Shown: positions 1-64,000 of the stretch, piece by piece
Numbering within the stretch: the first letter of the stretch is position 1
How the letters are laid out: each line of letters opens with the position of its first letter
The notes under the pieces: model-generated
The model's input: the letters and a program-made list of their open reading frames with translations, nothing else
Told to the model about the DNA's origin: nothing
Database searches by the model: none
Assembly: GCF_002001125.1 (NCBI RefSeq)
Contig: NZ_MUNV01000019.1
Location: 1 to 64,000, forward strand
DNA from: Rhodanobacter sp. B04
GTDB taxonomy: Bacteria; Pseudomonadota; Gammaproteobacteria; Xanthomonadales; Rhodanobacteraceae
DNA: 64,000 nucleotides
Direction of reading: 5' to 3'
Translations under genes and position numbers: made by a program

Positions 1-54
1 CATGGCACTGACATCAAGAAGGAGACCAAGACCCCGATCTCAACCCCGATCTGA
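1..54 (+). CDS. C-terminal tail of an upstream gene (partial)
   Basis: Frame 1 is open from the window edge and ends at a TGA at 52-54, giving a 17-residue tail ending KTPISTPI. It is too short to identify. Two IS21-like terminal repeats follow within 25 bases, so this could be the end of an istB-type transposition gene. It could equally be the end of an unrelated gene, or chance. Confidence 0.3.
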   Translation, partial: HGTDIKKETKTPISTPI

Positions 55-77
55 GCTAACCTGCAGCACGAACGGGT

Positions 78-114
78 GGCTCACTTTTCGATGAAAAACC
101 CGGCTCAGTTTTCG
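78..114. repeat. Pair of 13-bp direct repeats resembling an IS21-family terminus
   Basis: GGCTCACTTTTCG (78-90) and GGCTCAGTTTTCG (102-114) differ at one base and start 24 bp apart. IS21-family elements carry such multiply repeated GGCTCA-TTTT blocks at their ends. This suggests an insertion sequence ends here, separating trpG from its usual upstream partner. Inferred from the repeat pattern only. Confidence 0.35.
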
Positions 115-368
115 GCGGAAATCAACAGATCATGGCTTTCGTCGTGCGTAGTATTGGCTGAAAATATACCTCCGCACGGTGCGTCGCCCGGACGTGCTGG
201 CCCGGGGTGAGACACATGCCCGGTTCGGTAAATGACGGGCGCGTGAGAGCATGCAGTTGACTCGTATTAGGAAGCGCAGGGCACTCAAGAAAATTGCGGG
301 TATCATTGCGGGTATTACGGGCGATTCTTAGTTAGTAGTATCAGTAAAATCAAAGAGATAAGCCAACT
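115..368. other. Leader region upstream of trpG, no gene
   Basis: No convincing coding sequence lies between the repeats and trpG. The stretch holds the presumed trpG promoter. It also has an 11-bp tandem repeat ATTGCGGGTAT at 293-303 and 305-315, separated by one base and about 55 bp before the trpG start. No leader peptide with tandem Trp codons and no clear attenuator hairpin was recognised. Confidence 0.5.
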
Positions 369-965
369 ATGCTCCTGATGATCGACAACTACGACAGCTT
401 CACTTTCAATCTCGTGCAGTACCTGGGTGAACTGGGGCAGCAGGTGAAGGTGGTGCGCAACGATGCACTGGATATCGCCGGCATCCGTGCGCTGAAACCT
501 TCGCACATCATGATCTCGCCGGGACCCGGTACACCGGACGATTCGGGTGTTTCGCTGGATGTGTTGCGCGAGCTGGCCGGCAAGATTCCGGTGTTCGGCG
601 TGTGCCTCGGCCACCAGGCGATCGGCCAGGTGTTCGGCGGCAAGGTGATCCGTGCCAAGCAGATCATGCATGGCAAGACCTCGCCGGTGCGGCACCGCGG
701 ACAGGGCGTGTTCGCCGGCTTGCCGGATCCGTTCGAGGCGACGCGCTACCACTCGCTGGTGGTGGAGCAGTCGTCGCTGCCGGATTGCCTGGAAGTCACC
801 GCATGGACGGAAAATCCGGACGGCTCGATCGACGAGATCATGGGCCTGCGCCACAAGGCGCTGGCGGTGGAGGGCGTGCAGTTCCATCCGGAATCGATCC
901 TGACCCAGCACGGTCACGACCTGCTGCGCAACTTCCTCGGCCTGCCGCTGAAGCTGGCCGCATGA
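369..965 (+). CDS. trpG: Anthranilate synthase component II (glutamine amidotransferase)
   Basis: This 198-aa class I glutamine amidotransferase releases ammonia from glutamine for anthranilate formation by TrpE, the first step of tryptophan synthesis. The nucleophile is Cys79 in GVCLGHQ, with His173 and Glu175 in HPES completing the triad; the SPGPGTP oxyanion segment is near residues 50-56. Length is normal for a stand-alone TrpG. The protein could also serve as PabA. The stop overlaps the trpD start in an ATGA (962-965), so the two are translationally coupled. trpE is not in the window. Confidence 0.97.
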
Positions 966-2038
966 GCGCGGATGCGATCGGCAAAGGCGGGCGCGACATC
1001 ACGATCACCCCGCAGGAAGCGCTGCAGCGCACGATCGAGCACCGCGAGATCTTCCACGACGAGATGATCGCGCTGATGCGCCAGATCATGCGCGGCGAAG
1101 TGAGCCCGCTGATGACGGCAGCGATCATGACCGGCCTGCGCGTGAAGAAGGAAACCGTGGGCGAGATCACCGGCGCCGCGCGGGTGATGCGCGAGCTGTC
1201 GGCGAAGGTGCCCATCACGGGCGGCACCGAGCACTTGCTGGATATTGTCGGCACCGGCGGCGACGGCGCCTCCAGTTTCAACATCTCCACCGCGTCGATG
1301 TTCGTCGCGGCGGCGGCAGGCGCGCGCGTCGCCAAGCACGGCGGCCGCAGCGTGTCGTCGAAATCCGGCAGTGCGGATGTGCTGGAAGCCTTGGGCGCGT
1401 CGATCGATCTGCCGCCGGCGCAGGTGGCCGAGTGCATGGCCGAGACCGGCATCGGCTTCATGTTCGCGCCGAACCATCATCCGGCGATGAAGGTGGTGGC
1501 GCCGGTGCGCAAGGAAATGGGCGTGCGCACGCTGTTCAACATCCTCGGCCCGTTGACCAATCCGGCCGGCGCGCCGAACATCCTGATGGGCGTGTTCCAT
1601 CCCGACCTCGTCGGCATCCAGGTGCGCGTGCTGCAGCAGCTCGGCGCGCAGCATGCGCTGGTGGTGTGGGGGCGCGACGGCATGGACGAGGTTTCGCTGG
1701 GCGCGGCCACCCTGGTCGGCGAGCTGCGCCATGGCGTGGTGCATGAGTACGAACTCGAGCCGGAGGATTTCGGGCTGGCGATGGCCTCCAGCCGCAACCT
1801 GCGGGTGGAGAATGTGGACGAGTCGAAGGCGATGCTGCTGGAGGCGCTGGAAGGCCGCCGCGGCATACCGCACGACATCGTCTGCCTGAACGCTGGCGCC
1901 GCACTTTATGCGGCCGATGTGGTCCAGTCCATCGACGATGGCATCGAGCTTGCCCGCGCCACGATTGCCAGCGGCGCCGCACATGCGAAAATGCAGGCCT
2001 TCGTGGCAGTGACCCGCCGGCTCGCCGGTTCGCGATGA
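962..2038 (+). CDS. trpD: Anthranilate phosphoribosyltransferase
   Basis: TrpD (358 aa) transfers phosphoribosyl from PRPP to anthranilate, the second step of tryptophan synthesis. The glycine-rich PRPP motif GTGGDG is in [14 protein letters not shown], followed by [21 protein letters not shown], both diagnostic of the family. The frame is open upstream of 962, but ATG 962 is chosen because it overlaps the trpG stop and gives the normal family N-terminus. A gap of 100 bp to trpC may hold a secondary promoter. Confidence 0.97.
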
Positions 2039-2138
2039 ATGCCCGCCGAGTGCGTGCCTGCATTGCGTAGAAGACACGGCATCGCAATCGCGCATAGGAT
2101 GCGCTCCATGCAGTAACGACCGTAACGAGTGAGATGCC

Positions 2139-2933
2139 ATGACCGACATCCTCAATCGCATTCTTGCCCGCAAGGCGGAAGAGATTGCCGAACGCCAGGC
2201 CAGGCTGCCGCAGGCCGAACTGATGGCGCGCATCGCCGAGCTGCCGGACACCCGCGGTTTCGCCGCGGCGATCGAGGCCAAGATTGCCGACGGCCTGCCG
2301 GCCGTGATCGCCGAAGTGAAGAAGGCCAGCCCGAGCAAGGGCGTGATCCGCCCGAATTTCGATCCTTCCGCGATTGCGAAGAGCTATGAAGCCGCCGGCG
2401 CGGCCTGCCTGTCGGTGCTGACCGACAGCGACTTCTTCCAGGGCAGCGAGGCGTTCCTGCAGCAGGCGCGCGCGGCGTGTTCGCTGCCGTTGCTGCGCAA
2501 GGATTTCATCATCGACCCCTACCAGGTATACGAGGCGCGCGCGATCGGCGCCGACTGCATCCTGCTGATCGTCGCCGCGCTGGATGACGACGTGTTGCTG
2601 CAGTTGTCGCTGCTGGCTGCCGAGCTCGACCTGGATGTGCTGTGCGAAGTGCACAACGAGGAAGAGATGGAGCGTGCGCTGGCGTTGCCGGTGCCGCTGA
2701 TCGGCGTCAACAACCGCAACCTGCGCAACTTCGAGACCTCGCTGGAAACCTCGCTGGCCATGCAATCCATGATCGAGTACGACCGCGTGCTGGTCGCCGA
2801 GTCGGGCATCCACACGCCGGAAGACGTGGCGCGCCTGCGCGAGGGCGGCATCCAGGCGTTCCTGATCGGCGAGGCATTCATGCGCGCCGAGGATCCCGGT
2901 AGCGAATTGCGACGGCTGTTCGCCACGCCGTGA
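2139..2933 (+). CDS. trpC: Indole-3-glycerol phosphate synthase
   Basis: TrpC (264 aa) closes the ring of CdRP to give indole-3-glycerol phosphate. It is a monofunctional TIM barrel without a fused TrpF. Catalytic segments seen are [11 protein letters not shown] (phosphate and CdRP-binding lysine), [21 protein letters not shown], the [11 protein letters not shown] asparagine region and [10 protein letters not shown] near the C-terminus. An RBS-like GAGTGAG precedes the ATG. The stop overlaps the GTG of the next gene (2930-2933), placing the HAD gene in the same transcript. Confidence 0.97.
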
Positions 2934-3628
2934 CCATCATGCCAAAGGGGGAAATGGACGCGGTGACCGCCGAGGCGGCGACGCAGCGAGTGGTGTTGTT
3001 CGATTTCGACGGCGTGTTGTTCCACGGTGATGCGTTCTACCTGTTCACGCGCGAGCGTTACAAACGCGCGCCGTGGCGAATGTTGCTGGCCCTGCTGTGC
3101 GCACCGGTCCTGCTGTTGCAGCTGCCGTTCTCGCGTCGCCTGCCGCTGCGCACCCTGGTGCGCATCGCGCTGTTCGGCTTGGGCGAGCAGCGTTATCAGG
3201 CAGCCGCGAATGCGTTCGCCGCGGTCCTGGTGCAGCGGTCGCGGCAATTCTGCCGCGACGGCCTGCAGACGCTGCGCCGGCATCAGGCGGCCGGCGATCG
3301 GGTGATCGTGGTGACCGGCTGCGAGCACACCTTGGTGAGCGGCATCCTGCAGCAGCTGGGGCTGACCAACCTGGAGGTGCTCGCCTCGCAGCTGCGCCGC
3401 GGCTGGTTCGGCATGCGGCCGCTGTGGCACAACGTGGGCCGGCGCAAGGTCGAAAAGCTGGCGCAGCACGGGCTCACGGCCTGGCAGGTGGCGTACGGCG
3501 ATTCGATGTACGACGCACCGATGCTGAAAGTGGCCACCGAAGCCGTGCTGGTCAACGCCACGCCCACGCTGTGCAAGAAGATCGAGAAGGCGCTCGGCCA
3601 CGCGGTCACCCGTGTCGAGTGGTTCTGA
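2930..3628 (+). CDS. HAD-superfamily phosphatase (subfamily IB, SerB-like)
   Basis: This 232-aa HAD hydrolase carries motif I DFDGVLF (Asp25 and Asp27), motif II VVTGCE, a lysine in the GRRKVEKL segment and motif [13 protein letters not shown]. These give the nucleophile, acid/base and Mg-binding aspartates. A cap region near residues 45-85 is very hydrophobic ([15 protein letters not shown]) and may contact the membrane. The GTG at 2930 overlaps the trpC stop; ATG 2939 or 2954 are alternatives. The substrate is unknown. Family members include phosphoserine phosphatase-like and phospholipid-phosphate enzymes. Confidence 0.85.
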
Positions 3629-3661
3629 GGTTCACTGCCGCCGCATCCGAAGATTCCGGCC

Positions 3662-4177
3662 ATGCACACTACGTTGATGCCGTCACAGATCGAGATCGTG
3701 CCGTTCGAGCCATGCCTGCGCGAGTACTTCTACTCGCTCAATGCGGCGTGGCTGCAGAAGCACTTCGTGATCGAACCGATCGACGAGCAGGTCCTGCGCG
3801 ATCCGGAACATGCGGTGCTGGCGCCGGGCGGGGCGATCTTTTTCGCCCGGCTGGGCGATGCGGTGATCGGCACCTGTGCGCTGCTGCATGAGGCGCCGGG
3901 CGTCTACGAGCTTTCCAAGATGGGCGTGGACGAGTCGTTTCGCGGCCTGGGCGCCGGCCGCCTGCTGCTGGAGGCGGCGATCGCCGAATTCCATCGCCGC
4001 CGCGGCCATGCCCTGTTCCTCGAATCCAACAGCAGCCTGAAGCCGGCGCTGCAAATGTACGAACGGGCCGGCTTCGTGCTGCAGCCGACGATCCGCGCCG
4101 TTTCGCATTACGCGCGTGCGGACGTCTACATGGTCTACGCGCCGCAGCAGGGCGCTGTTCCGGCGCGCCGATCCTAG
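3662..4177 (+). CDS. GNAT-family N-acetyltransferase
   Basis: A 171-aa GCN5-related acetyltransferase. The acetyl-CoA pyrophosphate-binding loop is in ESFRGLGAGRLLLEAAI (Q/RxxGxG/A type). Preceding strands ELSKMGVDES and the later region LFLESNSSLKPALQMYERAGF complete the fold. The ERAGF ending is typical of single-domain GNATs that modify small molecules or protein N-termini. The substrate cannot be told. It ends tail to tail with clp, the stops overlapping at 4174-4177. Confidence 0.9.
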   Translation: MHTTLMPSQIEIVPFEPCLREYFYSLNAAWLQKHFVIEPIDEQVLRDPEHAVLAPGGAIFFARLGDAVIGTCALLHEAPGVYELSKMGVDESFRGLGAGRLLLEAAIAEFHRRRGHALFLESNSSLKPALQMYERAGFVLQPTIRAVSHYARADVYMVYAPQQGAVPARRS

Positions 4178-4908
4178 CGGGTGCCGCGCACCACGATGGT
4201 CTTGCCGGAGACGTCGATCATCCGCTGTTCTTCCAGCTGCTTCAGCACCCGGCCGACCATCTCGCGCGAGCAGCCGACGATGCGACTGACTTCCTGGCGC
4301 GAGATGCGGATCTGCGTGCCGTCCGGATGGGTCATCGAGTCGGGTTCCTGGCACAGGTCGAGCAGGGTGCGCGAGATGCGGTTGGTGACGTCCATGAACG
4401 CCATCCGGCTGACCTGGCGGGAGGTGCGCAGCAGGCGGTTGGTGAGCTGGGAGCCGATCGCGAACAGGATCTTCGGGCACTCCTCGCGCAGCGGACCCTC
4501 CATCAACTGGAACAGGCGTTCGTAGCTCACTTCGGCCATTTCGCAGGCTGTGCGCGTGCGCACCATCGACTCGCGCTGCGCCTGCTCCACGAACAGGCCC
4601 ATCTCGCCGATGAACTGGCCGCGGCTGATATAGGCGAGGATCAGTTCGCGCCCCTGCTCGTCCTCGGTGCATACCGCCAGCGAGCCCTCGATGACGTAAT
4701 ACAACGTGTTGGCGGGGTCGCCGGGACGGATGATCGCGGTCTTGCCGGGGTAGCGGCGGCGATGGCAAAGCGCCAGGAATCGCTCCATCGAGGCGGGGTC
4801 GGGCGCAAACCCGAGCGGGGCCTGTGAGCGTTCGAAAGCCTGCTGAAGTTGGTACTTGAGTTGCGCCACGGTGTCTTCCGAGAGGTTGTAATTCCAGGAC
4901 GCGACCAT
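4174..4908 (-). CDS. clp: CRP/FNR-family regulator Clp (CAP-like protein)
   Basis: A 244-aa CRP homologue. An N-terminal cyclic-nucleotide-binding barrel (about residues 30-145, including GQFIGEMGLF and a phosphate-cassette-like ESMVRTRTACEMAEV) is followed by the dimer helix and a winged HTH with ISRQEVSRIVGCSREMVGRVLKQLE. In Xanthomonas, Clp is the orthologue that answers to cyclic-di-GMP and controls virulence, pilus and exoenzyme genes. Orthology here is inferred from sequence and from the clp-speD order. Whether this copy binds cAMP or c-di-GMP is not decidable by eye. Confidence 0.9.
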   Translation of the reverse strand: MVASWNYNLSEDTVAQLKYQLQQAFERSQAPLGFAPDPASMERFLALCHRRRYPGKTAIIRPGDPANTLYYVIEGSLAVCTEDEQGRELILAYISRGQFIGEMGLFVEQAQRESMVRTRTACEMAEVSYERLFQLMEGPLREECPKILFAIGSQLTNRLLRTSRQVSRMAFMDVTNRISRTLLDLCQEPDSMTHPDGTQIRISRQEVSRIVGCSREMVGRVLKQLEEQRMIDVSGKTIVVRGTR

Positions 4909-5133
4909 GGCCGCGCCAGAGTGTTCATTTTCGCATTCGCCCCTGTCCCGGCGGCATTATGACAAACCCGGACCGCTTGCCGGAGGTTCATTTTCTTTCC
5001 GTTTTGCCGCATACTTCGCGGTCTTTCGGTTGTGGCGAGTCTGTCGCATGCCGTTCACAAGGGTCGCACAGACTGCTTGTCCGTGCTTCACACCATTTTG
5101 CGGGGACCCTTGTCGCTAACCCGCCTCTACTGC

Positions 5134-5151
5134 TGACCGGAAGTCCGGTCA
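5134..5151 (+). promoter_or_regulatory. Perfect inverted repeat before the speD ribosome site
   Basis: TGACCGG (5134-5140) and CCGGTCA (5145-5151) pair perfectly around a 4-base loop. They end one or two bases before the GGAGAG that serves the GTG start of speD. The arrangement could be a hairpin that modulates translation or a protein-binding operator. Function is inferred from position only. Confidence 0.45.
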
Positions 5152-5163
5152 TGGAGAGCCGCC

Positions 5164-5949
5164 GTGGTCAAACCGCTTCCCCGTCTGCGCCTGCAGGGTT
5201 TCAACAACCTGACCAAGGCCTTGAGCTTCAACATCTACGACATCTGCTACGCGGTGTCCGAAGACCAGCGCCGCAACTACATCGAGTACATCGATGACCA
5301 GTACGATGCCGACCGCCTGACCCAGATCCTCACCGACGTGGCGGAGATCATCGGCGCGAACATCCTGAACATCGCGCGCCAGGACTACGACCCGCAGGGC
5401 GCGTCGGTGACCATGCTGATCTCCGAGGAGCCGGTGCTGGAGAAGCTCGGCCGCGACACCATCTCCGGTGCCGTGGTCGCGCACATGGACAAGAGCCACA
5501 TCACCGTCCATACCTATCCGGAAACGCATCCGCACAACGGTATCGCGACCTTCCGCGCGGACATCGACGTGGCCACCTGCGGCGTGATCTCGCCGCTGAA
5601 GGCGCTGAACTACCTGATCGACAGCTTCGAGTCGGACATCGTGGTGTGCGACTACCGCGTGCGCGGCTTCACCCGCGACGTGAAGGGCAAGAAGCACTTC
5701 ATCGACCACAAGATCAACTCGGTGCAGGACTATCTGGCCAAGCACATCCGCCAGAAGTACGAGATGTTCGACGTCAACGTGTACCAGGAAAACATGTTCC
5801 ACACGAAGATGCACATCAAGGACTTCGACCTGGACACCTATCTGTTCGACTCGCACGCCGACGACCTGTCGTTCAAGGAGCGCCAGCGCATCGAGCAGCT
5901 GCTGCGCCGCGAGATCGAGGAGCTGTTCCACGGCCGCAACCTGATGTGA
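5164..5949 (+). CDS. speD: S-adenosylmethionine decarboxylase proenzyme
   Basis: SpeD (261 aa, the long E. coli-type class) decarboxylates SAM to supply aminopropyl groups for spermidine. The proenzyme self-cleaves to form a pyruvoyl cofactor. The cleavage site is Lys110-Ser111 in [12 protein letters not shown], with Ser111 becoming the pyruvoyl group. Catalytic Cys is in [11 protein letters not shown]. The start is GTG 5164, preceded by GGAGAG; no in-frame ATG gives the conserved N-terminus. speE is not adjacent. A strong terminator follows directly. Confidence 0.96.
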
Positions 5950-5951
5950 CG

Positions 5952-5978
5952 AAAAACCCGCCGGAAGGCGGGTTTTTT
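5952..5978 (+). terminator. Rho-independent terminator after speD
   Basis: AAACCCGCC and GGCGGGTTT form a 9-bp stem with a GGAA tetraloop, followed by a run of T. It starts a few bases after the speD stop. The A-run on the left arm may let it work weakly in the other direction for coq7. Confidence 0.9.
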
Positions 5979-6063
5979 CTGGTGCTGTTTGCCGGAGTGC
6001 ACCCTGTGCGCGATGCGGTTTGTCCCTTCGGCACGGAACAAGAGCGGCGCGCGCAGGGTGCGC

Positions 6064-6705
6064 CTATACGCGATACGCCACCGTCTTCATCACCATCGAG
6101 CTGGCGTGCATCAACTGCGGCAGCGGAAACGGCAGTTCGATGCCGCCACGTTGCTGCGCCGCTTGCGCGTGGCGGATCTCATCGGCCTGCATCTGCGTCA
6201 ACACGGCGCGCGAGCGCTCATCCTGTACGGGCAAGCGTTCAAGATGTTCGGCCAGGTGGGCTTCCACCTGGCGTTCGGTCTCGACCACGAAGCCGAGGCT
6301 GACCGGATCGCCGGCCACCGCCGCCAGCGCGCCGATCGCGTAGCTGCCGGCGTACCACAGGGGGTTCAGCAGGCTCGGTCGGCTGTCCAGCTGTCGCAGG
6401 CGTTGCGTGCACCAGGCCAGGTGATCGGTTTCCTCGGCGGCCGCGTGCAGCAGATGTTCGCGGTTGCCGGCGTTGCGCGCCAGCGCGGCCTGGCCTAGAT
6501 ACAGCGCCTGCGCACAGACCTCGCCGGTATGGTTGATCCGCATCAAGCCGGCGGCATGGCGGCGCTCGGCATCGTCCAGCTCGGCTTCGCCGATGCCGGC
6601 GGCAGGCGAGGGGCGCCGGGCCGCCGGCGTGCCGGCGATCGCTTCGAGCGCGCGTTCGCAGCCGGCGAGCAGGCGATCGAGCGGGGTCAGCGTGCGCACG
6701 TTCAT
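6064..6705 (-). CDS. coq7: 2-polyprenyl-3-methyl-6-methoxy-1,4-benzoquinone monooxygenase
   Basis: A 213-aa di-iron hydroxylase of the Coq7 family, which adds the last hydroxyl in ubiquinone synthesis. It has the ferritin-like four-helix pattern with iron ligands in [15 protein letters not shown] (Glu...), [12 protein letters not shown] (ExxH), [12 protein letters not shown] and ADEIRHAQ (ExxH). The start is ATG at 6705, overlapping the stop of the upstream Fe-S gene by 4 bases; the frame is open further upstream inside that gene but this gives the family N-terminus. It replaces the flavin enzyme UbiF found in enterics. Confidence 0.93.
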
Positions 6706-7937
6706 GGGTTTTCCTGTTCCGATGGAGCGTTCATCAATTGCTGGGCCAGCAAGCTCAGCGGATGCCGGGTTGGCCAGTGCAGGCCCTGTGCATCGATACC
6801 CGCGGCCAGATACAGGCGACAGCCGATATTGGACGACAACAGCTGCTGCGGATCCAGCGTGGCGGCTTGTCGCAGTGTCGCGTCGCGCAGCGGTGCGGCA
6901 CGCTCGGGGAATTCGAGCAGGTGGCTGCCGGCTGCGCCGCAGCAGTGCGGCGGCCGCGGCAACGGCATCACGTCCAGATCCGGCACGTGGCGCAGCAGCT
7001 GCAGCAGGGCGCTGTCGCTGCACGCCACGTTGACCTGGGTGCACGGCAGATGCACGACGACCCGCAGCGACAACGGCCGGAACTGCAGCGATTCGGCATG
7101 GGTGGCCAGCAATGTCAGCGGGTCGAGCACGCGCACACCGGGCAGGGCACGCCGCAGCGTGCCGAGGCAGCCAGGCGTCACCGACACCAGCTGGGTCGCG
7201 CCACTGGCTTCCCAGGCGCTGCGCACGCGTTGTGCGGCCTGTTCGGCGGCCTGCGTTGCACCGCCATGCAGGTCCATCGCGCCACAGCAGAAAGCAGGCA
7301 GCACGCTGATCCGAAAGCCGGCGGCCTGCAGCAGGGTGATGGCGGCTTGCTGGGCCTCGGCATCCTCGACGCTGGCCACGCAGCCGGGGAATAACGCCAG
7401 CCGTACCTTTCCGATGTCCTGGTCACCGGCTCGAACAGGCGAGGCCGGAAGCGTTGCAGGCAGGGTCAGCAGGGCTGTGCGCCATGGCGAATGCGCCGGC
7501 AGGCGCCGGATCAGCCAGCCTTTCCAGCGTGGCAGGGCGATGCCGTGGCCGAGCCGGCGCAGGGCGCGCAGCAGCGCCGGCCGCTTGATCAGGCTCAGCA
7601 GTCGCCGGGGATGTCGTGATGACGGCCCCAGCAGGGCACGGGTTTCGATCAGCAGTTCGTCATACTGCACCTGCGCCGGGCACACTTTCTCGCAGTCGAG
7701 GCAGCCCAGGCAGTGATCCAGCGGTTCGCGCAGTTCCGCCGTCGGTTCGGCCAGTCCGCTGGACAGTGCCGCGGCGATGGCGATGCGTCCACGCGGTGAT
7801 TCCGCCTCGTTGCGGTCCAGTGCGTAGGTGGGGCATACGGGCAGGCACAACCCGCATTGCACGCATTGGTCGGCCAGTTCGGCGACGCGGCCGGCAGGTC
7901 CGGGCATGGGGGACTTTTCAAGCGGCATGCTGGTCAT
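6702..7937 (-). CDS. glcF: (Fe-S)-binding protein, glycolate oxidase iron-sulfur subunit-like
   Basis: A 411-aa protein with two N-terminal 4Fe-4S motifs ([12 protein letters not shown] and [12 protein letters not shown]) and two C-terminal CCG domains (CCGAMD near residue 225; [10 protein letters not shown] near 325). This is the architecture of GlcF, the electron-transfer subunit of glycolate/lactate oxidoreductases. The glcD and glcE flavin subunits are absent nearby; the gene instead overlaps coq7 by 4 bases. It may work with an unlinked dehydrogenase feeding the quinone pool, so the symbol is provisional. Confidence 0.8.
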
Positions 7938-7975
7938 GCTATCATTGCCAGCTCACAGCCCGCCGGTCGGTGGGC

Positions 7976-8005
7976 TTGCGCCATGGGTGACAGCTCCGCT
8001 ATCAT
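7976..8005 (+). promoter_or_regulatory. Sigma-70 promoter for rplM-rpsI
   Basis: TTGCGC (7976-7981) and TATCAT (8000-8005) are 18 bp apart, about 80 bp before rplM. The transcribed leader would be about 70 nt and contains a short GC-rich hairpin (CCGCC/GGCGG near 8050-8065). A leader of this kind could host L13 autoregulation. Confidence 0.55.
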
Positions 8006-8082
8006 CTCGCGCCTTTGTTCCACCGAAGCATGCTCACTTGAACCATGCGTACCGCCTCACGGCGGCAGACAGGTATTCTGAA

Positions 8083-8511
8083 ATGAAAACGTTTAGCGCC
8101 AATGCAGACAACGTCAAGCGCGACTGGTTCGTGGTTGACGCCACGAACAAGACGCTCGGTCGCCTGTCGACTGAAATCGCTCGTCGTCTGCGCGGCAAGC
8201 ACAAGCCGGAATACACCCCGCATTGCGACACCGGCGATTATATCGTGGTGATCAACGCGCAGAAGGTGGCTGTCACCGGTGCCAAGCTGGACGACAAGAT
8301 GTACCACCGCTTCACCGGTTACATCGGCAACCTGAAGACCACCAGTCTGAAGGACCTGCTGGCGACCTACCCGGAGCGCGTGATCGAGACCGCCGTCAAG
8401 GGCATGCTGCCGAAGAATCCGCTGGGCCGCGAGATGTATCGCAAGCTCAAGGTCTACGGCGGTGCCGAGCATCCGCATACCGCACAGCAGCCGCAGGCGC
8501 TGGAAATCTAA
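8083..8511 (+). CDS. rplM: 50S ribosomal protein L13
   Basis: L13 (142 aa) is an early-assembly protein of the large subunit. Diagnostic segments are [45 protein letters not shown] and [23 protein letters not shown] near the C-terminus. The length is standard. ATG 8083 starts the conserved MKTFSA N-terminus. rpsI follows after 9 bp with an AGGAA ribosome site, the usual L13-S9 operon. Confidence 0.98.
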
Positions 8512-8520
8512 GGAACCATC

Positions 8521-8913
8521 ATGACGATCCAGCAGAATTACGGCACCGGCCGCCGCAAGACCTCCGCCGCCCGCGTGTTCCTGCGCAAGGGCAAGGGCGC
8601 GATCGAAGTCAACGGCAAGTCGCTCGAGCAGTTCTTTGGGCGCGAGACCTCGTGCATGATCGTGCGCCAGCCGCTCGAATTGACCCAGAGCACCGACAAG
8701 TTCGACATCAAGGTGACGGTCGCCGGTGGCGGCATCACCGGTCAGGCCGGTGCGATCCGCCTGGGTATCGCCCGCGCGCTGATCGAGTACGACGAAAGCC
8801 TGAAGTCGCCGCTGCGCAAGGCCGGTTTCGTGACCCGCGACGCCCGCGAAGTCGAGCGCAAGAAGGTCGGTCTGCACAAGGCCCGTCGCGCCACGCAGTT
8901 CTCGAAGCGCTAA
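8521..8913 (+). CDS. rpsI: 30S ribosomal protein S9
   Basis: S9 (130 aa) sits in the small-subunit head. Its basic C-terminal tail, here ending in ATQFSKR, reaches toward P-site tRNA. The N-terminal [20 protein letters not shown] and the [23 protein letters not shown] segment are fully conserved. It is co-transcribed with rplM. A tRNA-Gln gene begins 12 bases after the stop and may be on the same transcript. Confidence 0.98.
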
Positions 8914-8925
8914 ACTCAGCTTCAT

Positions 8926-9000
8926 AGCCCCGTCGCCAAGCGGTAAGGCACCTGACTCTGACTCAGGCATTCGGTGGTTCGAATCCATCCGGGGCTGCCA
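8926..9000 (+). tRNA. tRNA-Gln (anticodon CTG)
   Basis: The acceptor arms AGCCCCG (8926-8932) and CGGGGCT pair fully, followed by G and an encoded CCA ending at 9000. The anticodon stem CCTGA/TCAGG encloses loop CTCTGAC with anticodon CTG, reading CAG. The T arm has loop TTCGAAT. The total of 75 nt and the D-arm AAGCGGTAAGGC fit tRNA-Gln. Confidence 0.95.
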
Positions 9001-9044
9001 CATCCAGATCCCGACACCAGCCGTGATGTGTGGTGATGCGATCC

Positions 9045-9070
9045 AAAGCCCGCCTTTCGGCGGGCTTTTT
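9045..9070 (+). terminator. Rho-independent terminator after tRNA-Gln
   Basis: AAAGCCCGCC and GGCGGGCTTT form a stem around TTTC, followed by five T residues. It lies 45 bases after the tRNA CCA and would end the rplM-rpsI-tRNA transcript. Confidence 0.88.
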
Positions 9071-9275
9071 CGTTTCCGCGACGAGGCGGGCAGTGGCTTC
9101 GCGATGAAGCTGCATTCGATGGATCAGCACGGCTTCGAGCATGATCGGCAACTGATCGCCGATCCGGGAATGGCCAGGTGCTGCAAGATATTTCATTGCA
9201 AATCAGTCCTCTCTGCTCTTCGGTTCTGTGTCGCCCCGGCGTAAAATTTCCGCCTTTGACCCCACCGGTGGAACG

Positions 9276-11174
9276 ATGACTTCTGCGAACGAGAACGGAT
9301 CCGCTCATCCGGATGTGCGCACCGAGGGAAGTACCGACGCGTTGCCGCTGGCTCCCTCGATGGGCCCAAGTCTGGACGTCGCGCGCATGCCGCGCCGTTC
9401 GACCCTGGTGGACAAGCGTGTGCTGCGGATCACCGCAGTCTGCGTCGTGTTGGGCGTGCTGGCGGCGCTGATCGCGAAGCTGCTGACCGCGCTGATCGGG
9501 CTGGTCACGAATCTGGCGTTCTACGGTCGCTGGTCCACCGCGTTTTCCTCGCCGGCCGATGCCGTGCCGCACCTGGGTTGGTGGGTGGTGGTCATCCCGG
9601 CGATTGGTGGCGTGATCGTGGGCGTGATGGCGCGCTGGGGTTCACGCGCCATTCGTGGCCACGGCATTCCCGAGGCGATGGAGCAGGTGCTGCTCAATGA
9701 ATCGAAGATCCCGCCGCGAATCACCTTCCTGAAGCCGATCTCTTCGGCGATCGCGATCGGTACCGGTGGCCCGTTCGGCGCCGAGGGCCCGATCATCGCC
9801 ACCGGCGGCGCACTGGGCTCGTTCGTCGGCCAGGTGGTGAAGGTGACCGGCAGCGAGCGCAAGGTGCTGCTGGCGGCCGGTGCGGCGGCCGGGATGGCGG
9901 CGGTGTTCTCGGCGCCGATTGCGGCGGTGGTGCTGGCGGTCGAGTTGCTGTTGTTCGAGCTTCGCCCGCGCTCGCTGATCCCGGTGGCGCTGGCCTGCGT
10001 CGCGGCCACTGGCGTGCGCTATGCACTGCAAGGATCGGCGCCGGTGTTCCAGATGCCGGTGCTGGCCGCGCCCGGCGGGATGGCGCTGCTGCTCTACGTG
10101 ATCCTCGGCGCGATCATCGGCGTGGTCAGCGTGTGGACCACGCGGATCGTGTACGGCATCGAGGACCTGTTCGAGAAACTGCCGGTCCACTGGATGTGGT
10201 GGCCGGCGCTCGGCGGCCTGGTGGTGGGTCTGATCGGCTATTACGCGCCGCTGACATTGGGCGTGGGCTATACCAATATCGAGAACATCATCAATGGCCG
10301 GCTGACCTTGGCGACACTGGCGTTCCTGTGCGTGATGAAGTTCGTGTCGTGGTCGATCGCGCTGGGCAGCGGCACCTCGGGCGGTACGCTGGCGCCGTTG
10401 TTCACCATCGGCGGCGCGCTGGGCGCGCTGATCGGTCTGGGCATCGCGGCGGTGGCGCCGCAGTTCGGCGTGGATCCGCGCATTGCCGCCCTGGTCGGCA
10501 TGGCGGCGATCTTCGCCGGGGCGTCGCGTGCTTTGCTTACCGCGGTGGTGTTCGCCTTCGAGACCACCGGCCAGCCGGCCGGCCTGCTGCCGCTGCTCGG
10601 TGGCTGCACGGCGGCCTACCTGATCTCGGCGCTGATGATGCGCAATACCATCATGACCGAGAAGATCGTTCGTCGCGGCGTACGCGTGCCGTCCGAATAC
10701 GTGGCCGACTACCTCGATCAGGTCGGCGTGGGCGAGGCCTGCACGCGCGACGTGGTGACCTTGCGTGCCACCCAGGCGTTGGCCGAAGTGCGCCGCTGGC
10801 TGGCCGAAGGGGCGCCCGAGACGCAGCACCAGGGCTATCCGGTGCTGGACGAGAACGAGCGCGTGCAAGGTGTGCTGACCCGGCGGACCCTGCTCGATCC
10901 GCAATGGCATTACACCTTGACCCTGGGCGAGCTGATGACGCGGCCGCTGATCGCGGTGAACGAGAGCCATTCGTTGCGCGAGGCCGCCGACCACATGGTG
11001 GCCGAGAGCGTGGGGCGGCTGGTCGTGCTGAGCAAGGATGAGCCGCATACGCTGGTCGGCATCATCACCCGCGGTGACCTGCTTTCCGCGCATGGACGCC
11101 GGTTGCGCGAGGCACGCAAGTCTTCCCGCCACTTGCGCTTCCGCGATGGCCTGAAGCCGCGTCCCGTGGCGTAA
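9276..11174 (+). CDS. ClC-family chloride transporter with C-terminal CBS domains
   Basis: A 632-aa polytopic inner-membrane protein. ClC selectivity motifs are visible: GTGGPFGAEGPIIATGG (the GxEGP gating glutamate), GSGTSGGTLAPLF (GxFxP-type loop) and GASRALLTAVVFAFETTG near the last helices. A cytoplasmic tail of about 130 residues carries two CBS repeats (near 485-550 and 560-615). ATG 9276 has GGTGGA in front and gives a 45-residue polar N-terminus; an earlier in-frame ATG at 9228 lacks a good site. Whether it is a channel or a Cl/H exchanger is not clear. Confidence 0.9.
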   Translation: MTSANENGSAHPDVRTEGSTDALPLAPSMGPSLDVARMPRRSTLVDKRVLRITAVCVVLGVLAALIAKLLTALIGLVTNLAFYGRWSTAFSSPADAVPHLGWWVVVIPAIGGVIVGVMARWGSRAIRGHGIPEAMEQVLLNESKIPPRITFLKPISSAIAIGTGGPFGAEGPIIATGGALGSFVGQVVKVTGSERKVLLAAGAAAGMAAVFSAPIAAVVLAVELLLFELRPRSLIPVALACVAATGVRYALQGSAPVFQMPVLAAPGGMALLLYVILGAIIGVVSVWTTRIVYGIEDLFEKLPVHWMWWPALGGLVVGLIGYYAPLTLGVGYTNIENIINGRLTLATLAFLCVMKFVSWSIALGSGTSGGTLAPLFTIGGALGALIGLGIAAVAPQFGVDPRIAALVGMAAIFAGASRALLTAVVFAFETTGQPAGLLPLLGGCTAAYLISALMMRNTIMTEKIVRRGVRVPSEYVADYLDQVGVGEACTRDVVTLRATQALAEVRRWLAEGAPETQHQGYPVLDENERVQGVLTRRTLLDPQWHYTLTLGELMTRPLIAVNESHSLREAADHMVAESVGRLVVLSKDEPHTLVGIITRGDLLSAHGRRLREARKSSRHLRFRDGLKPRPVA

Positions 11175-11201
11175 TTCCGCGAGAGCTATCCAGCAGAAAT
11201 G

Positions 11202-11227
11202 AAAAACGGCCCATATGGGCCGTTTTT
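11202..11227. terminator. Bidirectional terminator between clc and rpiA
   Basis: A perfect palindrome AAAAACGGCCC / GGGCCGTTTTT with loop ATAT lies between two convergent genes. The A and T tracts make it a Rho-independent terminator on both strands. Confidence 0.9.
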
Positions 11228-11255
11228 CGTGATGGCGGGGCGCGCGGCTACCGGC

Positions 11256-11897
11256 TTACATCACCTGGTCGCCGATCAGCACCACATCGGCCGGCCGGCG
11301 CGCGAACAGGCCGACCGTGACGATGCCGGGCAGCTGGTTGAGCTCGCTCTCCAGCGCGGCCGGGTCGGCGATCTGCCAGCCGTGCACGTCGATGATCCAG
11401 TTGCCGTTGTCGGTGACCACGCCGTCGCGCCACACCGGCTGGCCGCCACGCTTGACGATCTCGCGGCCGATCAGGCTGCGCGCCATCGGGATCACCTCGA
11501 TCGGCACCGGAAACTTGCCGAGCAGGTCGACCCGCTTGCTGGAGTCGATGATGCAGACGAATTTATCGCTTGCCGCGGCGACGATCTTCTCGCGGGTCAG
11601 CGCGGCACCGCCGCCCTTGATCAGGCGCTTGTACGGGTCGCACTCGTCGGCACCGTCGATGTAGATCGTCAGCGGGCCGGCGCTGTTGAGGTCGAGCACC
11701 GGAATGCCCAGCCGCTTCAGCTGCGCGGTGGACTGCTCCGAGCTGGATACCGCGCCCTGGATGCGATCCTTCAGGTCGGCCAACGCATCGATGAAGAAAG
11801 CCACAGTGGAGCCGGTGCCGACGCCGACGATGGCGCCGTCCTCGATATAGCGGATCGCGGCCTCACCGGCCTGGCGTTTTTCGTTCGGGTTGCTCAT
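11256..11897 (-). CDS. rpiA: Ribose-5-phosphate isomerase A
   Basis: RpiA (213 aa) interconverts ribose-5-phosphate and ribulose-5-phosphate in the pentose phosphate pathway. Conserved pieces are [16 protein letters not shown] (phosphate binding), [10 protein letters not shown] (catalytic Asp81-type residue), [13 protein letters not shown] (catalytic Glu and Lys) and [10 protein letters not shown]. The length is normal. It heads away from a minus-strand block with the EVE and fau genes 50 bp upstream, probably one operon. Confidence 0.97.
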
Positions 11898-11948
11898 GGG
11901 ATCGGTTCCGTAAGGTGGTTTGTGCAGGACGCGGCGGGCTAGTTCTGC

Positions 11949-12401
11949 TTATTCCAGCGCGAGAATGTATTTCCAGTCGGCGGCGTCGACCGGCATCACC
12001 GACAGCCGGTTGCCCTTGCGCAGCAGCGGCATCTCGACCAGCGCGTCGTGGTCCTTGAGTTCGTCCAGGCTGATCGTGCGCTTGAGCTTCTTGACGAACT
12101 TCACGTCGACCAGCATCCAGCGCGGGTTGTCGCGCGAGCTGCCCGGATCGAAATACTTGCTCTTCGGGTCGAACTGGCTGGGATCGGGATACGCATCGGT
12201 GGCGACCTCGGCGATGCCGACGATGCCAGGCGTGGCGCAGTTGGAGTGGTAGAAGAACACCTTGTCGCCGGGACGCATGCCGTCGCGCATGTAGTTGCGC
12301 GCCTGGTAGTTGCGCACGCCGTCCCAGGCTTCGCGCTTTTTGCGCTTCAGGTCGTCGATCGAGAACGCATCGGGCTCGGATTTCATCAGCCAGTGGTTCA
12401 T
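11949..12401 (-). CDS. EVE domain-containing protein
   Basis: A 150-aa single-domain protein of the EVE/PUA-like family. The N-terminal MNHWLMKSEPDAFSIDDL and the WDGVRNYQARNYMRD.MRPGDKVFFYHSN segment are typical. EVE domains bind modified bases in DNA or RNA, and the eukaryotic relative is THYN1. The bacterial copies next to fau are widely conserved but their ligand is not established. The start overlaps the fau stop by 4 bases (12398-12401). Confidence 0.9.
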   Translation of the reverse strand: MNHWLMKSEPDAFSIDDLKRKKREAWDGVRNYQARNYMRDGMRPGDKVFFYHSNCATPGIVGIAEVATDAYPDPSQFDPKSKYFDPGSSRDNPRWMLVDVKFVKKLKRTISLDELKDHDALVEMPLLRKGNRLSVMPVDAADWKYILALE

Positions 12402-13018
12402 GGTTTGGTCTCACTGTCTTGACGGGCGAGGGTGCAGTCGATCAGTTCGCGTTCGGTGGCGACGAAGTCGAGCGGGACGTCCCAGGCTTCCTCTTCGACT
12501 TGCGGCAATTCCTGGAACGCGTAGGCGATGCCGACCAGCAGCGGCTCGGTCGGGCGCACCTGCTCGTTGAGAAACGCGAAGCTGCGGTCGTAATAGCCGC
12601 CGCCGTGGCCGAGCCGGTTGCCGCGCCGGTCGAAGCCAAGCAAGGGCACCAGCACCAGGTCGAGCTGGAACGGCTCCAGCAGTTCGCGTGGCGCAGCCGG
12701 CTCGGGGATGCCGTAACGGTTCGGCTGCACGTCCTCGCCGGATTGCCACGGCGCGAAGCGCAGGCGTTTCCCTTTGCCGATCACCGGCAGCAGGAACTGC
12801 TGGCCGCGCGTGGCCAGCGGCGGAATCACCAGGTTCAGCGGCAGCTCGCCGTGACTGGCCCAGTAGCCCGCCACACGGGCATCGCTGAGGTATTCGGGCA
12901 GCTGTTCGAGGCTGCGGCGCAGGCCCTGGGCGGCGGCGATGCGCTCGGACGGCTTGAGGGCGCGGCGCTGGTCGGCCAGGCGCTGGCGAAGCTCGCGTCG
13001 TTGGGCGGTGGCGTCCAC
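12398..13018 (-). CDS. fau: 5-formyltetrahydrofolate cyclo-ligase
   Basis: This 206-aa enzyme (YgfA family) converts 5-formyl-THF to 5,10-methenyl-THF using ATP. The ATP and folate signature LGFDRRGNRLGHGGGYYDRSF lies near residues 125-146, and the basic N-terminal helix RQRLADQRRALKPSER is typical. Gene order zapA - 6S RNA - fau matches the enterobacterial arrangement, where fau can be translated from the long 6S precursor transcript. Confidence 0.94.
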   Translation of the reverse strand: MDATAQRRELRQRLADQRRALKPSERIAAAQGLRRSLEQLPEYLSDARVAGYWASHGELPLNLVIPPLATRGQQFLLPVIGKGKRLRFAPWQSGEDVQPNRYGIPEPAAPRELLEPFQLDLVLVPLLGFDRRGNRLGHGGGYYDRSFAFLNEQVRPTEPLLVGIAYAFQELPQVEEEAWDVPLDFVATERELIDCTLARQDSETKP

Positions 13019-13091
13019 GTTTCGCGCGTCTCCGTCGAAAGTTCGCCCCGTTCATCGCGAGACGAACGGGGCGGGGAATAAGTGGCGTCAA

Positions 13092-13272
13092 CCGCGGTGC
13101 CGCTGCACACCAAACGACCTTGATCCAAGATGGATCAGGTGGGAGGGCTACATGGCCTCGAGGCTTTCCGCACGTGGCGGACATGCACAACAGCCGATGT
13201 GAAGCCGACCCGGGGCCGTATTTAGGAACAAGGCAAATGTAAGAGTGTGCTGGCGAACATCACAGAAAACGC
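13092..13272 (-). ncRNA. ssrS: 6S RNA
   Basis: The roughly 315-bp gap between zapA and fau lacks a gene, which is the classic location of 6S RNA, the regulator that binds sigma-70 RNA polymerase. On the minus strand a 5' segment with GATGTTCGCCAGC and a 3' segment with CTTGGATCAAGG then TGCAGCGGCACCGC match the conserved 6S ends. CACAC and GTGTG stretches begin the closing stem. A TAGAAT -10 box at 13282-13287 (minus) fits a start near 13275. Ends are approximate. Confidence 0.8.
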
Positions 13273-13334
13273 CGGGTATCATTCTAGGCGTTTACCCCGC
13301 GATGCGCTACCGACGAAGCGGTTTGTCCGCCGAT

Positions 13335-13643
13335 TCAGCGTTCGCCGTCGAGGGCGGCATCGAGCTTGCGCCGTAGCGTCGCGAGGCCGTCGCTGAGGCG
13401 CTGTTCCTGCCCGTCGTGCTGCTTGCGCAGGCTCAGGAATTCATGGGTAACGCTGATCGCGGTCAGCACGGCCAGCCGTTCGAAGCTGGGCGCCTTGGCA
13501 TTCGCACGCAGTTCGCGCATCTTGCGATCGAGGAAGCCCGCGGCCTCGAGCAGGCCCTCGCGCTCTTCCGGCGCGCAGGCGATCAGGAATTCGCGGTCGA
13601 TCAGTCGCAGCGCGACCGGTTCACTCACAGGTGTATTCATCAA
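13335..13643 (-). CDS. zapA: Cell division protein ZapA
   Basis: ZapA (102 aa) crosslinks FtsZ filaments. The N-terminal globular part has LRLIDREFLIACAPEEREGLLEAAGFLDRKM; the C-terminal half is a coiled coil (LSLRKQHDGQEQRLSDGLATLRRKLDAAL). Length and composition are normal for gammaproteobacteria. The start overlaps the stop of the upstream small coiled-coil gene by 4 bases, so the two are coupled. 6S RNA follows downstream. Confidence 0.92.
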   Translation of the reverse strand: MMNTPVSEPVALRLIDREFLIACAPEEREGLLEAAGFLDRKMRELRANAKAPSFERLAVLTAISVTHEFLSLRKQHDGQEQRLSDGLATLRRKLDAALDGER

Positions 13644-13879
13644 CCGTTGCTCTCTAGCGATTTCAACCGCTGGATCATGGCTTCGACGCGGCTGCGCGCC
13701 TGTTCGTTGCGCGCCAGCAAACCTGCACGTTCACCCGAAAGCTGCTCCTGGCTCTGGCGCAGGCTGCGGTTTTCCTCGGTGAGTCGGCGCACGGTATCGA
13801 GCAGACGATCAAGCCGCTGGCCGAGAGCGGCCAATTCTTGCTGGACAGGATCGGGCTGGACGTGATCAGGCGTACTCAT
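13640..13879 (-). CDS. Small coiled-coil protein (TIGR02449/ZapB-like)
   Basis: A 79-aa protein that is nearly all heptad repeat: LAALGQRLDRLLDTVRRLTEENRSLRQSQEQLSGERAGLLARNEQARSRVEAMIQRL. Genes of this kind sit directly before zapA in many gammaproteobacteria and are named TIGR02449 or ZapB-like. A role with ZapA at the Z-ring is inferred from coupling and shape; it has not been shown here. Confidence 0.8.
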   Translation of the reverse strand: MSTPDHVQPDPVQQELAALGQRLDRLLDTVRRLTEENRSLRQSQEQLSGERAGLLARNEQARSRVEAMIQRLKSLESNG

Positions 13880-13992
13880 GCATGAAACTATAACAGGACG
13901 CTGGCCGAAAGCAGCGCAGCCGTCGGTGGCGGACGGTGGCTGTCATCGCACCTGCATTAAACTGGCGGTCATTACCTTGAAGGAGCACCGCC

Positions 13993-14556
13993 ATGACGGC
14001 TGCCGGGCCCGTGGGCCATGACGATATCGACGCGCTGATCATGCGCCTGCGACTGGGTACCGAGGCCAGCGAACTGCACGGTTCGCTGTGTGGCTATCTG
14101 GCCGGTGGCGGTTCGCTGCAGGGCACCTCCGTGCTGGCTGCGCTGCAGCTGGATGGCGAGGCCACCGAGCCGACCGCGAACGACGAGGCGTTGCTGGAGC
14201 GATTGGCCAGGCAGTGTGAAGCCGAACTGGCCGATCCCGAACTCGGTTTCGAGCCGCTGCTGCCGGAAGACGACCGCCCGCTGGCCGAACGTGCCGAGGC
14301 GATGGTCGACTGGTGCCGCGGCTTTCTTGGCGGCTTCGGCCTGGCCGGTACTTCCGCGCATGCGCAGCTGTCGGACGAGGCGCAGGAAGTTCTGCGCGAC
14401 CTGGGCACGATTGCCGCATCGTCATTCGATTTCGGCAGCGAAGAGGAAGACGAGGACGCGCTGATCGAAGTGCAGGAGTTCGTGCGGGTCGGCGCGATGC
14501 TGCTGCACACCGAGTGCGCTGCGCACGACGGGCCGGCCAGCGGCACCGTGCATTGA
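13993..14556 (+). CDS. ygfB: UPF0149/YgfB family protein
   Basis: A 187-aa acidic alpha-helical protein of the YgfB family: LHGSLCGYLAGG near the N-terminus, MVDWCRGFLGGFGLAG in the middle and DEDALIEVQEFVRVGAMLLHTE at the end. In Pseudomonas, YgfB modulates antibiotic-response transcription, but a general function is not settled. GGAG precedes the ATG. It is followed with a 4-base overlap by pepP, the same pair as in E. coli. Confidence 0.9.
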   Translation: MTAAGPVGHDDIDALIMRLRLGTEASELHGSLCGYLAGGGSLQGTSVLAALQLDGEATEPTANDEALLERLARQCEAELADPELGFEPLLPEDDRPLAERAEAMVDWCRGFLGGFGLAGTSAHAQLSDEAQEVLRDLGTIAASSFDFGSEEEDEDALIEVQEFVRVGAMLLHTECAAHDGPASGTVH

Positions 14557-15893
14557 TTCCGACCGCACCGGGCCTGGCCGCGCTGGCGATCGCGCCGGAG
14601 GAATTCTCGCGGCGTCGGCGCCAGCTGATGCAGATGGCCGGCGAGGATGCGGTGCTGCTGATCGCCGCGGCGACCGAGCGCATGCGCAATGCTGACGCGG
14701 CGTGGCCGTACCGGCAGGATTCCGATTTCCATTATCTCGGCGGTTTTCCCGAGGCCGATGCGGTGCTGGCCTTGTTGCCCGGCCGCAAGCACGGCGAGGC
14801 GGTGCTGTTCTGCCGCGAGCGCGATCCGGTGCGTGAGCGCTGGCATGGACAGACGATCGGTACCGAGCGTGCGGTGGCCGAGTACGGCATGGACGACGCG
14901 TTCCCGATCGAGGACATCGACGACATCCTGCCCGGCATGATCGAGGGCCGTGGCCGCGTGTACTGCCATTTCGGCCGCGAACCGGAATTCGATGCGCAAC
15001 TACTCGGCTGGATGCGCAAGCTGCGGCAGTTGCGCGGTGGCGGCGTGGTGCCGAAGGAATTCGTCGCGCTCGGCCATCTGCTGCACGACCTGCGCCTGTA
15101 CAAGTCGCGCACCGAACTGAAGCTGATGCGCGCCTCCGCCGCGATTGCGGTCGAGGCACACCTGGCTGCATTGCAGGTGGCGACGCCCGGGCGCCGCGAA
15201 TACGAGGTCGAGGCCGAGCTGTTGCGGGTGATGCGCAGCCGCGGTGCGGTACCTGCGTTCCCGCCAATCGTCGCCGGCGGCGCGAATGCCTGCGTGATGC
15301 ACTACCAGGCCAATCGCGCTCCGCTGAACGATGGCGACCTGCTGTTGATCGACGCCGGTGCCGAGCTGGACTGCTATGCGTCCGACATCAGCCGCACGTT
15401 TCCGCTTAACGGTCGCTACAGCCGCGAACAGCGCGCGCTGTACGACGTGGTGTTGACCGCGCAACTGGCGGCAATCGACGAGGTGCGCCCTGGCCGGCCG
15501 TTCAATGCGGCGCATGCGGCAGCGGTACGCGTACTGGCTGAAGGGCTGTGCCAGCTCGGCCTGCTCAAGGGCGATGCCGATGCCGTGATCGCCGAAGGCA
15601 GCTACCAGCGTTTCTTCCCGGCCAAGACCGGGCACTGGCTGGGGCTGGACGTGCATGACGTCGGCGACTACCGCATCGACGGCGAGTCACGCCTGCTCGA
15701 ACCGGACATGGTGTTGACGGTGGAGCCCGGCCTGTATGTGGCGCCGGACGATCGTACGGTCGCCGAGCGCTGGCGCGGCATCGGCATCCGCATCGAGGAC
15801 GACGTGGCGGTGACCCGCGACGGCAACGAGGTGCTCACCGCCGGCATGCCGAAGCATGCGGATGAGATCGAGGCGTTGCTGGCCGCACGCTAG
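14553..15893 (+). CDS. pepP: Xaa-Pro aminopeptidase (aminopeptidase P)
   Basis: A 446-aa M24B metallopeptidase that removes N-terminal residues before proline. Dimetal ligands are in LLIDAGAELDCYASDISRTFP (two Asp), TGHWLGLDVHDVGDY (His), TVEPGLYV (Glu) and GIRIEDDVAV (Glu). The N-terminal creatinase-like domain has DFHYLGGFPE. The start is assigned to TTG 14553, overlapping the ygfB stop, because it gives the family-length N-terminus; the frame is open further upstream within ygfB but no homologous sequence lies there. Confidence 0.93.
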   Translation: MIPTAPGLAALAIAPEEFSRRRRQLMQMAGEDAVLLIAAATERMRNADAAWPYRQDSDFHYLGGFPEADAVLALLPGRKHGEAVLFCRERDPVRERWHGQTIGTERAVAEYGMDDAFPIEDIDDILPGMIEGRGRVYCHFGREPEFDAQLLGWMRKLRQLRGGGVVPKEFVALGHLLHDLRLYKSRTELKLMRASAAIAVEAHLAALQVATPGRREYEVEAELLRVMRSRGAVPAFPPIVAGGANACVMHYQANRAPLNDGDLLLIDAGAELDCYASDISRTFPLNGRYSREQRALYDVVLTAQLAAIDEVRPGRPFNAAHAAAVRVLAEGLCQLGLLKGDADAVIAEGSYQRFFPAKTGHWLGLDVHDVGDYRIDGESRLLEPDMVLTVEPGLYVAPDDRTVAERWRGIGIRIEDDVAVTRDGNEVLTAGMPKHADEIEALLAAR

Positions 15894-16030
15894 CTCAGTT
15901 CGTCCGGCAGTTCCGCATCATTGCGCTCGCGGTGTGCCGCGTCGGTGGCGTGCACCTCGTACCACATCGCATTGAGGATGGCGAAAGCGCAGGCCAGCCC
16001 CAGTCCGAGTATCCATGCGAAATACCACAT
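15890..16030 (-). CDS. cydX: Cytochrome bd oxidase small subunit CydX
   Basis: A 46-aa single-span membrane protein translated from the minus strand right after cydB: it begins MWYFAWILGLGLACAFAI and continues LNAMWYE, then a charged tail ending PDELS. The MWYFxWxLG start and the NxMWxE motif are the hallmark of CydX/YbgT, which stabilises the haem sites of CydAB. It starts 15 bp after cydB and its stop overlaps the pepP stop (15890-15893). Confidence 0.9.
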   Translation of the reverse strand: MWYFAWILGLGLACAFAILNAMWYEVHATDAAHRERNDAELPDELS

Positions 16031-16045
16031 CAGCCTGCGCTCCTT

Positions 16046-17176
16046 TCAATAGCCGCTGTGCGCCTTGCGCACCTGTTCCAGAGTGACCCGCCCGCGCATC
16101 ACGCGGTACACCCAGCTTGTATAGAGCATCACGATGGGCAGCAGCACGACTGTGACGATCAGCATCAGCTGCAAGGTGCCGTGGCTGGAGGAAGCATCCC
16201 ACACGGTGAGGCTGGAACGCGGGTCGAGGTTGGAAGGCAGCAGGAACGGGAACAGCGCGAAACCGGCCGAGGCGATCGTGCTGCCCACCATCAGGCTGCT
16301 GGCGATGAAGCCGGCAACGCTGCGCCGGCCGATCAACGCCTGTACGCCGACAGCCGAAACCAGCGCCAGCACCGGCGCGATCCAGAACCATGGATATTGC
16401 ATGTAGCTGGCAAACCAGCTGCCACCGACGGCGACCTGCTTGTACAGCGGATTGGAGGCACCGTCGGTCAGCGCAGGGCCGGCGATCGCGTAGCCAGGGA
16501 GACCATAGGCCACCCACACGCCGGCCAGTACGTACAGCACGGCGTAGACCAGGGTCATCCAGCGGGCGATCTTCACCGCGCGTGCGGCAATCGTGTGATC
16601 GGCCTTCAGCGCCGCCCAGCAGGCGCCGTGTGCCAGCAGCATGCTCAGCGAGACCAGACCGCACAGTAGCGCGAACGGATGCAGCAGTTCGAAGAAGCCG
16701 CCATGCCAGCTCATGCGCAGGTCGCCGTCGAACCGGAACGGCACGCCGAGGAACAGGTTGCCGAACGCGACGCCGGCGACCAGCATCACCACCACCCCGG
16801 AGCCGGTGAGCACCCAGTCCCACAACGATGCCCAGCGCGGGTCGTGGATCTTGCCGCGGAAATTGAAGCCGACCGGGCGCAGGATGAAGGCCAGCAGCAC
16901 CAGCGCGATCGCCAGATACATGCCGGAGAACGACACCGCGTAGAGCATCGGCCATGCCGCGAACGTCGCACCGCCGGCCAGGATGAACCACACCTGGTTG
17001 CCTTCCCAGGTCGGCTCGATGCCTTCCAGCAGCACCAGCCGCTCCTCGTTGTCGCGACCCAGGACCTTGAGCAGGCCGGCGACGCCGAAATCGAAGCCGT
17101 CCATGATTGCGAAGCCGATCAGCAGGGTGCCCAGCAGGGCCCACCAGATCACCCGCAGCGTGGCGTAGTCGAGCAT
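16046..17176 (-). CDS. cydB: Cytochrome bd ubiquinol oxidase subunit II
   Basis: CydB (376 aa) is the second membrane subunit of the bd quinol oxidase. It carries [17 protein letters not shown] at the first helix, [24 protein letters not shown] and the quinol-oxidase helices to the C-terminal [16 protein letters not shown]. Eight to nine hydrophobic spans are visible. The gene lies 10 bp after cydA, with cydX next. The bd oxidase supports respiration at low oxygen and under nitric-oxide or peroxide stress. Confidence 0.97.
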
Positions 17177-17186
17177 GGCGGTGTCC

Positions 17187-18752
17187 TCAATGGGCGGTCA
17201 TGGTGGGTGGGACGATGGGCGGCCAGATGCCCAGGCCGTCCGGCCCCTTGCGGATGAATTTCCGAATCAGCATCACGTCGACGATCGCCAGTGCGGTGTA
17301 AAACAGCACGAAGCCGCCCAGCGAAGTAAGTACCTGACCGGCACTGACCGAAGACACGCCGAGCGCGGTCGGCAAGACACCTTCAATCGCCCACGGCTGG
17401 CGGCCGTATTCGGCGACGATCCAGCCCAGCTCGACCGCCAGCCATGGCAGCGGCAGGCTCCACAGCGCCAAGCGCAGATACCAGCGCTGGCTGTCCAGCT
17501 GGCGCTTGCTCGCCTTCCAGAACGAGAACGCGAACAGCGCGATGAAATAGAAACCGCAGCCGACCATGACGCGGAATGCCCAGAACAACACCGGCACGTT
17601 CGGGATGGTGCTTTCGGCGGCCCGCTGGATATCCGCCGGCGTGGCCTGGCGCGGGTCGTCGACGTACTTCTTCAGCAGCAGGGCATAGCCCAGATCCTCG
17701 TCGTTCGCAGCGAGAGTGGCCTTGGCCTGCGCGTTGTCCTTGTCCTGGCGCAGCATCAGCATCGCGTCGTAGGCCTGGATGCCATTGCCGATGCGGCCCT
17801 TGGCGGTATCCACCAGCTCGGCGATGCCGGGCATCGTCTGGTCGGTCGAATGGGTGCCGATCAGGCCCATCACCCAGGGAATCTTCACCGCGTAATGGGT
17901 GGTGCGCCGCTGCACGTCGGGAATGCCGAAGAGCGTGAACGAGGCCGGCGCCGGTTCGGTGTGCCACATCGCCTCGATCGAGGCCATCTTCATCTTCTGG
18001 TTGAGCGATACGGTGTAGCCCGAGGCATCGCCCAGCACCACCACCGACAGCGCCGCCGCCAAGCCGAAACTCGCCGCCACTGTCATCGAGCGTTTGGCAA
18101 AATCCACATTGCGCCCGCGCAGCAGATACCAGGCGCTGATCGACAGCACGAACATGGCGCCCATCACGTAACCCGCGCTGACCGTGTGCACGAACTTGTC
18201 CTGCGCCACCGGATTGAACAGCACCTCGGAGAACGAGGTCACCTCCATCCGCATCGTCTGCGCATTGAACTCGGCGCCGACGGGGTGCTGCATCCACGCG
18301 TTCGCGACCAGGATCCACAGCGCCGACAGGCTGGTGCCCAGCGCGAGGAACCAGGTCACCAGCAGATGCTTGATCCGCGAGATGCGTTCCCAGCCCATGA
18401 AGAACACGCCGACCAGGGTCGCCTCGAGGAAGAACGCCATCAGCCCCTCGATCGCCAGCGGCGCGCCGAACACGTCGCCGACGTAATGCGAGTAGTACGC
18501 CCAGTTCATGCCGAACTGGAACTCCATCGTCACGCCGGTGGCCACGCCCATCGCGAAGTTGATGCCGAACAGCACGCCCCAGAACTGCACCATGCGCTTC
18601 CACACCTCGCGCCCGGTCATCACGTAGACGCTCTCCATGATGGCGAGCATCCACACCAGGCCCAGCGTCAGCGGCACGAACAGGAAGTGGTACAGCGCGG
18701 TCAGCGCGAACTGCAGGCGCGACAGCGTGACGACATCGGCATCGATGATCAT
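17187..18752 (-). CDS. cydA: Cytochrome bd ubiquinol oxidase subunit I
   Basis: CydA (521 aa) holds haems b558, b595 and d. Seen are the axial His in [22 protein letters not shown], the GRxPW-type [13 protein letters not shown] motif near residue 443, and the Q-loop region between residues 230 and 330 ([20 protein letters not shown]). The ATG at 18752 starts [12 protein letters not shown]; the longer upstream frame is inside cydP. Overlap with cydP is 4 bases, so the four cyd genes form one operon. Confidence 0.97.
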
Positions 18753-18979
18753 GGGTGACCTGCAGATGGGGGTTGCGAAGTGGGTGCCAACCGGTGCGCG
18801 ATGGCATCCGGACTGGCATCGGGTTTGGGTTGCGGCGCGAACGCCACCCACCAGATCAGCGCCAGCAACGCGATCTTGAGTGCGATGACACCGAACAGCT
18901 CAAGCGTCAGCCGTCGCAGCGGGCGAGGCGGTGCGCTGAGGTTTTCAGTCGTGGCGCTTGATGCCGCGGAGCCGGACAT
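18749..18979 (-). CDS. cydP: Cytochrome oxidase putative small subunit CydP
   Basis: A 76-aa protein with one transmembrane helix: polar N-terminus, then LTLELFGVIALKIALLALIWWVAFAP and a proline-rich tail. The LE-VI-LK...IWW-FAP pattern and its position directly before cydA match the CydP family of xanthomonads. The role is inferred: an extra small subunit or assembly factor of the bd oxidase. Confidence 0.75.
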   Translation of the reverse strand: MSGSAASSATTENLSAPPRPLRRLTLELFGVIALKIALLALIWWVAFAPQPKPDASPDAIAHRLAPTSQPPSAGHP

Positions 18980-19155
18980 GCGATGAATCCATGCGGTAGC
19001 TGCCGCTCAGCATACGCCGTCGAGGTGTTGCCTTGATGTGGAGGAATGTCGCAGTGGCGGATCGTCGCAGTGCGCATGGGCACGCATGCCGTCGCTGCCG
19101 CGAGGAGCATTCGTGCCCATGGGTGCTTCCGCAAGGCTCGTCGGCACAGGTGAGC

Positions 19156-20475
19156 TCAGGGCAGCGCGAACGCATCGCGGGTAAGGTTCTCCGGCGCGCC
19201 ATCGGTGCACGCCACATCGTCCTCGATGCGGATGCCGCCATACTGGCGGAAAGCATCGACCCTGGCCCAGTCGATGTCGGCGGATACGGCCGGCTTGTCG
19301 CGCAGTTCGGCCAACAGCATGTCGATGAAATACAGGCCCGGTTCGATCGTCACCACCATGCCGGGTTCCAACACGCGGGTCATGCGCAGGTAGGGGTGGC
19401 CGGCCGGGCGCGGGATGCTGCCGCCGCGTTCGTTCTGTTGGAAGCCGGCGACATCGTGCACCTGCAGGCCGATCGGATGGCCGAGGCCATGCGGGAAGAA
19501 CGCGCTGCTTACGCCGGACTCGACCGCGCTTTCCGCGCTCATGCGGATGAAGCGGTGCTCGCGCAGCACGCCGGCCAGCACGTGGTGGGCGTGGATGTGC
19601 AGTTCGGGATAGCTTTGCCCGGCGCGCACTTTCGCCACGAAGCCTTGTTGTGCGGCATCGACGCTGTCGATCAGCGCCCGGAATTCCGTTGCTTGCGGCG
19701 CGGCGTAGGTACGCGTGATGTCGCTGGCGTAGCCGGCGGCGCTGGCGCCGGCGTCGATCAGGAACGAGCGGCTATGCGCCGGCGGCATGCGGTCGAAGTT
19801 CGTGTAGTGCAGCACCGCACCGTGCTCGTTCAGGCCGACGATATTGGAGTAGGGCAGCTCGGCATCGGTCTGCTGCGCGGCGGCGAGGTAGGCCAGCTGG
19901 ATGCCGAACTCGCTTTCGCCGGCACGGAACGCCGCTTCGGCTGCGCGGTGCGCGCGCGCGCCGATGCGGCTGGCCTCGCGCATCAGGGCGAGCTCGTACG
20001 GTGTCTTGTAGCTGCGGTGCCAGTGCAGGTAGTCGAGCACGGTGGCCGGATTGTTGGCTTCGACGCCATCGACGCTGGGACAGGCGGCGGCGATCACCGC
20101 GAGCTTGCCGGGAGGCAGCTGCGCCACCGCACCGGCGGCGTTGCGCACGATGCTGATCTCGAAGTGTTCCACCCAGTAGCCGTGCGGTGCCTCGGGCACC
20201 ACGTGCCAGTAGTCGCGTGGCTGCACGAACACCAGCTTGGGCTTGCTGCCCGGTGTGTATACGATCCAGCTGCCCGGTGTGTCGGTCAGCGGCAACCAGT
20301 GCTTGAAATGCGGGCTGACCGTGAACGGATAGTCCTGATCATCCAGAAATTTGCGCAGTGGTGTGCCGGCGGCGATCAGCAAGTGGTCGAAACCGCCAAG
20401 TGCAAGTGCCTGGTCGGCGCGTCCGCGCAGCGTGGCCAGGTGCTGGGGATAGAGCGAAGCGAGTGGATCGTGCAT
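19156..20475 (-). CDS. pepQ: Xaa-Pro dipeptidase
   Basis: A 439-aa M24B prolidase that splits dipeptides with C-terminal proline. Metal ligands are in FLIDAGASAAGYASDITRTYA (two Asp), FPHGLGHPIGLQVHDVAGF (His), TIEPGLYFI (Glu) and IRIEDDVAC (Glu). The long N-terminal domain with SPHFKHWLPLTDTPGSW is typical of PepQ and separates it from pepP in the same window. It stands alone, with 136 bp before the PilZ gene. Confidence 0.94.
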   Translation of the reverse strand: MHDPLASLYPQHLATLRGRADQALALGGFDHLLIAAGTPLRKFLDDQDYPFTVSPHFKHWLPLTDTPGSWIVYTPGSKPKLVFVQPRDYWHVVPEAPHGYWVEHFEISIVRNAAGAVAQLPPGKLAVIAAACPSVDGVEANNPATVLDYLHWHRSYKTPYELALMREASRIGARAHRAAEAAFRAGESEFGIQLAYLAAAQQTDAELPYSNIVGLNEHGAVLHYTNFDRMPPAHSRSFLIDAGASAAGYASDITRTYAAPQATEFRALIDSVDAAQQGFVAKVRAGQSYPELHIHAHHVLAGVLREHRFIRMSAESAVESGVSSAFFPHGLGHPIGLQVHDVAGFQQNERGGSIPRPAGHPYLRMTRVLEPGMVVTIEPGLYFIDMLLAELRDKPAVSADIDWARVDAFRQYGGIRIEDDVACTDGAPENLTRDAFALP

Positions 20476-20611
20476 GGATGTTCCTGCGGCAAGGCTGCGC
20501 CATGATCGCGCGCCATGGCGACTGCTGCCAGTAGGTCACCTCGATAACTGGCATCAAGCGCCTCGCCGGAATGACGATGCAGGATAGGTTTTCGAGATGC
20601 CAAGCAGGCAC

Positions 20612-20971
20612 TCAGGCCTGCGCCAGCCAGCTGTCCAGCCGGGCGGCATCGGCATCGCTGATCGCCACGATCCGGTAGCCGGCCCAGATCTGCCCGGTAC
20701 TGGCGGCAGGCTCATGCCATTGTTCCTGGATGCCGGCTTCGATCGGCGGTGACGGCGCCAGCATCGCACCCGATTCCGGCAGGCTCATGCTGACCTGGTA
20801 GATCGCTTCGCTGCGCGGCGCCTGCGCGCAGATCAGCAGCATGCCGGTGCTGGAGAGATTGCCTAGATGCCCGATGGGCAGGCCGCTGATCACATCGGTG
20901 ACGATGGACGTGATGGGCGCGCGCTTGCGCTCGGCGCGCCGCTGGTTGCTTGGATTGCCTGGCGAACTCAT
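20612..20971 (-). CDS. PilZ domain protein
   Basis: A 119-aa protein beginning MSSPGNPSNQRRAERKRA. The RRAERKR box and the following ISGLPIGHLGNLSSTGMLL (D/NxSxxG type) are the two c-di-GMP-binding signatures of PilZ domains. Position DxSxxG is here NLSSTG, a slight variant. The ATG at 20971 overlaps the stop of the DUF1631 gene. It probably reads c-di-GMP levels; the partner may be the DUF1631 protein. Confidence 0.85.
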   Translation of the reverse strand: MSSPGNPSNQRRAERKRAPITSIVTDVISGLPIGHLGNLSSTGMLLICAQAPRSEAIYQVSMSLPESGAMLAPSPPIEAGIQEQWHEPAASTGQIWAGYRIVAISDADAARLDSWLAQA

Positions 20972-23304
20972 CGACGGTTGGGCTCCTGCGGATCGGAACG
21001 TCCTGCACCGGCCGACTGGCGCAGGCTGCCGGTCAGGCTGCGCCAGGCACGATCGAGCATGCTCTCGCGCTGCTCGGGCACCTCGCATACGCGGCCGGTG
21101 GCGATTTCATGGGCCAGCTGGGCCAGGGTCATTTCCTCGCCGCGCTGGCCACGCCGGCTGACCAGCAGGCAGCGGCCGGACATCGGTGAATGCCACGCCA
21201 GCTTGCGCCGCGCGATCTGCCCGGTAGCCGGGTCGACGAACTCGAACCAGCTGCCGAACGGCAACTTGCCCAGATGCTGCTCGATGCGTCGCTCACGCGG
21301 GCTGGGTTCCGGTGCCTGCGCCGGATGGACGGTCGCTGGCTCATGCCGGGCGGACTGCTGGGCGGCGGGTTGGCCGGGTTGGACCGGCTGGGAAGGCTGG
21401 ATGGGATGCGTGGATTGATGCTCACCGAGGCGCTGATGCTGTTTCAGGCGCATGGCCAGATCGGTAGCGCTGGGCAGTTCCACCGCGGAGTCGGGTTTTT
21501 CGGTGCCCAGCAGTCGCTGTGCCACCTGTTCTGCTTCCTCGGCGTGCATGCCGATCTGCTGCAGGCCGTATTCCACGTTTTGCTGCAGCTGTTGCCGATC
21601 CCCTACAGGCAGGCGGCCGAGCAGTTGGTCGGTGATCGCCAGCTGCTTTCCGAAAGCCTCACTGTCTTCGCCATGGCGCAGCAGGGTCAGCGCCAGCACA
21701 TCCGACCAGGCGCGATCCAGCAAGGCACGCAGCAGCCCACGAGGTGGCGACTGCGTAAAGCGTTCGGCCATCAATTCGCCAGCGCGATGGCGTGCCTGAT
21801 CCAGCCGTTCGCGCCCTTGTGCCGCTTCGACATGGCGACGCTCGGCGGCCTGCGCCTTGCGTGTGAGCAGGGCCAGGTGATGTTCGATGTCGGCCAGCAG
21901 CGTGGTGTACAGGCCGGCGCTTGGTGGCTCCTGGCTGGCACGTGCCACCAGTTGTTCGAGCTTGTTCGCCAGCGGCCGGTTGCTTTCGTCGTCGCTGCCG
22001 TCGAGCCAGTCGTTGGCAGCGGCGGTCACCGTGTCCAGCAACTTGCGCGCCGGATGCTCGCGCTTCTCGAAGAACCCCTTGTCGGCCACGGCCATGCGCA
22101 GCACCGGCAGCTGCAGGTCGCCCAACAGGTTGTGGGCATTGCCGCCCTGCTGCAGCTGCTGGCCAAGCTGCTCGAACAGCATCGCGACCAGTTCCACCGT
22201 GTCGCCCTGTTCGCCAGTCAGCTGGGTGTGCGGCGCGCCCTGGGGCTTGCCGACATTGAGCTGGGTAAGCAGCTCATCGCGCAAGCGCTGGGCGCTGCGC
22301 AGCTCGCGGCTGGCCTGACCGGTGACTTGGGCCAGGTGCTGCTGCAGGGCACCGAGCGCGGTCTGCAGTTCATCGGAACTGGCGACGTGCCCGGCCGACT
22401 GTCCTGCCGGGCCGGCCTGGTTGGCGCGTTGTTGCGCAAGCAGATCGCGCAGCGATTCCAGCACTTCGATCGAGCCACCTGCACCGCCACCGCTGCTGGC
22501 GGCATGTGCCGGCTCGGCCGCGGCTGCCGCAGCGGCCGGCGTCTTGGCGGGGCGTTCGCGCTTGCTGAGATGGCGCGGGATCGGGATGCTGCGCAGTTGC
22601 GGCAGGATGCCGTCACCCTGCAGTTGCGCGTTGATGCTGTCGAACAAGGGCGCTATGGGCTGGATCAGCCACTGGTCGAAACTTTGCAGCAGCAGCAATT
22701 GGTGCGCCAGCGGCAATGTCAGCTCGGCACTGGCGCGCTGAAACGCCTGCGTCAGGGCATGCGGCCCCAGCGGGAGCTTTGCCCCCTCCAGCGGCGGCGA
22801 GCCGATCAACACGGCCATTCGGTAACCGAGTTCATAGAGCACGCTGCTGTGACGCACCTCGCCGCGTGCGCCCAGTTGCTCGACGGCCATCGTCAGCTCT
22901 TGCTCGACCGGATCGAGCAGTTCGAGCGATTTCCAGGTCTTGGTTCCGGTGCTTCCGGTGCTTCCGGCGGGGGCATGCCTGGTGGCATCGCCTTCCAGGG
23001 CGTTGAAGGCTTCGCCAACTTGTTCGATGAAGCGTTGCTCGAATCGGGTGCGGTCCTGCAGTACCCGCTGCCGGCTGCTGTAGAGATCCTGCTGCTGGGC
23101 GTGCTGGCGTGCTCGCTCAGCCAGCGCGAAGAGCTGTTGCTCGAAGTCGCCCAGACAGCGGCGCAGCGGTTCGTGCAGCCCGTCCACGCAGAGCTTGTAG
23201 CTGGCTTCGAGCAGTCGCTGGGCACGCGCCGACCAGCGACCGCTGTTCAGGCGGGCAGCCTGATGGGACGCGGGTAGGTCGCGCCGATCCTGTCCGACAT
23301 CCAT
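20968..23304 (-). CDS. DUF1631 family protein
   Basis: A 778-aa protein of the DUF1631 family. It is largely helical with an alanine/glutamine-rich middle (coiled-coil-like near residues 290-345) and a compact C-terminal region, LGKLPFGSWFEFVDPATGQIARRKLAWHS, which looks like a small beta-barrel. The function is not known; old database names such as thymidine phosphorylase are unreliable. The 4-base overlap with the PilZ gene suggests the two act together in c-di-GMP signalling, an inference. Confidence 0.85.
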   Translation of the reverse strand: MDVGQDRRDLPASHQAARLNSGRWSARAQRLLEASYKLCVDGLHEPLRRCLGDFEQQLFALAERARQHAQQQDLYSSRQRVLQDRTRFEQRFIEQVGEAFNALEGDATRHAPAGSTGSTGTKTWKSLELLDPVEQELTMAVEQLGARGEVRHSSVLYELGYRMAVLIGSPPLEGAKLPLGPHALTQAFQRASAELTLPLAHQLLLLQSFDQWLIQPIAPLFDSINAQLQGDGILPQLRSIPIPRHLSKRERPAKTPAAAAAAAEPAHAASSGGGAGGSIEVLESLRDLLAQQRANQAGPAGQSAGHVASSDELQTALGALQQHLAQVTGQASRELRSAQRLRDELLTQLNVGKPQGAPHTQLTGEQGDTVELVAMLFEQLGQQLQQGGNAHNLLGDLQLPVLRMAVADKGFFEKREHPARKLLDTVTAAANDWLDGSDDESNRPLANKLEQLVARASQEPPSAGLYTTLLADIEHHLALLTRKAQAAERRHVEAAQGRERLDQARHRAGELMAERFTQSPPRGLLRALLDRAWSDVLALTLLRHGEDSEAFGKQLAITDQLLGRLPVGDRQQLQQNVEYGLQQIGMHAEEAEQVAQRLLGTEKPDSAVELPSATDLAMRLKQHQRLGEHQSTHPIQPSQPVQPGQPAAQQSARHEPATVHPAQAPEPSPRERRIEQHLGKLPFGSWFEFVDPATGQIARRKLAWHSPMSGRCLLVSRRGQRGEEMTLAQLAHEIATGRVCEVPEQRESMLDRAWRSLTGSLRQSAGAGRSDPQEPNRR

Positions 23305-23383
23305 GCAAAAACCTGTCTATTCCCCCGGTGGCGCAAGTCTATGCCGGTTGCCGCGGGTATGCCATCGCTGCGGATGGCCCGGT

Positions 23384-24550
23384 TCAATCGAGAAAACTGG
23401 CGATCACGTCGTTGAGAAAGCGTTGGCCCAACGCGGTGGTGCGCAGTCGTTGTGGATCATCGTGCAGCCAGCCGCGGCGGCAGGCTGCGGCCAAGGCAAT
23501 GGCGATGCGTTCCGGTGGCAGGCCGGTGCGCTCGGCGAAGTCAGCCATCGGCACGCCGCCGATCAGACGCAGTGCGTTGAGCATGTATTCGAACGGCAGC
23601 TCGGCCGGACTGACCACGCTGTCACCGCCTATCCGTGCAACTCCGCCAGCGGCCTCCATGTAGGCGCGCGGATGACGGGTTTTCCAGCGTCGGCGCACCT
23701 GGCCGCCGGCGGCATCGCTCAGCTTGCCGTGCGCGCCGGCGCCGATGCCCAGATAGTCGCCGAAGCGCCAATAGTTGAGGTTGTGCGCGCAGCGCCGGCC
23801 GGGTTGCGCGTAGGCGGAGATTTCGTACTGGCCGTAGCCGGCGGCGGCGAGGCGGTTTTCGCAGGCTTCCTGCATCGCCCAGGCGTGGTCGTCATCCGGC
23901 AGCGGCGGCGGGTTGGCGGCGAACGCGGTGTTCGGCTCCAGCGTCAGCTGGTAGTGCGAGACGTGCGTGGGCTTGAGCGCAACCGCGCGCTCCACGTCGG
24001 CCAGCGCGCCATCCAGGGTCTGCTGCGGCAGCGCATACATCAGGTCGAGGTTGATGTTGGCGTAGCCGGCATCCTGCGCCGACTTCACCGCGGCCTCGGC
24101 TTCACTGGACGAGTGGATGCGGCCGAGTCGCTTCAGCTTGTCGTCGTCGAAACTCTGCACGCCGAACGAGATGCGGTTGACGCCGGCGGCCAGATAGCCG
24201 TCGAAGCGGCCATGTTCGACCGTGCCGGGGTTGGTTTCCAGGGTGATCTCGGCGGCGCCGGCCAGCGGCAGCCGCTCGCGCACGCCATCGAGCAGGCGCG
24301 CGATCAGCTCCGGCGCAAACAGGCTCGGCGTGCCGCCGCCGAAGAAGATGCTGATGACGGGACGCCCTTCGAGCGCGGCAGCGAAGTCGACGCGATCGGC
24401 ATCCAGATCGGCTAGCAGGTGGCCGATGTAGTCGGCGTACGGTGGCGGCTCGCTGCGCAGGCCGTGCGAATTGAAATCGCAGTACGGACACTTCTTCACG
24501 CACCACGGCATGTGGATGTACAGCGACAGCGGCGGCGCGACGAGGCTCAT
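23384..24550 (-). CDS. hemW: Radical SAM haem chaperone HemW
   Basis: A 388-aa radical SAM protein with CVKKCPYCDF (CxxxCxxC plus F) near residue 17, GGGTPSLF, ETNPGT and INLDLMYALPQQT. HemW carries haem to respiratory enzymes; it resembles HemN but lacks the extra cysteine-rich N-terminal extension. The ATG at 24550 overlaps the rdgB stop by 4 bases. The rph - unknown - rdgB - hemW order is one minus-strand operon. The bd oxidase genes upstream would be a haem client. Confidence 0.93.
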   Translation of the reverse strand: MSLVAPPLSLYIHMPWCVKKCPYCDFNSHGLRSEPPPYADYIGHLLADLDADRVDFAAALEGRPVISIFFGGGTPSLFAPELIARLLDGVRERLPLAGAAEITLETNPGTVEHGRFDGYLAAGVNRISFGVQSFDDDKLKRLGRIHSSSEAEAAVKSAQDAGYANINLDLMYALPQQTLDGALADVERAVALKPTHVSHYQLTLEPNTAFAANPPPLPDDDHAWAMQEACENRLAAAGYGQYEISAYAQPGRRCAHNLNYWRFGDYLGIGAGAHGKLSDAAGGQVRRRWKTRHPRAYMEAAGGVARIGGDSVVSPAELPFEYMLNALRLIGGVPMADFAERTGLPPERIAIALAAACRRGWLHDDPQRLRTTALGQRFLNDVIASFLD

Positions 24551-25152
24551 GCGCGCAGTTCGCGCAGCCGAGCGTGCAGCAAGGCGAGGGCCTGGCCGCG
24601 ATGGCTGAGCTTGTTCTTCAGCGCGTCGTCCATCTCGGCCACGCTCTGTGCGTAGCCTTCGGGCAGGAACACCGGGTTGTAGCCGAAGCCGCCGCTGCCG
24701 CGTCCTTCGGCGAGGATGCGGCCGTGCCAGCGTGCTTCGGCGATCAGCGGGGCGGGGTCGTTGGCGTGTTGCAGCAACACCAGCACACAGATGAAGAACG
24801 CGCCGCGCTGTGCCGTTGGCACGCCATCGAGTTCGCGCAGCAACTTGGCGTTGTTTGCCGCCGCATCGCCGTGGCCGCCGCTGTAGCGCGCCGAGTACAG
24901 CCCCGGCGCACCGTGCAGATGGTCCACGCACAGGCCCGAATCATCCGCCAGCGCGGGTAGGCCGCTGGCTTGCGCGGCATGGCGCGCCTTGAGCAGGGCA
25001 TTTTCGACAAAGGTCAGGCCGGTTTCCTCGGCGTCGTCTATGCCCAGGCTGGCCTGGGGAATGACTTCGAGGCCACTGTCGGCCAGCAGGGCGCCGAATT
25101 CCTTGAGCTTGCCCGGGTTGCTGCTGGCCAGGACGATGCGTTGTTGATTCAT
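24547..25152 (-). CDS. rdgB: dITP/XTP pyrophosphatase (RdgB/HAM1)
   Basis: A 201-aa nucleotide-pool cleaner that hydrolyses dITP and XTP. Conserved: LASSNPGKLKEF, FVENALLKARHAA, LPALADDSGLCVDHL, GAPGLYSARYSG and the GFGYNPVFLPEGY block, then LSHRGQAL. The start is ATG 25152; the frame is open 120 bases upstream, inside the preceding gene, but the family N-terminus begins here. It overlaps both neighbours by 4 bases. Confidence 0.95.
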   Translation of the reverse strand: MNQQRIVLASSNPGKLKEFGALLADSGLEVIPQASLGIDDAEETGLTFVENALLKARHAAQASGLPALADDSGLCVDHLHGAPGLYSARYSGGHGDAAANNAKLLRELDGVPTAQRGAFFICVLVLLQHANDPAPLIAEARWHGRILAEGRGSGGFGYNPVFLPEGYAQSVAEMDDALKNKLSHRGQALALLHARLRELRA

Positions 25153-25856
25153 GGATTGTGACTTTCCGGATAGCCCATGGCGTGCATCCATGCTGCTGTG
25201 CAGGTGCCCCACGAGGATGTTTTTTCGTCTCGACACATCAGTGGCGCGAAGCCGCGCTTGATCATTCGGCAACTGGATGGTCCAGGAGCGAGATAGCCCG
25301 GTCGCTCGGCGATCACGGTCTTGGCGCCTGCATCCTGCGTCGCGCTTACATGCAACGTGAGGCTAAAGCCATCCGACTTCTGCGGGTTCAGCTTCACGTT
25401 TTCGGCTGCCAGGGTCAGCTGCATGCCGCGCAGACGAAAGTGTCGTACCAGGCCGAATTCCGGGTAACGGCCGCAGTCACCGGTGAGCTCGGGACCATGG
25501 AATTGGCCACGCGAGTACCAGGTGGCGGATCCATCTTCGCCGAGCAAGCTGCTGTGCCATCCATCAGGTTGCTGGACGAGCACGCATGCCAACGGAGCCA
25601 CGTAGTTCTCGCCGTCATGTTCGCCCAGGGTGTCGAGCTGTGCGGTGGTGCCGCTCAGGCAACGCAGCCAGTAGACCGTTTCGCCATTGATGGAGCGGAT
25701 CGGAATCCGGATATCGCCTAAGCCGGCAGCCAGATCGATCCGGATACGGACGTTGAGTGGCTTGATGCGTGGCCACGCTCCGGGAGATGTGGCATGCAAC
25801 CGGGCTACAGCCGCGATGGCAGCAAGGCATGCGGCAAGCCGGAGCGTTGGTTGCAT
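25149..25856 (-). CDS. Secreted protein of unknown function
   Basis: A 235-aa protein with a signal peptide (MQPTLRLAACLAAIAAVARLHA, cleavage near residue 22). The mature part is mostly beta with IRIDLAAGLGDIRIPIRSINGE and several Trp and Cys residues (CLSG, CVLV, CGRYPEF, CRMIK, CRDE, CTAAW), probably disulfide-bonded in the periplasm. No family was recognised. It lies between rph and rdgB and overlaps rdgB by 4 bases, so it is translated with housekeeping genes. Confidence 0.75.
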   Translation of the reverse strand: MQPTLRLAACLAAIAAVARLHATSPGAWPRIKPLNVRIRIDLAAGLGDIRIPIRSINGETVYWLRCLSGTTAQLDTLGEHDGENYVAPLACVLVQQPDGWHSSLLGEDGSATWYSRGQFHGPELTGDCGRYPEFGLVRHFRLRGMQLTLAAENVKLNPQKSDGFSLTLHVSATQDAGAKTVIAERPGYLAPGPSSCRMIKRGFAPLMCRDEKTSSWGTCTAAWMHAMGYPESHNP

Positions 25857-25867
25857 GCCGGGTTCCT

Positions 25868-26599
25868 TCAGCCCTGCGCCAGCGCCGCGCGCTGTGCGAC
25901 GACCAGTTCGCCGATGCCTTTTTCGGCCAGTGCCAGCAGGGCATCCATCTCGTCGCGGCGGAAGGCGTGGCCTTCGGCGGTGCCCTGCACCTCGATGAAA
26001 CCGCTGCCGTCGTTCATCACCACGTTCATGTCGGTGTCGCAGGCGGAGTCTTCGACGTAATCCAGGTCGAGCACCGGCATGCCCTGATAGATGCCGACCG
26101 AGACCGCAGCGACCGCGCCGATGATCGGGTTGCGCTTGAGGTTCTCGCGCTTCATCAGCAGGTTCACCGCATCGACCAGGGCCACGTAGGCGCCGGTGAT
26201 CGCCGCGGTGCGGGTACCGCCATCGGCCTGCAGCACGTCGCAGTCGAGCGTGATCACGCGCTCGCCCAGCGCTTGGCGGTTGACGCAGGCGCGCAGCGAG
26301 CGGCCGATCAAACGCTGGATTTCCATGGTGCGGCCGCCCTGGCCGCCGCGCGCGGCTTCACGCTGCATGCGGGTGTTGGTGGCGCGCGGCAGCATGCCGT
26401 ACTCGGCAGTGACCCAGCCCTCGCCCTTGCCGCGCAGCCATGCCGGTGCGCGATCCTCGATGCTGGCGGTGCACAGCACGCGGGTGTCGCCGAAGCTCAC
26501 CAGCACCGAACCTTCGGCGTGGCGTGTGTAGTGGCGTTCGATGCTGACGGTGCGCAGCTGGTCGCTGGCGCGGCCACTGGGACGGGTGACGGAATTCAT
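25868..26599 (-). CDS. rph: Ribonuclease PH
   Basis: RNase PH (243 aa) trims tRNA 3' ends by phosphorolysis. The N-terminal [41 protein letters not shown], the [16 protein letters not shown] motif and [22 protein letters not shown] are all conserved. The start is ATG 26599. It is divergent from yicC with a 93-bp shared promoter region, an arrangement conserved in many gammaproteobacteria. Confidence 0.97.
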
Positions 26600-26692
26600 G
26601 GGGTGGTTCCTGGCGTCGCTTGGCCGGATTGGGCAAGGCGTGACGGGAGAGTTTACCATTGCGCCCTTTCCCCACGTCCGGACGGCACCCAG

Positions 26693-27553
26693 ATGATCCG
26701 CAGCATGACGGCTTACGCCAGTGCCGAAACCACCGGCCCCGCCGGTACGCTCAGCTGCGAGCTGCGCACGGTCAACCACCGTTATCTGGAGCTGAGCCCG
26801 CGACTGCCGGAGGATCTGCGCAGTTTCGAGTCGCAGTTGCGCGAACGGATCGCCGCGAAGCTGTCGCGCGGCAAGCTGGACATCACGGTGCGTCGCGCCG
26901 GCGATGCGCGCAGTGAATCGTTGCAGGTCAACAACGCGCTGCTTGCCCGGATGTCGGAACTGAATCTGGACATGGCTGCGCTGTTTCCCGGCATGCAGGT
27001 GCAGTTCACCGAGTTGCTGCGCTTCCCCGGCGTGATGCAACAGGCCGAGATGGATCCGGAAGCGCAACAGGCCGCCTTGTTCGATGTGCTCGATCGTGCG
27101 CTCGATGCACTCACCGCCACCCGCGAGCGCGAGGGCGAGAAACTGGGCGAGATCCTGCGCGACAAGCTGGACGGCATTGAGCGCGTGGTTGCCGACGTAC
27201 GTGGCTGGATGCCGGAGATCCGCACCGCGTTGCGCGCACGGCTGGAAGGGCGCCTGGCCGATCTGAAGCAGCCGGTGGAACCGGGGCGGCTGGAGCAGGA
27301 GCTGGTGTTGCAAATCACACGCACCGACGTCGACGAGGAACTGGACCGCCTGACAACACATATCGGCGAGACACGCCGCGTACTCGGCCTGAAGGAGCCG
27401 GTCGGTCGCCGGCTGGATTTCCTGATGCAGGAATTCAACCGCGAGGCGAACACGCTCGGTTCCAAGTCGGTCGATGCCCGCAGCACCAATGCCGCGGTCG
27501 AGCTGAAGGTGCTGATCGAGCAGATGCGCGAACAGGTGCAAAACATAGAATGA
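26693..27553 (+). CDS. yicC: YicC family endoribonuclease-like protein
   Basis: A 286-aa YicC protein: N-terminal [13 protein letters not shown], then [11 protein letters not shown] and the DUF1732 C-terminus [44 protein letters not shown]. YicC is linked to RNA turnover in E. coli. The start is ATG 26693; the upstream open frame over the rph promoter is not coding. In many genomes gmk follows yicC directly; here 12 kb of accessory DNA has been inserted between them. Confidence 0.95.
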
Positions 27554-27601
27554 TGGTTCACGCCATCCCATAGCATCCCGCCGAACACTTGAAACCTCTC
27601 T

Positions 27602-27626
27602 AAGCCCGCATCTAGCGGGCTTTTTG
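27602..27626 (+). terminator. Rho-independent terminator after yicC
   Basis: AAGCCCGC and GCGGGCTT form an 8-bp stem around ATCTA, followed by T residues. It lies 49 bases past the yicC stop and marks the last core-genome feature before the accessory island. Confidence 0.88.
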
Positions 27627-27671
27627 TTGGGTCAGGTCTGCCCGTAGCGTCCCACCGCATCTCGCAGTAAT

Positions 27672-27726
27672 CTTGTACCCACAGTTGTACCCATGGGGTA
27701 CAAATGGCGCTTTTTGTGGGTACAAG
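27672..27726. repeat. Nested palindromes before the integrase (attL or integrase-binding sites)
   Basis: CTTGTACCCACA (27672-27683) and TGTGGGTACAAG (27715-27726) are perfect inverted copies. Inside them TTGTACCC (27685-27692) and GGGTACAA (27696-27703) form a second perfect inverted pair. Four TTGTACCC boxes within 55 bp just upstream of an integrase gene fit arm-type binding sites or an operator, and include the presumed left attachment site. Confidence 0.65.
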
Positions 27727-27752
27727 CTGTTTTCGGCGCAGGTGAGGCGATC

Positions 27753-29024
27753 ATGGGCAAGCTGACCGACGTGGCGATCCGCAACTGGATCAAGGCTGGG
27801 GAGCTGTTCGAGGGGCGCAGCGACGGCGAAGGGCTGTCCCTGCGCTACCGAGAACGGGATAGCGCGCCCCGCTGGCTGTTCCGGTACCAGATGGGCGGGA
27901 AGGCCCGGGTGCTGCAGCTCGGCAGCTACCGCGACCTGTCCCTGGCCGATGCACGGCGAACGGCCAAGGAGATGCGGGCGCGGGTAGCGCTGGGTTTCGA
28001 CGTGGCGGCCGAGAAGAAGGAACGCAGGCAAGAAGCCGTCGCCAAGATTGACGCGGTGCGCAACGCGGTGACGGTGAGCATGCTGGCGGACCAATACCTG
28101 ACCGCACGGATCATCGGGCGCTGGAAGCACCCCAACATCGTGCGCAGCCGGATCGAACGGGACATCAAGCCCGCGATCGGCTCGCTGACGCTGGCTGATG
28201 TGCGCCCCTCACACATCGACGCCATGCTCAAGGGCATCGTGAAGCGCGGCGCTCCGACGATGGCCACGGACGTCCTGCGCTGGGTCAAGCGGATGTTCGA
28301 CTACGCCATCAAGCGGGAAATGGTGCTGACCAACCCCGCCGCGGCGTTCGACCCTTCCGATGCGGGCGGCAAGGAGGATGCTCGTCAGCGCTGGTTGACC
28401 CGGGCGGAGCTGGTACGCCTGCTGGGGGCGATGAAGGTCGCCAAGGGCTGGGTCCACGAAAACACCCTGACGGTGAAGCTGCTGCTGATGCTGGCCAACC
28501 GCAAGTCCGAACTGATCGAGGCGCCCATCAAGGAGTTCGACCTGGACGGGGCTGTCTGGCACCTGCCTGCCGAACGCACCAAGACCAACATGGCGATTGA
28601 TATCCCGCTGCCCCATCAGGCGGTCGAGGCGCTGCGCGAGCTGGTACGCATGGCCGGGGAAAGCGCCTGGCTGCTGCCGGCGCGCAAGATGCAGTCACGC
28701 ATGATCCCGCACATCGACGTGAACACCGTCAACGCGGCCATGGCCAAGAGCATCCGGCCGCTGATGGGCGAGGAGTGCGAGCGATTCACCATGCATGACT
28801 TCCGGCGCACCGCACGCACCCACCTGGAGGCGTTGGGCACGCCGCCGCACATCGCCGAGCGCTGCCTCAATCACAAGCTCAAGGGCGTTGTGGGGATCTA
28901 CAACCGCCACGACTATTTCGAGGAGCGCAAGGCTGCCCTGCAGGCCTGGGCCGACCTGCTGACCGACCTGGAAGCGGGCGACAGCGGCAAGGTTGTACCG
29001 ATCAAGCGCAAGAAGGCTGGTTAA
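27753..29024 (+). CDS. int: Tyrosine-type site-specific integrase (DUF4102 family)
   Basis: A 423-aa integrase with an N-terminal DUF4102-type domain (GLSLRYRERDSAPRWLFRYQMGGKARVLQLGSYRDLSLADAR), a core-binding domain, then the catalytic domain: Arg in MLANRKSELIEAP, HDFRRTARTHL (HxxR), LNHKLKG (His) and the nucleophile Tyr in IYNRHDYFEER. It probably integrates the element by recombining att sites. ATG 27753 is chosen because GGTGAGG precedes it; the open frame from 27693 would start within the palindromes. Confidence 0.93.
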   Translation: MGKLTDVAIRNWIKAGELFEGRSDGEGLSLRYRERDSAPRWLFRYQMGGKARVLQLGSYRDLSLADARRTAKEMRARVALGFDVAAEKKERRQEAVAKIDAVRNAVTVSMLADQYLTARIIGRWKHPNIVRSRIERDIKPAIGSLTLADVRPSHIDAMLKGIVKRGAPTMATDVLRWVKRMFDYAIKREMVLTNPAAAFDPSDAGGKEDARQRWLTRAELVRLLGAMKVAKGWVHENTLTVKLLLMLANRKSELIEAPIKEFDLDGAVWHLPAERTKTNMAIDIPLPHQAVEALRELVRMAGESAWLLPARKMQSRMIPHIDVNTVNAAMAKSIRPLMGEECERFTMHDFRRTARTHLEALGTPPHIAERCLNHKLKGVVGIYNRHDYFEERKAALQAWADLLTDLEAGDSGKVVPIKRKKAG

Positions 29025-29076
29025 GTCGCAACGCATGCAATGGCAGCATGAAGAATCGGGCCTAGCCCGGTAAGCG

Positions 29077-29137
29077 GTGGCACCGGGTGGTAGTGACACC
29101 CGGGCCACCTTCCACAATCACGACCGTTAGGAGGTCG
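29077..29137 (+). promoter_or_regulatory. Two hairpins in the leader of the first cargo gene
   Basis: GTGGC-A-CCGGGTG (29077-29089) pairs with CACCCGGGCCAC (29097-29108) with a single bulged A. Then CGACC (29121-29125) and GGTCG (29133-29137) enclose GTTAGGA, so the AGGAGG ribosome site of the gene at 29143 is partly inside the second hairpin. This could control translation. Not a standard terminator, since no T-run follows. Confidence 0.5.
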
Positions 29138-29142
29138 AAATC

Positions 29143-29439
29143 ATGGCAAGTGAAAGTGTAGCAACCGCGCATCAAGCCGTCCGCGACGCGTTGGGCCAGT
29201 GGCCGGAAGACGTTATTTCGCAGCTGGAACCCGCATCAAATGCGCTGTACTGGATCGAAGCGATCTTGCGTATAGCATCGAAGCAAGAGAATCAACGCCC
29301 GCACACTGACGCCGCGCGCATGGTAGAAGCCGCGCGGTACATCGCCACCGACTTCGCCAACCTTGCCGATTGCGAGCGAGAGAGCATGCACGATCACCTG
29401 CGCGAGCTCGACACCACGACAATGGAGGCGCAGCCATGA
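29143..29439 (+). CDS. Hypothetical protein, first cargo gene of the element
   Basis: A 98-aa acidic protein, predicted helical, with NALYWIEAILRIASKQ and AARYIATDFANLADCERESMHDHLREL. No known domain was recognised. An excellent AGGAGG ribosome site precedes the ATG. The stop overlaps the next ATG, so it begins a three-gene coupled cluster right after the integrase. Confidence 0.65.
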   Translation: MASESVATAHQAVRDALGQWPEDVISQLEPASNALYWIEAILRIASKQENQRPHTDAARMVEAARYIATDFANLADCERESMHDHLRELDTTTMEAQP

Positions 29440-29771
29440 GGCCCCCTCCAGTATGTTGTGACCGCTGCGGCAAGCCAGTAGGTGGATCGGTCGCATTCGC
29501 TTGGATCGAACGCGAAATGGGCGCGGCCTCCTTTGCCTGGGTTGACTGTGGTTGCGGCCGTGGCAGCGTTGAATCTGCCATCAAGCGACGCGCAGCTCGC
29601 GTTTCCCCTCAGTGGGAGCGCGCGGTTAGAGCCGCTATCGCACGGAATAGGAGGTCACGAAAGCGTAGCGCCACGGTGAGAGCCTCAGCGGAGTATCTCG
29701 TCTTACAAGCCGCCTGTTCCTGCCCCGACTGCAGGGCTGTCATCGAAGAACGCCGAGTCGCGACAGCATGA
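29436..29771 (+). CDS. Hypothetical zinc-finger-like protein
   Basis: A 111-aa protein with cysteine clusters at both ends: CCDRCGKP at residues 7-14, VDCGCGRG near 37 and ACSCPDCRAV near 94-103. These could bind one or two zinc ions. The middle is strongly basic (AIKRRAARVSPQWERAVRAAIARNRRSRKRS), suggesting nucleic acid contact. No family was recognised. The start at ATG 29436 overlaps the previous stop; the frame is open further upstream, within the preceding gene. Confidence 0.6.
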   Translation: MRPPPVCCDRCGKPVGGSVAFAWIEREMGAASFAWVDCGCGRGSVESAIKRRAARVSPQWERAVRAAIARNRRSRKRSATVRASAEYLVLQAACSCPDCRAVIEERRVATA

Positions 29772-29983
29772 ACGCGCAGATCACAAAACGTCGCCGACCA
29801 AAGGGCACAATCGCGTCTGGCAAAGTGCTGTCATTCATTCGTGCCAATGGCGAGTGGCTAGCGTTGGTGGTGTTACACACCTCTGAGCGTAACCTTCCCG
29901 TGCTATCGAGGATTGTTCCTATCAGCGACCTCAAAGGATCGGCGCGACGCAAGGCTGATCGCTGGCTGGAATACTTGGCCTGA
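29768..29983 (+). CDS. Small basic hypothetical protein
   Basis: A 71-aa protein with a basic start (MNAQITKRRRPKGTI) and a beta-like middle GEWLALVVLHTSERNLPVLSRIVPISDLKG. No family was recognised. Its ATG overlaps the previous stop by 4 bases, placing it in the same coupled cluster. Confidence 0.55.
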   Translation: MNAQITKRRRPKGTIASGKVLSFIRANGEWLALVVLHTSERNLPVLSRIVPISDLKGSARRKADRWLEYLA

Positions 29984-30075
29984 CCCGTTCAACGCCGCGC
30001 CTAGGCTGATCCCCGAAAACCGGGCACCTTCCCCGGCTGGCGCGGCACCTCTTGAAGGGCGCAGAGGTGTGCGTG

Positions 30076-30723
30076 ATGTTGCTTGACCAACATTTGAAGC
30101 AACGCAATGAACGAGAGCCGAAGGATTACGCCAGCCAAATTTTGGATTCGGTAACAAATTCACTCATCAAGTTGGAGATAGTCCAGGATGAAAAGCAGTT
30201 CATTGATGAGCTATTCAATCCCATGGTCTCTGTAGTTCACAAGGGTTGCGGGGGCGACGAACTCTACGAATTTCTCTCAGATGAAACGAATATTCCCCAG
30301 GGAAAAGAGGTCAACAATCGGAAGGCATGGGCGCAGATAGCAATTGCCTATTGCGTGCAGGCGCTGCGGGCTTCCGATAGTGGCGACCTTACTGCCGCGT
30401 GGACCTATGTTGTTGACGCGAGATTTGCTGCAGATGCTGTGTTGAGCAGCATTCTTGACCGGGCGGCTGCCATCAGTGCGAGGAGCAATGTTGGCCGCAT
30501 AGGTGTAGCTGCGAAACTTGCAAATGACCCTGTGCAAGCTGCGAAGGCCGAAGCTAAAAAGCTGTGGCTGGAGCGGTATGCCGGGGAACACCCGAAGCTG
30601 CGTACCAATGAACAGTTTGCAATTGAGGTCATGCGGAGATGGCCAGCACTCAAAAGCTCAAAAGTCATTTGCGGCTGGTGCACGATGTGGAACAAGGAAG
30701 TCAAAAGCAAGCCTGCTAGCTGA
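30076..30723 (+). CDS. Hypothetical element protein
   Basis: A 215-aa soluble protein. The N-terminal two-thirds are helical with ASQILDSVTNSLIKLEIVQDEKQF and many Ala-rich helices. The C-terminal section AKKLWLERYAGEHPKLRTNEQFAIEVMRRWPALKSSKVICGWCTMWNKE looks like a helix-turn-helix-like module seen in xanthomonad mobile elements, from memory. GC is clearly lower than the core genes. ATG 30076 is preferred because GAGG lies 8 bases ahead; TTG 30052 and GTG 30067 are possible. Confidence 0.65.
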   Translation: MLLDQHLKQRNEREPKDYASQILDSVTNSLIKLEIVQDEKQFIDELFNPMVSVVHKGCGGDELYEFLSDETNIPQGKEVNNRKAWAQIAIAYCVQALRASDSGDLTAAWTYVVDARFAADAVLSSILDRAAAISARSNVGRIGVAAKLANDPVQAAKAEAKKLWLERYAGEHPKLRTNEQFAIEVMRRWPALKSSKVICGWCTMWNKEVKSKPAS

Positions 30724-30814
30724 CTGGCCATCGTGCTAGCTCGCTGGCAGCGGTAGGGGATTAGATGGGAACAATCGGTTTCCTACGGCGCACGGTGCGC
30801 CGATTGGAGCCGCT

Positions 30815-31084
30815 ATGCACACCTCAGAATCATCGTTCCATTCTCAACTTGAGTCGAAATCCGGCTTGGCTGAAATCAAACCCGTCCGCCTGATCCGATT
30901 GCCGGAGGTCAGGCACCTGACCGGCCTGTCACGCACGCAAATCTATCGTTTGGAAGCCCGCGGCGACTTCGTGAAGAGGATCAAGCTCGGCGACGGTCCT
31001 GCTTCGGCAACGGCCTGGTTAGAAACCAGCGTCCTGCAATGGATTGCCGATCGCATCGCGGCATCGCAGAGCGCGACGGCATGA
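30815..31084 (+). CDS. AlpA-family HTH regulator (excisionase-like)
   Basis: An 89-aa MerR/AlpA-type DNA-binding protein: VRLIRLPEVRHLTGLSRTQIYRLEARGDFVKRIKLG, then ATAWLETSVLQWIADRIAAS. Such proteins activate the integrase or act as excision factors in P4-like elements. The stop overlaps the primase-like gene start (31081-31084), so it heads the replication operon. Confidence 0.85.
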   Translation: MHTSESSFHSQLESKSGLAEIKPVRLIRLPEVRHLTGLSRTQIYRLEARGDFVKRIKLGDGPASATAWLETSVLQWIADRIAASQSATA

Positions 31085-31617
31085 ACGGCCCTCAGATACG
31101 ACGAACCCCAGCGTGCAAGGCAGGGGTTCGAAATCGCACACACAGCACATCTGCCACGAATCCTATCACCGCCGCTAGCCCGGCGCAGCAGCTGCTTCCA
31201 CGATTGGAAGGTGTCATCACCACCGGCAAGGGCTGGCGCGCACGTTGTCCTGCGCACGGTGGCAAGTCGGCATCGGTGGCGATCACTGAGGGCGACAACG
31301 GCACGCTGCTGCTGCATTGCTTCGCCGGTTGCCAGGTGCACGATGTACTCGCTGCGGTCGGGTTGCAGGTCGGTGATCTGTTCGTCAGGCGCGACTTGCG
31401 CAGCATGACGCCTAGCGAGCGCAGTCAGTTGCGGCAGACGGCATTGCTTCCCCGCTGGAAGGCTGCGATCGACGTGCTGGTAACGGAAGCCAGTGTGGTG
31501 CTGATCGGCGCCAGCCACCTGGGCGACGGCGAACCACTGGATGACACCGACCTGGTCCGGCTCCGCGTCGCAGCCCTTCGGATCTTCGATGCCCAGGAGG
31601 TGCTCAGTGCACGCTGA
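31081..31617 (+). CDS. CHC2 zinc-finger primase-like protein
   Basis: A 178-aa protein with a primase zinc-binding domain: RCPAHGGKSASVAITEGDNGTLLLHCFAGC contains the C-H-C-C ligands near residues 58-87. This is the N-terminal part of DnaG-like and P4 alpha-like replication proteins; no TOPRIM domain follows, so the priming activity may need the next gene. The frame continues upstream of 31081 without any conserved sequence. The next gene overlaps it by 11 bases. Confidence 0.8.
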   Translation: MNGPQIRRTPACKAGVRNRTHSTSATNPITAASPAQQLLPRLEGVITTGKGWRARCPAHGGKSASVAITEGDNGTLLLHCFAGCQVHDVLAAVGLQVGDLFVRRDLRSMTPSERSQLRQTALLPRWKAAIDVLVTEASVVLIGASHLGDGEPLDDTDLVRLRVAALRIFDAQEVLSAR

Positions 31618-32809
31618 AGCGGAGACCTACAGCGCCAGCATCGACGACCTGGCCGCACGCGAGGAAGCAGCCCAGCCGATCCATGACCCGATCCGGGATG
31701 CATTCGATCGTGTGCCCAGTGATCCGGGAGCTATCTTCGAACTCCCTGTGCTGACCGCCATCCGAGAAATGCGACAGGCTGACCCGGCCGGCTATGCGCG
31801 TATCCGTGCCGAGGCCAAGAGCTTGAAGGTCAGCGTCGGCGAACTGGATCGTCTGACCATGCCCGAACGCGAAGGCAGCCGCGGGCAGGTGTTCGTCGAC
31901 GTAGATCCATGGTCAGAACCGGTCGACGGTGCGGAGCTGCTGGCCGATGTTTGCCGCGTGCTGCACCAGCACGTCATAGCCGATGCCCCAACGATCACCG
32001 CCGCGGCGTTGTGGTCGGTGCACACCTGGTGCATGGACGTGCTTACGGTATCGCCGCTGGCGCATATCACGGCTCCAGAGAAGCGCTGCGGCAAGACGGT
32101 GCTGCTCACGGCGCTGTCCCGGCTCACCTATCGTCCATTGCCGGTCAGCAACATCTCACCGGCTGCTCTGTTCCGGAGCATGGAACTCTGGCAGCCGACG
32201 CTGCTGGTTGACGAGGCGGATACCTTCCTGCGCGACAATGAGGAAGCCCAGGGCCTGATCAATTCCGGGCTCTATCGTGAGACAGCCTTTGTGCTACGCA
32301 GTGTCGGTGACGATCACACGCCGACCGCGTTTCGCACATGGGGAGCCAAGGTGCTCTGCGGCATCGGCAAGCTGGCCGACACGATCGAGGATCGGTCGAT
32401 TCCGTTGCGCATGCGGCGCAAGGTACCCGGCGAGAGCGTCACCAATATTCGTCTGTCCGATCGGAACATCTGGCTGAACCTGCAGGCGCGCATGGCTCGG
32501 TGGGCGGATGACAATCGGCATGCCATCACTAGCGCTCGGCCCGCGTTCGCACACGGGTTGAATGATCGCGCCCAGGACTGCTGGGAGCCACTACTGGCGA
32601 TCGCAGACCTATCCGGAGGGGAGTGGCCAGGCCGGGCGCGAGCTGCCGCCCTGGCGCTTCACGGTGTTGAGGAGGAGGCCCCCAGCATCAATGTCGAACT
32701 GCTGCGCGACATCAAGGCTGTATTCGATGAACGTGGCGCTAGCCGCATAGCCACACTTTGCATCGTCGGATTTGCAGACCTTTTGAACCTCGACCGGCCC
32801 CGTGTTTGA
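31607..32809 (+). CDS. DUF3631 helicase-like protein, truncated at the C-terminus
   Basis: A 400-aa protein with a Walker A-like APEKRCGKTVLLTAL, Walker B LLVDEADTFL and sensor-like region IEDRSIPLRMRRK, then the DUF3631 region up to INVELLRDIKAVFDERG. It probably unwinds or loads at the element's origin. The start is GTG 31607 with AGGAGG 6 bases ahead. Relatives usually continue well beyond this point; here the last roughly 20 residues look unrelated and run into the antisense zinc-ribbon gene, suggesting a deletion near 32740-32770. Confidence 0.8.
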   Translation: MHAEAETYSASIDDLAAREEAAQPIHDPIRDAFDRVPSDPGAIFELPVLTAIREMRQADPAGYARIRAEAKSLKVSVGELDRLTMPEREGSRGQVFVDVDPWSEPVDGAELLADVCRVLHQHVIADAPTITAAALWSVHTWCMDVLTVSPLAHITAPEKRCGKTVLLTALSRLTYRPLPVSNISPAALFRSMELWQPTLLVDEADTFLRDNEEAQGLINSGLYRETAFVLRSVGDDHTPTAFRTWGAKVLCGIGKLADTIEDRSIPLRMRRKVPGESVTNIRLSDRNIWLNLQARMARWADDNRHAITSARPAFAHGLNDRAQDCWEPLLAIADLSGGEWPGRARAAALALHGVEEEAPSINVELLRDIKAVFDERGASRIATLCIVGFADLLNLDRPRV

Positions 32810-33091
32810 GGTCAGCGTTGCTGACGCTGGTGTTGGGTCTGCCGCGATCTGCGCCGTCTGCGTCGCCCGTGAATTGTCATTCTCGTCGCTGGAGTTTTCA
32901 CTCGCGAAGAAAGCCCAGACGCCTAAGCCGAGGAGAAGGACGGCGATCACCTTTGCGGGCATTGGTGTCCGTTCCCATTCGCTTCCACGACGCCGGCTCC
33001 TTGTGCCTGCGATCGGGCAACCACACGACGGACACGCTGGGGCTGAGTCGCTTACCTTTGATTTGCAATCGGGGCATTTGATCAGTGCCAT
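32609..33091 (-). CDS. Zinc-ribbon membrane protein with aberrant C-terminus
   Basis: A 160-aa protein on the minus strand. It has a zinc ribbon (MALIKCPDCKSKVSDSAPACPSCG), a basic linker, one transmembrane helix (VIAVLLLGLGVWAFFAS) and a Ser/Thr/Ala-rich periplasmic stretch up to VQKVCKSDDAKC. The last 55 or so residues read antisense through the DUF3631 gene, so they are probably not original sequence. The 200-base convergent overlap is best explained by a deletion joining two genes. Confidence 0.65.
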   Translation of the reverse strand: MALIKCPDCKSKVSDSAPACPSCGCPIAGTRSRRRGSEWERTPMPAKVIAVLLLGLGVWAFFASENSSDENDNSRATQTAQIAADPTPASATLTSNTGPVEVQKVCKSDDAKCGYAASATFIEYSLDVAQQFDIDAGGLLLNTVKRQGGSSRPAWPLPSG

Positions 33092-33167
33092 GGTCTTTCC
33101 CCTAGATACTCACCGGAAGCCCCGGTTAGCGCATGCCATACATGCAAACTGCAATATAGCGCTGGGG

Positions 33168-33310
33168 GTTATGTCACCCCCAAAGAGCCATGAATCCCCA
33201 CTACGCGCGCGCGTATGTGCGAGTGGGCAAACGATATGTCTGTGCTGATCACCGCGGAGTTATGTCAGGCCCAAAAGGAATGGCGAGGGAGTTTTGTCAG
33301 CCCCAAAGGA
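33168..33310 (+). repeat. Three degenerate 20-bp direct repeats
   Basis: Copies begin at 33168, 33259 and 33291 and share GTTATGTCA or GTTTTGTCA, then two variable bases and CCCAAA(A)GGA. Starts are spaced 91 and 32 bp. They could be iterons for the replication proteins or binding sites for a repressor. The function is an inference. Confidence 0.5.
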
Positions 33311-33508
33311 GCGAAAGGCGTCCCATGAACGCACACATCGCGTGCGCGAGGGTAAGGCGAAGGTGACGGCAAACCTGAGAAAGTGTGTGAAGGCCGCAGA
33401 TCAGGTCTGAACGCGAACATCTTGGACAAGCACGCTTGGAAGCTGAACAGCTTCGTTGAATCATGACGAAAGTCATGTTGTCGGGTCTTGTTGGGAAGTA
33501 GATCATGC

Positions 33509-33565
33509 CGTATATACAGGTTCAAGCCCAGCCAAATTGATATTGGCGAGCCATGTATATACAAT
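33509..33565 (+). promoter_or_regulatory. Promoter and operator of the first TA pair
   Basis: TTGATA (33537-33542) and TACAAT (33560-33565) are 17 bp apart, a strong sigma-70 promoter. The perfect palindrome TGTATATACA (33554-33563) covers the -10 box, and a second TATATACA lies at 33511-33518. A ribbon-helix-helix antitoxin could bind both to repress the operon. Confidence 0.65.
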
Positions 33566-33595
33566 GGATGACCCAGCATTTGAGGCGCTCAGAGC

Positions 33596-33907
33596 GTGAT
33601 CAAATTCCTTCCCGATTGCATAAACAAGCTCTTGGTTGATCACCAGGTGTCTCAGAAGGAAGTCTTGGAGTGTTTCGCCAACGGCGAGGCGATCTATCTG
33701 GAAGACACGGACGAGGAACACAGAACTGATCCGCCATCATGGTGGTTCATGGCGCCAACCAACCGCAATCGCATGCTGAAGGTTTGCTTTATTCGAAGGG
33801 ACGGCGACGTGGTGATCAAGACCGCGTTCGAGCCGAGTAGTGGCAAGCATCTTGAACTTTACCGCCAGCGGGCAGGATTGCCTTCGTGCTGGCCATCAGA
33901 GGAGTGA
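33596..33907 (+). CDS. Putative toxin of a type II toxin-antitoxin pair
   Basis: A 103-aa protein starting MIKFLPDCINKLLVDHQVSQKEVLECFANGEAIYLEDTDEEHRTDPP and continuing with WWFMAPTNRNRMLKVCFIRRDGDVVIKTAF. The pattern matches small proteins often labelled ADP-ribosyl-dinitrogen-reductase hydrolase that travel with CopG-like partners; that label is probably not the true function. An RNase-like or BrnT/RelE-type role is possible. The start is GTG; the ATGs just upstream are out of frame. Confidence 0.7.
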   Translation: MIKFLPDCINKLLVDHQVSQKEVLECFANGEAIYLEDTDEEHRTDPPSWWFMAPTNRNRMLKVCFIRRDGDVVIKTAFEPSSGKHLELYRQRAGLPSCWPSEE

Positions 33908-33911
33908 AATC

Positions 33912-34265
33912 ATGGGCAACAAGATCCCGGGAACCGCAGAGAACTGGGAGAGTGGCGAGCTTGGTCTGAATGAGGCAACCGCGCGCGTCGCATCGCCCGA
34001 AGAAACAGCAGCTATCGAACAGGCAGCTGGACTGAACATGCAGCCGATCTCAATCCGGCTGCAGAAAGACCTAGTGAGCGTACTGAAGGAAATCGCTCGC
34101 TATCGCGGTATCGGTTACCAGCCGATGATCCGTGATTTGCTGCAACGCTGGGCGGTAGGAGAGATCTCTACCATCTTGGATGAACGCGCCGTTGAGGCGA
34201 AGCGTAAAAAGGCTGAGGTAGAGCAGAACGAATCCCTTGCAGGCGACTTGCGCCAGACTGCTTGA
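33912..34265 (+). CDS. CopG/ribbon-helix-helix antitoxin
   Basis: A 117-aa protein. The central QPISIRLQKDLVSVLKEIARYRGIGYQPMIRDLLQRW is a ribbon-helix-helix DNA-binding domain like that of BrnA/CopG antitoxins. The N-terminal part GNKIPGTAENWESGELGLNEATARVAS probably wraps the toxin. GGAG lies 7 bases before the ATG, and the toxin stop is 4 bases before it. Probable autorepressor acting at the TGTATATACA site. Confidence 0.8.
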   Translation: MGNKIPGTAENWESGELGLNEATARVASPEETAAIEQAAGLNMQPISIRLQKDLVSVLKEIARYRGIGYQPMIRDLLQRWAVGEISTILDERAVEAKRKKAEVEQNESLAGDLRQTA

Positions 34266-34289
34266 TCAACGCGTCGTCTCATGACTAAG

Positions 34290-34318
34290 CAAGCCCCCGC
34301 TTCGGCGGGGTTTTTTTA
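34290..34318 (+). terminator. Terminator after the first TA pair
   Basis: CCCCGC and GCGGGG pair around TTCG, flanked by AAGC and a run of seven T. It closes the toxin-antitoxin transcript. Confidence 0.88.
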
Positions 34319-34467
34319 TCGTTATCAGCGCGCGCTTACACGTTCGCGCATGCTCCGCTGATGACGTGTAAGTCACCGGACTGCATCCTGACGTTGCCCC
34401 ACGAGCCGTCTGCCCTCTGTCAGCGCGGACCGATGACCGGGCGACTTGCCTTGCATGGGTGCCGCGC

Positions 34468-34707
34468 ATGATGGTCTACACCGTGAAGCAGAACGAAAGC
34501 GGGCTGTGGTGCATTCGCACCATGAGCGCCACGCTCGCGGATGGCCTGCAGCTCGGCGCCGCGATCAGGCAGGCTAGGGACGCTGCCAGGGCAGAGCATC
34601 TGGAGTCAGGCCTTGTCACGCGGGTGGAAATGCACGGCGCTGATGTGATCGTGCCACTGGCCCATTACCAAGCATCACAAGACACCTGGACGGGCGCCAC
34701 GGCGTGA
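34468..34707 (+). CDS. DUF2188-like small protein (copy 1)
   Basis: A 79-aa protein: MMVYTVKQNESGLWCIRTMSATLADGLQLGAAIRQARDAARAEHLESGLVTRVEMHG. The pattern of an aromatic at GLW, the LGxAIRxAR helix and a final beta strand resembles DUF2188 domains. A diverged paralogue lies at 39115-39357. The start could be GTG 34459, ATG 34468 or ATG 34471; no clear ribosome site was found. Function unknown. Confidence 0.6.
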   Translation: MMVYTVKQNESGLWCIRTMSATLADGLQLGAAIRQARDAARAEHLESGLVTRVEMHGADVIVPLAHYQASQDTWTGATA

Positions 34708-34713
34708 AGGCGA

Positions 34714-35034
34714 GTGCGGGTGAGCGGGATCAATCTGCGCAACCGGCTGAGTCGCGCACACTGGTGCGGGTGCTTCAGCTGCAGCGAGCATGAGCTTATC
34801 GAGGCAGTGCGGGAAACCCGAAGCACAGAAGTCGGCGCGGTGGGTTGTAACTCGCCACTAGGTACGCGTCAGGTGCCTTCGGGGGCTTGCTGGGCTTCGA
34901 TCACAAGGGGTTGTGTTTGCAGTGTCATCGCGACACTACTGGGCGATGTTTGTCCGTTGAGACTTAAGCCGAACGTTGCCAATCAACAACGCGATCAGCT
35001 TGCTTTCGACGTCATGCGCGTCACATGGTTTTGA
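34714..35034 (+). CDS. DUF3606-like small protein, possibly frameshifted
   Basis: GTG 34714 begins seven bases after the previous gene. The first 45 residues, with GINLRNRLSRAHWCGCFSCSEHELIEAVRET, resemble DUF3606 (IxL...V.YW...FG.SE.ELREAV). Later residues look random, and such proteins normally end after about 60 residues, so a frameshift or decay is likely. The rest of the gap to 35132 holds no gene. Confidence 0.35.
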   Translation: MRVSGINLRNRLSRAHWCGCFSCSEHELIEAVRETRSTEVGAVGCNSPLGTRQVPSGACWASITRGCVCSVIATLLGDVCPLRLKPNVANQQRDQLAFDVMRVTWF

Positions 35035-35132
35035 CCCGCATGGCGTCGACCGTTAGTCCCTAGACTGAACGGATTGGTAGCCATGACGATCAGCATGGTT
35101 GTTTATGGGGTGAGCAATACTTATTATGGGTC

Positions 35133-35468
35133 ATGACCAACATTGTGTCGCTCAATACGCGCATGGGATTGCCACGAACACTGACCGCGGATGAACTGGT
35201 TGTCCTAGTCCGCGAGCTGATGGAGCAAGGTGGCCGGATGGTTGCGCGTGAGCACGCGTATGTTCGCATGGAAGAGCGCGACATCAGCATGCGCCAGGTG
35301 CGCCATGTTTTGCTGCGTGGCGAGGTTACGCGCGGCCCTGAGTGGAGCGAGTACCAGAACTGGGCTTTCACCATGCAGGCTGATAGTGCTGGTCAGTTGA
35401 TTAGTGTTGGTGGTGCGATAGATGTCGATCTGATGGGTCAAACAGTGATCGTAATCACTGTGTATTAA
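35133..35468 (+). CDS. Putative MqsR/DUF4258-like toxin
   Basis: A 111-aa protein. MVAREHAYVRMEERDISMRQVRHVLLRGEVTRGPEWSEYQNWAFTMQADSAGQLISVGGAID fits the DUF4258 fold, which covers small RNase-like toxins (the H-AxxRMxERxI motif near residues 38-52). It precedes an HTH protein by 32 bp, the order seen in mqsRA-type modules. Toxicity is inferred. Confidence 0.7.
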   Translation: MTNIVSLNTRMGLPRTLTADELVVLVRELMEQGGRMVAREHAYVRMEERDISMRQVRHVLLRGEVTRGPEWSEYQNWAFTMQADSAGQLISVGGAIDVDLMGQTVIVITVY

Positions 35469-35500
35469 GCAAGTAGCCTAACGGGCACAAGAGGAGAGTT

Positions 35501-35968
35501 ATGGAGACGAATCTGTACCGCTATAAGGGGTGCGGTCTGGACAATGTCTACCTTCAAAACGGGTACACAATAAACACGCTTCGATCGGGGGAAGAGGTTG
35601 TTTCGATCGAAGATATCGAAGGCCTGCATTGTGCAATCGCGTCCGCAATTGTGGATTCTGCATCTGCGCTTGATGCAAAGACGTTTAAGTATTTGCGGAA
35701 GGAGCTCGACATGTCTCAGCGCCAAGCGGCGCAAATTTTTGATGTGGACGAGCAGACCGTTTCATTGTGGGAGCGCGCGCGCAACCCTGTTCCCCAGCAC
35801 GCAGACCTAATGCTGCGAGCTCTACTGAAAGAAAAGATGAGCGGAAATGCTGAGTTGCGCAAGATGATCCAACGCTTCAACTCACTAGATCGCGAGATCC
35901 GTGCGATGGAAGCAAAAATCGAAATGCACAAGGCGCAAGGCGGCAATTGGATGCAACAGGCTGCCTGA
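35501..35968 (+). CDS. MqsA-like HTH antitoxin/regulator
   Basis: A 155-aa protein. Its HTH domain FKYLRKELDMSQRQAAQIFDVDEQTVSLWERARNPVPQHADLMLRALL resembles the C-terminal Xre domain of MqsA. The N-terminal part YRYKGCGLDNVYLQNGYTI is short of the CxxC pairs of the MqsA zinc domain, so it may be a variant lacking zinc. It follows the toxin and likely represses the operon. Confidence 0.75.
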   Translation: METNLYRYKGCGLDNVYLQNGYTINTLRSGEEVVSIEDIEGLHCAIASAIVDSASALDAKTFKYLRKELDMSQRQAAQIFDVDEQTVSLWERARNPVPQHADLMLRALLKEKMSGNAELRKMIQRFNSLDREIRAMEAKIEMHKAQGGNWMQQAA

Positions 35969-35991
35969 GGCGATTTCTGAAGAATTCTTTG

Positions 35992-36018
35992 AAGCCCCGG
36001 GTCCCGGGGTTTTTTTTG
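35992..36018 (+). terminator. Terminator after the second TA pair
   Basis: GCCCCGG and CCGGGGT-type arms (AAGCCCCGG / CCCGGGGTT) form a short stem followed by eight T residues. It ends the TA transcript 25 bases after the stop. Confidence 0.85.
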
Positions 36019-36069
36019 CGCGGTTTGACGCGTTGCCGAGGCTTCGGACGCCGCATAGGCCGCCGAATC

Positions 36070-36120
36070 CTTGTACCCATGGTTGTACCCACACGCAAAA
36101 GCGAAGTGGAGAAACCCTTA
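36070..36120. repeat. Second copy of the TTGTACCC repeats (probable att site)
   Basis: CTTGTACCCATGG (36070-36082) and TTGTACCCACA (36083-36093) repeat the motifs found before the integrase at 27672-27696, in direct orientation. They are followed by CGCAAAAGCGAAGTGGAGAAACC (36094-36116), a sequence that reappears, diverged, before gmk at 39619-39641. This is the presumed right end of the integrase element. Confidence 0.65.
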
Positions 36121-36546
36121 TGTGGTAAGGTTTGTGCCATGCACTTCGGGTTTAGGTGCAACATCGAGTGATGTTGCGGGTTGCGAACCTCGGATCGCCT
36201 TTTCCTGGTTGATGCAGGCAGCATCGACAGGAAGATGAAAAGAAAATGGCGCCCGGATGGGCGCCAAGGCGAGTCCTTTCGATGATACGCACGAGGTCGC
36301 TCCATGCATCCGTGCCACTGGGCATTGCGGGTTGGCAATGCTGCCGGGGATCCTGTCGGCTTGAGCTACCTCAGGCGGAAGACTATCGGGATGGGTCTTC
36401 GGGTGAACCTGTAGGATTTACCAGTTGACCTGGTTCAAGGCCATTGGTCAGTCCTGAGTGCTGGCCGGCCGTGAAGGTCACGGCCAGAGGCGTGCCTTGC
36501 GGCAGAAACGATGGGGAGGCCTGTCAGGCCGGTGGTATCGCCTAGG
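36121..36546. other. Gene-free region with hairpins downstream of luxR
   Basis: No credible gene lies here. Three perfect inverted repeats are seen: GCAACATC/GATGTTGC (36158-36177), TGGCGCCC/GGGCGCCA (36247-36266) and GGCCGTGA/TCACGGCC (36467-36485). On the minus strand the middle one is followed by a T-rich tract (ATTTTCTTTTC), so it can end the luxR transcript; the third lies 60 bases after the luxR stop. Confidence 0.55.
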
Positions 36547-37260
36547 TCAGAGGATTCCGAGCAGCAACGCCTTGGCAACGGCCTGCGTCTTGTTGGCGAC
36601 GTTGAGTTTGGTCAGGCTGCTTGCGATATGGAACGTTACGGTACGTTCGGAAATACCCAGGATTCTGCCGATCGCATCGGCCGTTTTGCCGGCAGCACTC
36701 CATCGCAGTACTTCGCATTCACGGGCGGTGAGCTCGCAGTCGCGCTCAGGTACGAGTCGCTGTATTTCTGCCGCGCCAATCAGCCCATGGATGACATGCG
36801 ACAGCCAGACCAGCTGCATTTCCGTCTCCGCCAGTTCTGACGCAGTCACTGTCTGATGTGACCGTGCCAGGGAAAGCATCCCGGTTGTCATGTGCTTGCC
36901 GTGAGTGGCCAATGCCCAGCCGTGCCGTATTCCATGCGCGCGTGCTTCTTCCCAAAAGGCTGGCTGGCTCTCGAAAAGATCATCCTTCCAGACCACCGGA
37001 GACACATCCTGCGATGTCCGCTGGATGAGCGGATCAATCTCCAGGTAGTTGTTCGCGAAATAGTGGTCAAGCCAGTGCGCAGGGTATGTGCTGGCCCAGG
37101 TGACACTCGGGCGTGACAAGGGGAAGGGCACGCGCAGAACATAGGAGCAATATTCGAAGCCCAGATCACCCACGATGACGGCAAGCTCTCTCAGTACCTC
37201 GGCAGATGATCCTGCCGATGAAGTGAGACGATTCAGGCAATCTTCGCGCCAAGCCTTCAC
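36547..37260 (-). CDS. luxR: LuxR-family acyl-homoserine-lactone-responsive regulator
   Basis: A 237-aa regulator with an N-terminal autoinducer-binding domain and a C-terminal LuxR HTH. Ligand-pocket residues are all present: Trp55, Tyr59, Trp63, Tyr67, Asp76-Pro77 and Trp91 in VTWASTYPAHWLDHYFANNYLEIDP...VVW. The HTH has LTARECEVLRWSAAGKTADAIGRILGISERTVTFH. The start is GTG 37260. It is divergent from the rsaM-like gene and belongs with the luxI 700 bp away. Likely activates luxI at the 37871 lux box when AHL builds up. Confidence 0.93.
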   Translation of the reverse strand: MKAWREDCLNRLTSSAGSSAEVLRELAVIVGDLGFEYCSYVLRVPFPLSRPSVTWASTYPAHWLDHYFANNYLEIDPLIQRTSQDVSPVVWKDDLFESQPAFWEEARAHGIRHGWALATHGKHMTTGMLSLARSHQTVTASELAETEMQLVWLSHVIHGLIGAAEIQRLVPERDCELTARECEVLRWSAAGKTADAIGRILGISERTVTFHIASSLTKLNVANKTQAVAKALLLGIL

Positions 37261-37364
37261 TTTTATGATCCTGCGTCATCTGCGGAAACTGACAGTTGGT
37301 CGTCTTGCGGGCCCGGAGTTACGGTAGGCCTCAAGGGTCACCCAAATCTCTATAGGGACGCGCC

Positions 37365-37763
37365 GTGAGCTTAAGGTCATCTCAACATGCGGCATCCCCA
37401 AAAAGATCGCTGGATGGCTATATACGACTTACGTTCGATGCACTTTCAAGCTTGAATTTTCAGCGGAAGCTGGCGTGGGAAGATCCTGATCTTCAGCAGG
37501 ACCTTATCGTAGAGGATGTCCCCGCCTTCTGTGCAGGGTATTGCGAATGGGCGACCAATGACGTGCTTCAGGTCAGCATCGGATGGGCCTGGTTTGGCCT
37601 GGCAAATGGGCGAAGGTTCATCGCGCCAGGTGGAATAAGCAGCAATGTCATGCTTGTAACTCAGACAAGTTACGACTTGGGCATGCATCGGACCGATGAA
37701 CTGTTGCGGGCGTGGCTTTCAGGCGAAAGCTGGCAAATCAGCGGTGCCATCAGCGGTCTCTGA
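37365..37763 (+). CDS. RsaM-like (DUF4902) quorum-sensing regulator
   Basis: A 132-aa protein between luxR and luxI. Segments DGYIRLTFDALSSL, FCAGYCEWATND, QVSIGWAWF, GGISSNVMLVTQTSYDLG and LLRAWLSGESWQ match the RsaM family as remembered from Burkholderia and Pseudomonas, where RsaM sits between the luxR and luxI homologues and restrains AHL synthesis. AGGGA precedes the GTG start. The family call is from memory of its conserved Trp and Gly pattern. Confidence 0.7.
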   Translation: MSLRSSQHAASPKRSLDGYIRLTFDALSSLNFQRKLAWEDPDLQQDLIVEDVPAFCAGYCEWATNDVLQVSIGWAWFGLANGRRFIAPGGISSNVMLVTQTSYDLGMHRTDELLRAWLSGESWQISGAISGL

Positions 37764-37870
37764 GGCCACGCAATTATTTTCCCTGGGCTGCAGGTTATCG
37801 GCACTGCTCGTCGGCAGCTCTACCGGAATCGTTCCGGATAAATTCCGTACTCGGAATTTCTCCTGCCTGC

Positions 37871-37890
37871 AACTGTAGAACCTTACAGTT
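37871..37890 (+). promoter_or_regulatory. Perfect lux box upstream of luxI
   Basis: AACTGTA (37871-37877) and TACAGTT (37884-37890) are perfect inverted copies separated by GAACCT, the 20-bp size and symmetry of a LuxR-type binding site. It is 59 bp before the luxI start, with an A+T-rich -10-like GATAAA just after, so bound LuxR would activate luxI in a positive loop. Confidence 0.9.
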
Positions 37891-37949
37891 ATGGCCCGAT
37901 AAAAATCATTCTTCAATGCCGTTATCGCTATTCAGCGGAGCCACGGCAA

Positions 37950-38561
37950 ATGTTGACAGTGATGGCTGGCTCGGGGAGTCAACTGCCACCTGACCTCGAG
38001 GTGGCGCTTGCCGCTTATAGATACGAAGTATTCATAGAGACTTTGCGCTGGCAGTTGCCGGTTGAGAATGGGCTGGAGCGTGATCAGTTTGACCGGCCCG
38101 ATACGTTGTATGTCATTGCCAGCGACGCGCGCGGTTCGGTGTGTGGCTGTGCCAGGTTGTTGCCGACGACTCAGCCGTATTTGCTCGACGAAGTCTTCCC
38201 GGGCCTCATGAGTGGTGCACCTGCACCGCATGCATTGGATGTATGGGAGTTGTCGCGATTTTCCACCAAGGCTATCGGGGAAAGTTCCACTCCTCCTCGT
38301 GATGAGGCCAGGCGGCGTTTCTGTGCGTTGTTTGCCGCTGTTGTGCGGGCGGCGATTGAGCAGGGCGCAGCCCGGCTGATCACCTTCACGGCGATGGGTG
38401 TGGAAAGGATTCTCAGAAGCATTGGTATGCATGCGCACCGCGTGGGGCCACCCCAGCTGATCGATGGCGAGCCCGTGCTGGCCTTGTGGATCGAACTGGA
38501 TGATCAGACGCGGCAAGCGTTGCAGCTTCCAATGATCGAATCCAAGGGAACCCCACATTAG
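37950..38561 (+). CDS. luxI: Acyl-homoserine-lactone synthase (LuxI family)
   Basis: A 203-aa autoinducer synthase that joins SAM with an acyl-ACP to make an AHL. The invariant residues are present: Arg24, Phe28 and Trp34 in RYEVFIETLRW, Asp45 and Asp48 in ERDQFDRPD, Arg69 in GCARLLP, and Glu100 and Arg103 in WELSRF. The start is ATG 37950 with GGAG nine bases ahead; ATG 37962 is an alternative. The acyl chain length cannot be predicted from this. Confidence 0.94.
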   Translation: MLTVMAGSGSQLPPDLEVALAAYRYEVFIETLRWQLPVENGLERDQFDRPDTLYVIASDARGSVCGCARLLPTTQPYLLDEVFPGLMSGAPAPHALDVWELSRFSTKAIGESSTPPRDEARRRFCALFAAVVRAAIEQGAARLITFTAMGVERILRSIGMHAHRVGPPQLIDGEPVLALWIELDDQTRQALQLPMIESKGTPH

Positions 38562-38713
38562 AGCTTCGTCTGGAAATGGCAGTGTCAAAGGGAGCTTGGC
38601 TCTGAACGAATGGGAGCTCAGCCGCCACGAGGCAGGTTGTGCAGCTACCGATCTCTACGGGCGCGAAAAATCCTGCCCGGCTCTACGCAGCAGAGGTGCG
38701 ACCGTGGACTGAC

Positions 38714-39079
38714 ATGGCTACTCCCTTGGTGACCTTGCTTGCTACGTGCTTGTGTGCGACGGCGTTCATTCCATCAACGGCTGTGGCGGCGAGTGGGCGG
38801 ATCACGTTTTCAGGCGCCATTGTCGAGCCAACTTGCAGTGTTTCGGCTACGGACCGCCCGGTGGTGGTTGATGCGACACAGGCGGAGATCCTCATGGAAC
38901 GACTGGCTTGCAACAGATCCGGCAACGCGAGCGGGGGCGGATCCCCGATCTACGCGTTGACGGTCATGCGTCTGTCGGGTTCGGTGCAGGATCAAGTGCT
39001 GAAGTACTTCGATGCATACGTCAAAGCAGGTCGCCCCGACGTTGCAGACCCGGTACTGCTGACCCAGACCTACGAATGA
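38714..39079 (+). CDS. Small secreted fimbrin-like protein
   Basis: A 121-aa protein. MATPLVTLLATCLCATAFIPSTAVAA is a signal peptide; the mature start SGRITFSGAIVEPTCSVS is the usual N-terminal sequence of type 1 fimbrial subunits, with the second Cys in RLACNRSGNA. It is shorter than a full pilin (about 150-180 aa) and no chaperone-usher genes are near, so it may be a minor or stand-alone secreted protein. It lies 150 bp after luxI and may be under quorum control. ATG 38714 is chosen because it starts the signal peptide. Confidence 0.65.
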   Translation: MATPLVTLLATCLCATAFIPSTAVAASGRITFSGAIVEPTCSVSATDRPVVVDATQAEILMERLACNRSGNASGGGSPIYALTVMRLSGSVQDQVLKYFDAYVKAGRPDVADPVLLTQTYE

Positions 39080-39114
39080 TGTGCTGGACCTGATCAAGCC
39101 ATGGAGTCGCCGAC

Positions 39115-39357
39115 GTGAGTATCGTAATCAAGGTCAAGGAAGGTGCTGACGGGTTATGGAACGTTTGCCGCGATGTCGATCCTGTCGTCACGCAATTGAG
39201 TCTGGGCTCTGCCATACGGACGGCCCGGGGCCTCGGTCGTGCGACCCATGACAACACCGGCGTGGCGGTACTCGTCGTGATGATCTGCCCCATTGGCATG
39301 ACTCTCCTGGCGAGGTATGCAAGGCCTGCCACCCAACTCAGCGTCGCGGCGGCTTGA
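39115..39357 (+). CDS. DUF2188-like small protein (copy 2)
   Basis: An 80-aa protein starting MSIVIKVKEGADGLWNVCRDVDPVVTQLSLGSAIRTARGLGRATHDNTG. It aligns over its whole length with the protein at 34468-34707 (VK..GLW, L.LG.AIR.AR...R..H...G), though at modest identity. GGAG precedes the GTG start. The function is unknown; it is the last gene before the gmk boundary. Confidence 0.6.
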   Translation: MSIVIKVKEGADGLWNVCRDVDPVVTQLSLGSAIRTARGLGRATHDNTGVAVLVVMICPIGMTLLARYARPATQLSVAAA

Positions 39358-39691
39358 TGGAGTTCGGCTTTTCCCGCATTTCCGCAACAAGTTGACCAAG
39401 CCAGCCCCAGGGACGGCAGGCAATTGGCCGGCTGCCGAAATGCAATCCTTCTCGAGGGTTTGAGAGCAACCAGGCAGGGCGAAGGCCGGCTTCCAAGGTC
39501 ACTTCTGCGTTGTATCTCGGTGGTGTTTCGGCGGCCGGGCGGCTTGGCAGCGGTCACCCGCTATACTTCTCCCATGAAGCCTACCCTCGCCATTCGTTGT
39601 GTCCATGCCTGTGCCTATGCGCAAGAGTGCAGTGGCGAAACCTTGACGCGGTGCGGTAAGTCGACCGCGCTGCGGGCTTAGGTGCCACCCG
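39358..39691. other. Boundary region between the quorum-sensing locus and gmk
   Basis: No gene is supported on either strand in these 334 bases. The right part has a TATACT -10-like box at 39562-39567, a candidate gmk promoter without a well-placed -35, and the decayed att-like sequence at 39595-39660. The accessory-to-core junction therefore falls within this stretch. Confidence 0.5.
39595..39660. repeat. Decayed copy of the att-like sequence before gmk
   Basis: The stretch TTGTGTCCATGCCTGTGCC, then CGCAAGAGTGCAGTGGCGAAACC, matches position for position the repeat at 36070-36116 (TTGTACCCATGGTTGTACC, then CGCAAAAGCGAAGTGGAGAAACC); the last part is about 80 percent identical. Both end near GGTAAG. 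It probably marks the old right end of the accessory region. Confidence 0.55.
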
Positions 39692-40324
39692 ATGAATGCC
39701 CAGCGTGAAGGTACCCTGTTCGTGGTTGCAGCACCTTCGGGTGCCGGTAAATCCACCTTGGTCAATGCCTTGCTTGAGCGCGAGCCAGCGATTTCGCTGT
39801 CGGTGTCGCACACTACGCGTCCGCCGCGCACCGGCGAGTTGTACGGCCGGCATTACTATTTCGTCGAGCGTGGCGAGTTCGAGCGCGAGATCGCCGAGGG
39901 CATCTTCCTTGAGCATGCCGAGGTGCACGGCAACCTGTACGGCACCTCGCGCACGTCGGTGCAGAGCCTGTTGGCGCAGGGGCGCGATGTGCTGCTGGAA
40001 ATCGACTGGCAGGGTGCCGAGCAGATCCGTCGCAGCAAGCCCGACTGCGTCAGCGTTTTCATCCTGCCGCCATCGCGGGCGGAACTTGAGCGCCGTCTGC
40101 GCGGTCGAGGTTCAGACAGCGCCGAGGTGATCGAGCGCCGGTTGCGCAATTCGCGCGGCGAGATCGCCCACGCTCACGAGTTCGACTACATCCTGGTCAA
40201 CGACGTGTTCGAGCATGCGCTGGCCGACCTGCAAGCGATCGTGCGGGCGGTGCGCCTGCGCAGCACGTTGCAATGGCAACGGCATGGAGCCCTGATCGCC
40301 GAGCTGCTGGCCGCCGGAGCCTGA
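39692..40324 (+). CDS. gmk: Guanylate kinase
   Basis: Gmk (210 aa) phosphorylates GMP to GDP. P-loop APSGAGKST lies near residue 14; GMP-binding residues are in SVSHTTRPPRTGELYGRHYYFV, and EIDWQGAEQIRR and the lid region follow. The N-terminal MNAQREGTLFVV and the length are standard. It normally follows yicC, which is now 12 kb away. mlaF begins 78 bases downstream. Confidence 0.97.
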   Translation: MNAQREGTLFVVAAPSGAGKSTLVNALLEREPAISLSVSHTTRPPRTGELYGRHYYFVERGEFEREIAEGIFLEHAEVHGNLYGTSRTSVQSLLAQGRDVLLEIDWQGAEQIRRSKPDCVSVFILPPSRAELERRLRGRGSDSAEVIERRLRNSRGEIAHAHEFDYILVNDVFEHALADLQAIVRAVRLRSTLQWQRHGALIAELLAAGA

Positions 40325-40401
40325 TGCGGGACGCTGGCCACGCATGGCCTTCGTATCGCGCTTCGGCTACCTTGTCGGCTTCCCCCGAGTTATTGCTGCC
40401 C

Positions 40402-41238
40402 ATGACCGACTCCGTTCGTGCCACGCCCGATGACAGCACCCTGGTGCGGATCCGTGGGCTGACCACGGTGCTCAACGGCAAGACCATTTTCGACGCGCTG
40501 GATATGGATATCCCGCGTGGCAAGGTCACCGCGATCATGGGGCCCAGCGGTACCGGCAAGACCACCTTGCTCAAGCACATCACCGGGCAGATGCGTGCCG
40601 ATGCGGGCGAGATCCGCGTCAATGGCGAGAACGTGGCCGATTTGTCGCGCGAACAGCTGTACAAGCTGCGCGAGGGGATCGGCTACCTGTTCCAGAACTC
40701 GGCCCTGCTGACCGATTTCGACGTGTTCGAGAACGTGGCATTTCCGCTGCGCCAGCATACCAGACTGCCGGAAGTGTTGATCCGCAACCTGGTGCTGCTG
40801 AAGCTGCAGGCGGTGGGCCTGCGTGGTGCGGCTCGGCTGATGCCCAACGAATTGTCCGGCGGCATGGCGCGTCGCGTCGCGCTGGCGCGGGCGATCGTGT
40901 TCGATCCGATGCTGATCCTGTACGACGAGCCGTTTGTCGGGCTCGATCCGGTGGCGCTGAACCAGGTACTGAAACTGATCCGCACGCTCAACCAGACGCT
41001 CGGCATCACCAGTGTGCTGGTCGCGCATGAGCTGGAGGCGATCAAGCAGGTTGCCGATCACATCTTCCTGATCGCCAACGGCAAGGTGGTCGCGCAGGGC
41101 GATCCGAAGACCATCGCGAACGACGGTTCGCCGTGGACGCGGCAGTTCTTCGGCGGCGAGGCGGATGGCCCGGTACCGTTCCAGTATCCCGCCGGCGATT
41201 ACGCGCAGGCACTGGGCTTTGCCGGAGCGGTGAAATGA
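40402..41238 (+). CDS. mlaF: Phospholipid transport ATP-binding protein MlaF
   Basis: A 278-aa ABC ATPase of the Mla system, which keeps phospholipids out of the outer leaflet of the outer membrane. Walker A is GPSGTGKTT, the signature ELSGGMARR, Walker B LILYDEPFVGLD, and the switch His in VAHEL. The start at ATG 40402 follows the usual MTDSV-type N-terminus; the frame is open for 43 further codons upstream without conserved sequence. The stop overlaps mlaE in ATGA. Confidence 0.95.
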   Translation: MTDSVRATPDDSTLVRIRGLTTVLNGKTIFDALDMDIPRGKVTAIMGPSGTGKTTLLKHITGQMRADAGEIRVNGENVADLSREQLYKLREGIGYLFQNSALLTDFDVFENVAFPLRQHTRLPEVLIRNLVLLKLQAVGLRGAARLMPNELSGGMARRVALARAIVFDPMLILYDEPFVGLDPVALNQVLKLIRTLNQTLGITSVLVAHELEAIKQVADHIFLIANGKVVAQGDPKTIANDGSPWTRQFFGGEADGPVPFQYPAGDYAQALGFAGAVK

Positions 41239-42011
41239 ACGCGCGCGCACCTCAGCACAACAACGTGGTGATCCAGTCGCTGGCACAGATCGGCAACTGC
41301 GGCCTGTTCCTGCTCACTTTGCTGGTGGCGATTCCACGCAGTTTCCGCTACGTGCGGGAGACGGTCCGCCAGCTTTGGTTCGTCGGTGCGATGAGCCTGA
41401 CCATCATCATGGTCTGCGGCCTGTTCATCGGCATGGTGCTGATGCTGCAGCTGTACAACGTGCTGTCGATCTTCGGCAGCACCTCGGCCAGCGGCATGGT
41501 GGTGGCGCTGGCGGTCTATCGGGAACTGGGGCCGGTGGTGACCGCGCTGTTGTTCGCCGGACGCGCGGGCACCTCGATCACCGCCGAAATCGGCCTGATG
41601 CGCGCCACCGACCAGATCGACGCGATGGAGATGATGGCGGTCGACCCGATTGCCTACGTCGCCACGCCGCGTTTCCTGGCCGGACTGATCGCGATGCCGC
41701 TGCTGTGCTGCGTGTTCTGCGCGATGGCGATCTTCGGCGGCCATCTGGTCGGCGTGACTTGGCTCGGCATCGACAACGGCACGTTCTGGTCGAACATGAC
41801 CGCCGTGGTGGTCGTGCACACCGACATCGTCAACGGCGTGCTGTTCAAGAGCCTGGTGTTCGGTGCGGTGGTGTCGCTGATCGCGGTATTCCAAGGCTTT
41901 ACCACCCCGCCGACCAGCGAGGGCGTGGCCTATGCCACCACCCGTACCGTGGTCGCTTCGTCGATCGCCATCCTGGCGCTGGATTTTGTGCTTACCGCGT
42001 TCCTCATGTGA
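41235..42011 (+). CDS. mlaE: Phospholipid transport permease MlaE
   Basis: A 258-aa inner-membrane permease of the MlaE family with five to six spans. The conserved cytoplasmic segment AGRAGTSITAEIGLMRATDQIDAMEMMAVDP sits near residues 111-140. The last helix ends IAILALDFVLTAFLM. MlaE pairs with MlaF and holds the MlaD hexamer. GTG of mlaD is 51 bases downstream. Confidence 0.95.
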   Translation: MNARAPQHNNVVIQSLAQIGNCGLFLLTLLVAIPRSFRYVRETVRQLWFVGAMSLTIIMVCGLFIGMVLMLQLYNVLSIFGSTSASGMVVALAVYRELGPVVTALLFAGRAGTSITAEIGLMRATDQIDAMEMMAVDPIAYVATPRFLAGLIAMPLLCCVFCAMAIFGGHLVGVTWLGIDNGTFWSNMTAVVVVHTDIVNGVLFKSLVFGAVVSLIAVFQGFTTPPTSEGVAYATTRTVVASSIAILALDFVLTAFLM

Positions 42012-42062
42012 GCGCGCCGAGATGACTGCCATGACCCATCGTTTTATGTCGAGGATTCTGCC

Positions 42063-42935
42063 GTGAGCCAACAGAGAAGTTCCTATGCCGTCGGCACCGG
42101 CCTGTTCATCGTGCTGGGCTTTGCTGCGCTGGCCTATCTGGCGACGCAGACCAGTTCGGTGGCGAACGTGCATCAGGGCGCCAGCTACAGCGTCGATGCG
42201 CACTTCACCAACATCGGCCAGCTGAAGGAGCGCGCGCCGGTGAAGATCGCCGGCGTACGCGTCGGCCAGGTGCAGTCGATCACGCTGACGCCGGGGCAGG
42301 AAGTGGCCGACGTGAAGCTGGCGATCGACAAGCGCTACGACGCGATCCCGCAGGATTCGGTGGCGACCATCTTCACCAGCGGCCTGCTCGGCGACCAGTA
42401 TGTCGGCATCGAATACGGCAGTTCGAAGCAGATGGTGGCCGCTGGCGGCACGCTGTCGCGCACCAAGTCCTCGCAGCCGCTGGAAGAGATGCTCGGCAAG
42501 TTCTTCGGCGCCGGTGGCGTCACCGACAACATCGGCGGCACCTATGTGGTGAAGGCGGACTTCACCAATGTCGGCACCCTCTCGGCCGGCGCGCCGGTGA
42601 AGATGGCCGGCGTGGTGATCGGCAGCGTGCAGTCGGTAAGGGCCGATCCCGTCAAGCTGAACGCGCAGGTCGTGCTGGCGATCGACAAGCGCTACGACAC
42701 GATTCCCGATGACTCGTCCGCCGCGGTGTTCACCAGCGGTTTGATCGGTAGCCAGTATGTTGCGATCCAGCCCGGCGGTTCGCCCGATGCGCTCAAGGAC
42801 GGTGACGAGATGATCCTGACCCAGTCCGCGATGCAGCTGGAGGATCTGATCGGCAAGTTCCTGGTCAACGGTTCGTCCAGCGACAAGAAAGATGCCGGTG
42901 ACGGCAAATCCGATACCCCTGCCGGCAAGCACTGA
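42063..42935 (+). CDS. mlaD: MlaD with two MCE domains
   Basis: A 290-aa MCE protein of the Mla pathway. One N-terminal membrane helix (about residues 10-28) is followed by two MCE domains: residues 40-118 (FTNIGQLKERAPVKIAGVRVGQV) and 158-236 (FTNVGTLSAGAPVKMAGVVIGSV). The two share runs such as AIDKRYD, IP.DS and FTSGL.G.QYV. E. coli MlaD has one domain and is about 183 aa. The tail is rich in Asp and Lys. The start is GTG 42063. Confidence 0.93.
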   Translation: MSQQRSSYAVGTGLFIVLGFAALAYLATQTSSVANVHQGASYSVDAHFTNIGQLKERAPVKIAGVRVGQVQSITLTPGQEVADVKLAIDKRYDAIPQDSVATIFTSGLLGDQYVGIEYGSSKQMVAAGGTLSRTKSSQPLEEMLGKFFGAGGVTDNIGGTYVVKADFTNVGTLSAGAPVKMAGVVIGSVQSVRADPVKLNAQVVLAIDKRYDTIPDDSSAAVFTSGLIGSQYVAIQPGGSPDALKDGDEMILTQSAMQLEDLIGKFLVNGSSSDKKDAGDGKSDTPAGKH

Positions 42936-42960
42936 GCCGGTTCTGCTGAAGGAGTTCCCC

Positions 42961-43635
42961 ATGTTGCGCAGACTGGCTCTTGCCACCGCCCTTGCATTCG
43001 GCACGATCGCTGCCGTCCCGGTATTCGCCCAGACCGCCGCGCCGGCGACGGCATCGGCCGAGCAGGCGCCGGCGCAGATCGTGCAGGGCATTGCCGACCA
43101 ACTGGCCACGGCGATCGATGGGCATCGCGATGAGTTGAAGCGCAATCAGGACAAGCTGATCAGCATCATCGACGAGGTGTTCCTGCCGCATTTCGACATC
43201 GACTACGCGTCGATCCTGGTGCTCGGCCAGCATGCCCGCGAGGCGACGCCGGAACAGCGCGAGCGCTTCGCCAAGGCGTTCTACAACTCGATCACCCATC
43301 GCTACGCGCAGGGTCTGCTCGACTACACCCGCGGCCGTGTCAAGGTGCTGCCGTTCAATGGCGACCTCAACGACAAGCGCACCGTGGTGCGCACCCAGGT
43401 AGTGCTGGACGACGGCAAGCTGGTGTCGATCGACTACGCGTTCCGCAAGAGCCGTAGCGGCGACTGGAAGGCTTACGACGTGATCATCGAGGGCATTTCC
43501 TACATCACCAATTACCGCAACCAAGTGGATGCCGAGATCCGCAAGGTCGGTATCGAACAGCTGATCAAGAACCTCGAGACCCAGGGCGAGAATGCACTGA
43601 AGGCGATGGACCAGGACAGCAAGGGCGGCAAGTGA
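42961..43635 (+). CDS. mlaC: Periplasmic phospholipid-binding protein MlaC
   Basis: MlaC (224 aa) shuttles phospholipid between the outer and inner membrane complexes. A signal peptide ends in VPVFAQ near residue 24. The conserved body is HFDIDYASILVLGQHAREATPEQRERFAKAFYNSITHRYAQGLLDY and later VSIDYAFRKSRSGDWKAYDVIIEGIS. GGAG lies in front of ATG 42961; the longer open frame is within mlaD. The stop overlaps the mlaB start (43632-43635). Confidence 0.95.
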   Translation: MLRRLALATALAFGTIAAVPVFAQTAAPATASAEQAPAQIVQGIADQLATAIDGHRDELKRNQDKLISIIDEVFLPHFDIDYASILVLGQHAREATPEQRERFAKAFYNSITHRYAQGLLDYTRGRVKVLPFNGDLNDKRTVVRTQVVLDDGKLVSIDYAFRKSRSGDWKAYDVIIEGISYITNYRNQVDAEIRKVGIEQLIKNLETQGENALKAMDQDSKGGK

Positions 43636-43940
43636 CGACCGGCGCCGAAAACGGATTCCTGTTGACGACCAACGCGCCGGGCACACTCGCCGTGAGCGGT
43701 GTGCTGAACTTCGACACGGCGGCGTCGGCCTTGCTGGCGATTCAGTCCGAGCTGGCTTCGGGTAGCGTGGCGCAGCTCGATCTGGCTGGCCTCAGTCGCA
43801 GCGACAGTGCCGGTCTGGCCTGCGTGCTGGCGGTGGTGGCAGCGGCCGACCGGCATGGCCGACCGCTGCAGGTCAGGCACATGCCGGCTGGCATGCAGGC
43901 GCTGGCCACGGTGTGCGAAGTGGATCAGCTGATACGCTGA
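43632..43940 (+). CDS. mlaB: STAS-domain protein MlaB
   Basis: A 102-aa STAS protein. LAVSGVLNFDTAASALLA and LDLAGLSRSDSAGLACVLAVVAAADRHG are the two conserved beta-alpha elements; the D-S-A/S residue of the second is the anti-sigma-antagonist-like position. MlaB binds MlaF and is needed for complex activity. The start is GTG, overlapping the mlaC stop. Confidence 0.88.
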   Translation: MTTGAENGFLLTTNAPGTLAVSGVLNFDTAASALLAIQSELASGSVAQLDLAGLSRSDSAGLACVLAVVAAADRHGRPLQVRHMPAGMQALATVCEVDQLIR

Positions 43941-43969
43941 TCCGTTGCTGTGCGCAGCTGCAGTAACGA

Positions 43970-44000
43970 AGAAGGGGCCGCAAGGCCCCTTCTCTTTTTG
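43970..44000. terminator. Terminator between mlaB and mlaA
   Basis: AGAAGGGGCC and GGCCCCTTCT pair around GCAA, followed by CTTTTTG on the plus strand. It lies between convergent genes and would end the mlaFEDCB transcript and possibly the opposing mlaA one. Confidence 0.88.
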
Positions 44001-44032
44001 CATGACTTCTCGCCGTCAGCGCATCGTTGCCG

Positions 44033-44860
44033 TCATTGTTTCGGGTTGCTCTGATCCGGGTGCTTGTTTTCCCACTGGTGCTGTTGATCCAGCAACTCGT
44101 CGGGATCGAAGCCCTTGTCGTCCAGGCCCTGCATCTGCTGGATCACCTCGGCGGGCGGGTTGCCGTCGTAGATGGCGTACAGGCGCTGCTGCCGGTATGC
44201 ATCGCGGATGAATACGTAGGGGTCATAGGCGGATTGCAGGAAGCTTTCCGCGTCGATGCCGCGCGAGCGCAGGGTCACCAGATACATCGCCTGCGGCAGA
44301 TACTGCAGGCCGTGGTAGCTGTGATTGCTGGCGTAGATGCTCAGCGGGTCGAAGAAGTAGCTGTCGACCGGCAGGCGCCAGATATCGCGTGCCGTGCTTG
44401 GACCGACCAGCGGCACGAACAGGTAATCGCCCTCGGGGAGGCCCCAGCGTGCCAGGGTGATGCCGAAGTCGTTGTCCTCCAGCGGCAGGCCGAGTTGGCT
44501 GGCCGGATCGAAGAAGCCGCCGATGCCCAGGGTCAGGTTAACCAAAAAGCGACCGCTGCTCTGCAGCGCCTGTTTCGGACGCGCTTGCAGCAGGTCGTTG
44601 GCCACCGTGATCGGCATGCGGATATTGGTGAAAAAGTCACTGAATGAGCGGCGCATCGGCGCCGTGGTCACGTTGCGATAGCCCACTGCGACCGGACGGA
44701 TCACCGCCTTGTCCACGTTGTCAGTGAATTTGTACGCCTCGCGGTTGTACTTCTGCAACGGATCGTCGGTGCGTGGTTTCGCGATCGTGCAGCCGGCCAG
44801 CAGCGCAAGGGCGAGCAGAGGCAGGCAGCGGCTCATGGCGGGAAAGCGCAATGGGGACAT
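44033..44860 (-). CDS. mlaA: Outer-membrane lipoprotein MlaA (VacJ)
   Basis: MlaA (275 aa) is the outer-membrane component that removes phospholipids from the outer leaflet. Lipobox LLAGC (Cys24) follows the signal sequence MSPLRFPAMSRCLPLLALALLAGC. Conserved: NREAYKFTDNVDKAVIRPVAVGYRNV, LVNLTLGIGGFFDPASQLGL and VDSYFFDPLS. The other Mla genes lie convergently on the opposite strand, so the whole system is in one locus. ATG 44836 inside the signal peptide is an alternative start. Confidence 0.95.
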   Translation of the reverse strand: MSPLRFPAMSRCLPLLALALLAGCTIAKPRTDDPLQKYNREAYKFTDNVDKAVIRPVAVGYRNVTTAPMRRSFSDFFTNIRMPITVANDLLQARPKQALQSSGRFLVNLTLGIGGFFDPASQLGLPLEDNDFGITLARWGLPEGDYLFVPLVGPSTARDIWRLPVDSYFFDPLSIYASNHSYHGLQYLPQAMYLVTLRSRGIDAESFLQSAYDPYVFIRDAYRQQRLYAIYDGNPPAEVIQQMQGLDDKGFDPDELLDQQHQWENKHPDQSNPKQ

Positions 44861-44996
44861 GGGTGCAAGGGGATCGCAGCGAGGGCGGGAGCAGCATAAT
44901 TGTACTGCCTGGTTTTATATCTTGCACGGCTTTCGGTGCGCTTTCGCGAAAAAGCTGCCGGATCATTGCAGCCGCCCATCATACGCGCCAGTCACA

Positions 44997-45025
44997 TTGC
45001 CAGCCAAGCACCTGCTGGCTACACT
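44997..45025 (+). promoter_or_regulatory. Sigma-70 promoter of rpoZ-spoT
   Basis: TTGCCA (44997-45002) and TACACT (45020-45025) are exactly 17 bp apart, 40 bases before the rpoZ start, with an AGGA ribosome site in front of ATG 45065. Confidence 0.75.
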
Positions 45026-45064
45026 GTCAGACCATATAAGTTATTTATTCCCTAAGGATTTCGC

Positions 45065-45355
45065 ATGGCACGCATTACCGTGGAAGACTGCCTCGAGGTA
45101 GTCGACAACCGTTTCGAGCTGGTACTGATGGCGACCAAGCGCGCACGTCAGCTGGAGAAGGGTGCCGAGCCGGCCGTCAATCCCGACTTTGACAAGCCGA
45201 CCGTGCTGGCGCTGCGCGAGATTGCGGCACGCCGCATCGACCAGGCCACGATCGACCAGATCGACAAGGCCGAGCGCGAGCGCGCCGAGCGCGAAGCGCT
45301 GGAGTGGGCTGCTGCCGAGGTCGACGACGATTTGTCCAAGGGTGGCGACGACTGA
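45065..45355 (+). CDS. rpoZ: RNA polymerase omega subunit
   Basis: RpoZ (96 aa) aids assembly of RNA polymerase and contributes to a ppGpp site. [33 protein letters not shown] is nearly invariant, and the C-terminal half is helical and acidic. Upstream is a 204-bp intergenic region with a clear promoter. spoT follows 123 bases later, the conserved pairing of omega and the ppGpp enzyme. Confidence 0.97.
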
Positions 45356-45478
45356 TGCTTGGCGGCTGTAGCATGCGCGTCCCGCGCGCCGGCCTGTCCG
45401 GTGCGAGGATCCGCGTGCGCCCGGCCGCCAAACGCGCTTCCCGTGGCGAGGTGGGCGCCTGAAACGGCACCAGCAACG

Positions 45479-47647
45479 ATGACCGTGGCCGCGCCTCCCG
45501 CCTCCGTCGACCTGTCCGTGCTGCCGCCGTATGTGCTGGCACTGAAAGAACGCGTTGCCTATCTGCCCGAGGCGCAGGTGGAGCGTGTGCTGCGTGCCTT
45601 CCTGCTCGGCGCCGAAGCGCATGCAGGGCAGGAGCGCAAGAGCGGCGAACCGTATATCACCCATCCGGTGGCGGTGGCCGGCATCCTGGCCGAATTGCGG
45701 CTGGATGCCGAAACGATCATCGCGGCGATCCTGCACGACACCCTGGAAGACACCGAGCTCACTCGGGGAGCCCTGGCTGCCGAGTTCGGCGAAGTCGTGG
45801 CCGAATTGGTCGATGGCGTCACCAAGCTCGACAAGATGCGCTTCGGCAGCCGCCAGGAAGCCGACGCGGAAAGCTTCCGCAAGATGCTGCTTGCGATGGC
45901 GCGCGACCTGCGCGTGATCCTGATCAAGCTGGCCGACCGCCTGCACAACATGCGCACGCTCGGCGCCAAGGACGCGCCTTCGCGCCGCCGCATCGCGCGC
46001 GAGACGCTGGAGATCTATGCGCCGATCGCGCAGCGCCTGGGCATGAACAAGATCAAGGCGGAGCTGCAGGATCTGGGCTTCCGTGCGCTGTATCCGGATC
46101 GTTACCGGGTGATCAGCGAGCGCATCCGTGCCGCGCTCGGAAACCGTCGCGAGGCGATGGGCAAGATCGAGACGGCGCTGACCACGCGATTGGCGACCGA
46201 TCACCTGACCTCGCGCGTGGTCGGCCGGATCAAATCGCCGTGGAGCATCTATTCGAAGATGCGCGGCGAGCACAAGAGCTTCACCCAGCTGATGGACGTC
46301 TACGGTTTCCGCGTGGTCGTCGACAACGCGATGAGCTGCTATATGGCGCTGGGCGCGGTGCATGCGCTGTACAAGCCGGTCGACAAGCGCTTCAAGGACT
46401 TCATCGCGATCCCCAAGGCGAATGGCTACCAGTCGCTGCATACCGTGCTGCTGGGGCCGTTCGGCGCGCCGATCGAGGTGCAGATCCGTACCGCCGAGAT
46501 GGATTCGGTGGCCGAAAGCGGTGTCGCTGCCCACTGGGCGTACAAGACGGACAGCGGCCCGGCCAACAGTGCGCAGGCGCGCGCGCGCGAATGGCTGTCC
46601 TCGCTGGCCGACAGCTCGGCGAACACCGCCTCATCGTCGGAGTTCATCGAGAACGTCAAGATCGACCTGTTTCCCGACGAGGTCTATCTGTTCACTCCGC
46701 GCGGAGACATTCTCTCGCTGCCGCGCAACGCGACCGCATTGGACTTCGCTTACGCCGTGCATACGGATGTCGGCGATCATGCGGTGGCGGCACGCGTCGA
46801 CAAGAAGTTGTTGCCGCTGCGCACAAGGCTGGAGTCGGGTCAGCTGGTGGAGATCATCACCGCGCCGTCGGCCGTGCCGAATCCGGCATGGCTCGAGGTT
46901 GTGGTCACCGGCAAGGCACGCACCGCGATCCGCCAATACCTGAAACACCTGCAGCATGAGGATGCGGTCGATTTCGGTCATCGCATGCTCGATCGCGCGC
47001 TGGATGCACAGGGCAGCAGCCTGGATGGCATTCCGGCAGCGGTACTGGATCGTTTCCTGGAGGCCTCCAAGTTCAAGCGGCTGGAAGAGCTGCTGTCGGA
47101 TATCGCGCTGGGCAATCGCATGCCCGACATGGTCGCCAGCCAGCTGTTGGCGTCGCGCGGCAAGCGTCGTGGCGCCACGGCACAGGTCTCGCCGCACGTG
47201 CACGAGAAGATCCGCATCACCGGCGCCGAACGCGGTGTGCTGAGCTTCGCCAACTGCTGCCATCCGCTGCCGGGTGATCAGATTGTCGGTTATCTGTCAT
47301 CGGGCAAGGGCATCGTGGTACATCGCGAGGAATGCCCGAATGTGGTCGAGTTGCGCCGGTCGCCGGAACGCTGTGTGGCGATCGAATGGGATCGCGATGT
47401 GGAAGGCGACTACCGTGCCGAGTTGCGCATCGAGGTGATCAACCGCCCAGGCGTGCTGGCCACCGTGGCCGCCGCGATTGCCGCCGCCGATTCGAACATC
47501 GAGAACGTGGAATACGTCGAGCGCGATGCCGCCGCCGCGACCCTGCTGTTCGCGATGGAAGTGAAGAACCGCAAGCACCTGGCCGACGTGATCCGGCGTG
47601 TGCGCCGTACCGGCGTGGTCAGCGGGGCGTATAGATATCCGCTGTAG
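45479..47647 (+). CDS. spoT: Bifunctional (p)ppGpp synthetase/hydrolase
   Basis: SpoT/Rel (722 aa). The HD hydrolase domain has HPVAVAGILAELRLD, HDTLEDT and LIKLADRLHNMRTL, all intact, so degradation is expected. The synthetase domain has RVVGRIKSPWSIYSKM, YGFRVVV and RFKDFIAIPKANGYQSLHTVL...EVQIRT. TGS (VYLFTPRGDILSLPRNATALDFAYAVH) and ACT domains (LRIEVINRPGVLATVAAAIAA) follow. ATG 45479 is chosen because it gives a compact N-terminus before the HD domain; the frame is open upstream. Confidence 0.96.
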   Translation: MTVAAPPASVDLSVLPPYVLALKERVAYLPEAQVERVLRAFLLGAEAHAGQERKSGEPYITHPVAVAGILAELRLDAETIIAAILHDTLEDTELTRGALAAEFGEVVAELVDGVTKLDKMRFGSRQEADAESFRKMLLAMARDLRVILIKLADRLHNMRTLGAKDAPSRRRIARETLEIYAPIAQRLGMNKIKAELQDLGFRALYPDRYRVISERIRAALGNRREAMGKIETALTTRLATDHLTSRVVGRIKSPWSIYSKMRGEHKSFTQLMDVYGFRVVVDNAMSCYMALGAVHALYKPVDKRFKDFIAIPKANGYQSLHTVLLGPFGAPIEVQIRTAEMDSVAESGVAAHWAYKTDSGPANSAQARAREWLSSLADSSANTASSSEFIENVKIDLFPDEVYLFTPRGDILSLPRNATALDFAYAVHTDVGDHAVAARVDKKLLPLRTRLESGQLVEIITAPSAVPNPAWLEVVVTGKARTAIRQYLKHLQHEDAVDFGHRMLDRALDAQGSSLDGIPAAVLDRFLEASKFKRLEELLSDIALGNRMPDMVASQLLASRGKRRGATAQVSPHVHEKIRITGAERGVLSFANCCHPLPGDQIVGYLSSGKGIVVHREECPNVVELRRSPERCVAIEWDRDVEGDYRAELRIEVINRPGVLATVAAAIAAADSNIENVEYVERDAAAATLLFAMEVKNRKHLADVIRRVRRTGVVSGAYRYPL

Positions 47648-47767
47648 GGGCGGGTAACGGGAAAGTGAGCTTTGTGGCGCGATGGGTGTCTGGGGCGGAC
47701 AGCAGCGCTATCATCAAAGCCTCGCTCGATGCAGGCTCTATTCGTTCCCCGTTCCCAAGGAAGCCCC

Positions 47768-48151
47768 ATGTCCCGCAGCATCATCGCCACTGAGCTGGCA
47801 CCGGCCGCGATCGGCCCGTATTCGCAGGCCGTGCGTGCCGGCAATACCGTGTACTTCTCAGGTCAGATTCCGCTCGACCCGGCCACCGCGTCGCTCGTCG
47901 ATGGCGATATCACGGCGCAGACGCGGCAAGTGTTCGACAACCTCGCTGCGGTGGCGCAGGCCGCCGGCGGTTCGCTGGCGCAGGTGGTGCGCGTGGGTAT
48001 CTATGTCACCGACCTGGCGAACTTCGCCGCGGTCAACGCGGTGATGGCGGAGTACTTTCAGCCGCCGTATCCGGCGCGCTCCACCATCGAGGTGTCCGGT
48101 CTGCCGAAAGCGGCACAGGTCGAAGTCGATGCGGTGATGGTGTTGTCGTGA
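47768..48151 (+). CDS. ridA: RidA family reactive-intermediate deaminase
   Basis: A 127-aa YjgF/RidA trimeric enzyme that hydrolyses reactive enamine/imine products of PLP enzymes. Seen are [24 protein letters not shown], the Arg in [13 protein letters not shown], and [25 protein letters not shown] with the catalytic Arg. An in-frame start is at ATG 47768. A TATCAT -10 box lies at 47709-47714, about 55 bases upstream. Confidence 0.95.
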
Positions 48152-48246
48152 TGGCAATCGGCTGATTCTCCGCGCGGGCCGCGCCGACAGTCTGCGCCGG
48201 TGTCCGACTTACGATGCGAGACGGTGCTCGGTTAGGCTTGCACGTC

Positions 48247-50361
48247 ATGGCCGCTCACACCCTTCGCACTTCTCACGCTGCCGGCGCTGATCCGGGCATC
48301 GCCCCGGTCAGTGCGCTGCCCGGTGTCGGCCCTGCGCTGGTTGCATCGCTGGCGCGGCTCGGGCTGGAGCGGGTGCAGGACCTATGGTTTCACCTGCCGC
48401 TGCGCTACGAGGACAAGACCCGGGTCACCGCCATTGCGGATCTGCATGTCGGCGAACGGGTCCAGGTCGAGGGCGTGGTCGAGGCAGTCGAGCGCGGATT
48501 CCGCTATCGCCCGCAATTGAAGGTGGCGATCGGCGACGCCAGCCGTGAGACCCTGCTGCTGCGCTTTTTCCATTTCAACCGCGCACAAGCCGAGCAGCTG
48601 CTGCCCGGCACCCGCCTGCTCTGCTTTGGCGAAGTACGTCATGGCACGCAGGGACTGGAGATGGTGCATCCGCAGTATCAGCGCTTGAGTGGCGAGGATG
48701 CGGTCGTTGTCGATGAGTTGCTCAGCCCGGTCTACCCGACCACCGAAGGCCTGGGGCAGAAGCGGCTGGCCGGTGTGATCGGCAAGGCGCTGACGCTGTT
48801 GCCATCGGCAGCGCAGCTGGAGTTGATTCCGCCAGAGTTGTGCGCGGAGCATGGGCTCACCTCGCTGCGCGACGCGCTGCTGTACGTGCACCGGCCACCG
48901 CCGGATGCGCATCTCGGACAGCTCACGCTTGGACATCATCCGGCGCAGCAGCGACTGGCGTTCGAGGAGCTGCTGACCCAGCACCTGAGTCTGAAGCGCA
49001 TGCGCGCGGCGGTGCGCCGCCGGCATGCGCCGACACTGGGTGGAACAGACCATTTGCAGCAGCGACTGCTCGCCGGCTTGTCGTTCGAATTGACCGCGGC
49101 ACAGCAACGTGTCGGCATGGAAGTCGCGCGAGATCTGGCGCAATCCAAGCCGATGCTGCGGCTGGTGCAGGGCGATGTCGGCAGCGGCAAGACGGTGGTT
49201 GCCGCACTGGCTGCGCTGGCTGCGGTGGAGGCGGGTTATCAGGTCGCGTTGATGGCGCCGACCGAACTGCTGGCCGAACAGCATCTGCACAATTTCCGGC
49301 ATTGGTTGCAGCCGCTCGACATCGGGGTGGAATGGCTGGCCGGCAAGGTGACCGGCAAGACACGCAAGCTGGCGCTGGAAAGGGTTGCCGCCGGCGCGCC
49401 AGTGGTGATCGGCACGCATGCATTGATGCAGGAGGGCGTGGCATTTGCGCGGCTCGGCCTGGTGATTGTCGATGAGCAGCACCGTTTCGGCGTGCAGCAG
49501 CGTTTGGCGTTGCATGACAAGGGCAGGAACGGTGAGTTGGTGCCGCATCAGCTGGTGCTGACGGCCACTCCGATTCCCCGCACGCTGGCGATGAGTGCGT
49601 ATGCCGACCTGGACGTGTCTTCCATCGACGAGCTGCCGCCCGGCCGCACGCCGGTGCAGACCATCGCGATCTCGAATGCGCGACGGATCGAGGTGATCGA
49701 ACGCATTCACGCGGCTTGCGGCGAAGGGCGACAGGTGTACTGGGTGTGCACCTTGATCGAGGAGTCCGAGCAGTTGCGCGCGCAGGCGGCCGAAGTGGCG
49801 CATGCCGAACTGTCCTCTGCATTGGCGGGCTTCAGGATTGGCCTGATTCACGGCCGCATGAAGCCGAAGGAAAAGCAGGCGGTGATGGATGCGTTCAAGG
49901 CCGGCGAACTATCGGTGCTGGTCGCGACCACGGTGATCGAGGTCGGCGTGGACGTGCCCAAGGCGAGTCTGATGGTGATCGAGAACAGCGAGCGGCTGGG
50001 CTTGGCCCAGCTGCACCAGTTGCGCGGCCGGGTCGGGCGCGGTGCGCTGGCCTCCAACTGCGTGCTGCTGTACCAGCCGCCGTTGGGCCAGTTGGCGCGC
50101 GAGCGGCTGCAAGTGATGCGCGAGACCAGCGACGGTTTTCGCATTGCCGAGAAGGATCTGGAGTTGCGTGGCCCCGGTGAGGTGCTGGGCACGCGCCAGA
50201 CCGGCCAGCTCGCGTTCCGCATCGCCGACCTTGCCCGCGATGCGCACCTGTTGCCTGCCGTACAGCAGGTGGGCGAATGCATGTTGAGCAGGCATCCGCA
50301 GCAGACCGAGCAGCTGATCGAGCGTTGGATCGGTGGCGCCGCGCGCTACGTGAATGCCTGA
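48247..50361 (+). CDS. recG: ATP-dependent DNA helicase RecG
   Basis: RecG (704 aa) reverses stalled forks and processes branched DNA. The N-terminal wedge/OB domain has LPLRYEDKTRVTAIADLHVGERVQVEGVVE. The helicase core has Walker A GDVGSGKTVVAALAA, the DEQH box VDEQHRFGVQQR, TATPIPRTLAMSAYADLDVS and motif VI QLRGRVGRG. The C-terminal TRG part (PGEVLGTRQTGQLAFRIADL) is present. ATG 48247 gives the family-like N-terminus. Confidence 0.96.
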   Translation: MAAHTLRTSHAAGADPGIAPVSALPGVGPALVASLARLGLERVQDLWFHLPLRYEDKTRVTAIADLHVGERVQVEGVVEAVERGFRYRPQLKVAIGDASRETLLLRFFHFNRAQAEQLLPGTRLLCFGEVRHGTQGLEMVHPQYQRLSGEDAVVVDELLSPVYPTTEGLGQKRLAGVIGKALTLLPSAAQLELIPPELCAEHGLTSLRDALLYVHRPPPDAHLGQLTLGHHPAQQRLAFEELLTQHLSLKRMRAAVRRRHAPTLGGTDHLQQRLLAGLSFELTAAQQRVGMEVARDLAQSKPMLRLVQGDVGSGKTVVAALAALAAVEAGYQVALMAPTELLAEQHLHNFRHWLQPLDIGVEWLAGKVTGKTRKLALERVAAGAPVVIGTHALMQEGVAFARLGLVIVDEQHRFGVQQRLALHDKGRNGELVPHQLVLTATPIPRTLAMSAYADLDVSSIDELPPGRTPVQTIAISNARRIEVIERIHAACGEGRQVYWVCTLIEESEQLRAQAAEVAHAELSSALAGFRIGLIHGRMKPKEKQAVMDAFKAGELSVLVATTVIEVGVDVPKASLMVIENSERLGLAQLHQLRGRVGRGALASNCVLLYQPPLGQLARERLQVMRETSDGFRIAEKDLELRGPGEVLGTRQTGQLAFRIADLARDAHLLPAVQQVGECMLSRHPQQTEQLIERWIGGAARYVNA

Positions 50362-50470
50362 GTGCAACGAGTGGGCATTGCCGATGGAGTGGCCATCACG
50401 CGGTATCCCAGGCTTTGCGATTTCCCATTCCCGTCCCATACACTGGGCGATTGGACAACGACGTTACGCC

Positions 50471-51406
50471 ATGACGCGACCGCAACTCCTGATTGATACC
50501 GACCCCGGCGTGGACGATGCGCTGGCCATCCTGATGGCGCATGCGCATGCGGACATTGCCGGCCTCAGCATTGCCGCCGGCAACGTGGGACTCGGCCATA
50601 CCGTGCGCAACGCGCGCACCCTGGTCGATCTGCTCGGTGCCGACACGCCGGTATTCGCCGGCTGTGCCACGCCACTGGTGCGCGCACCGGATGAGGATGC
50701 CGCGTTTGTGCATGGCGAGGACGGTTTCGGCGACATCGGCTTTCCCGAGCCGAAGGCTTCACTGACGGACGAGTCGGCTGCACTCGCCCTGTTGCGGCTG
50801 ACCCGCGAGCGTCCGGGCGAGCTGACCCTGGTGGCGCTGGCGCCGCTGACCAATCTGGCGCTGGCGCTGCGGCTGGATCCCACGCTACCCAGGCGGGTCG
50901 CCCGGCTGGTGGTGATGGGTGGTGCGGTGACCGGCCACGGCAACACCGGCAAGGTCCCGGCGGAGTTCAACGTCGGCTTCGATCCGGAGGCGGCGCATGT
51001 GGTGTTCGAAGCGTTCCCGTCGTTCGACCTGGTCGACTGGGAGGCCACCTTGCGGCATGCCTTCGACGATGCCGAATTCGATGGCTGGCTGGCGGCCGGC
51101 GACCGGCGCGCCGATTTCTTCGGGCAGATCGTCGCCACCGCACGCCGCTACAACGCCAAGCACGATCGCAGCGGTCTGATCGCCGCCGATGCGCTGGCGA
51201 TGGCGGTGGCGATCGATCCGTCGATCGTCACCCGCACCGAAACACGAGCCGTGGCGGTGGAGCTGGATGGCCGGCTGACCCGTGGTGCCACCGTGGTCGA
51301 CTGGGCCGCGCGGTTGGGCCGGCCAGCGCAGGCGAATATCGTGCTGGAAGTGGATCACGCCCGCTTTGCCGCGATGGTGCGGCGCGCCCTGGGGGCGCCA
51401 GGTTGA
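50471..51406 (+). CDS. Nucleoside hydrolase (inosine-uridine preferring family)
   Basis: A 311-aa nucleoside N-ribohydrolase. The calcium-binding DTDPGVDDA is at residues 9-17, with the later conserved GNVGLGHTVRNA, VALAPLTNLALAL, VVMGGAVTGHGN, EFNVGFDPEAAH and the C-terminal DALAMAVAIDP aspartate. It may salvage purine or pyrimidine nucleosides; exact specificity is not visible. ATG 50471 gives the standard N-terminus. Confidence 0.93.
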   Translation: MTRPQLLIDTDPGVDDALAILMAHAHADIAGLSIAAGNVGLGHTVRNARTLVDLLGADTPVFAGCATPLVRAPDEDAAFVHGEDGFGDIGFPEPKASLTDESAALALLRLTRERPGELTLVALAPLTNLALALRLDPTLPRRVARLVVMGGAVTGHGNTGKVPAEFNVGFDPEAAHVVFEAFPSFDLVDWEATLRHAFDDAEFDGWLAAGDRRADFFGQIVATARRYNAKHDRSGLIAADALAMAVAIDPSIVTRTETRAVAVELDGRLTRGATVVDWAARLGRPAQANIVLEVDHARFAAMVRRALGAPG

Positions 51407-51448
51407 TGGCGTGCCGAGGGGCGCTTCGACGCCTGAATGGGCGCCGGC

Positions 51449-51478
51449 TTGCGGCAGCGGTCGCTTTCTCGTTACAAT
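51449..51478 (+). promoter_or_regulatory. Sigma-70 promoter of rpmE2
   Basis: TTGCGG (51449-51454) and TACAAT (51473-51478) are 18 bp apart and lie 33 bp before the start. No perfect Zur palindrome was recognised, though GTTACAAT resembles half of one. Confidence 0.55.
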
Positions 51479-51511
51479 GCCGCTCTTTTCACCACCGCTT
51501 TAGAGCCTGTC

Positions 51512-51766
51512 ATGAAGCCTGATATCCATCCGAACTACAACCCGGTGGTGTTCCAGGACCTGTCGTCCGACTTCTCGTTCCTGACCAAGTCGACCATGTC
51601 CAGCAAGGAAACCATCAAGTGGGAAGACGGCAATGAGTACCCGCTGATCAAGGTGGATATCTCCAGCCATTCGCACCCGTTCTACACCGGCAAGCAGAAG
51701 TCGCTGGACGTCGGCGGTCGCGTCGACAAATTCCGCCGCCGCTACGCAGGCGCTGTGAAGGAATAA
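51512..51766 (+). CDS. rpmE2: 50S ribosomal protein L31 type B (zinc-independent)
   Basis: An 84-aa type B L31: [28 protein letters not shown], then [29 protein letters not shown]. It lacks the CxxC pairs of the zinc-binding L31 form, so it may replace that form when zinc is scarce. It stands alone, between the nucleoside hydrolase and a terminator. Confidence 0.95.
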
Positions 51767-51807
51767 GCGACCGGGCGGCCGTCGGCCACCAGATCGATCT
51801 GATTCGA

Positions 51808-51841
51808 AACACGGGCGAGCGCAGGCTTGCCCGTGTTTTTT
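51808..51841 (+). terminator. Terminator after rpmE2
   Basis: AACACGGGC and GCCCGTGTT form a 9-bp stem around a 12-16 base loop, followed by a run of T. It ends about 40 bases after the L31 stop. Confidence 0.82.
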
Positions 51842-52025
51842 CGTGGGCGCCATTCGACCATTCGCCATCGAATGTGAGCGGGGCGTTGTGCGATAATCCC
51901 AAGGATCAGACGCGGTTGCGTCCGTTGCATTGCATGTTTCCCCGGCATGCGGTGCCAAGCATTCCCGCCGGCCGGCGCCGCCATCGCGGTTGCCCCGGCA
52001 GTGACCCACATGTGAGGAGGTTTCC

Positions 52026-53321
52026 GTGTCCGATCCCAAGATCGTCAAGCTGGTGGATGAGTCGAGCAACCGCAGCAGTGAGCTGCCGCTGATCAGCGGC
52101 ACGTTAGGGCCGGCCTGCATCGACATCGGCACGCTGTACAAGGACACCGGCCACTTCACCTACGACCCTGGTTACGGCAGCACGGCCAGCACCAAGAGCG
52201 CGATCACCTATATCGATGGCGACCAGGGCGTGCTGCTCTATCGCGGCTACCCGATCGAACAGCTGGCGGAGAAATCCAGTTTCCTTGAAGTGGCCTATCT
52301 GCTGCTCAACGGCGAGCTGCCGAAGCCGGCCGAATTCGCGACGTTCGAGCACGACATCACGCATCACACCATGATGCACGAGGCGCAGAAGAACTTCTTC
52401 CAGGGCTTCCACCACGATGCGCATCCGATGGCGATGCTCGCTGCGGCGGTCGCCTCGCTGTCGGCTTTCTATCACGACGATCTGGACGTGGAGAATCCGG
52501 CAGATCGCAAGATGGCGGCGATCCGTCTGATCGCGAAAATGCCGACCATCGCCGCGGCCTGTTACCGCTATTCGATCGGTTGGCCGATGCGCTATCCGCG
52601 CAACAATCTCGAATACGTCACCCGTTTCCTGCACATGATGTTCGAAGTGCCGAGCGAGCCGCTGCAGATGAATCCGGTGGCGGCCAAGGCACTGGATCTG
52701 CTGTTCATCCTGCATGCCGATCATGAGCAGAATGCATCCACGTCCACCGTCCGCCTGGTCGGTTCCACCGGTGCCAATCCGTATGCATCGATCGCCGCCG
52801 GCATCACCGCGTTGTGGGGCCCGGCCCATGGCGGCGCCAACGAGGCGGTGCTGAAGCAGCTCAAGGAAATCGGCACGCCGGACAACGTCGAGTCCGCGGT
52901 GCTGCGCGCCAAGGACAAGAACGACAGCTTCCGCCTGATGGGCTTCGGCCATCGCGTGTACAAGAACTTCGATCCGCGTGCCAAGATCATCCGCGAGATG
53001 TGCCACAAGGTTCTCGCCGAACTGGGTGTCAACGACCCGCTGCTCGAGGTGGCGATGAAGCTGGAGGAAGCGGCGCTGAAGGACGATTACTTCGTCGAAC
53101 GCAAGCTGTATCCGAACGTCGACTTCTACTCCGGCATCATCTACAAGGCGCTGGGCATCCCGACCGAGATGTTCACCGTGATGTTCGCTATCGCGCGTAC
53201 AGCCGGCTGGATCGCTCACTGGATCGAACAGCACGAAACCCCGGGGTCGCGCATCGGCCGTCCGCGCCAGATCTATACCGGCGCCGACGTGCGCAACTAC
53301 ATGCCGGGCGACAAGCGCTGA
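52026..53321 (+). CDS. gltA: Citrate synthase
   Basis: A 431-aa hexameric-type citrate synthase, the entry step of the TCA cycle. Catalytic His in [21 protein letters not shown], His in [15 protein letters not shown] and [14 protein letters not shown], and Asp in [14 protein letters not shown] are all present. GAGG precedes the GTG start. A GATAAT -10 at 51892-51897 could be its promoter, 130 bases upstream. Confidence 0.97.
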
Positions 53322-53348
53322 TCGACGGTTTCAACTGACGTCAAAGGG

Positions 53349-53376
53349 AACGCCCCGGCCTCAGCCGGGGCGTTCT
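53349..53376 (+). terminator. Terminator after gltA
   Basis: AACGCCCCGG and CCGGGGCGTT pair around CCTCAG and are followed by CTTGTTTG. It lies 27 bases after the gltA stop, between convergent genes. Confidence 0.85.
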
Positions 53377-53400
53377 TGTTTGCGGGGCACTCGTGTCGGC

Positions 53401-54072
53401 TCAGCGCAACACGGCAGAAAGGCGCTGTTCGAATTCGTCGTCGTCATTTTCCGCCAGCAGAATTTCCACCTGTGCCAGCGCCACGCGGCGCATCGGACGG
53501 TCGTCGGTGCGGTCCAGTGGCGCCTGGCGCAGGGCATCGCGCGGCAGCACGGTCAGGTCGAACGGCAGCTCGTCGGCCGTAAACAGCAGTACCGGATACT
53601 CGGGCTGCTCCTCGCGGCTGTAGCGCAGCCGGCGTACCTGGGTCTGGATCGGTACGCCGTGTTCGCGCAGGTACAGCTCGACCGCCGCCGGATCGTCGCT
53701 GAACACGTGCAAGCAGACGGCCGAATGTGCGTCTGCGGTGCCTTCAAGCACCGCTCCGACCAGGCGTGGCTCGAACCCGGCAAGAAAGCGCATGGCCTCG
53801 ACGGCAGCCTCACGCCGCTGGCGCAGCAAGTGTGGCTGGCTGTCGGCATGAAACAGGCGCTGGTGTTCGCGCAGCGCCTGCTCGATCTCCAGGTTGCGCG
53901 GCAACGCCTGGGCTTCAAGAATGCCGAGACGCTCGGCGGCCTTCAGTTTTGCATGGTGAAAGTCGCGGATGCCATGCTCGCTCATCAGGCGTGCGGCTTC
54001 CTGGGCAATACGCAACCGATTTCGTTGCACTCGGTCATGCGCATGGATTCGGTGATGTTCGCCTCGCGACAT
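53401..54072 (-). CDS. Conserved hypothetical protein
   Basis: A 223-aa soluble protein. The N-terminal RNRLRIAQEAARLMSEHGIRDFHHAKLKAAERLGILEAQALPRNLEIEQALREHQRLF is a strongly conserved pattern in gammaproteobacterial proteins of unknown function. The C-terminal half YLREHGVPIQTQVRRLRYSREEQPEYPVLLFTADELPFDLTVLPR may be a separate mixed alpha/beta fold. The gene is single, facing gltA. No function is assigned. Confidence 0.75.
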   Translation of the reverse strand: MSRGEHHRIHAHDRVQRNRLRIAQEAARLMSEHGIRDFHHAKLKAAERLGILEAQALPRNLEIEQALREHQRLFHADSQPHLLRQRREAAVEAMRFLAGFEPRLVGAVLEGTADAHSAVCLHVFSDDPAAVELYLREHGVPIQTQVRRLRYSREEQPEYPVLLFTADELPFDLTVLPRDALRQAPLDRTDDRPMRRVALAQVEILLAENDDDEFEQRLSAVLR

Positions 54073-54134
54073 GATGCGCTCCTCGTCGTTCGGTAACCGG
54101 CGACGCCACCTTACCCGAAGCGGCCGGCGAAGGG

Positions 54135-56678
54135 TCAGAAGATATCGTAGGCGTGCTGCTGGTCCTGTTCCTTCTGCTGGTTGGCCTGATTGCGCAGGCG
54201 GTCGACATCTTCCACTTTGAATATCTCGTTCATGCTGTCCGGGTCATCGGCCGAGGTGGGCAGGCCGCTCTGGCGGTTGATCAGCACCGTGCTGATCCCG
54301 GGTGGCATCGGCAACGTATTCTCGGGCAGACCCTTCAGCACGGTGCCCATGTAATCCATCCAGATCGGCAGCGCGGCCTGGGCGCCGAACTCGCCCACGC
54401 CGTTGGATTTGCCCAGCGGGCTGAAGTCGTCGAAGCCGATCCACACCGCGGTCGTCAGGTCGCCGTTGAAGCCGACGAACCAGGCATCGCGATGGTCGTT
54501 GGTGGAGCCGGTCTTGCCAGCCAGGTCGGCACGATTCAGCGCCTTGGCGGCGGAGCCGGTGCCGCGCTGGATCACGTCCTTCATCAGCGACGTGATCAGG
54601 TAGTCGTTGCGCGGGTCGATAACGCGTGGCGCGAGTACGGGGGGGTGGGCGTTCTCGCCGTGCACATCCGCAGGCAATGCCGCTACGCCAATACCATCGG
54701 CGCTGCTGGCCTCGGCTGGAGCGGCCGCCGTGCCAGCCGAGGCGACATCGTTGGCTGGTGTCTTCAGCATGTCGGCCGGTGGCGGGCCTGGCGGGCGTGT
54801 GTCGAGCAGGCGTTCCTGGCAGTTGCCGCAGGCGCGGGCCGCGTTGGCCAGGTACACCGGCTTGCCGCTGCGGTCGTCGATTTCGCTGATGAAGTACGGC
54901 GTGACCAGATAGCCGCCGTTGGCGAATACCGCGTAACCGCGCGCCATGCTCATCGGCGATACCGATGCCGTGCCCAGGGCGAGTGACAGGTTGGCCGGCA
55001 GCGCATCGAGCGGGAAGCCGAAGCGGGTAGCGTATTCGCGTGCATAGCGCACACCCATGGCATCGAGCAGGCGCACCGAGACCAGGTTCTTCGACTGTAC
55101 CAGCGCCTCGCGCAGGCGCATGGGGCCGGCGAACTTGCCGTCGTCGTTGGACGGCGTCCAAAGGCCATCGGGTCGCGACGGATCGGGCAAGGCCAGTGGA
55201 GCGTCATTGATGATCGAGGACGGCGTGAAGCCACGTTCGAAGGCGGCCGAATACAGGTACGGCTTGAAACTGGATCCGGGCTGGCGCGCCGCCATCACGG
55301 CGCGGTTGAACTTGCTGCGCGCGAAATTGAAGCCGCCGACCAGTGCCTGGATCGAACCATCCTCCGGACTGATCGAAACCAGGGCAGCCTGGGCTGCCGG
55401 AATCTGGTCCAGTTGCCAGTTACCTTGGTCGTCGCGCGACAGACGAACGATATCGCCACGTTTTAGCACGCTGTCGACGCTGCGCGGAGCTGCCCCGACA
55501 CGATCCTGGTCGATGTGCGGCCGAGCCCAGCTGATGGCGGCCAGGTCGAGTTCCACCCCTTCGTGGCTGGACAGGTAAACCGTGGCTTGCTTCGCATTGC
55601 TGGCCGTGACCACGCCCGGCTGCAGACCCGAAATGACCGTATAGCCGGACAGCAAATTGTCGTAGTCCTGATCACTGGCATCGGCAGGCAGGTCCTGGTG
55701 TGCTTCAGGGCCGCGCCAGCCATGTCGGTGATCGTAGGCGATCAGGCCATTGCGCAGCGCCTCCACGGCGGCCTGCTGACGACTGCTTTGCAGGGTCGTC
55801 TTGACCACATAGCCTTCAGTGAGAGCTTCGTTGCCGAGCCGGTCGAGTACTTGCCGGCGCACCATTTCGGCCAGGTATGGCGCATCGACCTCGATCGGCT
55901 GCTCATGCGGATAGGCGCCGTTGGGTTCGGCGATGGCCTGCTCATAGACCGGCTTGGTGATGTAGCCATGCTTGAGCATCTCGCCCAGCACCCAGTTGCG
56001 CCGGGCAAGGGCGCGCTTGGGGCTGTTGAGCGGATTGACCACCGAGGGCAACTGGAAGGTCGAGGCGATCAGGGCGCATTCGGCCACGGTCAGCTGATCC
56101 AGCGTCTTGCCGTAGTAGTACTCCGCCGCCGCGGCCACGCCGTAAGAGCGGTGACCGAGGAACATCTTGTTGAGGTAGAGCTCGAGGATCTGATCCTTGC
56201 TGAGCTCATGCTCGATGCGCAATGCGATGAAGATCTCGGTGAGCTTGCGCGAATACAGCTTTTCCGGGCTGAGGAAAATGTTGCGCGCCACCTGCTGGGT
56301 GATCGTCGAGCCGCCGGGCCCCTTGTCGCCGCCGGTTGCCACGACATGCCAGCCGGCGCGAACGATGCCGCGCCAGTCCACGCCGGGGTGATGGTAGAAA
56401 TCCGCATCTTCGGCCGACAGTACAGCGTGTTTGAGCAGGTCCGGTACCTGGGTGATCGCCACCGGAATGCGCCGCGTTTCGCCGAAGCTGGCAATCAGCT
56501 TGCCGTCGGCGCTCAATACGCGCAGCGGCACCTGCATGTGGTAATCCTTGAGCACGGCCACCGAGGGAAGCCTTGGGGCGACCAGCCAGTACGCCACGCC
56601 CACCGCGATAACCGCCAAGAGCAAACCGGTAAAGGCCAGGATCAAAGCCCAGCGCAACAAACGCTTGAAAATTCGCAT
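54135..56678 (-). CDS. mrcA: Penicillin-binding protein 1A
   Basis: An 847-aa bifunctional peptidoglycan synthase. Residues 13-35 form the membrane anchor. The transglycosylase domain has SAEDADFYHHPGVDW (catalytic Glu) and GGSTITQQVARNIFLS, KLTEIFIALRIE. The transpeptidase has SxxK in RQPGSSFKPYLY, SKN in LVQSKNLVSVRLL and KTG in LAGKTGSTNDHRD. An inserted Ala/Pro-rich stretch of about 60 residues lies between SxN and KTG. It is divergent from pilM, a conserved pairing. Confidence 0.96.
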   Translation of the reverse strand: MRIFKRLLRWALILAFTGLLLAVIAVGVAYWLVAPRLPSVAVLKDYHMQVPLRVLSADGKLIASFGETRRIPVAITQVPDLLKHAVLSAEDADFYHHPGVDWRGIVRAGWHVVATGGDKGPGGSTITQQVARNIFLSPEKLYSRKLTEIFIALRIEHELSKDQILELYLNKMFLGHRSYGVAAAAEYYYGKTLDQLTVAECALIASTFQLPSVVNPLNSPKRALARRNWVLGEMLKHGYITKPVYEQAIAEPNGAYPHEQPIEVDAPYLAEMVRRQVLDRLGNEALTEGYVVKTTLQSSRQQAAVEALRNGLIAYDHRHGWRGPEAHQDLPADASDQDYDNLLSGYTVISGLQPGVVTASNAKQATVYLSSHEGVELDLAAISWARPHIDQDRVGAAPRSVDSVLKRGDIVRLSRDDQGNWQLDQIPAAQAALVSISPEDGSIQALVGGFNFARSKFNRAVMAARQPGSSFKPYLYSAAFERGFTPSSIINDAPLALPDPSRPDGLWTPSNDDGKFAGPMRLREALVQSKNLVSVRLLDAMGVRYAREYATRFGFPLDALPANLSLALGTASVSPMSMARGYAVFANGGYLVTPYFISEIDDRSGKPVYLANAARACGNCQERLLDTRPPGPPPADMLKTPANDVASAGTAAAPAEASSADGIGVAALPADVHGENAHPPVLAPRVIDPRNDYLITSLMKDVIQRGTGSAAKALNRADLAGKTGSTNDHRDAWFVGFNGDLTTAVWIGFDDFSPLGKSNGVGEFGAQAALPIWMDYMGTVLKGLPENTLPMPPGISTVLINRQSGLPTSADDPDSMNEIFKVEDVDRLRNQANQQKEQDQQHAYDIF

Positions 56679-56842
56679 GGTGTGGGGATAGCGAGACCTG
56701 AGTCAAAACATGGGCGAGTATAGATGTAGCAGTATTCCTCGCATGAGACGGAGTCGGCCAAAGCAAGGGTTGGGCCAAATGGGATGATTCCGCAAATGTG
56801 TTGGACATCACGTCAATTACTTGAGAAAGTTTCCGTAGACCG

Positions 56843-56871
56843 TTGCCATTGCGTTAATTTTTCGATTTAAT
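56843..56871 (+). promoter_or_regulatory. Sigma-70 promoter of pilMNOPQ
   Basis: TTGCCA (56843-56848) and TTTAAT (56866-56871) are 17 bp apart, 59 bases before the pilM start. They lie in the shared control region with mrcA. Confidence 0.6.
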
Positions 56872-56912
56872 GCCACTGCGCATCCCGCCAGGATTCTGGC
56901 CATGGACGTTAG

Positions 56913-57988
<1,076 letters not shown>

Positions 57989-57989
<1 letters not shown>

Positions 57990-58744
57990 TGGCACACGTC
58001 AATCTACTTCCGTGGCGCGCCGAAAGGCGCAAGCAGCGCGAACGCGAGTTCTACATGCAGCTCGTGGCCGCCTTTGTGGCGGCACTGGGCGTTCTGCTGC
58101 TGTGGGTGTTCTGGATGGATCAACGCATCGACAACCAGAACGAGCGCAACACGTATCTGCAGACCGAGATCAAGCAGCTCGATGTGCGCATCGCCAAGAT
58201 CAAGGATCTGGAAAAAGTGCGGGAGCATCTACTTGCGCGCAAGCAGATCATTGAACAGTTGCAGGCGGATCGCTCGCAGATGGTGCACTTGTTCGACGAG
58301 CTGGTGAAGACCATCCCCTCCAGTGCGCGCCTGACCGGGGTCAAGCAAAACGGTCAATCGATGTCGCTCGACGGTGTGGCGCAATCCAATGCCAGCGTTG
58401 CCGAGTACATGCGCAACATCGAGGTATCGCCCTGGATGGGTCATGCCGACCTGCGCAAGACGGAAAACAGCCACGATTCCAGCCGCATGCCCTATACCTT
58501 CGGTCTGGACGTGGCACTGACCCGTCCGAAGTCCGATGGAAGTGCGGCGAGTGGCGATAGCGAAGCACCTGCTGGCACCAGCAGCGTGGCCGCCGCATCG
58601 ACAGTTGCTGTTCCTCCTGCGCTTGGCGCGGCTGCCAAGGCCGTTGCGGGTGCTCCGGCGAAATCGACCAGCACCTCCGCCGAGGTCAAGTCGGAAGCCA
58701 AACCGGTGAGTGCTGCGCCTGCCACGGGAGGAACCAAGCCATGA
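57989..58744 (+). CDS. pilN: Type IV pilus assembly protein PilN
   Basis: A 251-aa bitopic protein. The cytoplasmic N-terminus MAHVNLLPWRAERRKQRE is the conserved PilM-binding INLLPWR motif; the transmembrane helix is residues 24-44. A coiled-coil segment and a ferredoxin-like domain follow. The last 75 residues are an Ala/Ser/Thr-rich tail (from about residue 178) longer than usual. The stop overlaps pilO in ATGA. Confidence 0.94.
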
Positions 58745-59400
58745 AGTTCCTCGACGACATTCGCAATCTCGATCGCAACAACATTGGCGGTTGGCCGCAG
58801 TCGGTCAAGATCTTCTTTACCGTGCTGATGTTTGCGGTTGTGCTGCTGATCGGATGGTATTTCTTCGTCAGCGACCAGCAGGACAGTCTTACCTCGCTGG
58901 CCAGCAAGGAGGAAGGCCTCAAGCAGGAGTTCTCGACCAAGCAGGCCAAGTCGGTCAACCTCGAGGCACTGCAGCAGCAGCTCGACGAGATGCAGGACAT
59001 GCTGCGTCAGTTGCTTCGCCAGCTGCCCAGCAAGACGGAGATGCCGGAGTTGCTGGTGGATATCTCGCAGACCGCCTTGTCGGCAGGGCTGGAAACCGAA
59101 TTGTTCCAGCCCGGGCCGGAGACGCCGAAGGACTTCTACGCCGAGAAACCGATCACCCTCCGGATGACCGGTACGTATCACCAGTTCGGCACCTTCATCA
59201 GTGGCGTGGCGTCCTTGCCACGGGTGGTGATCCTGACCCTGCACGACGTTTCGCTGACACCTAAGGCGCCCATCAAGGGCGATGCGACTTCAAGTGGCCA
59301 ATTGGTGCTGCAGGGCACGGTGAAAACCTATCGTTACCTGGATGACGAAGAGAGCGCTGCCGCCAGCAAGAGCAATGCCAAGGCAGGGAGGCAGAAATGA
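58741..59400 (+). CDS. pilO: Type IV pilus assembly protein PilO
   Basis: PilO (219 aa) pairs with PilN in the inner membrane. One helix at residues 22-44 (KIFFTVLMFAVVLLIGWYFFV), a coiled-coil (SLTSLASKEEGLKQEFSTKQAKSVNLEALQQQLDEM), then the periplasmic fold with LVDISQTALSAGLETELFQPGPE and RMTGTYHQFGTFISGVASLPRVV. Overlaps pilN and pilP by 4 bases at each end. Confidence 0.95.
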   Translation: MKFLDDIRNLDRNNIGGWPQSVKIFFTVLMFAVVLLIGWYFFVSDQQDSLTSLASKEEGLKQEFSTKQAKSVNLEALQQQLDEMQDMLRQLLRQLPSKTEMPELLVDISQTALSAGLETELFQPGPETPKDFYAEKPITLRMTGTYHQFGTFISGVASLPRVVILTLHDVSLTPKAPIKGDATSSGQLVLQGTVKTYRYLDDEESAAASKSNAKAGRQK

Positions 59401-59939
59401 ACAAGTTCGCTGCCATCAAGCCGAGTCACGCAGCGCGCCTGCTGCTGATGCTGGGGGCCGCCCTGGTCCTGAGCGGTTGCACCCGCGGCATGTCGGATCT
59501 GCGCGATTGGGTCGCGCAGGAAAAAGCCAAGAAGGGTGCGCCGATCCCGCCGTTGCCGGTGATCAAGACATTTGAGACGTTTAAGTACGACGATCAGGAC
59601 CGACGCGATCCATTCAGTCCAAGCACTGCGGAATTGCAGGCGAGTACCTCGAACAACGGTCCACGCCCGGATGCCAATCGCGCAAAGCAGCCGTTGGAGC
59701 TGTTCGCCCTCGACACCTTGAAGATGGTTGGCACGATCGGTGCCGGAACCGGGATGGAGGTGTTGGTCAAGGATCCGGGCGGCGTCATCCATCGCGTACA
59801 CGTCGGTGAGTACATGGGCCAGAACTACGGGCACATCACGGCCATCAGCGATGACCATATCGATCTGGTCGAGCTGGTGTCGAACGGTAATGGCGGCTGG
59901 ATGGAACGTCCGGCCAGCATCGCGCTTGCCGCGAAATAG
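59397..59939 (+). CDS. pilP: Type IV pilus lipoprotein PilP
   Basis: A 180-aa lipoprotein linking PilNO to the secretin. Lipobox LSGC (Cys27) follows the signal MNKFAAIKPSHAARLLLMLGAALVLSGC. FETFKYDDQDRRDPFSPS is the natively flexible PilO-binding segment; the beta domain carries LKMVGTIGAGTGMEVLVKDPGGVIHRVHVGEYMGQNYGHI. The stop is 20 bases before pilQ. Confidence 0.95.
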   Translation: MNKFAAIKPSHAARLLLMLGAALVLSGCTRGMSDLRDWVAQEKAKKGAPIPPLPVIKTFETFKYDDQDRRDPFSPSTAELQASTSNNGPRPDANRAKQPLELFALDTLKMVGTIGAGTGMEVLVKDPGGVIHRVHVGEYMGQNYGHITAISDDHIDLVELVSNGNGGWMERPASIALAAK

Positions 59940-59958
59940 GAATACAGGGGCTGATGCA

Positions 59959-62157
59959 ATGACCAACCAAATCCAATCCGTCCGGGGCCGTGTCATGCGC
60001 CATGCAAGCCGTTACATGATGATGGGCCTGTTGCTCGCCGCGGCTACCTGGGCCAACGATGCGATGGCGGCCAGTACCACGCTGAAGAACATCACCTACG
60101 ACACTTTGCCCGGTGGCAAAGTACAGCTGCATATGGACTTCGGCAGCGGTCCGGTGCCACAACCGAAGATATTCACCACGGGTAACCCCCCGCGCATCGC
60201 GATCGATTTCGCGGATACCGACAACGCGGCGGCACGCCATCTGGATATCGGCCAGGGTTCGACTTCCGGCGTCTCTGCGGTCGCGGCCGGCGGCCGTACC
60301 CGTGTCGTGGTCGAGTTGATGCGCGAGTCGAGCTATCGCTCCAACGTCGAAGGCAACAGCCTCGTGCTGACCATCAACAACGGTAGCGCGGATCAGTCCG
60401 TGACGACTGCCGCGACTGTCGATCCGAGCAAGGCACTGCCGTCGGCATCGAATGGCCCGGCGATCTCCAATATAGACTTCCGCCGCGGCCCGAATGGCGA
60501 AGGCCGGGTGCTGATCAGCTTCAGTGGCAGCGGTGCAAATGCCGAAATGACCCGCAAGGGGGACAACGTGCTGGTCACGATCGACCACGCGAACCTGCCG
60601 GCCAACCTGGCGCAGCGCCTCGATACATTGGATTTCGCCACACCGGTGCAGTCGATCACCACCCATGCGGGCCTGGGCGGCGGCGCACGCCTGGAAATCT
60701 CGGTCAAGGGGAATGTCGACACCTCGGCCTACCAGACGGCAGATCAATACGTAGTCGAAGTGGCACCCAAGAAAATTGACGCGAAGAGTGCCCAGCTGAC
60801 CAAGGCCGGTCAGGAGCCAAGCTACAGCGGCAAGCGCGTCACGTTCAATTTCCAGGATATTCCTGTGCGTTCGGCCCTGCAGCTGATTGCCGATGTGTCG
60901 GGACTGAACCTGGTCGCTTCGGACAGCGTCGGTGGCAGTGTCACCTTGCGGTTGGTCAACGTGCCTTGGGATCAGGCGCTGGACGTGATCCTGCGTGCCA
61001 AGACCCTCGACAAGCGCCGTAACGGCAACGTGGTCTGGGTGGCTCCACAGCAGGAGCTGGCCAAGTACGAGCAGGATATCGCGGATGCCAAGCTGAAGGC
61101 CCAGGATACGGCAGAGCTGGAAACAGCGTATGTGCCGATCAGCTACGGCAAGGCGCAGGACATTGCCAAACTGCTGACTACCGGTAGCCTGCAAGGTCAA
61201 GGTGGCGGTACCAGTGCCAATGCTCCTCGCGGCTTCCTTTCGCCACGTGGCAGTGCCTCGTTCGACATCCGTACCAATACGCTGCTGTTGAACGACACCC
61301 CGGACAAGATCAAACAGCTGCGCGACCTGATTGCGGTGCTGGACAAGCCGGTGCAGCAGGTGCTGATCGAGTCGCGCATCGTGGTCGCCACGGACGACTT
61401 CACCCGCGAGCTAGGTGCCAAGTTCGGTGTCAGCGGCCAGCACGTGAATCCCAGCGGCCAGGTGCTGCAGGTCGGCAATGCCCTAGGCGGTTCGATTGGG
61501 AGCAATGCCGCATCTACGACCGGTACCACCACGCTGGGCTCCGGTGGCCTCAATGTGAACCTGCCCTCGCAGACCCAGGGCGGCAGTTTCGGGCTGGCCA
61601 TTCTCGGCGCCAACTACGCGATCGATCTGGAGCTTTCCGCAGCACAGACCGAAGGCCGCAGTGAGGTGATTTCCAGCCCGCGCGTGATCACGGCGAACCA
61701 GCAGGAAGCGGTGATCCGTCAGGGCCAGGAAATCGGCTACGTCACTTACCAGAACAGCACCGGCAGTGCGGCAGGCAGCGGTACCGCCACGGTGGCCTTC
61801 AAGGATGCCGTGCTGGAACTGAGGGTGACCCCGACGATCACCGCCGATAATCGTGTCTATCTGACCATCAATGTGACCAAGGATGCGCTGGCCGGCTATA
61901 TCACCGTGCCCGGCAGTGGCCAGGTACCGACCATCGATACCCGCTCGATCAATACGTCGGTGCTGGTGGACAATGGGCAGACCGTGGTGCTTGGCGGCAT
62001 CTACGAAGTCAACAAGACCAATACGGTCACCAAGGTACCGGGTCTTGGCGATATCCCTGGCCTCGGGGCGCTGTTCCGCGACACGGTACGTGGTGTCACC
62101 AAGGCCGAGTTGCTGATCTTCGTGACGCCGCGCATCCTGAGCGATACGCTGCAATAA
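59959..62157 (+). CDS. pilQ: Type IV pilus secretin PilQ
   Basis: PilQ (732 aa) forms the outer-membrane channel for the pilus. A signal peptide ends near residue 38 (ANDAMAA). Two AMIN domains (residues about 40-140 and 165-270) bind peptidoglycan. An STN/secretin N1 domain (VTFNFQDIPVRSALQLIADVSGLN) and the secretin core with VIRQGQEIGYVTYQN and VPGLGDIPGLGALFRDTVRGVTKAELLIFVTPRIL follow. Start ATG 59959; the frame is open upstream across pilP. Confidence 0.96.
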   Translation: MTNQIQSVRGRVMRHASRYMMMGLLLAAATWANDAMAASTTLKNITYDTLPGGKVQLHMDFGSGPVPQPKIFTTGNPPRIAIDFADTDNAAARHLDIGQGSTSGVSAVAAGGRTRVVVELMRESSYRSNVEGNSLVLTINNGSADQSVTTAATVDPSKALPSASNGPAISNIDFRRGPNGEGRVLISFSGSGANAEMTRKGDNVLVTIDHANLPANLAQRLDTLDFATPVQSITTHAGLGGGARLEISVKGNVDTSAYQTADQYVVEVAPKKIDAKSAQLTKAGQEPSYSGKRVTFNFQDIPVRSALQLIADVSGLNLVASDSVGGSVTLRLVNVPWDQALDVILRAKTLDKRRNGNVVWVAPQQELAKYEQDIADAKLKAQDTAELETAYVPISYGKAQDIAKLLTTGSLQGQGGGTSANAPRGFLSPRGSASFDIRTNTLLLNDTPDKIKQLRDLIAVLDKPVQQVLIESRIVVATDDFTRELGAKFGVSGQHVNPSGQVLQVGNALGGSIGSNAASTTGTTTLGSGGLNVNLPSQTQGGSFGLAILGANYAIDLELSAAQTEGRSEVISSPRVITANQQEAVIRQGQEIGYVTYQNSTGSAAGSGTATVAFKDAVLELRVTPTITADNRVYLTINVTKDALAGYITVPGSGQVPTIDTRSINTSVLVDNGQTVVLGGIYEVNKTNTVTKVPGLGDIPGLGALFRDTVRGVTKAELLIFVTPRILSDTLQ

Positions 62158-62177
62158 AATCCGCGATTGTCGGTCAA

Positions 62178-62206
62178 AGAGGCGGCTTCGGCCGCCTCTT
62201 TTTTTA
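62178..62206 (+). terminator. Terminator after pilQ
   Basis: AAGAGGCGGC and GCCGCCTCTT form a stem around TTCG, followed by T residues. It ends the pilMNOPQ operon. Confidence 0.92.
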
Positions 62207-62336
62207 TGCAGCGCAGACGGCGCTTATGGGCTGGTTAAACTTCCGGCGCCGGTTATGGTCTGTAGCACGCCAGCGGATCCTGCATCCGGGCGCCTTGCCG
62301 CCCCCGATCCGCCCACGCCTACGTTGGAAGCAGCTG

Positions 62337-63332
62337 ATGGACATGCCCGAAATCCCTACCCAGAACCGTTTGAACGATGTCTTCGCGCGCCTGCGCGACG
62401 AGTTGCAGACTTGCGTCATCGGTCAGCCGCACCTGATCGACTGCCTGTTGGTCGCCCTCCTGGCGGACGGTCACTTGCTGGTCGAGGGAGCGCCAGGCCT
62501 GGCCAAGACCACGGCGGTTAAGGCGCTGGCGGTGCGGATCAAGGCGGATTTCCACCGCGTGCAATTCACGCCGGACCTGTTGCCGGCGGATCTCACGGGA
62601 ACGGACGTGTTCCGTCCGCAGTCCGGCAGCTTCGAGTTCGAACGTGGCCCGCTGTTCCACAACATCGTGCTGGCCGACGAGATCAACCGCGCGCCGGCGA
62701 AAGTGCAATCGGCCTTGCTGGAAGCCATGGCCGAGCGGCAGATCACGGTGGGGCGCAGTACCTGGCAACTGCCTGAGTTGTTCATGGTGATGGCTACACA
62801 GAACCCGATCGAGCAGGAAGGCACGTTCACGCTGCCCGAGGCCCAGCTCGACCGTTTCCTGATGCATGTGACGATCGGCTACCCGGATGCGGTTGCCGAA
62901 TTGGCGATACTCAAGCTGGCGCGTGAACAGGCCAGCCGTCGGGCGCATCCAATGACTGCGCCAGCAGCCTTGCTGACTCAGGCGGATGTGTTTGCCGCGC
63001 GCGATGCGGCGATGGCCGTCCACATGGCACCCGCGTTGGAGGAATACCTGACCCAGTTGGTGCTGGCCACCCGCGATGCGGGCCGTTATGGTTCTGAACT
63101 GAAGCGCTGGATCGCCTGGGGCGGCAGTCCGCGCGCCACCATCGCGCTGGATCGCTGTTCGCGTGCGCAAGCGTGGCTGGCTGGCCGCGATTACGTATTG
63201 CCCGAGGACGTGCATGCCATCGTCCACGAAGTACTGCGTCACCGGGTGCTGCTCAGCTATGAGGCGGAAGCCGAAGGCGTGCGGCCGGATCAGGTGATCG
63301 ATCGCCTGCTGGATCTCGTGCCGCTGCCGTGA
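62337..63332 (+). CDS. MoxR family AAA+ ATPase
   Basis: A 331-aa MoxR/RavA-type ATPase. Walker A is EGAPGLAKTT and Walker B VLADEINRAPAKVQSALLEAMAE, with PELFMVMATQNPIEQEGTFTLPEAQLDRFLM and the lid that includes PRATIALDRCSRAQAWLAGRDYVLPEDV. MoxR proteins act as chaperones for neighbouring DUF58 and von Willebrand A proteins. ATG 62337 has GGAAG in front; 62343 is an alternative. The GTG of the next gene overlaps the stop (63329-63332). Confidence 0.95.
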   Translation: MDMPEIPTQNRLNDVFARLRDELQTCVIGQPHLIDCLLVALLADGHLLVEGAPGLAKTTAVKALAVRIKADFHRVQFTPDLLPADLTGTDVFRPQSGSFEFERGPLFHNIVLADEINRAPAKVQSALLEAMAERQITVGRSTWQLPELFMVMATQNPIEQEGTFTLPEAQLDRFLMHVTIGYPDAVAELAILKLAREQASRRAHPMTAPAALLTQADVFAARDAAMAVHMAPALEEYLTQLVLATRDAGRYGSELKRWIAWGGSPRATIALDRCSRAQAWLAGRDYVLPEDVHAIVHEVLRHRVLLSYEAEAEGVRPDQVIDRLLDLVPLP

Positions 63333-64000
63333 ACGCTGTCGTGCAGACACGGGTGGATGGCAATGGCAGTAGCCAGGTGTCGCTGGCTGAACTGATCGCA
63401 CTGCGTGCGCGGGTGGTGCGTGTCCGCATGGCGCCGCTGTCCAGCCGGGCGGCACGTAGCGGTCAGCAGTCCAGCCGTCTTTATGGCCGCGGCATGGATT
63501 ACGCCGAGTCGCGCGTCTACCAGGCCGGTGACGATATCCGTCGGCTCGACTGGAGGCTCACCGCGCGCAGCGGCAAGCTGCACACCAAGCTGTTCCAGGA
63601 GGACCGCGAAGGCTGTCTGCTGATCCTGCTCGATACCCACGCGAGCATGCGTTTTGGCACGAAGGTGCGCTTCAAGTCCGTGCAGGCGGCGCGTGTTGCG
63701 GCATGTGCCGCCTGGTGTGCGGTACATGCCGGCGAACGGGTTGGCATGATGGCGTTTGGTCACGCAGAACAATTGCTGCGCCCGCAGGCTGGCCCGCGGG
63801 GCGCGCTGGCGGTATGCGGTGCGCTGGCCGAGTGGGATGCGTTGCCGGCATGGGACAGGGCCGAATCACTGGCTGATGCATTGACCCGTGCCGGTCGCGT
63901 GCTGCACGGCGCGAGCCGGGTACTGTTGATCAGCGATGGCTTCAGCAGCGACACATCGGCGCGGCAGCAGCTGCTCGACCTGACGCGTCACGCCGGTGTC
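63329..64000 (+). CDS. DUF58 domain protein (partial, runs off the window)
   Basis: The frame is open from GTG 63329 to the window edge, giving 224 residues of a DUF58 protein. The signature RLYGRGMDYAESRVYQAGDDIRRLDWRLTARSGKLHTKLFQEDREGCLLILLDTHASMRFG is typical; the LLDTHASM segment is the start of a vWA-like fold. It is translationally coupled to the MoxR gene. The C-terminal part and further genes are beyond the window. Confidence 0.93.
   Translation, partial: MNAVVQTRVDGNGSSQVSLAELIALRARVVRVRMAPLSSRAARSGQQSSRLYGRGMDYAESRVYQAGDDIRRLDWRLTARSGKLHTKLFQEDREGCLLILLDTHASMRFGTKVRFKSVQAARVAACAAWCAVHAGERVGMMAFGHAEQLLRPQAGPRGALAVCGALAEWDALPAWDRAESLADALTRAGRVLHGASRVLLISDGFSSDTSARQQLLDLTRHAGV

Follow-up and report, generated by a model that had tools for sequence, protein, structure and literature searches.

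The 64,000-nucleotide stretch of Rhodanobacter sp. B04 analysed here (the window) carries a luxR family gene, an rsaM family gene and a luxI family gene in one compact block (Table 1), all with open frames and with profile scores that exceed the Pfam cut-offs. The luxR product contains the autoinducer-binding domain PF03472 (E 1.1e-38, 132.6 bits) and the GerE helix-turn-helix PF00196 (E 2.7e-19, 69 bits), and its best solved match is 3szt (residues 21-237), which we take to be QscR. The rsaM-like product matches PF16245/DUF4902 (E 7.3e-23, 81.2 bits against a cut-off of 25) and the solved BCAM1869 (E 1.3e-14), while the luxI product matches PF00765 (E 4.4e-24, 85.5 bits against a cut-off of 24) and the AHL synthase 3p2f (E 3.8e-51), presumably TofI. 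LuxI residues R24, F28, W34, D45, D48, R69, E100 and R103, which we assume to be the canonical invariant residues of the family, are among the invariant positions of 14 aligned sequences, in keeping with the initial annotation. In RsaM, a tryptophan stands opposite all four tryptophans in the aligned stretch of the BCAM1869 chain, whose numbering was assumed to be offset by about 3 for this comparison; the core tryptophans of the Burkholderia protein BcRsaM are described as Trp60, 75, 77 and 125 (PMC8088503).

Table 1. Features of the lux locus and its left flank (window positions)
Feature	Position	Strand	Evidence or remark
Integrative (int) element at the yicC 3' end	27542..36176	+	separate; ends approximate; outside the lux module
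yicC-end copies of the int element	27542-27558 and 36160-36176		13/17 bases alike
Integrase of the int element	27693-29024		
Conserved structured small-RNA unit (model R1/R2 region), candidate	36238..36393	-	comparison and covariation
Intrinsic-terminator-like stem-loop TGGCGCCC-ATCC-GGGCGCCA, then TTTTCTTTT	36247..36266	-	
Second lux box, putative small-RNA promoter, AACTGGTAAATCCTACAGGT on the - strand	36407..36426	-	120 nt past luxR coding end
luxR family AHL receptor/regulator	36547..37260	-	Pfam profiles and solved-structure match
Weak lux-box-like site between luxR and rsaM, ATCTGCGGAAACTGACAGTT	37278..37297	.	score 10.3, third best in the window
rsaM family gene (DUF4902)	37365..37763	+	Pfam profile and match to PDB 4o2h
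lux box of luxI, AACTGTAGAACCTTACAGTT	37871..37890	+	pattern scan and shuffles
Conserved inverted repeat TGCCGT-N20-ACGGCA round the luxI ribosome-binding site	37917..37948	+	12-species comparison
luxI family AHL synthase	37950..38561	+	Pfam profile and match to PDB 3p2f

Judged by its sequence, the block encodes AHL quorum sensing of the CepR-RsaM-CepI type, and the complete locus of this type proposed in the initial annotation is borne out. The luxR-rsaM-luxI (R-M-I) module is of a known kind, of which the protein part is a new member, and Rhodanobacter is already on record as an RsaM carrier. The order luxR(-) rsaM(+) luxI(+) recurs in 72 of the 79 loci fetched with the LuxI alignment, confirming the placement of rsaM between the other two genes as in Burkholderia. 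Named examples are cepR-BCAM1869-cepI of Burkholderia, tofR/tofM/tofI, and abaR-abaM-abaI of Acinetobacter. As described for Burkholderia and Acinetobacter, such loci share with ours the three families, their order and orientation, and a lux box before luxI (PMC3386692, PMC8088503). The block had been drawn to span 36547-39357. Its three lux genes stand, while the two open reading frames at 38639-39357 are not core lux genes, and one of them, P0005 (39115-39357), was rejected as lux-specific on finding homologues in 15/15 genomes searched, both lux-positive and lux-negative.

The sequence AACTGTAGAACCTTACAGTT upstream of luxI is the sole match in the window at up to 3 mismatches, with 0 in 100 shuffles. 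The looser half-site pattern ACTGTA-N6-TACAGT also matches exactly at this position; at up to 2 mismatches its chance expectation is 0.26 matches per window, with at least one match in 23 shuffles. It had been called a perfect 20-bp lux box, which holds for the two perfect 7-bp half-sites round a 6-bp core but not for the whole palindrome, as 7 of the 10 pairs are complementary. Among the 20 lux-box-like sites of the window genome at up to 3 mismatches, it has the top score (31.9), followed by the second lux box beyond luxR (19.2) and the next site (16.1). The box lies 58-63 nt upstream of luxI in all ten lux-positive genus genomes (59 nt in seven), so that positive feedback on luxI, as initially suggested, is well supported as a prediction. 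The inverted repeat that follows it is also conserved, with 90.3% of cells paired across 12 species. We considered it as an RNA hairpin covering the ribosome-binding site and rejected this, since covariation does not exceed shuffles (122/500 reach it) and since the repeat would contain the predicted luxI start site.

The initial annotation stopped short at the left end of the locus, where both the second lux box and an RNA-like conserved unit (36238-36426) escaped notice. The predicted transcript would run from about 36375 down to about 36238 (about 136-140 nt), its start having been placed by hand from a -10-like GATAGT and the lux-box spacing. Counted by hand, the centre of the box lies about 42 nt upstream of this predicted start, and a lux box centred about 42 nt before a start has class II geometry. 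A terminator scan of the region found one site against a shuffle mean of 3.1; all 10 aligned copies of the unit retain the stem and the T-rich tail. In folding energy, the window RNA departs only modestly from its shuffles (z -2.14; 8/200 as low). Covariation across the 10 copies is 0.194 against 0.144 +/- 0.015 in shuffles (0/500 as high) and 0.023-0.065 in slid controls, and the percentage paired is likewise reached by 0/500 shuffles. Two of the five covariation measures are at shuffle level, namely double-change pairs (4 vs 3.4) and further pair types (13 vs 12.4). A scan of eight loci, with 8 of the 11 copies, against Rfam 15 gave no family at the unit at E <= 1.

The unit adjoins luxR in five of the ten lux-positive genus genomes, in four of them at yicC-gmk (G000, G163, G171, G161) and in one elsewhere (G173). 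Four of these five genomes hold six further copies, five unlinked and one about 4 kb off. Model R1, built from the five luxR-linked units with the lux box left out, found the five unlinked copies, all in lux-positive genomes (E 4.5e-22 to 6.1e-7), and a search with model R2 added the copy in G163, about 4 kb from its lux-linked one. Each of the five genomes has 1-4 copies, the window genome just one, and mean column identity over 10 copies is 75%. In 11/11 copies a lux box starts exactly -33 from the model start, scores 11-14 of 14 and is the best site within 150 nt. Eight weak model matches, searched over the same 150 nt, have best sites that score 7-9 and whose distances are scattered. No convincing box-bearing copy was found in the 35 lux-negative genus genomes, as against 5/10 lux-positive ones (Fisher p 2e-4, counting genomes as independent of phylogeny); in the other five lux-positive genomes the R1 and R2 searches found no recognisable copy. 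Because of shared descent, the five genomes being mostly close relatives, the fixed box distance and the co-occurrence do not represent 11 or 5 independent events. Against the 79 loci, R2 gave four strong matches, all in Rhodanobacter/Dyella, and two weak ones (E 0.27 and 0.81); the R-M-I loci of other genera are, unlike the locus here, without a detected linked small-RNA unit. G174, G172 and G002 have second lux boxes downstream of luxI, which were considered as sites of similar RNA units and rejected, as no similarity was seen by eye; of the three, a simple scan gave terminator-like sites in G172 alone, at the end of luxI and about 590 nt past the box.

There are other possible explanations for the unit. 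It lies on the luxR strand just past luxR, and its terminator could serve luxR transcripts too, as would be expected if the stretch did no more than end the luxR mRNA, as its 3' end and terminator, and contained a lux-box-like sequence by chance. However, the unlinked copies retain box, spacing, fold and terminator, and in the five luxR-linked copies the box-to-terminator spacing is kept whereas the distance between luxR and the box ranges between 40 and 282 nt, which leaves this explanation quite unlikely. The copy numbers and the occurrence of some copies outside lux loci could also point to a small mobile repeat (MITE or REP-like) whose lux-box-like palindrome is incidental, as could the extra G163 copy, which sits in the yicC-lux interval adjoining an int element remnant. 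Such a repeat is very unlikely given that the copies are diverged, not near-identical, that their structure covaries, and that lux-negative genus genomes hold no convincing copy; additionally, the window unit had no match in 72,556 plasmid records, nor two exact patterns in viral contigs. The second lux box might instead drive a short protein-coding gene, as frames of more than 60 codons begin within the unit in some copies. Yet inspection of the longest frames by eye found none common from start to stop to the 11 copies, the longest cross the terminator into unconserved sequence, and substitutions keep pairing, so that a coding role appears highly improbable.

We consider it quite probable that the receptor has two direct targets for activation, luxI and, beyond luxR, a small non-coding RNA, and that the RNAs are a sibling family. 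LuxI would supply AHL, and AHL-bound LuxR is predicted to bind the luxI box, raising luxI in a positive feedback, and the second box, driving the small RNA. This RNA would form a long-range stem that encloses an inner hairpin, and would end at the intrinsic terminator. Given the extra promoter-RNA copies in four of the five genomes, the units probably form a family of sibling regulators acting in trans, which may pair with mRNAs encoded elsewhere. Autoregulation was rejected: in a crude test against the 5' regions of the accompanying luxR, rsaM and luxI genes, the small RNA showed no pairing beyond that of 200 simple letter shuffles (0/15 duplex tests; z -1.55 to 0.91). The exact complement AAGGYGAGTCC has 20 matches in the five genomes (control 11), of which five are the RNA genes themselves and, among the other 15, six precede, by no more than 32 nt, a possible start of a frame of more than 60 codons; the six proteins behind them look unrelated, and this single 11-mer scan gave no target. 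RsaM probably restrains the circuit, a view of it as a brake that draws on work on the orthologue AbaM (PMC8088503) and on a review of RsaM (PMC10710839). The review describes the mechanism of RsaM as unknown, likely acting via the transcription or translation machinery (PMC10710839), and the RNA component of the lux locus is therefore worth studying alongside RsaM.

Small RNAs under quorum-sensing control are established elsewhere, as with Lrs1 and RhlS of Pseudomonas aeruginosa, which are under LasR/RhlR control (PMC6739362, PMC11949849, PMC6786874). Much like the unit here, RhlS is a small RNA at quorum-sensing genes, in the rhlR-rhlI locus. As described in these sources, however, RhlS is derived from the 5'-UTR of rhlI and Lrs1 maps to the promoter region of pqsA, whereas the Rhodanobacter unit has its own predicted lux-box promoter beyond luxR, and diverged sibling copies. 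The Qrr RNAs of Vibrio are also described as sibling, dispersed and tied to quorum sensing (PMC4211561); their activator is phosphorylated LuxO at low density, whereas for the Rhodanobacter unit LuxR-AHL at high density is predicted. On balance we lean slightly towards a wider interpretation, in which a whole family of sibling small RNAs, acting in trans, is switched on directly by AHL-LuxR and the circuit acts largely through RNA. The arrangement would resemble Qrr with the density logic reversed, hard-wired to the LuxR receptor and kept beside the R-M-I locus at two genomic places. If true, an AHL circuit would have in the linked family an RNA output that is multi-copy and driven directly by LuxR. 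We did not find this combination in the open-licence literature, where a title search also found no dedicated study of Rhodanobacter quorum sensing. The family would offer a handle on quorum-sensing-controlled functions in Rhodanobacter, testable in cultured soil strains.

The lux locus is accessory and has changed position: luxI and rsaM occur in an identical set of 10 out of 45 genus genomes, at several genomic positions, and the initial expectation that it is not core was correct. The initial annotation had further taken the neighbouring integrase as a sign of acquisition. This argument fails because the int element was inserted separately, at the 3' end of yicC; it has its own duplicated yicC end, stops near 36176 before the lux block and is absent from Dyella sp. 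S184 and Rhodanobacter sp. C01 (G171, G161), where the lux locus lies in the same interval between yicC and gmk. A recent import of the block by this element would fit the presence of the integrase in that interval, the patchy distribution and several positions of the locus, its lower GC (0.54-0.61 against 0.62-0.68 in the flanks), and the p-distance between G163 and the window, which is smaller for the lux genes (0.103) than for gmk/yicC (0.125). Against a recent import, the lux distances to the nine other lux-positive genus genomes (0.10-0.36) rise roughly with those of gmk/yicC (0.10-0.21). With the separate bounds of the element and its absence from two lux-positive relatives, import by this element is largely refuted, and we hold it to be quite unlikely. 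Acquisition by another route is favoured by the lower GC, the patchy presence, the several positions and the closeness of the G163 lux genes, and an older transfer of the locus or exchange between species may have taken place.

In the gap between luxR and rsaM, sites scoring higher than ATCTGCGGAAACTGACAGTT occur in six genomes (G171, G161, G188, G187, G232 and G210).

The luxR, rsaM-like and luxI genes and a lux box had been placed in one block by the initial annotation, and all four are recovered there, with the three genes passing Pfam cut-offs (see table). Together with an integrative element, this block fills the interval between yicC (end 27553) and gmk (start 39692). In a search of the sequences of solved structures, the best relatives are BCAM1869 for RsaM (4o2h, E 1.3e-14), an AHL synthase for LuxI (3p2f, E 3.8e-51) and the quorum-sensing control repressor 3szt for LuxR (E 1.4e-57). 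The luxI lux box is the sole site in the window with at most three mismatches to the lux box (0 matches in 100 shuffles), and it is present 58-63 nt upstream of luxI in 10/10 lux-carrying genus genomes. An inverted repeat, TGCCGT-N20-ACGGCA (37917-37948), flanks the luxI ribosome-binding site and is kept in most of 12 aligned lux loci, where its covariation is no higher than in shuffles; its role may be that of an operator or of a leader hairpin.

Features of the lux block and of the adjoining predicted small-RNA unit
Feature	Position	Strand	Basis
luxR	36547-37260	-	passes Pfam cut-offs
rsaM (DUF4902/RsaM)	37365-37763	+	passes Pfam cut-offs
luxI	37950-38561	+	passes Pfam cut-offs
luxI lux box	37871-37890	+	box pattern scan
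Weaker box-like site between luxR and rsaM	37278-37297		lux-box scan
Second lux box, just beyond luxR	36407-36426	-	lux-box scan of window genome
Intrinsic-terminator-like hairpin, then T-rich tail	36266-36247	-	end of conserved stretch

The Burkholderia-like order, with rsaM between luxR and luxI, is borne out among relatives. A scan of named genomes with a LuxI alignment (best 80 of 128 relatives) gave 79 loci, 72 of which read luxR(-) rsaM(+) luxI(+). Of the seven exceptions, L149 and L170 lie at contig edges with neighbours missing, L144 and L189 have no detected rsaM, and L131, L159 and L169 differ in order. This topology is described in PMC3386692, and Rhodanobacter is listed among RsaM carriers in PMC10710839, so the luxR-rsaM-luxI protein part is a known kind of locus and not new.

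Beyond luxR, a second lux box precedes a conserved minus-strand stretch that ends in a terminator-like hairpin. Scored with a matrix of ten distinct luxI boxes from other genomes, this box reaches 19.2, against 31.9 for the luxI box and 16.1 for the next of 20 sites in the window genome. A backward-pattern control gives 37 sites; since 20 does not exceed this, no additional targets can be read from the remaining 18. The unit adjoins luxR at yicC-gmk in the window genome, Rhodanobacter sp. C05 (G163), Dyella sp. S184 (G171) and Rhodanobacter sp. C01 (G161), and at a lux locus elsewhere in Rhodanobacter sp. MP7CTX1 (G173). In these five linked copies the spacing from luxR to the box varies (40-282 nt) while box to terminator is kept as a unit. 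The predicted RNA start, placed by a -10-like sequence and the box, sits some 42 nt away from the centre of the box (counted by hand), the spacing of class II lux promoters. Second lux-box-like sites also occur downstream of luxI at L025 10431-10450 (G174), L026 9860-9879 (G172) and L030 10110-10129 (G002), and the unit does not follow them.

Several measures favour reading the unit as a structured RNA. RNAalifold predicts a long-range stem, an inner hairpin and a terminator stem; on ten copies 95.7% of cells are paired, reached by 0/500 shuffles, and the covariation score is 0.194 vs 0.144 +/- 0.015 in shuffles (0/500 as high), with slid structures as a control scoring 0.023-0.065. Cells with double changes number 10 vs 5.6 in shuffles (5/500 as high), while pairs with double changes (4 vs 3.4) and further pair types (13 vs 12.4) are not above shuffles. 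The window RNA on its own has a folding z of -2.14. By inspection, no open frame is common from start to stop across copies, and the unit matches no Rfam family.

Further copies were found with two RNA models. R1, built from the five luxR-linked units without the lux box, was applied under stricter filters to the 45 genus genomes and gave five copies beyond its training set, all in lux-carrying genomes: G173:C3 (E 4.5e-22), two in G161:C10 (6e-10, 9e-10), G161:C12 (6e-7) and G171:C14 (1e-9), the last some 770 kb away from that genome's lux-linked copy. Weaker matches fell in G182 (0.0013), G189, G187 and G179. R2 was built from these ten copies, whose matches to it are therefore expected by design. 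Applied to 40 genomes (14 with and 26 without luxI) and, with stricter filters, to 233 family genomes, it added one G163 copy (E 5e-15), which lies some 4 kb away from the copy beside luxR, with weak matches among the 40 in G166 (0.0066), G182, G210 and G155. Over the 79 named loci it returned four known units and two weak matches (E 0.27 and 0.81). A lux box starts exactly 33 nt before the model start in 11/11 copies, agreeing at 11-14 of 14 positions and being the top site within 150 nt in each; for the eight weak matches, top scores within 150 nt are 7-9 and the distances are scattered. Box-bearing copies occur in 5/10 lux-carrying vs 0/35 other genus genomes (Fisher p 2e-4, uncorrected for kinship, the five being mostly close relatives). 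Both searches found no copy in the lux-carrying G170, G172, G174, G187 and G188.

In the proposed circuit, AHL-bound LuxR would raise luxI and, via the second box, the small RNA. The rsaM gene may be a target too, given the weaker box-like site ahead of it and the quorum-sensing-activated abaM of Acinetobacter (PMC8088503), and RsaM would then, by orthology, restrain the circuit. The copies of the RNA are probably trans-acting. No pairing was found with mRNAs of the own lux locus, nor any target by complementary 11-mer. Quorum-sensing-controlled small RNAs have precedents: Lrs1 (PMC6739362, PMC11949849), RhlS (PMC6786874) and the Vibrio Qrr siblings (PMC4211561). An Lrs1-LasR feedback loop is reported in PMC6739362, for strain PA14 according to PMC11949849, which finds none in PAO1-L. 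Within the accessible portions of the open-licence literature, no account turned up of a lux-box small-RNA family, either in Rhodanobacter or next to a luxR-rsaM-luxI locus.

The lux locus is accessory and has moved at least once. luxI matches at E <= 0.001 in 18/233 family genomes (the weakest, G226, has an internal stop) and 10/45 genus genomes, and rsaM (PF16245) occurs in the identical ten, so the locus is not core; conservation in all relatives had been set to count against acquisition. The suggested comparison of the yicC-gmk interval likewise upheld accessory status: among the 43 of 45 genus genomes with a measured gap (G181 not included, G155 without a yicC match, the window gap from its own coordinates), 33 gaps are <=264 bp, six are 1.0-2.1 kb and four hold the lux locus, which lies elsewhere in the remaining six lux-carrying genomes. 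Acquisition had been inferred from the neighbouring integrase, and this part fails. The integrative element, with its integrase and int-alpA RNA, is bounded separately by two copies of the 3' end of yicC (27542-27558 and 36160-36176, 13/17 bases alike) and has an additional 31-base direct repeat (27663 and 36061, 81% identical); the lux block lies outside, past the right end, and in G171 and G161 yicC continues directly into it without the element. Delivery by the adjacent element thus has no support; older transfer or exchange may have occurred.

Distances from the window suggest that lux divergence roughly tracks the core, but faster: lux p-distances are 0.103 (G163), 0.128 (G171), 0.160 (G161) and 0.23-0.36 (six others), and those of gmk+yicC 0.125, 0.104, 0.112 and 0.13-0.21. 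The G163 values hint at exchange of lux genes between species. The lux-gene and gmk+yicC trees agree in pairing G174 with G172 and in keeping G000 (the window genome), G171 and G161 close; G163 and G173 change position, and several nodes are poorly supported. One flank is common to G188 and G002 and likewise to G172 and G232 (G002 and G232 being other genera; loci L024 with L030, L026 with L029), which hints at old shared locus positions. The flanks of G187 and G170 have only 314 bp in common, at 69%.

Related pieces of the integrative element occur at the same place in G163. Within it (27542-36176), a DUF4258 gene lies beside an HTH gene resembling MqsA antitoxins below cut-off (35133-35968). 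Downstream of luxI, a small ORF (38639-39079) has a signal-peptide-like start and a weak, below-cut-off likeness to type 1 pilin N-termini; it also follows luxI in G163 and G171, and in G188 (53% identity), where its place in the genome differs. The small protein at 39115-39357 has no Pfam or NCBIfam match and belongs to a paralogous family with matches in 15/15 genus genomes searched and four members in the window genome, one of them within the integrative element at 34474-34668.
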